DNA of 25,265 bases from a virus. Under the pieces are notes generated by a model. The model was not told where the DNA came from. It saw only the letters and a program-made list of their open reading frames with translations, and made no database searches. Positions 1 through 25,265 of this stretch are shown piece by piece. The position numbers were made by a program, and so were the translations under genes. The stretch covers positions 1 to 25,265 of IMG/VR virus record IMGVR_UViG_3300023174_006811; one strand, written 5' to 3'. The stretch's first letter is position 1. Each line of letters starts with the position of its first letter.

Positions 1-473
1 TCGCGACTTGGGTCACTGGTTTCTTGGCGACTGATTACTTGCAAGTTTTCAAAGTTAAAAGCAATATTGCCTTTCTTATCTGGTTTGCCATTGTAATGAT
101 TTAAGTATTGGAAGGCTGCTTTTTGATCAGCACCTACAACAATTATGGCATTTGTATAACCTTGTTGATTTAAGTTAGCTAGAACTCTTGTTAGGTCTGG
201 TAATTCGTCTGTAGCAGTTTGAAATATATGACCTTGTTCAGGAAATACTTTACGATAAATTTCTAATTTTTCTTCAGGTTGTAAAGGATCATCTGGACCA
301 TAGCTTCTACTTACCACAAAGTAAGGATCGCCTTGAAGGTCTTTAGCATGGGTAATTACACTGCTGGCCAACATCATATGACCTTTGTGACCCATACCTC
401 TACCCCAGCCTACTACGGCGGTGCTACCTTCTCCGGTACGATTTATATTTTCAAATAGTTGTCTTAGTCTCAT
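1..473 (-). CDS. HxGH-motif nucleotidyltransferase (cytidylyltransferase/NMNAT-like), C-terminus outside window
   Basis: The reading frame begins with ATG at 473 and stays open to the left edge, giving 157 residues. Residues 20-35 (VVGWGRGMGHKGHMML) contain HKGH at 29-32, the T/HxGH nucleotide-binding signature of the cytidylyltransferase superfamily, and VGADQ at about 113-117 resembles the conserved segment after the central strand in NMN adenylyltransferases. Members transfer a nucleotidyl group from NTP to a phosphorylated acceptor. The acceptor here cannot be told, and an NAD-related or ligand-priming role is only inference. The start overlaps the upstream gene by ATGA (470-473), suggesting translational coupling. 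The first residues (MRLRQLF) resemble the N-termini of the next two genes upstream. The superfamily call is fairly sure; the substrate is unknown. Confidence 0.75.
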   Translation of the reverse strand, partial: MRLRQLFENINRTGEGSTAVVGWGRGMGHKGHMMLASSVITHAKDLQGDPYFVVSRSYGPDDPLQPEEKLEIYRKVFPEQGHIFQTATDELPDLTRVLANLNQQGYTNAIIVVGADQKAAFQYLNHYNGKPDKKGNIAFNFENLQVISRQETSDPSR

Positions 474-2350
474 CTTTCTTTGTCCGGAGACCAATTAGCT
501 TGATCAATAGCTTTGACAAATTGTCCAGGGACATCATGTGTAAATTGTGTGCCAGGATGTGCCTGTACATAACCTTCTGGTTTGGTCTGTCTAATACCAC
601 CGTGTGTGCCTGCACTCAAAGAATTTATTAGTTCAAGTTTGGCATGGGTAATCATTTCCACAGCATCAAGTACAGCATTTAGGCCAGCATGATCGGCTAG
701 TATTTTTTGACTTTGACCAGCACTGACATTTCTAGTGACCCAGTCATGGAACTTTTGTTTAACACCAGGTGTGCGTAGGTTTTGATTATAGAATTTATAA
801 AGTACGTCACCAGGTTTGCTTAGACCAGGTTTAGGTGCAATAAAGTTATCAATCAAGTTTGCGTTTTGACTGATATAATCTTGAGCACGAAGTAGACCTG
901 ATATTTCTAGTCCTTCAGATGGCTCAGCATAGGTAGTGCCTTGTACAATGACTTGTGGTGTGCTTAATGATTCTGCATCAGGCATTCTGCCTTCGTCACT
1001 GCTGCCTAATTCAGGATAGTAACCAGTTACAGCCACCATGACTTTGGCCTTGCCAATACGTTGCCCTAATTCAGTACTTTGTCCAATGTGGAATGTGGTA
1101 ATGTTTGGGGTGAATTCGTATTCGCCTGTTTTGTTGTTTAATGTGGGTTTAGCACCAGGATGGAATAATAATCCACCTTCTACAAACCCTCTTTCTGGAC
1201 TGGCTTGTTCAATGTAGGGCCATAGTTGGCTCATTTCACGAGCAAATTGTTTACGGATAGCTTCTTTATCTGGATCTACTTTACCAGTGCCTAATATAAA
1301 TCTCTGTACTTCGTCAGGAGTTTTTGGTGCTGTGCTAACGCCAGTATCTAATTTAGTTTTGCCACGTTTTAAATATTCCCAAGCATTTTTAGGAATCATA
1401 TAAAACGTGCCATTTTCATCTCGTCCCCAATATATTACAGGACTGCCATCCCATTTAAGTTCTATGTTGCCGCCTTGCCCGGTCATTGATTGTAGTCTTT
1501 CAATGGCATGCAACCCGCCATTTGAACCGTTAGTAAATACCAAATCTTCAATGTGTTGATATTTGCGACCTATGGATGGTGCTGCTTCTTGTAAGTGAGT
1601 TGCATTAGCACCTGCATCGGGTGTAGCAGTCTGCCAACTACTACTGGCACGAGCTTTGGAAAATATATCATTACGTAGGCTTTCGTCTGGAATAGCGGCC
1701 ATTATACTTTCCACGCTGCCTAAATCTCTTGCTGTGGCCTGTGAACCAAGTAGATATTGAGCAATTTCGTCTAGGTCGTCACTGAGGAAATCTGACTTTT
1801 TGCCTAATTCATTGCGTTTAAATAACCCTTCGTCTGGGCTCCACAATAGGCCTTTATGAATGGCCAAATTGGTTATCATCATTTGTTTGTTGACACCCTT
1901 GTATGGACTGCCTTTGGGAATATCATGTACATGAAATCTATGTACTCTTCCGGCTTTGGGTACTACTTTAATATCTACTTGATGAAATTTATCATGAAAA
2001 GGCAATTTCACATGTACTTGAACACCGCTTTTTTTAGTTTCAAGTCCCTTGCTTTGTAGGAATTTTTCTAAGGTAATTCGTACTTGCTTACCTTCAGGTT
2101 CCATTTGAAAGTTTTCAGCAGCTTGATTTAAGTCAACCATGACATCTAGGTCACCACTGATTTTGCCAGGAGTTGGGGTAGCACCACTGCCAATTCTATA
2201 TACTTCTAGTCCAGCATCACTTAGGTATTTTTCAAGTGTATTAGCCAAATCTTGAGCTATAACTTGATCAAAAGACTCAGTGTCAGGCCATATATTGCCA
2301 CCTTCTAATAAAGGTTTCTGGGACCTATTAAATAATTCTCTTAGTAACAT
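470..2350 (-). CDS. Two-part nucleotidyltransferase-like protein (Pol-beta-like N-terminal part, ligase-like KxDG C-terminal part)
   Basis: This 626-residue protein appears to join two modules. The N-terminal part has GSG at 54-56, GDLDVMVDL at 66-74 and HQVDIKVV at 123-130, the spacing of a Pol-beta-type nucleotidyltransferase, with D67, D69 and D126 as probable metal ligands. From about residue 263 it carries HIEDLVF and then ELKWDGSPVI with K299 in a KxDG setting, as in covalent nucleotidyltransferases (RNA/DNA ligases). FVEGGLLF further on resembles a ligase motif III/IV element. The second part resembles a phage family I recall as DUF6267. Activity is inferred from motifs only. It overlaps the downstream nucleotidyltransferase by ATGA and begins with MLLRELF, followed by LLEGG, which fits a T4 gp21-type cleavage site. 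Confidence 0.7.
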   Translation of the reverse strand: MLLRELFNRSQKPLLEGGNIWPDTESFDQVIAQDLANTLEKYLSDAGLEVYRIGSGATPTPGKISGDLDVMVDLNQAAENFQMEPEGKQVRITLEKFLQSKGLETKKSGVQVHVKLPFHDKFHQVDIKVVPKAGRVHRFHVHDIPKGSPYKGVNKQMMITNLAIHKGLLWSPDEGLFKRNELGKKSDFLSDDLDEIAQYLLGSQATARDLGSVESIMAAIPDESLRNDIFSKARASSSWQTATPDAGANATHLQEAAPSIGRKYQHIEDLVFTNGSNGGLHAIERLQSMTGQGGNIELKWDGSPVIYWGRDENGTFYMIPKNAWEYLKRGKTKLDTGVSTAPKTPDEVQRFILGTGKVDPDKEAIRKQFAREMSQLWPYIEQASPERGFVEGGLLFHPGAKPTLNNKTGEYEFTPNITTFHIGQSTELGQRIGKAKVMVAVTGYYPELGSSDEGRMPDAESLSTPQVIVQGTTYAEPSEGLEISGLLRAQDYISQNANLIDNFIAPKPGLSKPGDVLYKFYNQNLRTPGVKQKFHDWVTRNVSAGQSQKILADHAGLNAVLDAVEMITHAKLELINSLSAGTHGGIRQTKPEGYVQAHPGTQFTHDVPGQFVKAIDQANWSPDKER

Positions 2351-2354
2351 TATA

Positions 2355-2741
2355 TCAGTCGTATTTGCCGTCTTTCATATGGCTCAATTCAGTTTCATAA
2401 ATTTGTTTGGCTGTTTCTTCTATGAACTTTGATTCTAATTCGTCTTCCAATTCTCTGATTGGAAACTCTTTTTTGTAGGACTCATATGCCTTGTTTATCA
2501 GTGGCTTAAACACTCTATGACTGAAATTTTTACCATCGTCAAAACTGCCTTTGCACATTTTTAATACAGGATAGAAATTCCTGCGATAAAAGTCATCGTT
2601 ATGATGCATGAAATAAACAAGGTCTTCAGCCAAGTCAAAGTCTAACTTTTTCTTGTCTTTGCCAATAATTTCCTCAGTATGGCCTTTCATGACTTTGTCA
2701 ATAGGCTCTTTGGTATTGTTAAACAGTTCAAAAATTTTCAT
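2355..2741 (-). CDS. Conserved hypothetical protein, 128 residues
   Basis: I do not recognise a named family. The protein is highly charged, with no signal peptide or membrane segment, and looks mainly helical, with an acidic-basic C-terminal half (RELEDELESKFIEETAKQ). Its N-terminus MKIFELF matches the pattern of the two following genes (MLLRELF, MRLRQLF). It lies 4 bases before the 626-residue gene and about 27 bases downstream of a late-type promoter box at 2768-2775, so it heads a three-gene late unit. A packaged internal protein is one possibility. The gene is supported by packing and strand, not by homology. Confidence 0.75.
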   Translation of the reverse strand: MKIFELFNNTKEPIDKVMKGHTEEIIGKDKKKLDFDLAEDLVYFMHHNDDFYRRNFYPVLKMCKGSFDDGKNFSHRVFKPLINKAYESYKKEFPIRELEDELESKFIEETAKQIYETELSHMKDGKYD

Positions 2742-2767
2742 ATCATATAGCCAGAGTTACTATGTGA

Positions 2768-2775
2768 TATTTATC
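2768..2775 (-). promoter_or_regulatory. Candidate T4-type late promoter box (GATAAATA)
   Basis: The minus strand reads GATAAATA in the 2742-2801 gap, matching the T4 late consensus TATAAATA at 7 of 8 positions. The start codon at 2741 is about 27 bases downstream. Near-identical boxes occur before several other gene groups in this window (10964, 11011, 15172, 17583, 21398, 23135), which supports a shared late-sigma signal. The rest of the gap shows nothing else. Confidence 0.65.
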
Positions 2776-2801
2776 AATATGGTCAACCAAACGATTGACA
2801 T

Positions 2802-3449
2802 TTAACTGTCTAATTTTATCACACGATCAATACGATGTATGTTAGAACCTAAGAACATTTTGACCATAATAAGGCTACGATCATCTTTGACATAAAAGTA
2901 TCGTTGTTTACAACCCCAACCTAATTCTAATTGTTCTTTACAGGTTTTAGGCATGCGTATTTTACTATTGTTGTCACACCATTTTATAAGTGAATCCTGC
3001 GGGCTTCGAATATGACCCAATGTGACTTTATAATCAAAATCTATTTTCTTAAGATATATAATACCTTTTTCTAAATTGTTCTCGGACAAACTAACATATT
3101 TGACAAAATCAGTCACGGAGTCCGTGATTTTTTTAATGTCTTCTAATTTATTAGTGTATACACTTATGATAGGTGATTCTACCCTAAGAACATAATCTGA
3201 CATTGGGGTCAACAGATGTAGAATATTTTCAGCCAAGTCTATATCACTAGTTGACATATGCCTTGACCAATATTGTACAGGTTTTGTGTTAGTATTAAGT
3301 CTATAGTAAGCTAATTTTTTAGAGACACTGTCAAGGTCATTACCTCTGAAAATGCTGGCAAGTGCAGAGATAATGACAACTTTATAACTATACGTATCTA
3401 AAAATAGTTTTTTAGTTCTCTTGATAGGTATCTTGGGATTCAACTTCAT
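2802..3449 (-). CDS. Hypothetical protein, about 215 residues
   Basis: I chose the ATG at 3449 (MKLNPKIPIKRTKKLFLD); the frame can be extended 8 codons to a TTG at 3473, which seems less likely. A weak GGAA lies upstream. The protein is basic, with a mixed helix/strand look, no signal peptide, and a C-terminal half rich in aromatic residues (CKQRYFYVKDDRSLIMVKMFLG). No family was recognised. The start lies 38 bases inside the end of clpA, continuing a run of overlapping frames from dnaJ through def and clpA, so co-translation with that operon is likely. A role with ClpA, such as adaptor or substrate selector, is speculative. Confidence 0.7.
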   Translation of the reverse strand: MKLNPKIPIKRTKKLFLDTYSYKVVIISALASIFRGNDLDSVSKKLAYYRLNTNTKPVQYWSRHMSTSDIDLAENILHLLTPMSDYVLRVESPIISVYTNKLEDIKKITDSVTDFVKYVSLSENNLEKGIIYLKKIDFDYKVTLGHIRSPQDSLIKWCDNNSKIRMPKTCKEQLELGWGCKQRYFYVKDDRSLIMVKMFLGSNIHRIDRVIKLDS

Positions 3450-5688
3450 TTTCAGTTTCCACGGGCTTGACAACTTTGATACGTTTACTCAAGATCAACC
3501 CATTATTATCTGCCCTGTTAGTAATCTGTAAAGTGCCGCCATCCTTAAGATCACCAAACAACATCATCTTAGCCAATGGACGTTTGATTTCCTTGTCAAT
3601 AACACGTTGCAATGGTCTTGCACCCATCTTAGGATCAAATCCTGCTTCGATTAGCCAGTTAATAGCTGCTTCATTGATTCTAATCTTAATGGCCTTTTCA
3701 GCAACTTGGAATTTAAGTTCATCAATAAACTTAATCACAACCTTACGCATGGTTTCTTTGGCCAACTTCTTAAAGGTAATAACAGCGTCAAGACGATTAC
3801 GGAACTCTGGACTAAAGAATTTCTTAAGGTCTTTGTCGTCGTAGGGTTGTTCTTGACTACCAAAACCAATAAGGTTCTTTTCTGCTGCCTGTGCGCCAGC
3901 ATTGGTAGTTAGAATAAGCACAATGTTACGACAATCTGCTTTCTTACCATTGCTTCCAGTGATAAAACCATTGTCCATCATTTGCAGTAACACAGTGGAC
4001 ACATCTGGATGACTCTTTTCCACTTCGTCAAATAGCAGTACGCTGTATGGGTTTTCTTGGATCTGTGTAATCAGCAAGCCTGCGTTTTCTTCAAAGCCCA
4101 CATATCCAGGAGGGCTACCAATTAGTTTGCTGATACTGTGTTTTTCTTGATACTCGCTCATGTCAAACCGCAGTAGTTTAACACCTAAGTGTTTGGCCAA
4201 TGCTTTAGCAGTTTCAGTTTTACCACAGCCAGTAGGGCCCATGAATACAAAACTTCCAATAGGTTTGTTTTCTGGTTTAAGTCCAGCACGAGCAACAAGG
4301 ATTTTGTCTACTAACTCAGTGATAGCAGCGTCTTGACCATATACTTCAGCAGCAATTTGTGTATCCAAGCTAGCAAGGTTATTGCTTTCAGTTTCGGCAA
4401 TTTGCTCTTCGGGCATTTGAATCATACGAGCTAGTTCAAACTGAATCTCTGCTTCACCGATGATTCTTTCTTCGGCCAGTTTAATGTTAAATCTTGAGCA
4501 GGCGCAGTCAATAAGATCAATAGCCTTATCAGGAAGTTTTTTATCACTTTGGTATTTCACACTGAGTTTTACCGCAGTCTGAATTGCTTCTTCGGTAATT
4601 TTTACTTTGTGATGGCCTTCGTAGTATTTTTTCAAACCTTTAAGGATTTGAACTGCTGTTTCTGAATTAGGTTCATCTACAGTAATACGTTGGAAGCGAC
4701 GCATTAGAGCACGATCTTTTTCAAAGTACTTGCGATATTCTTCCCAAGTAGTACTGGCTACCACTTTGATATTACCTTTGCTTAGTGCAGGTTTCATCAT
4801 GTTGGCTAGATCATTGGCGCTGTTACCTGCTGACCCAGCACCATTAATCATATGGGCTTCGTCAATAAACAAAATAGTTTTGCCCTTGCTTTGCAAGCCT
4901 TTGAGTACTAGTTTGAAACGTTCTTCAAAGTCTCCGCGGTATTTGCTGCCAGCCAGCATACTGCTAATATCTAAGTTAAAGACTTTATAGTCTTTCAAGA
5001 ATTCAGGAACGGCACCTTTTACAATGTTATGGGCCAACCCTTCAGCAATGGCAGTTTTACCCACGCCTGGATCTCCAACGAGCAATACATTGCTTTTGTT
5101 TCTACGACCCATGGCTAGAGCAATGTTTTCTAATTCAGTCACACGACCAATAACTGGGTCAATCTTATTTTTCTTAACCTGTTCGTTTAGATTGGTTGTA
5201 TAGTTCTTAATTGCCCTGTCGACTTGAACATCGCTGACGTCGGACTCTTCTTCAGTTTGAATTTCGTTGTTAAGATAGTCAGCAAATTTGTTTTTATCAA
5301 TGCCTGCCTGTTGAATATAGTAGCTGGCATAGCTACGTTTTTCTCCCATGATGCTAATAAAAACATCACTTAGTTCCATAGTTTGACGCCCATTGAATAG
5401 GGCCTGTGTAAATGCACGATTCAGTACACGTTCAACTGCCTGTGTCTTTTTAGGTTTAGTAACGCCTTCTTTAACAATGTCAGTGAGTTTGTTTTTGAGA
5501 TAATGCTCTAAATTCTTTTTAATAAAGTCAACATCTCCGCCGTATCCCTGCACACAGTTGACAAAATTGTCCTCACTGAGCATGGAAAATAACAAATGCT
5601 CAATGGTCAAATACTCGTGTTTAAGAGTTTTTGCTAGTTCAATACTGTGTTCAAATACTGCTTTAAGACTGTCGCTGGGCTCTACCAT
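3412..5688 (-). CDS. clpA: ClpA-type AAA+ protein unfoldase
   Basis: This 758-residue protein has the full ClpA layout. A Clp N-domain covers about 1-140. The D1 ring has Walker A GDPGVGKT (205-212) and Walker B LFIDEA (273-278). D2 has Walker A GPTGCGKT (484-491), Walker B LLFDEV (551-556), pore loop GYVG (528-531) and the FRNRLD region. The ClpB coiled-coil insertion between the rings is absent. IGF at 607-609 sits where ClpA/ClpX carry the IGL/IGF loop that docks on ClpP, so it may feed substrates to host ClpP; no clpP is in the window. The length matches cellular ClpA. AAGGAAAC precedes the ATG, and the start overlaps def by 26 bases. Identity is very secure; use of host ClpP is inference. 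Confidence 0.95.
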   Translation of the reverse strand: MVEPSDSLKAVFEHSIELAKTLKHEYLTIEHLLFSMLSEDNFVNCVQGYGGDVDFIKKNLEHYLKNKLTDIVKEGVTKPKKTQAVERVLNRAFTQALFNGRQTMELSDVFISIMGEKRSYASYYIQQAGIDKNKFADYLNNEIQTEEESDVSDVQVDRAIKNYTTNLNEQVKKNKIDPVIGRVTELENIALAMGRRNKSNVLLVGDPGVGKTAIAEGLAHNIVKGAVPEFLKDYKVFNLDISSMLAGSKYRGDFEERFKLVLKGLQSKGKTILFIDEAHMINGAGSAGNSANDLANMMKPALSKGNIKVVASTTWEEYRKYFEKDRALMRRFQRITVDEPNSETAVQILKGLKKYYEGHHKVKITEEAIQTAVKLSVKYQSDKKLPDKAIDLIDCACSRFNIKLAEERIIGEAEIQFELARMIQMPEEQIAETESNNLASLDTQIAAEVYGQDAAITELVDKILVARAGLKPENKPIGSFVFMGPTGCGKTETAKALAKHLGVKLLRFDMSEYQEKHSISKLIGSPPGYVGFEENAGLLITQIQENPYSVLLFDEVEKSHPDVSTVLLQMMDNGFITGSNGKKADCRNIVLILTTNAGAQAAEKNLIGFGSQEQPYDDKDLKKFFSPEFRNRLDAVITFKKLAKETMRKVVIKFIDELKFQVAEKAIKIRINEAAINWLIEAGFDPKMGARPLQRVIDKEIKRPLAKMMLFGDLKDGGTLQITNRADNNGLILSKRIKVVKPVETENEVESQDTYQEN

Positions 5689-6187
5689 ATTGTTTCCTTA
5701 GTTTAGCTAATTTTTTACGGGCCATTTCTACTTTAAGTTTGCTTATTTTATCAATAAAGCATACACCATTTAGATGTTCTAATTCATGAAGGAAGCATCT
5801 AGCATCCGTGTCCTTCAGTTCTATTATACAGATATTTTGTTCGCTGTCAAGATATTGCACAACCACCATCCTTGGACGTTTGATCGGCAGTACTAGATCT
5901 GGAAAGCTCAAGCAACCTTCTATGCCAGTAATTTCTTCTTCGCTTATTTCCATTACTTCGGGGTTGAACATGGCAAATGGACCCATTTCTAACGTGCTAT
6001 CCCTTGGAAATATGGCAAGAACTCTGGCTTCTAACCCAACTTGATTGGCCGCTAGACCTATACCTCTTTCTTTTACCATAAGCTCAATCATTTGTTTTTC
6101 TATAACTTTAGGGTTGAGTTCCCCTTCAAAGTCGAACTCTGGCATGGTCTTTTTTAATATATCATCAGGAAATTTTACTAATTTCAT
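5663..6187 (-). CDS. def: Peptide deformylase
   Basis: The protein removes the N-formyl group from nascent proteins. All three family motifs are present in 174 residues: GIGLAANQ (42-49), EGCLS (90-94, metal ligand C92) and HELEH (134-138), which supplies two histidine ligands and the catalytic glutamate. The usual HExDH has E for D here, but HExxH is intact, so the enzyme should be active. The length is typical for a compact bacterial-type enzyme, and deformylases are known in T4-like phages of aquatic hosts. AGAGGA lies about 9 bases before the ATG. The start lies 23 bases inside dnaJ and the end overlaps clpA by 26 bases, so the three are probably made together. Confidence 0.95.
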   Translation of the reverse strand: MKLVKFPDDILKKTMPEFDFEGELNPKVIEKQMIELMVKERGIGLAANQVGLEARVLAIFPRDSTLEMGPFAMFNPEVMEISEEEITGIEGCLSFPDLVLPIKRPRMVVVQYLDSEQNICIIELKDTDARCFLHELEHLNGVCFIDKISKLKVEMARKKLAKLRKQYGRAQRQS

Positions 6188-7034
6188 TTCTTATATCCTC
6201 TAACCTCTTTTTTATTTTTGGATCTATAATTTCAGGAACTTTGATTAATATAATAATAACAAAGTGTCCTCGATTATTTGTTTGTGGATTTTGAAAACCT
6301 AGACCCTGTGCAGCATATTCACCACCATGTGTTATGCCTGGCCGTATCTGAATTTTCATAACTTTGCCGGTAACACTCTCCACATCCTTGACACACCCAA
6401 TCATAGCTTCTATAGGATCTATTTCTATGGCTGTGGTCAGGTCATCACCTCTGCGACCAAAATTTGGATCACCGTCTACGGACACGGTGCAATTTAAGTT
6501 ACCTCTAGGCCAAGAGGGATTCGAGTCATCCCCCATGCCTCTATATTGTATAGTGGCACCGTCATGTATGCCTGGAGGAATATTAATGACTACATTTTCT
6601 TTTCTTCCAGAAGGCAATGTAAATGTTGCTTCCATTTCCTTGCCCATATAGCTGTCTGCAAAACTTATTCTACATCTAATATTTAAGTCAGCATTTCTAC
6701 GAATATTGGGTCTTGGACCAAAGTTAAATCTAGCACCACCGTTGCCAAATATACCATTAAAGACTTCATTTATATCTCCGAATCCTCCAAAATCACCACC
6801 AGGGAATCCAGCATTGGGTCTTCCGCCTCGTTGAAATGGATTATCCAATTCCATATCATGGTTGGATCTTTTTTGGGGATCGCTTAATACTTCGTAAGCA
6901 GCTTGAATATTTTGAAAGGTGGAAGTATCTCCACCTTTGTCTGGATGATGTTGACTGGCCAGTTTTCTATAGGCCTTTTTGATTTCGTCTTGACTACAAC
7001 CTCGTTGAAGGCCTAAAATTGAATAATAGTTCAT
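6165..7034 (-). CDS. dnaJ: DnaJ/CbpA-type J-domain co-chaperone
   Basis: This 289-residue protein begins directly with a J domain (MNYYSILGL) containing the HPD motif at 30-32, which stimulates DnaK ATPase. A Gly/Phe-rich linker (about 65-105) and a C-terminal substrate-binding region follow. The four CxxCxGxG zinc-binding repeats are absent, so it is CbpA-like (type II). It most likely works with host DnaK. No Shine-Dalgarno sequence precedes the ATG; instead a perfect-consensus promoter ends 8 bases before it, so the mRNA may be nearly leaderless. It is the first gene of a unit with def, clpA and a hypothetical gene. Confidence 0.92.
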   Translation of the reverse strand: MNYYSILGLQRGCSQDEIKKAYRKLASQHHPDKGGDTSTFQNIQAAYEVLSDPQKRSNHDMELDNPFQRGGRPNAGFPGGDFGGFGDINEVFNGIFGNGGARFNFGPRPNIRRNADLNIRCRISFADSYMGKEMEATFTLPSGRKENVVINIPPGIHDGATIQYRGMGDDSNPSWPRGNLNCTVSVDGDPNFGRRGDDLTTAIEIDPIEAMIGCVKDVESVTGKVMKIQIRPGITHGGEYAAQGLGFQNPQTNNRGHFVIIILIKVPEIIDPKIKKRLEDIRNEISKIS

Positions 7035-7042
7035 TAATAGTA

Positions 7043-7071
7043 ATTATACTAGAATGAACCAGCAATGTCAA
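7043..7071 (-). promoter_or_regulatory. Perfect sigma70-type promoter before dnaJ
   Basis: On the minus strand TTGACA (7066-7071) and TATAAT (7043-7048) are exact consensus hexamers separated by 17 bases. Initiation would fall near 7036, only about 2 bases before the dnaJ ATG at 7034. This should be read by unmodified host RNA polymerase, so it is probably an early promoter, unlike the late boxes elsewhere in the window. Confidence 0.85.
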
Positions 7072-7079
7072 GGATATGA

Positions 7080-7256
7080 TTATTTTTTGACTGGAACGTC
7101 TGTGCCTTCTAGCTTTTTATGAACTTTGATAGTTTTACAAACTTCAACAGTCTTGCCTTTCTTTTCTTCATTGTGACAGACTTTTTTCATTTCTGCTTCG
7201 GCATAGGCACTGCTAATCAGTGCGGTTGTTGCTAATAGAGCTAATACTTTTTTCAT
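7080..7256 (-). CDS. Small secreted protein with two cysteines, 58 residues
   Basis: The frame runs from ATG at 7256 to TAA at 7080, with AAAGGA about 7 bases upstream. Residues 1-19 form a clear signal peptide (KK, then a hydrophobic core), with a probable signal peptidase I site after AYA. The mature part of about 39 residues is lysine-rich, has cysteines at 27 and 40 that could form a disulphide in the periplasm, and ends KKLEGTDVPVKK. The function is unknown. It follows the holin-like gene with an 11-base gap and is the last gene before the dnaJ promoter, so it probably belongs to the late lysis transcript. Confidence 0.85.
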   Translation of the reverse strand: MKKVLALLATTALISSAYAEAEMKKVCHNEEKKGKTVEVCKTIKVHKKLEGTDVPVKK

Positions 7257-7267
7257 TTTATTTTCCT

Positions 7268-7804
7268 TTAGATTATGGGAAATGATGGTTGAACTGGAGC
7301 AGGTTTGCCACCAAAGCCTGTTAGTACAGTGGCCGCAGTACTGGCGGTATCGACAGTATTTGCAAAGCCACCGCCGAATCCTGTATTGGAAGTAGAGGAA
7401 CCAAACCCACTGCCGAATCCTGTGGCTGCTGGTGTACTAGCGTTACCGGGGGAGGGCTGGTTAGTTGGTTGAGCAGATTGATATGTTGTTCCGAAGCCTG
7501 TTTGTGTAGATAATCCGCCATTGTTAGCTCCTGCTATTTTTTCCTGTGTACGGCCAAATGCTGCTAGCCCTAATACAGCACCCATGGCAATATGGTATAA
7601 TCCAGCACCTTGTAGTGTGAGAGGTTGCCATTGACTGGTTACTTGACCATGACTGATACTTTGTAGAACACTCCATAGGATGGGGAATATGACGAAGTCT
7701 GCGGTACAGGTCAACATATAGACCCATCCCATCATGGGACGCCATTTGCTGTTCATCCAGTCTTCTTTTTTCTGTTCGCTTTCGCTTTTAACTTCGTCTG
7801 CCAT
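7268..7804 (-). CDS. Holin-like membrane protein with FG-rich tail
   Basis: This 178-residue protein opens with a charged cytoplasmic segment, then DWMNSKWRPMMGWVYM and two hydrophobic stretches (about 27-50 and 66-84). The KWRP(M)MGW opening and membrane pattern resemble the GTA-type/three-TM holin family of tailed phages. A holin would form the inner-membrane lesion that releases the endolysin. From about residue 95 the tail is low-complexity, rich in G, F, S, T and N, with repeated GFG elements, which is longer than a simple holin needs. It lies close to the DUF4337-like membrane gene, GH19 endolysin and Rz/Rz1. The holin role rests on context and pattern; another lysis-linked membrane function is possible. 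Confidence 0.65.
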   Translation of the reverse strand: MADEVKSESEQKKEDWMNSKWRPMMGWVYMLTCTADFVIFPILWSVLQSISHGQVTSQWQPLTLQGAGLYHIAMGAVLGLAAFGRTQEKIAGANNGGLSTQTGFGTTYQSAQPTNQPSPGNASTPAATGFGSGFGSSTSNTGFGGGFANTVDTASTAATVLTGFGGKPAPVQPSFPII

Positions 7805-7813
7805 GATAATTCC

Positions 7814-8404
7814 TTAAATCCAAAGTAACAGCCCTTGGCTGCTGAGTAATATGCCTGCCGCTGCTACAACAAAACTGGCCCAGAACATAGGCATACTAAC
7901 TGCTAGAATACTGGCACTTAGTATAACGATGCTGAGTTGATATGCTGTACTGGCATAACCAATCCATGGGCTACGTTTTTTAGCTTCGTCACGATCAGCT
8001 TCAAGTTGTTTGGCTTTAGCAAACAGTTCCTTTTTGCCCTCACCTTTTTCAGGATCGCTTTCGTAGCGATTAATCTTGGCAGTTAGTTCTGCTACACGTT
8101 TGTCATCCTTACGGAAAGTAGCATCGTCACGGGCATATTCAGCCATGGTCTGCTTCATGCTTTTGGCTTGATAAAATGCCCAAACGTCGTTGGCCTTAAT
8201 GGTATTGTTTAGAACTGTGCTGCTCAGTGTGCCGCCATACCAAGCATTTACAGCCAACAATAGAGCAAATAGGTTAATAGCCAATCCAGCCTTGTCTTTG
8301 ATCTTGGCTTCACGTTCGCTACGACTGCCTGCTGGTGGTTTTGGTGCGTCGTGATCTTTAGGTTGTTTGGTTATTAAATTTAACATGCTGTCGAGTAATG
8401 CCAT
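7814..8404 (-). CDS. DUF4337-like three-segment membrane protein
   Basis: The 196 residues contain a hydrophobic segment at about 40-57 (LAINLFALLLAVNAWYGG), a charged helical middle region (about 85-143) with coiled-coil character, and two C-terminal membrane segments (about 153-171 and 173-192). NNTIKANDVWAFYQAKSMKQT is typical of the family I recall as DUF4337, found in bacteria and T4-like phages. GGAG precedes the ATG by 7 bases. Its place between endolysin and holin-like genes suggests a lysis or envelope role, possibly holin partner or antiholin. Function is not established. Confidence 0.75.
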   Translation of the reverse strand: MALLDSMLNLITKQPKDHDAPKPPAGSRSEREAKIKDKAGLAINLFALLLAVNAWYGGTLSSTVLNNTIKANDVWAFYQAKSMKQTMAEYARDDATFRKDDKRVAELTAKINRYESDPEKGEGKKELFAKAKQLEADRDEAKKRSPWIGYASTAYQLSIVILSASILAVSMPMFWASFVVAAAGILLSSQGLLLWI

Positions 8405-8405
8405 T

Positions 8406-9029
8406 TTATGCTCCTAATACGTGAAGTGCGTGACTATAGTGTTTCATTCTATCATCTAATCCCAATGTGCCTCCATTAATTTTTTTAGTTAATGTAGTGA
8501 TATCGCCCATATCGGCCCATTTGTTTAGATTGTTGCTTTCCCAGAACCAGCAAGCGCTTTGTACAGCACCTTCAAAAGTAGCTAGGTAATGTGGAATATC
8601 GTTAATATCAGTTTCAATGCTATCAGCAAAGGCCTGATAGTTGCTACGCCCAGTAAGTTGAATTAGTCCTCTGCCACAAAAGCGCCAACCATCTCCGCTG
8701 TCTTCGTCGCCATTGCCCATGCGATTAGCATAAGCACGATTGGCAATACGTTCTGGGTTATGTGCATAGCGTTGTGCAGTACCTAGGTCTTTGAAATATC
8801 TAGGCCAAACCCGCATAAGGCTTTCTGCTTTATAGTTTAAATTTTCCTGTAGGAAAACAAAGTTACCACTTTCGTGAGCACATTGAGCTACAAAAGCGGC
8901 TACACGACGTGGTGTGTTAATATCATAGTCTGGCAGGGCCTGTTCTAAGGCATGATGCCAATGATCTACATAACGATTAGTTGGGATAAGTTTGGCCAAT
9001 TGTTCTTGGCTTAGAATGAAATCGCTCAT
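8406..9029 (-). CDS. Glycoside hydrolase family 19 endolysin
   Basis: The 207-residue protein matches phage GH19 (chitinase-like) lysozymes over its length. Catalytic-region motifs are AHESGNF (51-57, probable acid E53), ENLNYKA (62-68, second glutamate E62) and CGRGLIQLTGRSNY (about 118-131). It would cut the glycan strands of peptidoglycan at lysis. No signal peptide or binding domain is present, so export depends on a holin. The start overlaps the Rz-like stop (ATGA, 9026-9029), and the DUF4337-like gene begins one base after its stop. Confidence 0.92.
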   Translation of the reverse strand: MSDFILSQEQLAKLIPTNRYVDHWHHALEQALPDYDINTPRRVAAFVAQCAHESGNFVFLQENLNYKAESLMRVWPRYFKDLGTAQRYAHNPERIANRAYANRMGNGDEDSGDGWRFCGRGLIQLTGRSNYQAFADSIETDINDIPHYLATFEGAVQSACWFWESNNLNKWADMGDITTLTKKINGGTLGLDDRMKHYSHALHVLGA

Positions 9030-9628
9030 TTATTGATTTCCTCGAATATGCGTTTTTGTTGCTTGTACCACTCTTGCCAAGCTACTAGTCTTTCTCTGAT
9101 TTCGTTGTACCTTCCGTAGTTTTCGACGACTGTGTCGAGGAGGTCACTTGCTTTAACTCCGGAACTGGATCCATCAGAAACGCTGGGACCTCCGGGAACT
9201 TCATTTTTACTGGCACTGTTGACGAGCACGACTGTAGACTCAGGCAGCTCACACTTAGCATCAAGCTGAGCCCCAGCCACCTCTTTGATAATTTGTTTGT
9301 TGGCATTGGTCTTTTCCTTTACAAATTTGATTTTTTCCACTACCTTTGTTTCAATAACGGTGTTGACTTCTCGAGATCTTGTTTCAGCAATCTGTACCTT
9401 GGCTTCCATTTCTTTTACTCGAGCTTCCCATTTGGCCTTTTCGCTAATACCGCCTTCAAACCAAACTCCACTGACAATTAAAAATAGTCCAGCTAGATAT
9501 GCTGCAAAACTATAGGTATATAGTGCGGGTAATTTTTTTATTATGGATGCTGCTACAATGCAGCCAACGCCTAAGAATACGATGGCATGAAAGAACCAAT
9601 CTGGAAGAAAACTTATTAACCAAAGCAT
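9026..9628 (-). CDS. Rz: Inner-membrane spanin (Rz-like)
   Basis: The 200 residues have two N-terminal hydrophobic stretches (about 10-27 and 37-56) followed by a long charged coiled coil (KAKWEARVKEMEAKVQIAE onward), as expected for an i-spanin anchored in the inner membrane with a periplasmic arm. A lipoprotein frame lies wholly inside it (9085-9306), the lambda-type Rz/Rz1 arrangement. It directly precedes the endolysin with an ATGA overlap. Most i-spanins have one membrane segment, so the second hydrophobic stretch is slightly unusual. Sequence similarity alone is weak; topology plus the nested lipoprotein make the call strong. Confidence 0.82.
   Translation of the reverse strand: MLWLISFLPDWFFHAIVFLGVGCIVAASIIKKLPALYTYSFAAYLAGLFLIVSGVWFEGGISEKAKWEARVKEMEAKVQIAETRSREVNTVIETKVVEKIKFVKEKTNANKQIIKEVAGAQLDAKCELPESTVVLVNSASKNEVPGGPSVSDGSSSGVKASDLLDTVVENYGRYNEIRERLVAWQEWYKQQKRIFEEINK
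9085..9306 (-). CDS. Rz1: Outer-membrane spanin lipoprotein (Rz1-like), nested in Rz in another frame
   Basis: This 73-residue frame is a real gene, not a shadow. It has a basic start (MPTNKLSKRW), a hydrophobic signal (11-26) and a lipobox-like LQSC with acylation site C27. A short mature part rich in proline (KFPEVPAFLMDPVPELKQV) follows, as in Rz1 proteins. AAAGGAAAAG precedes its ATG, giving it its own ribosome binding site. It is fully contained in the Rz-like gene, shifted one frame. Rz and Rz1 join across the periplasm and fuse the membranes at lysis. C21 is a less likely alternative acylation site. Confidence 0.85.
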   Translation of the reverse strand: MPTNKLSKRWLGLSLMLSVSCLSLQSCSSTVPVKMKFPEVPAFLMDPVPELKQVTSSTQSSKTTEGTTKSEKD

Positions 9629-9640
9629 AGTTAAAATCCT

Positions 9641-10372
9641 TTATTGTTTTTCTAAAACTACTGCATATCCTTCGTTTTCAAAAACAAAATTATTGTCAAT
9701 TTTTGTAATATTATAATTGCCTAAATATTTAGTAAAGTATAGTGATTCTGATATGGCACGAGCACTTACATCCATACGCCCTCCTAACCTATTATATACT
9801 TGATCAACAGGGCCAAAGTCTTTGATACGCATACATAAGTTTTCACTGAACATTTTTTTAAATGTTAGATCGTTTTCCAATGCTTCAATGTTTTCCACAT
9901 AGCTGCGATTAAAAAAATTTGAAAAGTTGTTTAATCTATTTTCTTGAACGGAAACAGCATAGCTTTCTTTATCTAATGGTACAATTTCTTTAAATGATTC
10001 TGCATTAGCTGGATTAGTTCTAAAACTTTTATAGTATCTAAATCTAAAATTTTCAATACCAGTTAATTTGCTTATGCCTTCTAATATTTCTTCAATTCTT
10101 TCAGGCACGTGACGATTACGTTCTATCTCTACAAAAACCTTGTATTTGCCAGTATCTAAAGGGCCATCTGTGGCATCAGCGTCTACAATATAATCATAGC
10201 CTAGTTCTAAAAATCTAGCTAAATCATCTGCTGGCGGCTTGTCGTCTATGTTAAAACTTAGCACAACCATTTTTTGATCGTTGCCAATTTTGCTTTTATA
10301 ACTGTCAATTTCAAATACGCTACTGACCAAGTGCTTTAAGTCACCGGCTACCAGTGTTTCGTTTAGATTCAT
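9641..10372 (-). CDS. Conserved T4-like phage protein of unknown function, 243 residues
   Basis: No domain with a known activity is visible. The protein is soluble, acidic, with a strand-rich first half (MVVLSFNIDDKPPADDLARF, YKVFVEIERNRHVPERIEE) and a helical second half. From memory, similar proteins are widespread in aquatic T4-like phages, but I cannot name a function. It overlaps the preceding gene by ATGA (10369-10372). The two share a pattern of a small domain handling "position" words such as PDPDGARRLIQLGCKVKYE and ADDLARFLELGYDYIVD, so they may be distant paralogues. It precedes the spanin genes on the same transcript. Confidence 0.75.
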   Translation of the reverse strand: MNLNETLVAGDLKHLVSSVFEIDSYKSKIGNDQKMVVLSFNIDDKPPADDLARFLELGYDYIVDADATDGPLDTGKYKVFVEIERNRHVPERIEEILEGISKLTGIENFRFRYYKSFRTNPANAESFKEIVPLDKESYAVSVQENRLNNFSNFFNRSYVENIEALENDLTFKKMFSENLCMRIKDFGPVDQVYNRLGGRMDVSARAISESLYFTKYLGNYNITKIDNNFVFENEGYAVVLEKQ

Positions 10373-10938
10373 AGTGGTGGTGCTCCTCCAGCTGGTGCTG
10401 CTGCCGGCGCCCCTCCTGCTGGTGCTGCTGGTGGTGCTCCCCCTGCTGGTGGCGCTGCTACCCCTGCTGCTGGAGCCTTACTCTTTTCTGGAGTATCGCC
10501 TTTGCGTTCTTCTCTAATACGATCCATATAACTGTTAAAAATATCAAATACTAATTTTTTAGGCATAGAAATTTTTACAATCCAAATTGGTCGTGAATCT
10601 AATTTGCCTTTTTTTGTGCCAGGTCTAAAATCTTCTGGACTGCGAATTTTTCTTGGTTCAATGATTTCGCTCTTTTCATACTTTACTTTGCAGCCAAGTT
10701 GAATTAATCTACGTGCGCCATCTGGATCAGGTCTTTTTTTATTGGGCCACATAAATTCACAAGTAACCCAATGACGTTCGATTGTGGGACCGCTGACTAG
10801 TTCGCCGTCAAACCAGTTATCATAGACATAGACATCCATTTCATCTAGAACACGTTCAAAGTCTTTGAGTACAGCTAGGCTGCTATTGTTATTATAAATG
10901 GTTTCTACGTTTTTAATAACGTCTAAAATATCTTTCAT
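10369..10938 (-). CDS. Conserved hypothetical protein with Ala/Pro/Gly-rich tail, 189 residues
   Basis: Residues 1-145 form a compact mixed domain (YVYDNWFDGELVSGPTIERH, WIVKISMPKKLVFDIFNSYM). From about 155 the tail is a low-complexity A/P/G repeat with units of the type PAGGAPPAA, encoded by repetitive DNA near 10376-10475. Nothing suggests an enzyme. It is the first gene after a late promoter box (10964-10971) and is coupled to the next gene by ATGA. The late promoter fits a structural or assembly role, but this is inference. Confidence 0.75.
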   Translation of the reverse strand: MKDILDVIKNVETIYNNNSSLAVLKDFERVLDEMDVYVYDNWFDGELVSGPTIERHWVTCEFMWPNKKRPDPDGARRLIQLGCKVKYEKSEIIEPRKIRSPEDFRPGTKKGKLDSRPIWIVKISMPKKLVFDIFNSYMDRIREERKGDTPEKSKAPAAGVAAPPAGGAPPAAPAGGAPAAAPAGGAPPL

Positions 10939-10963
10939 AAAGGGCCCTTGAATTCTGCTTAGT

Positions 10964-10971
10964 TATTTATC
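10964..10971 (-). promoter_or_regulatory. Candidate late promoter box (GATAAATA), leftward
   Basis: GATAAATA on the minus strand lies 26 bases before the ATG at 10938 and matches TATAAATA at 7 of 8 positions. It forms a divergent pair with the box at 11011-11018, which points rightward to phoH. A small inverted repeat (CAAAC/GTTTG, 10971-10983) lies between them. It would drive the two unknown genes and probably the lysis cassette. Confidence 0.65.
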
Positions 10972-11010
10972 AAACCCAGTTTGTCGACGGAGTAGATAAT
11001 TTGATAGTAT

Positions 11011-11018
11011 CATAAATA
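11011..11018 (+). promoter_or_regulatory. Candidate late promoter box (CATAAATA) for phoH
   Basis: CATAAATA matches the T4 late consensus at 7 of 8 positions. Initiation a few bases downstream would place the transcript start at about 11023-11025, exactly where the folded leader (11024-11080) begins. The agreement of the two signals raises confidence in both. Confidence 0.6.
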
Positions 11019-11023
11019 AATTT

Positions 11024-11080
11024 GTAGGACCTCTGTAGTTATCGGGGCGGTCACTACAAGTCCTACTTCCCCAAGTAGGA
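11024..11080 (+). promoter_or_regulatory. Candidate RNA switch in the phoH leader (RBS-sequestering hairpin versus upstream stem)
   Basis: Two structures compete for the same strand. In one, GTAGGAC (11024-11030) pairs with GTCCTAC (11060-11066), closing over an inner stem TGTAGT/ACTACA (11034-11039 with 11053-11058) and a 13-base loop. In the other, TCCTACTT (11061-11068) pairs with AAGTAGGA (11073-11080) over a CCCC loop, burying the AGGAG that lies 7 bases before the ATG. The GGGG of the first loop (11044-11047) can also pair with CCCC (11069-11072), giving an H-type pseudoknot. The pairings are read directly; switching and any ligand are inference. I recognise no known riboswitch class. 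Confidence 0.6.
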
Positions 11081-11088
11081 GATACTAG

Positions 11089-11805
11089 ATGAGTAGAAGA
11101 GTGAAAAAACGCTTTGCTTCAAACGTAAATGTAATTGATTTTGCAGCTTATAATCCGCAAAAAAAACAGCGAGTAGGCCTTTATCCTCGCAGTGAAAGCC
11201 AAAAAGTCTACATACAAAAGCTACAAGACGACGCTAATAGTATTTTATTTGCCATAGGGCCAGCAGGCACCGGTAAAACTCTATTGGCTGTTCAAGCTGG
11301 AGTAAAGATGTTTCAAGAAGGCAAGGTAGATAAACTCATAGTAACTAGACCCGCCGTAAGTGTAGATGAAGACTTAGGATTTTTGCCTGGTGACTTAAAT
11401 GAAAAGATGGCACCATGGACCAGACCTATTTTTGATGTATTAGGAGAATATTATCAACAGAAAGACATCGCAGAAATGTTAAGTGAGGGCATTATTGAAA
11501 TAAGCCCATTGGCCTATATGAGAGGACGTACTTTTAAGAATTCCTGGATTATTGCTGATGAAATGCAAAATGCCACAACCAATCAAATGAAAATGCTCTT
11601 AACACGTTTAGGAGAAAATTCACGTATGATTGTAACAGGAGACTTGGCCCAAGCAGATAGACTTCAAGACAATGGTTTAATTGACTTTTGCAACCTACTA
11701 GGAAAGCATAAAAAATTAGAACACATTGATATTGTTCATTTTACCCAAAAGGATATTGAACGACATCAAGCAGTAAAGGAGGTCCTTTCCATTTACGGAG
11801 ATTAA
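11089..11805 (+). CDS. phoH: PhoH-like P-loop ATPase
   Basis: The 238 residues match the PhoH ATPase domain throughout: Walker A GPAGTGKT (57-64), VTRPAVSVDEDLGFLPGD (about 85-102), Walker B IIADEMQ (154-160) and the sensor-like VTGDLAQ. It lacks the PIN or KH extensions of some cellular relatives. phoH is very common in aquatic phages; its role, possibly RNA-linked, is unsettled despite the phosphate-starvation name. It is the only plus-strand gene here, with its own late-type promoter and a structured leader. It ends convergently with the DUF2452-like gene; the two stops share TTAA at 11802-11805. Confidence 0.95.
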   Translation: MSRRVKKRFASNVNVIDFAAYNPQKKQRVGLYPRSESQKVYIQKLQDDANSILFAIGPAGTGKTLLAVQAGVKMFQEGKVDKLIVTRPAVSVDEDLGFLPGDLNEKMAPWTRPIFDVLGEYYQQKDIAEMLSEGIIEISPLAYMRGRTFKNSWIIADEMQNATTNQMKMLLTRLGENSRMIVTGDLAQADRLQDNGLIDFCNLLGKHKKLEHIDIVHFTQKDIERHQAVKEVLSIYGD

Positions 11806-12293
11806 AATATAGGATTTCCTTGGGCGTCCATCTCTATCCAAGTATGGTCGCCCAACCATTTAACTTTACAGATAAATTCGTAATGAGTCGGTGGACCGCT
11901 GCTCCAATCATCGGGCCCATTATGTGTCAATATTGTGCATTTGTCTATATGGTTATAGGCCAGCCAATAGATCTGCCCATGATATATTTGAAAATTATAT
12001 TTGGCACCATGCACTGCATCAGTAATTTCCAACCTACGTTTAATACTGGCAGCTTGTTTTTGTAATACACTGACCAGTTCCATGATTCGATCATATTCTT
12101 GTTGAGCGTGCATTCTGGCCACATTGACCATGATATCTTTTTGTTTCTCAACAGGAATAAGATCAAACTTAGGACCGCCTGCTTCAGTTGGATAAGGCGT
12201 GACATTTCTATTAAAAAATGTTACAAGTGAATCACCTACGGTGATATCGTAACTGTCACGTCCTTTAGATAGGTTTGATTTTTCTTCGCTCAT
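11802..12293 (-). CDS. DUF2452-like T4-phage protein
   Basis: The 163-residue protein has an N-terminal PYPTEAGGPKFDLIPVEKQK segment, a central helix with QKQAASIKRRLEITDAVHGAKYNF, then GQIYWLAY and a C-terminal KWLGDHTWIEMD. This order resembles the family I recall as DUF2452 in T4-like phages: helical middle, then a small strand-rich domain. The function is unknown. Its start overlaps the clamp-loader stop (TAATG, 12291-12295), so it is translationally coupled to it and may belong to replication or early metabolism. It ends convergently against phoH with no terminator between them. Confidence 0.7.
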   Translation of the reverse strand: MSEEKSNLSKGRDSYDITVGDSLVTFFNRNVTPYPTEAGGPKFDLIPVEKQKDIMVNVARMHAQQEYDRIMELVSVLQKQAASIKRRLEITDAVHGAKYNFQIYHGQIYWLAYNHIDKCTILTHNGPDDWSSGPPTHYEFICKVKWLGDHTWIEMDAQGNPIF

Positions 12294-13210
12294 TAAATGT
12301 GGGATAGTTTGATCATGGTGGCAGCAAGATTGATTTCTGGATCACTGACCAAGGTATGATCTACTAACCCTTGTTTAATAACAAGAATAGCCTTTTCTTG
12401 TTTGGCATCTTCCCCGAACAATTCTACATTATCGTAGAGCCAACGATAGATCTCCTCCATTTCTTCTGGTCTAGCCTGGCTACAAACTAATTTACGAGCT
12501 TCGCCAATTTTGCCTGATTTAAACAAGGAAACCATTTCCACTCTATAGTCTGCGGATCCTGAGTCATTCTTTTCTGGAATGCGTAAGACTCCGTCCAGGC
12601 TGTTCATTTGTATATTATTGATACATTTTCTTAGGTCAGGATAAGTGCCTTTAACCACACTATCTAATGTGTCAAGATCGAAATCGACATTTTCTTCCAC
12701 TAAGATTGTGGCTACACGAGCAGTGAATTCAGTCAAGTCTGTCTTTTCAATATGTAAAGTTTGGCATCGACTATGAATGGGAGGTAAAATTCTGTTAGGA
12801 TAGTTACAGGTTAAAATAAACCTTACACTACTTGTGTATTGCTCCATGAGATTACGCAAGGCCGGTTGTACAGATTGCGGATTCAAGTAGTCTGCTTCAT
12901 CGATAAGCACAACCTTATAATCGCCAAATGGCATAGTAGAACAAAATCCAATAAGCTTATCTACCCATTCGATTTTTCTTCCTTCCTTTGATCCATTTGC
13001 AAATAAGACGTCGACATCTTGAACATTTAATTTGTTCAATAAGATTTTAGCTAGAGTAGTTTTACCAACACCAGCATGACCACTGAATAATAAATGTGGG
13101 ATACTGCCCTCTTTAATCCAGTTTTCGATTTGATTCTTTTGATGATCATCTTTAAACACATAACCATCTAGTGTGTTAGGACGATACTTTTCAACCCAAA
13201 GTTCTTTCAT
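12293..13210 (-). CDS. 44: Sliding clamp loader large subunit (gp44-like AAA+ ATPase)
   Basis: The 305-residue protein opens with LWVEKYRPNTLDGYV, the typical clamp-loader/RFC start. It has Walker A GHAGVGKT (44-51), Walker B LIDEADYL (102-109), the SRC motif (147-149) and C-terminal helical domains. In T4, gp44 with gp62 loads the gp45 clamp onto DNA for replication and late transcription. Its length is close to T4 gp44. Its gp62 partner is not visible here; the next gene is DUF2452-like instead. GAGAGG lies about 7 bases before the ATG. A host-type promoter at 13231-13259 drives it, which fits early or middle expression. Confidence 0.95.
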   Translation of the reverse strand: MKELWVEKYRPNTLDGYVFKDDHQKNQIENWIKEGSIPHLLFSGHAGVGKTTLAKILLNKLNVQDVDVLFANGSKEGRKIEWVDKLIGFCSTMPFGDYKVVLIDEADYLNPQSVQPALRNLMEQYTSSVRFILTCNYPNRILPPIHSRCQTLHIEKTDLTEFTARVATILVEENVDFDLDTLDSVVKGTYPDLRKCINNIQMNSLDGVLRIPEKNDSGSADYRVEMVSLFKSGKIGEARKLVCSQARPEEMEEIYRWLYDNVELFGEDAKQEKAILVIKQGLVDHTLVSDPEINLAATMIKLSHI

Positions 13211-13230
13211 AATTGCCTCTCTGTGCAGCT

Positions 13231-13259
13231 ATTATACAGAAAAAAATAGGGCCAGTCAA
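13231..13259 (-). promoter_or_regulatory. Sigma70-type promoter for the clamp loader gene
   Basis: On the minus strand TTGACT (13254-13259) and TATAAT (13231-13236) are separated by 17 bases. The -10 is perfect and the -35 has one mismatch. Initiation would fall near 13224, leaving a leader of about 14 bases with a good ribosome binding site. The -35 sits in the loop and arm of the preceding terminator hairpin. Confidence 0.8.
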
Positions 13260-13269
13260 TGGCCCTATT
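13245..13269 (-). terminator. Intrinsic terminator after the GroES-like gene
   Basis: AATAGGGCCA/TGGCCCTATT form a 10-base-pair stem with a 5-base loop, followed on the minus strand by a run of seven T. It begins 16 bases after the GroES-like stop and closes the long leftward unit coming from the fibre genes. It is the only strong intrinsic terminator I found in the window. Confidence 0.88.
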
Positions 13270-13285
13270 CGCCAACCAAATTATT

Positions 13286-13606
13286 TTAAAATTCACTAGG
13301 TTGTTCATCGGCCATGGCCAGAATACAGTCATTATCGATTTTACGTATGGTTGTAATAGAACCATCTTCGTTTTCCACTTCGATGCCTCTTGTCCAACGT
13401 CCGTGTTCAATAAGAACCCATTCGCCTAATTTAACTTCATTCTGCTCGGGACCCACAGCGTAAACTCGGCCCCAACGTGGTCGAATACCTTCTGTTTTGC
13501 CGTCATCACTGTTGAGTATAATGCCACCGGCAGTTACCCTGGCATCGAAATTCATGTCTGCAACCAGTACTGTATCTCTAATAGGTTTTAGTTGTCCTTT
13601 TACCAT
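13286..13606 (-). CDS. 31: GroES-like co-chaperonin (gp31-type)
   Basis: The 106 residues follow the GroES plan: LKPIRDTVLVADM strand, a mobile-loop region with TAGGIIL, then GRVYAVGPEQ and GEWVLIEHGRW. In T4, gp31 replaces GroES on host GroEL to fold the capsid protein; the GGIIL tripeptide region is where GroES-type loops dock. Length is close to T4 gp31 and GroES. AGAGGA lies before the ATG. It is the last gene before the terminator at 13245-13269. The family call is good; replacement of host GroES is inference. Confidence 0.85.
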   Translation of the reverse strand: MVKGQLKPIRDTVLVADMNFDARVTAGGIILNSDDGKTEGIRPRWGRVYAVGPEQNEVKLGEWVLIEHGRWTRGIEVENEDGSITTIRKIDNDCILAMADEQPSEF

Positions 13607-13615
13607 ATGTTCCTC

Positions 13616-13825
13616 TTATTTTGTATTGCCTTTGTAATATTCCTGCATGACGTCTTCACGCTTGCGAATGATTTTGCCCCCAGGACCAATTTCATCTCCC
13701 CGAGCATTTACTCTAGCATTGCCTACAGCCAATGCTAGTTCGTTTTGATTTCTTAGTTTTTCCATGTCGACTTCAGTGCCTAACATGCTTCTATAACTTT
13801 TTCTTGCTGTTTCTTTCATTGACAT
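13616..13825 (-). CDS. Small conserved hypothetical protein, 69 residues
   Basis: A soluble, basic protein (KETARKSYRSMLGTEVDMEK, NARGDEIGPGGKIIRKREDV) with no recognised domain. Similar short proteins with the GDEIGPGGKI segment seem familiar from T4-like phages of aquatic bacteria, but I know no function. AAGGAG before the ATG is the best ribosome binding site in the neighbourhood, suggesting high translation. It lies 9 bases before the co-chaperonin gene. Confidence 0.78.
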   Translation of the reverse strand: MSMKETARKSYRSMLGTEVDMEKLRNQNELALAVGNARVNARGDEIGPGGKIIRKREDVMQEYYKGNTK

Positions 13826-13837
13826 AATAATTCTCCT

Positions 13838-14329
13838 TTATCTTAGAAATTCCTTCCAGTCTAGATCGTATTTAATACTATCTATACGATGTACTCCTAA
13901 TAGGAATAGCACATAACTGGCCACGCTACTTCCCCTGCCTACGCCCCAAACTATGTTATTGGCTCTGCAGGTGTCTACTACATATTTAAGCCAACGAAGT
14001 AGATCGAACATATTTCTATTTTCATATTCGGTTAATTCTTCCACTGCTCTTTGGAATTGATCTTCGCTGGCAGTTTGATCTAATACAAATTCTACTATAT
14101 TAAAGTTTTTATATTCGTCGGGCATAAACCATTCACTTTGACAAATCTTGTCAAATTCTTCAATTTCTATGTTGTAGATTTTGGAGTCTATTTTTTTAGT
14201 CGGCAAATTGCTGAATTCTTCGTTGTCTTCTGTGTAAATTTTGCTTAATAAATGATCTTTATTGGAGTAGATCAGTTCTACTAGATCATTGACATCGTAG
14301 ATCACATTGCCGAATTTGTCAGTTCTCAT
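13838..14329 (-). CDS. DnaE/PolC-fragment-like protein (GRGSS region only)
   Basis: Residues 69-163 resemble the segment joining the PHP and palm regions of bacterial replicative DNA polymerase III alpha: MPDEYKNFNIVEFV, a helix, NNIVWGVGRGSSVASYVLFL, and RIDSIKYDLDWKEFL at the end. In DnaE the matching text is about GPGRGS-x-A-G-S-L-V-x-Y-x-L-G-I-x-x-x-D-P-L-x-Y-x-L-x-F-E-R-F-L. The protein stops exactly there, so the catalytic DxD that follows in the polymerase is missing and it cannot polymerise. It may bind nucleotide or DNA, or be a domesticated remnant. There is no clear Shine-Dalgarno before the ATG. The resemblance is strong; the role is unknown. Confidence 0.7.
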   Translation of the reverse strand: MRTDKFGNVIYDVNDLVELIYSNKDHLLSKIYTEDNEEFSNLPTKKIDSKIYNIEIEEFDKICQSEWFMPDEYKNFNIVEFVLDQTASEDQFQRAVEELTEYENRNMFDLLRWLKYVVDTCRANNIVWGVGRGSSVASYVLFLLGVHRIDSIKYDLDWKEFLR

Positions 14330-14338
14330 CCAGCTATT

Positions 14339-14566
14339 TTAGTTGACATTGATCAGTTTGTCAAGTCCTTTATTGCTTTTTTGAAACTGTTTCTCCCAGG
14401 CTAGAGCTCGTCTATTAGATAGTTCTTCTTTATGAATGTTTAAAAAACTTAATATTTGCAGTTGAATTTCAGGGTTATGTGTCATAAAGTATTTACGACT
14501 GAGATCTTGAATTTTTTGTTCTATTTCGCTGTCTGTGAGTTTATTAATGCTGATCAAAGGGTTCAT
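14339..14566 (-). CDS. Small hypothetical protein, 75 residues
   Basis: A short helical protein (LTDSEIEQKIQDLSRKYFMT, IHKEELSNRRALAWEKQFQK) without recognised motifs. It overlaps the preceding structural gene by ATGA (14563-14566) and is followed 9 bases later by the DnaE-fragment-like gene. The C-terminal NVN and the coupling are all that can be said. Confidence 0.72.
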   Translation of the reverse strand: MNPLISINKLTDSEIEQKIQDLSRKYFMTHNPEIQLQILSFLNIHKEELSNRRALAWEKQFQKSNKGLDKLINVN

Positions 14567-15141
14567 ACAAATTCGCCTAGATATTTAATATAAACAGTTA
14601 CTCCCCCATCGTAACTCCAGGCATCGATAACTTTTTCAGCACCTGAAGTTGAAACTGTAAATGGACTGGGAAATGGAGCACCGTCTCCAGCATATTTAAT
14701 AGTACCCTGGCCATCTGTGGCAAATATTATTTTATGATCGGATACATTATCACCACACAGATGTAGCCTAATTCTATGGTTTTTACCAGTGCTACCGATA
14801 TTGGGCCAACCAGTTAATCGTAGTGTGCTATTGGAGGTAAATCTTAATTTTTGAACCTGTGCTTCAGTAACTGATGCTGTGACACTCACTCCGGAAACAT
14901 TGCCTTTATTTCTAAAAAATTCAGACATATTATTTACAATGAGATTCTGTAGAATATGCCCATCGAAATTATTGTCAGAATTAAGTTTAGCAGTATTATT
15001 TTCTAAAGTTGTTATTTCCACCTTAGCAGTGGCTAGTCCTTGTTTAATATATAAAAAATTATCTCGAAACCCTTGACTAGGATTATCTTGTCCTTGAACA
15101 GGAAACGATTCATTTATATTATTTGCAGCTATATTGCTCAT
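14563..15141 (-). CDS. Phage structural (fibre/baseplate-associated) protein, 192 residues
   Basis: The N-terminus (INESFPVQGQDNPSQGFRDN, FLYIKQGLATAKVEITTLEN) is of the type seen in T4-like tail-associated proteins, where a D-N-x-S-Q-G-F-R-D-N-F segment leads into a helical trimerising stretch. It parallels the ANDGTGDDLRTAFAKVN start of the gene at 18280-18768. The C-terminal half is strand-rich (RIRLHLCGDNVSDHKIIFAT, VIDAWSYDGGVTVYIKYLG), suggesting a small beta-domain tip. It overlaps the 808-residue gene by ATGA and has a late box 31 bases upstream. The structural call is inferred from pattern and context. Confidence 0.68.
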   Translation of the reverse strand: MSNIAANNINESFPVQGQDNPSQGFRDNFLYIKQGLATAKVEITTLENNTAKLNSDNNFDGHILQNLIVNNMSEFFRNKGNVSGVSVTASVTEAQVQKLRFTSNSTLRLTGWPNIGSTGKNHRIRLHLCGDNVSDHKIIFATDGQGTIKYAGDGAPFPSPFTVSTSGAEKVIDAWSYDGGVTVYIKYLGEFV

Positions 15142-17564
15142 AGAGTTACCCCGTTGTTTTTAAACACGAGATATTTATCACCATAATTTTGTTCTCCACT
15201 ACGTGGAATTACAGCATCTATAATATAACGGTCTACAGTAAAATCTAAGTCTTTAAAATCAAACCCAGTGGTTTGTTGATAATTTTTTATGTTCAACACA
15301 ATTTCTTCTCCATACCCAGGTTTGCAATAACATAAGGGCAAGGCCAAAACAAATCCTAATTCCTGTCTAGTATCATCTTGAAAGCTACGCATCCATAATG
15401 GCAGGTAATTACGTTCAGTTAGGAATTTCTCAACAACTACATTTGGGTTTAGAGGATCAGTTACTTGCCAATTTTTAAGTCTATCCCTCCAATTTAAATA
15501 GCTGTTAGGATAACGTATACGACCATTTGGATCACTGGACAATATGGACGTTTGATCTACTGTGATAATATCGTTTGGTCTTGGTGTGTATGGCTCGTTA
15601 CCTGATATATACGATTCTTTCCATAGTCTGTTACTGGCATCGACTGTAACAGGGGTAGGATTTTTGCTTAATTTTTTTAATTTTATTGGTAATTTTTTCT
15701 TTTGAATATCGAATGCGTCTACGAGTTCTACATAGACTATATCATAGACATGAGTTTCTGTGCCAGGTACTTTGGCCTGTGCTGTTTTAACTGCACCGAA
15801 TTGAAATCTTTTTTTCTTATTATTGATCCCCATTGCACCTACATAGGTTTTTGCTTGTTTGGTCTCAATGCCAGCATATATTAATGCTCTAAGATCTCGA
15901 CGAACTCCAAAATTAGGATCATTTAATCTATAAATGTATTCTCTGACAAATACAGATTCGTCATTTACTAATTTTTCATACATGGCTCTTTTACTTGTTT
16001 TCGGAGTTGGGTTAAAAGGATCTAAATATGTGCTGATAAAAATGTTGCTATATAGTCTATCATTAGGAGTATTAATGAAAATTTCAAATTCTTTATCAAT
16101 GGCGCTATAGTGTACTTGATCTTGGGCACGAATAATAAATTTGTAACGTCTATCCACAGTTGTTTCGTTACCGTCTAAAGTAAGGGAGTTATTATCAAAG
16201 GTTATTATACCTTTTATCATATCGCCGTTGCCATATTGTTGAACTTTTCCAATTATTTCGCCGCGCAAATCCAACGATAATCCAGGGGGAAGTTCGCCAC
16301 TGATTAATTGATAGATTATATCTGCATCGGCTAATGTACTAGCAGCTTGAACTTTTAGAGTACTTACATAATTAGCATCTATCATGCCTAAATTATCTGG
16401 GCTAACCCAGGACATTATACTATTAACGTCACCTAAAAGTTTAATAGTGAATGTTCTTTCGCTGGGAGATGCTTCTCCTTTTTTGCCATACCTAGTAGCA
16501 GTAATTGTAAAATTATAAATTTTAGATATAGCTGATTGATAAGGAATTAGGCCGAATAATTCTCCATTGACAGCGTCCAAGCTCATTCCTGGTGGTAGTA
16601 AACTAGCAGAACTATCAGGGTTACTATCTTCTAACTTATAGTTTACTACGCCCGCTTCTAATGCTTCGTAGATATCTAATTTAATTATGCTATAATTATT
16701 GGCTCTAATAGTGCCTAAATCTGGTTTAGTATACCATATAGGTGCTCTTACACCACTACCAGCGGCAGTATATGTGCCATTCCCTGCACTCATAATGGTA
16801 TTATCAGCACGTAGAAAATCGTCACCTATTACATAGATTCTAAATTTTCTTCTAATAATATTATCACCATCACTCACCGTGATAATAAATTCATAATTCC
16901 TGTTTAATTTTTTTGGTCCTATTGATGGCAAAGAATAATCATAATTTATGCTGTCGAATTTAAAACTGTCAAACCCGTTATCAGGTTTTAGTCCGTAATC
17001 AAATCCGTGTATATCATAGACGTTTTTATCAAAATTGCCATTTCTCTGGCTTAATGGTATGGCTAGTAAAGGTTCAATAAATCCAGTTATACGTCCAGAC
17101 TCATCCATAGTTAGACCAGGTGGTAAAGATCCATCCCCACTGCTGATAAAAAATTTCAATTTTTGGCCAGCAGCTTCATCAAAATCTACTGCGGTTATTT
17201 GAAAATCTACTGGACTAGAATCTAGTATAAAGTATGTGCTATTTGGCCCAATAGGTAATAATCCAGGAGGATTAATGATTAATGGCACATTGGGACCTTG
17301 AATAGTGATTTTATAAGTTCTGTCAGCAAAATCACTGTCGGTGCTAGCTCTTAGACAGAATTCAAAAATAGTGTCTTTGACCACTTCTAGTGGAACACCT
17401 ATCAAATTGTTATCTTTTAACCTTAATCCTGGTGGTATCTTGCCGGATATTACTCGAAAATTTATACCAGTGGGGTCAGTAGTAGGCAAAAGAACTTCTA
17501 CATTGGATCTTTCCTGATAGCTTCCTAAGTTAAATCCAGATTTTTCCGTCCAAATTTCCAGCAT
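15138..17564 (-). CDS. Large Ig-repeat (putative Ig/cadherin-like) virion protein, 808 residues
   Basis: At least four repeats of the He_PIG type are visible, with signatures SGKIPPGLRL (about 40-49), DGSLPPGLTM (about 144-153), SLLPPGMSL (about 322) and SGELPPGLSL (about 423). Each is followed by an L/I-x-G turn and a strand ending in F-x-(I/V)-x-A-x-D. Such domains stack as rods in surface proteins and phage fibres. The last 260 residues are different, with KAMYEKLVNDESVFVREYIY and RYPNSYLNWRDRLKNWQV, and may be an attachment or tip domain. There is no signal peptide. A perfect late box (TATAAATA, 17583-17590) precedes it. A tail or capsid decoration role is likely but unproven. Confidence 0.8.
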   Translation of the reverse strand: MLEIWTEKSGFNLGSYQERSNVEVLLPTTDPTGINFRVISGKIPPGLRLKDNNLIGVPLEVVKDTIFEFCLRASTDSDFADRTYKITIQGPNVPLIINPPGLLPIGPNSTYFILDSSPVDFQITAVDFDEAAGQKLKFFISSGDGSLPPGLTMDESGRITGFIEPLLAIPLSQRNGNFDKNVYDIHGFDYGLKPDNGFDSFKFDSINYDYSLPSIGPKKLNRNYEFIITVSDGDNIIRRKFRIYVIGDDFLRADNTIMSAGNGTYTAAGSGVRAPIWYTKPDLGTIRANNYSIIKLDIYEALEAGVVNYKLEDSNPDSSASLLPPGMSLDAVNGELFGLIPYQSAISKIYNFTITATRYGKKGEASPSERTFTIKLLGDVNSIMSWVSPDNLGMIDANYVSTLKVQAASTLADADIIYQLISGELPPGLSLDLRGEIIGKVQQYGNGDMIKGIITFDNNSLTLDGNETTVDRRYKFIIRAQDQVHYSAIDKEFEIFINTPNDRLYSNIFISTYLDPFNPTPKTSKRAMYEKLVNDESVFVREYIYRLNDPNFGVRRDLRALIYAGIETKQAKTYVGAMGINNKKKRFQFGAVKTAQAKVPGTETHVYDIVYVELVDAFDIQKKKLPIKLKKLSKNPTPVTVDASNRLWKESYISGNEPYTPRPNDIITVDQTSILSSDPNGRIRYPNSYLNWRDRLKNWQVTDPLNPNVVVEKFLTERNYLPLWMRSFQDDTRQELGFVLALPLCYCKPGYGEEIVLNIKNYQQTTGFDFKDLDFTVDRYIIDAVIPRSGEQNYGDKYLVFKNNGVTL
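15172..15179 (-). promoter_or_regulatory. Candidate internal late promoter box (GATAAATA)
   Basis: GATAAATA on the minus strand lies inside the 3' end of the 808-residue gene, 31 bases before the ATG at 15141. Position and sequence match the other late boxes, but being inside a coding region it could be chance. It would raise expression of the small genes down to groES. Confidence 0.45.
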
Positions 17565-17582
17565 AATATTATCCTATAGTTA

Positions 17583-17590
17583 TATTTATA
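17583..17590 (-). promoter_or_regulatory. Late promoter box, perfect TATAAATA
   Basis: The minus strand reads TATAAATA, an exact T4 late consensus, 19 bases before the ATG at 17564 and in the short gap after the glycosyltransferase gene. It would start the unit that runs through the 808-residue protein to the terminator at 13245-13269. Confidence 0.78.
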
Positions 17591-17599
17591 GGATTTTGG

Positions 17600-18277
17600 T
17601 TAGCTGTTTTTGTCCCTTATTATAGGCATTATGGTGTTACTACCACCATATGGTTGTGCTGAACCGGGCATGATACCTAATTTTAATCGATGTTTCTTTG
17701 CTATTAAAGGAAAACTTAATTGATCTCTACTGCTATGTTTACAGATAAATTCCCACCAAGTTAATAACGCTGCTTGTACTTTGGGAGTGTTAGCATAGAC
17801 CAAACTGGTTAATTCATAAAGTCCGGCGTTTCTAGGCCAATTAGTGCGATTAAAATAGTCTAATGTACTGGCTAATGAATCGCCAGTGTCAAAATTTATT
17901 CGTCCAAGTAAGTCTATTTCGTCGTAAACACAATTTCTTATGGCATGTTTCCATACAGCCATGTCTTTGTCTTTAACATGAGTGTTGATTAGTTCTTCTG
18001 GATCTGTTTGTAGTTCACAATGATGATCATGCCAAATATAGTAATCGTATCCAGGCAGTAAAAGAAACCCTAATACTTTGGGCAATTTGGCATTACGTCT
18101 AGGATAGAAGTATGAATCTAAACTAAAGTCTAATAAAGGTCGTTGTTGCCAAACTTTACAGTTGTGTTCGCGATCAACAAAGGCATAATAATCGGCGTTG
18201 GCATAACCGCCATTGGCGGGATCTTGAATACTAGCGCCACTTAGTCCACTAACGCCAGTTATAACAGCAATTTTCAT
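17600..18277 (-). CDS. DUF616-like glycosyltransferase
   Basis: The 225 residues follow the DUF616 (TOD1/MUCI70-type) glycosyltransferase pattern: ADYYAFVDRE (28-37), WQQRPL, RRNAKLPKVL (60-69), the acidic centre YDYYIWHDHH (77-86), WKHAIRNCVYDE (109-120), NAGLYELTSLVY (150-161) and SSRDQLSFPLI (182-192). HDH at 83-85 sits where GT-A enzymes have a metal-binding DxD. It would move a sugar from a nucleotide-sugar. Targets could be phage fibre proteins, host surface glycan or DNA; the placement among fibre genes favours virion modification, but this is inference. The start is 2 bases after the structural gene's stop. Confidence 0.72.
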   Translation of the reverse strand: MKIAVITGVSGLSGASIQDPANGGYANADYYAFVDREHNCKVWQQRPLLDFSLDSYFYPRRNAKLPKVLGFLLLPGYDYYIWHDHHCELQTDPEELINTHVKDKDMAVWKHAIRNCVYDEIDLLGRINFDTGDSLASTLDYFNRTNWPRNAGLYELTSLVYANTPKVQAALLTWWEFICKHSSRDQLSFPLIAKKHRLKLGIMPGSAQPYGGSNTIMPIIRDKNS

Positions 18278-18279
18278 AG

Positions 18280-18768
18280 TTACTCGGCAAAGCCTCCGTC
18301 AATAACTACTCCTTCGTCTAAATTAAAAATTGTAGCTGCACCACCACCGTCTACTCCTGTTACACTGGCATCGACCATTCCTGGGGTCCATTCTGTACCA
18401 TTCCATACTAGGCTTTGTCCAGCAACTACATCTTCTGGAATAACCACATCACTTAATTCATCTAACTTATGGTCACTAATATCGCTAATTTGTCCAATAA
18501 AACGATCGGCAGTTACATTGCCAACTACTACTACTCCATCACCGCCAGGCTGGATACTAATTGTTCCGTAACTTGATAAATTGTATCCGTTTAGGTCTAG
18601 ATCCCCGCCCAATCTTGGTTCTGTATCTTCGCTTAATGATGAAGGAAAATTTGTTTCAATGTTGTCAAAGTTAATGTTAACTTTGGCAAATGCAGTACGG
18701 AGGTCATCGCCTGTGCCATCATTGGCATAGTCACCGAGATTAATAGTTTGCAGTGATAATTGGCTCAT
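18280..18768 (-). CDS. Tail-fibre/baseplate-associated structural protein, 162 residues
   Basis: The start INLGDYANDGTGDDLRTAFA then KVNINFDNIE is a recurrent N-terminal motif of T4-like virion proteins that probably mediates attachment. The middle (GGDLDLNGYNLSSYGTISIQ) is a beta-strand element typical of fibre shafts, and LVWNGTEWTPG is a common fibre module. The end VVIDGGFAE resembles the C-terminus of the gene at 24298 (VIINGGGA). No enzyme motif is seen. It lies between the protease gene (23 bases upstream) and the glycosyltransferase gene. Confidence 0.75.
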   Translation of the reverse strand: MSQLSLQTINLGDYANDGTGDDLRTAFAKVNINFDNIETNFPSSLSEDTEPRLGGDLDLNGYNLSSYGTISIQPGGDGVVVVGNVTADRFIGQISDISDHKLDELSDVVIPEDVVAGQSLVWNGTEWTPGMVDASVTGVDGGGAATIFNLDEGVVIDGGFAE

Positions 18769-18791
18769 ACGATATATTTACCCTAGGTTAG

Positions 18792-20567
18792 TTAAACTCT
18801 TTTAATTCTTGGTCTGGGCCACATTTGGCCTTCAGTTGGTCTGAGTCTAGTATTTTCTTTAGGATACACATTGCCAGTAACTGTTCTTTCTAATTGGCAA
18901 TATAAATATCGGTTGGGAGCATTACCTAACGAGTAGTAACTGCCTTGGTATTGCTCTGCATTTCCAGTCTGTGTTAATTGATCAGATTTAGAAAATGTTG
19001 AATTTAAAAAAGCCAATGCTTCTGATTGAGTTAAGTCTGGGTATACTTCTAGTAAACAAGCTAAAATTCCAGTTACTTGTGGGCAGGCCATACTGGTTCC
19101 GCTCATTAAAATTTTGTAGTAGCTGGAATTACGAGGATCCCTTACGCCACTACTGCTAGTATTAGCACTACTGGCTATATTACTTCCCGGAGCAAAAATG
19201 TCTACTCTTGGGCCTAAATTACTAAAATTTGATTTTCTTGGCGCTACTGTAGTATCGACAGAACCTACACTGATACATCCTTCCGCAGTGCTTATGCCGC
19301 CTCTTCTTGGGTAATAAGTAGTTGAGTTGGACATAACAATATAATCATTATAATGATCAGTATCGGTTCCTGAATAATTTTCCATAATGGAATATTCATT
19401 ACCAGCAGCAACTACTACTATAACTCCGGCATTGATCAAGTCTATTATATCAGCTTCCATTGGACTATAACGTGTGGGAAAGTATATCCCCCAATTTCCA
19501 TTAACCTGAGCAACAAACATGCCAGTTCCAGTAAGAGCACCACCAGTTTTACTGCTAGGATAAGCAAAATCTACAGCATTCCAAGTGCTAGTATAGTAAA
19601 CGTTTCCGGCATATCTTAAAGAAGTAATAGCACCGGCTACACTAGTTGTTGCACCAAGAACTGCTTGAGTTGGAGTAATGCTTATACTCATGTTAACAAT
19701 AGTAGGATTTTTACGTCCGGTATTAGGATTAACAGGTTTGTTAAGATGAAACTCTTTTACATAGTTAAGTATATTATTGGTATTAGGCGCAGGGCTATTA
19801 CCGCTTGTTCCATAAGGATCGATACAATAGATATTGGCATCTCTAGCCCAGCCGCAGGTATTTCCTGCTGCTATACCAGCTACATTTGCTCCATGATCCC
19901 CCGATGGGCTAGAGGAATATGTATAGGTGCCTGTTGCTCCACCAGTAACATTAGGGTTATGTTGAAACCAATTATATTCTACAACTCTACTACCGCCACT
20001 GCCATCCGAGTTAACAGCAGCTTCTGGGTGCGCAGTTTTAAAGTGATCGTCAACAATGACCACATCTACATTCTTACCGGATGCTGTGGTTGTAACAGTC
20101 CCAGAAACTACCTTAGGTACTAGTATGCCTCCGTCTGTGCCCCAATTGCCATCGTCAGTACCATCGGTACATCTTTTTAATGCCCAGTTTAAGCTGGCGG
20201 AAACTATGCTTGAGTTTTTACTCCAGGCAGTAGATGTTTGTACCCAATTAGGTACTATTTTTAAACCAGCTTCTTCTAGAGTTAGAGTTACAGCTAACAC
20301 TCTAGGATCGTTTTTAATTTGTTCTGCTTCTTCTGCTGTGAGCCTATAACTGGTATTTCTGCTATTAGGCATTCTTTGTTCTACTGCCACAGCACGATCT
20401 GGAACATGTTCAGGACCGCCTAAATTTTCCATATCCTGATAAAATACATCAAGATTGTCATAATCGTGCAGAGTGATTATGTATTCTTGTCTTCCATGCT
20501 CGTCAGGTTGTTTGGGTTCGTCAGGAAGTAAATGGTTTGGTAGGTCTAAGGTTAATAACTGTTCCAT
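18792..20567 (-). CDS. Subtilisin-family (S8) serine protease in the fibre region
   Basis: The 591 residues carry the full catalytic set: Asp in VVIVDDHF (D173), His in SGDHGANVAG (H225), oxyanion Asn in VVVAAGNE (N390) and Ser in MSGTSMACPQVTG (S492). Residues 28-97 (YIITLHDYDNLDVFYQDMEN, then YRLTAEEAEQIKNDPRV) look like an inhibitor I9-type propeptide, suggesting autoprocessing. There is no signal peptide, so action in the virion or in the cytoplasm is more likely than secretion. The C-terminus carries a short extension (RTVTGNVYPKENTRLRPTEG). It directly follows the collagen-like gene (TAATG overlap at 20565-20569) and precedes structural genes, so it may be virion-mounted or mature fibres. 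Active-site assignment is secure; role is inference. Confidence 0.9.
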   Translation of the reverse strand: MEQLLTLDLPNHLLPDEPKQPDEHGRQEYIITLHDYDNLDVFYQDMENLGGPEHVPDRAVAVEQRMPNSRNTSYRLTAEEAEQIKNDPRVLAVTLTLEEAGLKIVPNWVQTSTAWSKNSSIVSASLNWALKRCTDGTDDGNWGTDGGILVPKVVSGTVTTTASGKNVDVVIVDDHFKTAHPEAAVNSDGSGGSRVVEYNWFQHNPNVTGGATGTYTYSSSPSGDHGANVAGIAAGNTCGWARDANIYCIDPYGTSGNSPAPNTNNILNYVKEFHLNKPVNPNTGRKNPTIVNMSISITPTQAVLGATTSVAGAITSLRYAGNVYYTSTWNAVDFAYPSSKTGGALTGTGMFVAQVNGNWGIYFPTRYSPMEADIIDLINAGVIVVVAAGNEYSIMENYSGTDTDHYNDYIVMSNSTTYYPRRGGISTAEGCISVGSVDTTVAPRKSNFSNLGPRVDIFAPGSNIASSANTSSSGVRDPRNSSYYKILMSGTSMACPQVTGILACLLEVYPDLTQSEALAFLNSTFSKSDQLTQTGNAEQYQGSYYSLGNAPNRYLYCQLERTVTGNVYPKENTRLRPTEGQMWPRPRIKRV

Positions 20568-21379
20568 TATACTTCTAATTGTAATAAGGTTAATGTTACA
20601 GTAATAGCAGCAGTACTACCACTATTATTGGTTACTCTAGCATAGATTGTAGTTCCAGGTGTGCCATCGTTGTTAAATCCTACGACTGCTGGTGTAATTA
20701 GTTGTGTTTGAGCACCAGTAGTAACTACTTCGGCAATTACGCCAGCACCAGCTAATGGATCGGAAGTTTGTGACCTGCCATTATCACTAGTTCTGGTAGT
20801 GTTATCAGTGTATAATCTTACCCATGCTGCCGCAGAAGTTTGCACTTTGTATAGTGCATAACCTTTAAATCCTGTAATATTAAGATCTGTACTGGCGCCA
20901 TTGGCAATAGAACTTGTAGTAGCGTTCGTGGTAGTCCTTGATCCTAGTCCTGTGCCACCACCGCCTCCGCCACCTGCTGGGCCTTGTACACCTTGGCTAC
21001 CTGCTCCTTGTACACCTTGAATACCTTGTCCGCCAACTGTACCTTGCACTCCAATGCCTTGAGCACCTTGAATACCTTGTGTGCCTTGACGGCCTTGGGA
21101 GCCTGTTGCTCCGTCTGCTCCTGGAGCAGCCTGTGTGCCTTGTATACCTTGGGTACCTTGACGACCTTGGCTACCTTGAGCAGCCTGTGTACCTTGAATA
21201 CCTTGACGACCTTGTGGACCTTGTGTACCTTGAGTACCTTGGCGTCCTTGTGGGCCTTGCGACCCGTCGGCTGCTTGAGTTCCTTGACGACCTTGTACAC
21301 CCTGTACTCCTTGACGACCTGTAATGCCCTGCGTACCTTGAGTACCTTGGCGGCCTTGTATTCCTTGAATATCTGCCAT
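20567..21379 (-). CDS. Collagen-like tail fibre protein
   Basis: Residues 5-146 are almost pure G-x-y triplets rich in Q, T, R and I (GRQGTQGTQGI, GPQGRQGIQG), a collagen-like shaft that should form a triple helix. A few interruptions (QAADGSQG, QAAPGADGATG) may be flexible points. The last 120 residues form a beta-rich globular domain (LNITGFKGYALYKVQTSAAA, TPGTTIYARVTNNSGSTAAI), a probable receptor-binding or trimerising tip. AGGA precedes the ATG and a perfect late box lies 19 bases upstream (21398-21405). Collagen-like fibres are known in phages. Other-frame frames through the repeats are artefacts. Confidence 0.88.
   Translation of the reverse strand: MADIQGIQGRQGTQGTQGITGRQGVQGVQGRQGTQAADGSQGPQGRQGTQGTQGPQGRQGIQGTQAAQGSQGRQGTQGIQGTQAAPGADGATGSQGRQGTQGIQGAQGIGVQGTVGGQGIQGVQGAGSQGVQGPAGGGGGGGTGLGSRTTTNATTSSIANGASTDLNITGFKGYALYKVQTSAAAWVRLYTDNTTRTSDNGRSQTSDPLAGAGVIAEVVTTGAQTQLITPAVVGFNNDGTPGTTIYARVTNNSGSTAAITVTLTLLQLEV
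20945..21366 (-). repeat. Collagen-type triplet repeat DNA
   Basis: The DNA is a tandem array of related 9- and 18-base units (on the plus strand ACCTTG and its variants with GAATACCTTG, GACGACCTTG) encoding the G-x-y shaft of the collagen-like fibre. Units differ mainly at synonymous or R/I/V/T positions, and it is a likely place for length change by slippage or recombination. Confidence 0.85.
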
Positions 21380-21397
21380 GATTTTTTCCTGTTTCTG

Positions 21398-21405
21398 TAT
21401 TTATA
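21398..21405 (-). promoter_or_regulatory. Late promoter box, perfect TATAAATA
   Basis: TATAAATA on the minus strand lies in the gap 21380-21465, 19 bases before the ATG of the collagen-like gene. It would start a transcript through the protease, structural and glycosyltransferase genes. The remaining gap shows an AT-rich stretch and no gene. Confidence 0.78.
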
Positions 21406-21465
21406 CAAAATTAATAAAATAAATATTCAATGAAGGCAGATAAGGAAGCAAGGTATTAGATAAGA

Positions 21466-21705
21466 TCAAATTTCTTGTGCTGACCCAACCCAGTCCCAAG
21501 CACTATTATAGTCACGTTGATTTAACCATTTAGCAAACTTTGTCGCATTTGCATCTGCCGCAGCTTGGTCAGCAAATTCAGCAGGACTTGGAAAGGGAAT
21601 TACTTCAGGTGGTGTTTCACTTGGGTTAACAACACGTGGTTTTACTATGTTACTAATTGTTTGATTTAGTTCAGCAGATGTTGCTGTGATATTATATTGT
21701 GCCAT
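21466..21705 (-). CDS. Small hypothetical protein, 79 residues
   Basis: A short soluble protein without recognised domain. It contains NPSETPPEVIPFPSPAEFAD, a proline-rich stretch, followed by an Ala-rich helix (AAADANATKFAKWLNQRDYN). AAAGGACA lies before the ATG. It sits 16 bases after the YadA-like fibre gene and before the collagen-like gene, so a fibre-linked role such as chaperone or adhesin cap is possible but not supported by motif. Confidence 0.7.
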   Translation of the reverse strand: MAQYNITATSAELNQTISNIVKPRVVNPSETPPEVIPFPSPAEFADQAAADANATKFAKWLNQRDYNSAWDWVGSAQEI

Positions 21706-21721
21706 TATGTATGTCCTTTAA

Positions 21722-23113
21722 TTATGGTGTTACGACAATCATTTCGCCAGTTGTTGGGTTCCAAGCTACTTGATAGAATCCAGTAGGTATTGAGCCGCCA
21801 GTTACTTGGCGTAGTGACTGAACTACTAGTGTACCTGATCCAACACTTTTTAGTTCGCTTCCAGTGGCATTGATTACAATACTGTTAGCGTGTTGAGTAT
21901 ATCGAGCAGCATAGGCACCAATTGCAATAGCATTAGCTCCTTGTCTTCCTCGAACAACGAATTGACCTCCAGCAGATATAGGACCGTTATTGGGTAGAGT
22001 TGAAACTGTAAGGGTATTAGTTCCATAGTTTACAGCAGTGATATATGTATCGGCGCCATTACCGTAGCCGTTATTGAAAATCACCATACCAACTTGAACT
22101 TGACTAGCATCAGTGACTGTTATTAGATAATCTGATCCGTCGCCTACAGGATCGGTAGCATAAACATATATGTCGTCTTCTGTGCCTTGGGCAGCTTCCT
22201 GACCAATAGCAATAGCATTTTGTTGTTGTTCATTAAGACCAGCGTGACGTCCAATGGCCACAGCATAATCTTCCTGATTATAACGACCAGCCAATGCTCC
22301 AATAGCTACTGCTTGATCACCTTGACTATCATCACCGGCCCAACGTCCAATAGCAATAGCACGGAATCCTTGATCGTAGTTACCAGCTTCTTCACCAATG
22401 GCCACTGCGGCTGTGCCTTGGTCTTGATAGCCTGCTTCGTATCCAACAGCAACAGCGTGTTGTCCTTGATAGTCATTACCAGAGTAAGCACCGACGGCCA
22501 CTGCTTCGTAACCTTGATCTTGATAACCTGCTCCACTGCCAATAGCAACAGAAGTAGTGCCTTGATTGTCATTGCCTGCTCGATTACCAATAGCAACGGC
22601 ACTATATGATTGTTGGTTATTTCCTGCTTCAGCACCAATTGCTATGGCATGATAACGTTGATGATAGTTGCCAGCATAATATCCAATTGCAATAACTTCA
22701 TTACTTTGATCTTGTGCGCCAGCATAGCGTCCAATAGCAATAGAACTTCTACCTTGATCACTTTCGCCGGCACTACGCCCAATAGCAACGGCACTTCGAT
22801 CCTGGTTCTCATAACCAGCTTGATGGCCTATTGCTATTGTGGCTGTTGATTGACCAATTCCAGCCTCAGTTCCAATAGCAATGGAATTTGTGTCGCCTTC
22901 CGCAGTGGTGTCAGCACCTATGGCAATTTGCCCATCTGGTCCAATCCCAACTCCGCCGCTTGCGTAGTCCAAATCTGGCCAATGTGTTGAACCATCACCA
23001 ATTTTAAATTTATTAGTGTCAGTTTCAAAACCTGGTTCACCCTGTGCCAATACCACATTGGAATTAGTCCAGTTAAGGGCTGTATCTCTTCTTAATTGAA
23101 TCTTGCTGGTCAT
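21722..23113 (-). CDS. Fibre/adhesin with IQLRRD N-terminal domain and YadA-like head repeats
   Basis: Residues 1-51 (KIQLRRDTALNWTNSNVVLA, GEPGFETDTNKFKIGDG) are the N-terminal phage-fibre attachment domain also present in the next gene upstream. Residues about 62-309 are tandem 16-residue repeats of the type AIGxxAGxxxQxxxAV, the left-handed beta-roll of YadA/Hia trimeric adhesin heads. After the repeats comes a different beta-domain (about 312-463) with GTLVVQSLRQVTGGSIPTGF, ending VAWNPTTGEMIVVTP, a common fibre end module. No secretion signal is present, so this is a virion fibre, not an autotransporter. It probably binds the host surface as a trimer. Confidence 0.85.
   Translation of the reverse strand: MTSKIQLRRDTALNWTNSNVVLAQGEPGFETDTNKFKIGDGSTHWPDLDYASGGVGIGPDGQIAIGADTTAEGDTNSIAIGTEAGIGQSTATIAIGHQAGYENQDRSAVAIGRSAGESDQGRSSIAIGRYAGAQDQSNEVIAIGYYAGNYHQRYHAIAIGAEAGNNQQSYSAVAIGNRAGNDNQGTTSVAIGSGAGYQDQGYEAVAVGAYSGNDYQGQHAVAVGYEAGYQDQGTAAVAIGEEAGNYDQGFRAIAIGRWAGDDSQGDQAVAIGALAGRYNQEDYAVAIGRHAGLNEQQQNAIAIGQEAAQGTEDDIYVYATDPVGDGSDYLITVTDASQVQVGMVIFNNGYGNGADTYITAVNYGTNTLTVSTLPNNGPISAGGQFVVRGRQGANAIAIGAYAARYTQHANSIVINATGSELKSVGSGTLVVQSLRQVTGGSIPTGFYQVAWNPTTGEMIVVTP
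22187..22930 (-). repeat. 48-base repeat array encoding YadA-like head (about 14-15 units)
   Basis: Units of 48 bases code for the 16-residue repeat AIGxxAGxxxQxxxAV. The IG and AG positions are nearly fixed and the positions between them vary (HQAGYENQ, RSAGESDQ, RYAGAQDQ, YYAGNYHQ). DNA between units is diverged enough to be ancient, but the constant spacing could still allow unit gain or loss. Confidence 0.85.
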
Positions 23114-23134
23114 TATTGCTATCTCCGTTTTGTA

Positions 23135-23142
23135 TATTTATT
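23135..23142 (-). promoter_or_regulatory. Candidate late promoter box (AATAAATA)
   Basis: AATAAATA on the minus strand lies in the gap 23114-23144, 21 bases before the ATG at 23113. It matches the late consensus at 7 of 8 positions. GGAG follows before the start codon. Confidence 0.55.
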
Positions 23143-23144
23143 CT

Positions 23145-24296
23145 TTACCAAGTATCGGCACTTAATGCTGTACGCTTCCACACTGCATCTGCTGCCTGTT
23201 GCGAAATTATGGTTAATGATGTAACCGAGGACCAATCCATGTCGCCAGTATAGCTTAGAATCCAAATGCTTCCTGATTGTCCACTGGTTGGGTTAACATT
23301 AGTAATGGTTCTAGTATTAGTGCCATCAGATATGACCCATCCGTTTTGCGGTGTAGGAACAACACCATCATTGTTAATTCTAATATCTGTCAAGCTACCT
23401 TGATTGATGTATCCTGCATCTGTATATTTAGGTGTATGATAGGTGGCCGAAATTTGTGAAACATTAGTTTGTGTACAACGATAGATATAGTTATTATCAA
23501 AAGCAATTTGACCTGCCATACCATTTGAATTATTATGTGCTGGTGCAGGAACTATTTCTGTACCAATTCTGGCCCAGCAATTTAAATGTGGTGCTGATCC
23601 TGTATATACGGTTAAGTTACCTGCGCCGTTGTGCCATGCACTAACTGCTGGACTAATGTTGATTAGCATGAAGCTAACATCAGCGTACTGCACGCCCCAA
23701 TTTGCTTCGATAGACGCAATAGTTGATGTAGTAACACCGTCTGTAATTTTATTACCAACTTGCGGTATTGTGTTATTAGGGCCTATACTATTAATTCTAA
23801 GCCATCCTTCAGGAACCCAGTTATTTGAACCTGCATAAGCTACTGAGTATGAATTTGAATCTTGATAGCAATAATATGTGCCACTTTGGTCAAACGCAAC
23901 ATCACCAGCTTTGTCAACGCCAAAAGTACCACCTGGGTATACTACGCTGGAATATGGAACAACTCTAAAATCTGAACTAAATCCAATTGAAGAATCACTG
24001 CTATTAAATCTTAAAAATTGTCGATTGTTAGCAGCACTATAACTACTTACAAAATCCATAAAAGACGTTGGTATACTTGGTAGACCACTTAAATCATTAT
24101 ATTGGCCTGAAGTTGCCACAGTGGCCAAAGAGGGTACACTGGGTGAATAAGGTAACCCAGTCCAATTTGTTTCACCGTCGCCAATCTTAATTTTATTTGT
24201 TTCGTATTCTAAACCAGGTTCGCCGTCAGCCAAAACAGGATTCAAGTTCTCCCAGTTATAAGTGCTGTCTCTTCTAAGTTGTATTCTTTTTGACAT
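23145..24296 (-). CDS. Tail fibre protein with IQLRRD N-terminal domain, 383 residues
   Basis: The first 50 residues (RIQLRRDSTYNWENLNPVLA, DGEPGLEYETNKIKIGDGET) match the N-terminus of the gene at 21722-23113, so the two probably attach to the same site or family of sites. The rest is beta-rich, with repeated short modules (VAFDQSGTYYCYQDSNSYSV, IAFDNNYIYRCTQTNVSQIS) of the common fibre type FDxxxxYxC. WVISDGTNTRTITNVNPTSG lies near the end. No enzyme motif is seen. The start is 1 base after the preceding gene's stop. A receptor-binding or fibre-linker role is inferred. Confidence 0.78.
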   Translation of the reverse strand: MSKRIQLRRDSTYNWENLNPVLADGEPGLEYETNKIKIGDGETNWTGLPYSPSVPSLATVATSGQYNDLSGLPSIPTSFMDFVSSYSAANNRQFLRFNSSDSSIGFSSDFRVVPYSSVVYPGGTFGVDKAGDVAFDQSGTYYCYQDSNSYSVAYAGSNNWVPEGWLRINSIGPNNTIPQVGNKITDGVTTSTIASIEANWGVQYADVSFMLINISPAVSAWHNGAGNLTVYTGSAPHLNCWARIGTEIVPAPAHNNSNGMAGQIAFDNNYIYRCTQTNVSQISATYHTPKYTDAGYINQGSLTDIRINNDGVVPTPQNGWVISDGTNTRTITNVNPTSGQSGSIWILSYTGDMDWSSVTSLTIISQQAADAVWKRTALSADTW

Positions 24297-24297
24297 A

Positions 24298-25265
24298 TTA
24301 TGCTCCGCCGCCGTTAATAATTACTGAGTTGCTGGTTGTGCTGGAATCTCCGCCATCGTAAGTTTCGCTAGCACCACGTCTTGCTGAACCGCCACATTCG
24401 ATAAAGCTTATTAAGTTATCATATACGGCATTAGCAGTACCGCCATCTTGAACATAGTTTTCAATTGGTGATGAATTAACTACTTTAACCACTGTTTGTG
24501 TTTCATTTTGGGCACCAGCATTATTGACATTATATACAGCAAGGTTACCACCTTCGTTGCTGAGTTTAATATTGCCAAGATAAATGGAACCAGTGCTTAC
24601 ATATAAGTGATGCCATTGACGATCTGGACTACCTAAATTATATGTGTTGTCAGTGTCTGGAACAATGTCGCCAGCTGCTGTCAATTGACCATTAGCGCCA
24701 AACTCCCAAATCTTATTGGGATCTTCGTTGTCGTAGTTGGCATTAATTTTTACTGATTTAAAGCTGCTGAGCACTAGGTTATCACTAAGTTCGACCTTAT
24801 TGCCCATTGGTCCTAAAATGTCACCAGGAACATTTAAGTCACCCTCGTCATTGAAATTCCAATTATTGCTATTAGCTTCTAGTGTAATTCCAGTTGCTGG
24901 TGCAACATAGTTAGTAGTTTCTAACTTAAATGGCCATACGCTAACACTAGCACCAGTAGTATTACCGTTCCAACTTAATGTAATAGTTCCGTCATTATTA
25001 TCAACTAAGTTAGTAAGAACTATAAGAAGGCCTGCACCATCATCAAGTCTTATTTGATAGGACAATCCAACATTTAAATCTTGTGGTTTAGTAATAGTTA
25101 CACTACTAGTATTATTCCAATCAGGTGTAGCACCATTCGAATCAGTATTAATAGTATATCTAACGCCAGTTGGTTGATCGGTAGTTTTAATTTTACTATT
25201 ATTTGGCAATGTTAGATTACCATCATCACCAAAATCCCAGATATTTGTAGGCATAAAATCTGGAG
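24298..25265 (-). CDS. Fibre protein with W-x-F-x-x-x-G repeats, N-terminus outside window
   Basis: The frame is open to the right edge. An internal ATG at 25254 has no Shine-Dalgarno and starts in the middle of a repeat, so the real start is probably outside. Repeats IWDFGDDGNLTLP, WNFNDEGDLNVPGDI and IWEFGANGQLTAAGDI recur at roughly 90-residue to 40-residue spacing and suggest a repeated beta-module; DNTYNLGSPDRQWHHLYVST is a common virion-protein element. The C-terminus contains FIECGGSARRGASETYDGGD and ends VIINGGGA. Probable fibre or long tail structure; exact role unknown. Confidence 0.75.
   Translation of the reverse strand, partial: PDFMPTNIWDFGDDGNLTLPNNSKIKTTDQPTGVRYTINTDSNGATPDWNNTSSVTITKPQDLNVGLSYQIRLDDGAGLLIVLTNLVDNNDGTITLSWNGNTTGASVSVWPFKLETTNYVAPATGITLEANSNNWNFNDEGDLNVPGDILGPMGNKVELSDNLVLSSFKSVKINANYDNEDPNKIWEFGANGQLTAAGDIVPDTDNTYNLGSPDRQWHHLYVSTGSIYLGNIKLSNEGGNLAVYNVNNAGAQNETQTVVKVVNSSPIENYVQDGGTANAVYDNLISFIECGGSARRGASETYDGGDSSTTSNSVIINGGGA

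Follow-up and report, generated by a model that had tools for sequence, protein, structure and literature searches.

In the phage DNA analyzed here, the late mRNA of phoH opens with a stretch of ~58 nt that probably acts as a two-state translational control leader. The likeliest controlling factor would be a protein, PhoH being the leading candidate. The leader lies in a 25-kb IMG/VR virus fragment (25,265 nt, hereafter the window), and its architecture is common to at least 98 distinct phoH leaders from uncultivated phages. Literature searches turned up no account of an RNA element in the phoH leader, which appears to be a structured RNA new to the literature. Few genes are as common in marine and freshwater phages as phoH, which serves as a marker gene, and we know of no established role for it in infection. 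A leader that adjusts phoH alone would offer a handle here, as the factor that flips it would reveal what PhoH responds to.

Within the window, phoH is the only large gene on the plus strand, the other genes being encoded on the minus strand. Its product matches PF02562 (E = 5e-75) and is probably an RNA helicase. The minus strand also encodes two highly repetitive proteins (20567-21379 and 21722-23113), one collagen-like with QGxQG repeats and the other with AIGxxAG repeats, which are probably tail-fibre/adhesin proteins. The leader element spans 11024-11081, and its features are as follows.

11011-11018, plus strand: T4-type late promoter box CATAAATA, at positions -13 to -6
11024, plus strand: predicted transcription start (+1) from the -13/-6 geometry, the first base of P1
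11024-11030, plus strand: P1 5' arm, GTAGGAC; Shine-Dalgarno (SD)-like, competing with the genuine SD for pairing to the shared strand
11034-11039, plus strand: P2 5' arm, TGTAGT (from the alignment, RNAalifold)
11040-11052, plus strand: conserved apical region of P2, with a U40/C52 mismatch, the cap, and a variable loop ending in GGC
11041-11043 with 11049-11051, plus strand: P2 cap, 3 bp, AUC/GGU
11053-11058, plus strand: P2 3' arm, ACTACA (from the alignment, RNAalifold)
11060-11066, plus strand: P1 3' arm, GTCCTAC; the shared (anti-SD) strand, pairing in P1 or in P3
11061-11068, plus strand: P3 5' arm, TCCTACTT, overlapping the P1 3' arm
11067-11068, plus strand: P3 extension, TT; outside P1 and conserved
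11073-11080, plus strand: P3 3' arm, AAGTAGGA, holding most of the SD
11075-11081, plus strand: phoH SD, GTAGGAG, read in the sequence
11089-11805, plus strand: phoH, 238 aa
11023-11031 with 11049-11058, plus strand: P1', the alternative helix of the OFF fold, with A11053 bulged; present in the minimum free energy fold

P1 and P3 are mutually exclusive since one strand is common to both, and P3 hides the SD. The original prediction had already described two exclusive folds, one of them covering the phoH SD, and the segments on which it built are present where it placed them (GTAGGA at 11024-11029, TCCTACTT at 11061-11068, and AAGTAGGA at 11073-11080). It missed P2 with its cap, and also the second partner that the 5' arm has within P2. 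The apical region of P2 is a candidate recognition site, and the TT extension of P3 could possibly act as a toehold.

Whether P1 can form in the late transcript depends on where that transcript begins. T4 late promoter boxes occupy positions -13 to -6 (PMC1524935). With the box in this position, +1 falls on 11024, the first base of P1, which would bring the entire 5' arm into the mRNA. A late-type box just upstream of the first stem was rightly noted before, and a start downstream of 11030, named at the time as the finding that would undo the reading, is disfavored by the T4 geometry, from which the start at 11024 is predicted. Among the relatives, the spacing from TAAATA to P1 is 5 nt in 89 of 97 and 4 nt in the other eight; at 205 other late promoters, the sixth position beyond TAAATA holds a purine in 74%.

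The element was followed through viral contigs along two routes. A search with the PhoH protein yielded 80 loci (76-99% identity), and every one of these with a complete leader carries the element directly after a TAAATA-type box. A second search, independent of phoH, used the core pattern GTAGTNATCN{1,5}GCGGTCRCTAC and returned at least 119 viral stretches, at least 113 of which have a PhoH match downstream (tblastn). The remaining listed stretches are five contig ends showing only the start of phoH and one contig (L107) that ends at the motif; among the matches listed, the pattern thus occurs in viral contigs only before phoH. When 74 long loci (785 kb) were searched with a covariance model of the element, each gave a single copy, in the sense orientation. 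Element-bearing contigs are as long as 345-383 kb (L108, L028, and L022), and jumbo phages are therefore among the carriers. Nor is this a general feature of late leaders, an option we rejected because the other late leaders of the same loci are short (median 30 nt) and without excess structure (z -0.34), versus ~75 nt and z -3.3 for the phoH leaders. A few other late leaders (in L044, L040, and L007) do have strong GGGC..GCCC hairpins with T runs behind them; these resemble terminators overlapping the TAAATA context. As a separate observation on the gene itself, the phage PhoH of L142 (reverse strand), L278, and possibly L208 contains an intein-like insert; in L142 it sits after AYMRGR, and the close relative L186 is without it.

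Taken alone, the sequence of the window is only moderately unusual, its fold beating shuffled versions with z = -1.76 (9 of 200 shuffles were as good), and the evidence beyond chance is therefore comparative. In an alignment of 22 diverse leaders chosen from the 98 distinct ones, RNAalifold, unaided, returns P1, P2, and the cap. P1 is paired in 99.3% of cells, with both-sided changes at three pairs (U-A to C-G, G-C to A-U, and A-U to G-C). P2 with its cap is paired in 97.4% of cells, with both-sided changes at one P2 pair, and the cap stays paired through changes from U-G to C-G and from C-G to U-G. For P3 the figure is 93.8%, with both-sided changes at two pairs (U-A to A-U in each case) that lie beyond the strand it has in common with P1. 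All 98 leaders retain the first pair of the P3 extension (93 T-A, 5 A-T), and 97 retain the second. P1' is paired in 95.9% of cells with zero both-sided changes, which is weaker evidence, since sequence identity constrains it.

Because the relatives are not independent, we also used a tree test, in which the substitutions inferred for each column were re-placed randomly on the branches of the phoH gene tree. P1 has one unpaired cell versus 8.3 expected (p = 0.022). The P3 extension likewise has one versus 17.1 expected, with none of 500 simulations as low; its pairs accumulated 27 substitutions and a single break. For P2, two unpaired cells are observed versus 9.6 expected (p = 0.10, with few changes), the helix being too invariant to give a significant result, and the P3 core is uninformative since the SD is constrained anyway. 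Covariation among related leaders had been proposed as a check, and the comparative evidence backs P1 as well as the part of P3 that lies beyond the shared strand. On the shared strand, 41 of 42 substitutions are wobble-neutral, and the last (in L072) is compensated in P1. G-U cells far outnumber A-C cells (50 versus 1 in P1; 61 versus 1 in the P3 core), so that the selected molecule is the sense RNA; a minus-strand function, which these wobble pairs would not suit, was rejected. We also dismissed a terminator role, having found no terminator. At the level of sequence comparison, P1 and P2 are conserved, and P3 is under selection outside the shared strand, which bears out the two exclusive folds.

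One further pairing was proposed earlier, namely an H-type pseudoknot between GGGG (11044-11047) and CCCC (11069-11072). Both runs are present and could pair in the window; the CCCC run occurs in the P3 loop of only 13 of the 98 leaders, about two thirds of which do not even have two adjacent C in that loop. With its partner missing in most relatives, the pseudoknot was rejected.

Energetically, the two folds are closely matched in the models. In the window at 37 C, the ensemble with P1 enforced has -23.5 kcal/mol and that with P3 enforced -22.6 kcal/mol. The ON/OFF difference is ~1 kcal/mol in the window, with a median of 1 kcal/mol in the 98 leaders (5-95% about -3.9 to +4.1). The folds would therefore be nearly isoenergetic, with nearest-neighbor energies too imprecise to pick the winner in the cell. 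In growing-transcript predictions, every one of the 98 leaders has all but finished forming P1 by the time its SD is transcribed, after which P1 and P3 compete; at the predicted equilibria, P3 dominates in 67% of leaders and P1 in 33%.

From these data we infer a folding order, a switch, and a trigger. The 5'-terminal hairpin of P1 and P2 would form first on the nascent RNA and occupy the anti-SD strand, so that the SD stays accessible (ON). After transcription of the SD region, P3 could capture the anti-SD strand, beginning at the extension of two to four pairs beyond P1; in the resulting OFF state, the 5' arm would re-pair within P2, and the SD would be hidden. Given the near-equal energies, a factor that stabilizes P1/P2 or opens P3 could set phoH output. 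The confinement of the element to phoH (among the matches listed) and to a single group of phages favors a protein, from the phage or its host, over a metabolite. PhoH, acting in feedback control, is the best candidate, given that ATP-dependent RNA helicases, some of them sequence-specific, are known in its family (PMC7390352, PMC7824862). Binding of PhoH to its own leader is put forward here purely as a hypothesis. The mycobacterial PhoH2 preference AC[A/U][A/U][G/C] matches ACUAC in P2, and we did not use this as evidence since about 38 relatives have GCUAC and the motif is frequent by chance. A more specific version, which we offer tentatively, is that a ring-forming PhoH works on its own leader and shifts the isoenergetic folds by way of the SD mimic at +1 and the toehold. 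If true, such a helicase-gated switch would amount to self-timed control of a near-ubiquitous phage gene. The strand-exchange design (SD mimic, shared anti-SD strand, and toehold) is clean and testable.

The main rival needs no trigger at all. The P1/P2 hairpin might shield the mRNA from 5'-end-dependent decay, with P3 as a fixed or kinetic brake that lowers or times translation. That almost every leader has P1 beginning right at the predicted +1, and that P1 is predicted to form before the SD exists, would suit such a role, as would the distant phoH leaders (discussed below) that retain a +1 hairpin without a clear SD hairpin. The apical sequence of P2 (TATC..GGCGGTC), however, is far more conserved than protection requires, and the shared strand is constrained toward both of its pairing partners; all in all, we think this explanation somewhat improbable, though a serious competitor. 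Quite unlikely in our view is a small-molecule riboswitch, with P2 as the aptamer and P1/P3 as the expression platform. Like translational riboswitches with SD-sequestering platforms, the phoH leader has helices that exclude each other, with the SD hidden in one of them, and an apical region that is conserved and mostly unpaired. Unlike them, it has no Rfam match, no known ligand, and a single gene in a single phage group: covariance models of 4227 Rfam families gave zero matches at the gathering score, and the best low-threshold match on the leader had E = 4.1. A known riboswitch or other Rfam class was thus rejected, and the original prediction, which recognized no known class, holds in this respect. 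Control of several genes of one pathway, usual for riboswitches if not obligatory, is not what we find; with the element before phoH only among the matches listed, a multi-gene metabolite riboswitch is unsupported. Moreover, 84,980 prokaryote genomes gave only three matches to the core pattern, all of them without flanking arms and attributable to chance, and other phoH clades put different loop sequences on the same scaffold. Least probable by a wide distance is an RNA thermosensor. The SD does sit in a potentially meltable hairpin, but P3 is long, and SD exposure computed at 10, 20, and 37 C is nearly constant (0.59 at 10 C to 0.54 at 37 C in the window; median 0.21 to 0.27), as the two folds lose stability in parallel. 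Of the translational riboswitch or thermosensor first proposed, the conserved leader with exclusive helices and a hidden SD stands, and the thermosensing is unsupported.

Returning to protein-mediated control, the closest precedents come from phage T4, in which no riboswitch has been functionally characterized according to PMC3014915. Inhibitory leader hairpins are described for T4 genes e, soc, 49, and I-TevI; like phoH, these are late genes whose SD is buried in a helix of the mRNA, close to a TATAAATA late promoter (PMC3014915). There, the late promoter lies inside the 5' strand of the helix, so that late transcripts do not contain that strand and are translated (PMC3014915). In the phoH leader, on the other hand, the promoter is upstream, the late transcript contains the entire SD-hiding hairpin (P3, 11061-11080, versus a predicted start at 11024), and a second fold competes with it. 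The autoregulatory leaders of T4 genes 32 and 43 are likewise structured, precede a single gene for a nucleic-acid enzyme, and are phage-specific (PMC3014915), and autoregulation is also the model that we favor for phoH. The gene 32 leader combines a pseudoknot with an unstructured AU-rich site, and that of gene 43 is a simple hairpin (PMC3014915), whereas the phoH leader has two exclusive helices sharing one strand, no conserved H-type pseudoknot, and protein binding that is hypothetical.

In more distant phoH loci, the late box persists, and a hairpin again begins at +1. For 40 distant representatives, 5' arms score better with their own partners than when swapped (15.4 versus 12.85, SD 0.36; 0 of 5000). 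The match between shared strand and SD gives a different picture, as their own SDs pair no better than swapped ones (494 of 5000); an earlier SD-swap test that included clade members had given 5 of 2000. A universal SD switch across T4-like phoH genes was hence rejected, and the switch may be confined to the clade of the window. Judged from these comparisons, the +1 hairpin seems to be an old and widespread feature, the SD-hiding exchange being clearly supported only in that clade. Weak hits of the element model also fall on phoH leaders in a number of marine loci (L312, L353, L246, L237, and others). Distant phoH leaders from marine T4-like phages and from relatives of Pseudomonas phage PA5oct (L237, L246, and L083) share the late box and the +1 hairpin with that of the window, but have other loop sequences and weak or absent SD pairing. 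In L083 (Pseudomonas phage Deifobo, PA5oct-like; around 1300-1345), phoH is again isolated on the opposite strand, close to the clamp loader, and its leader has a late box followed at the usual +1 spacing by a hairpin that has no SD-hiding partner. This phage is a cultivated system suited to testing the +1 hairpin. The phoH leaders of L262 and L256 carry a proximal hairpin, GCAGG-GGGA-CCTGC, which we take to resemble helix 45 of 16S rRNA, possibly by coincidence.
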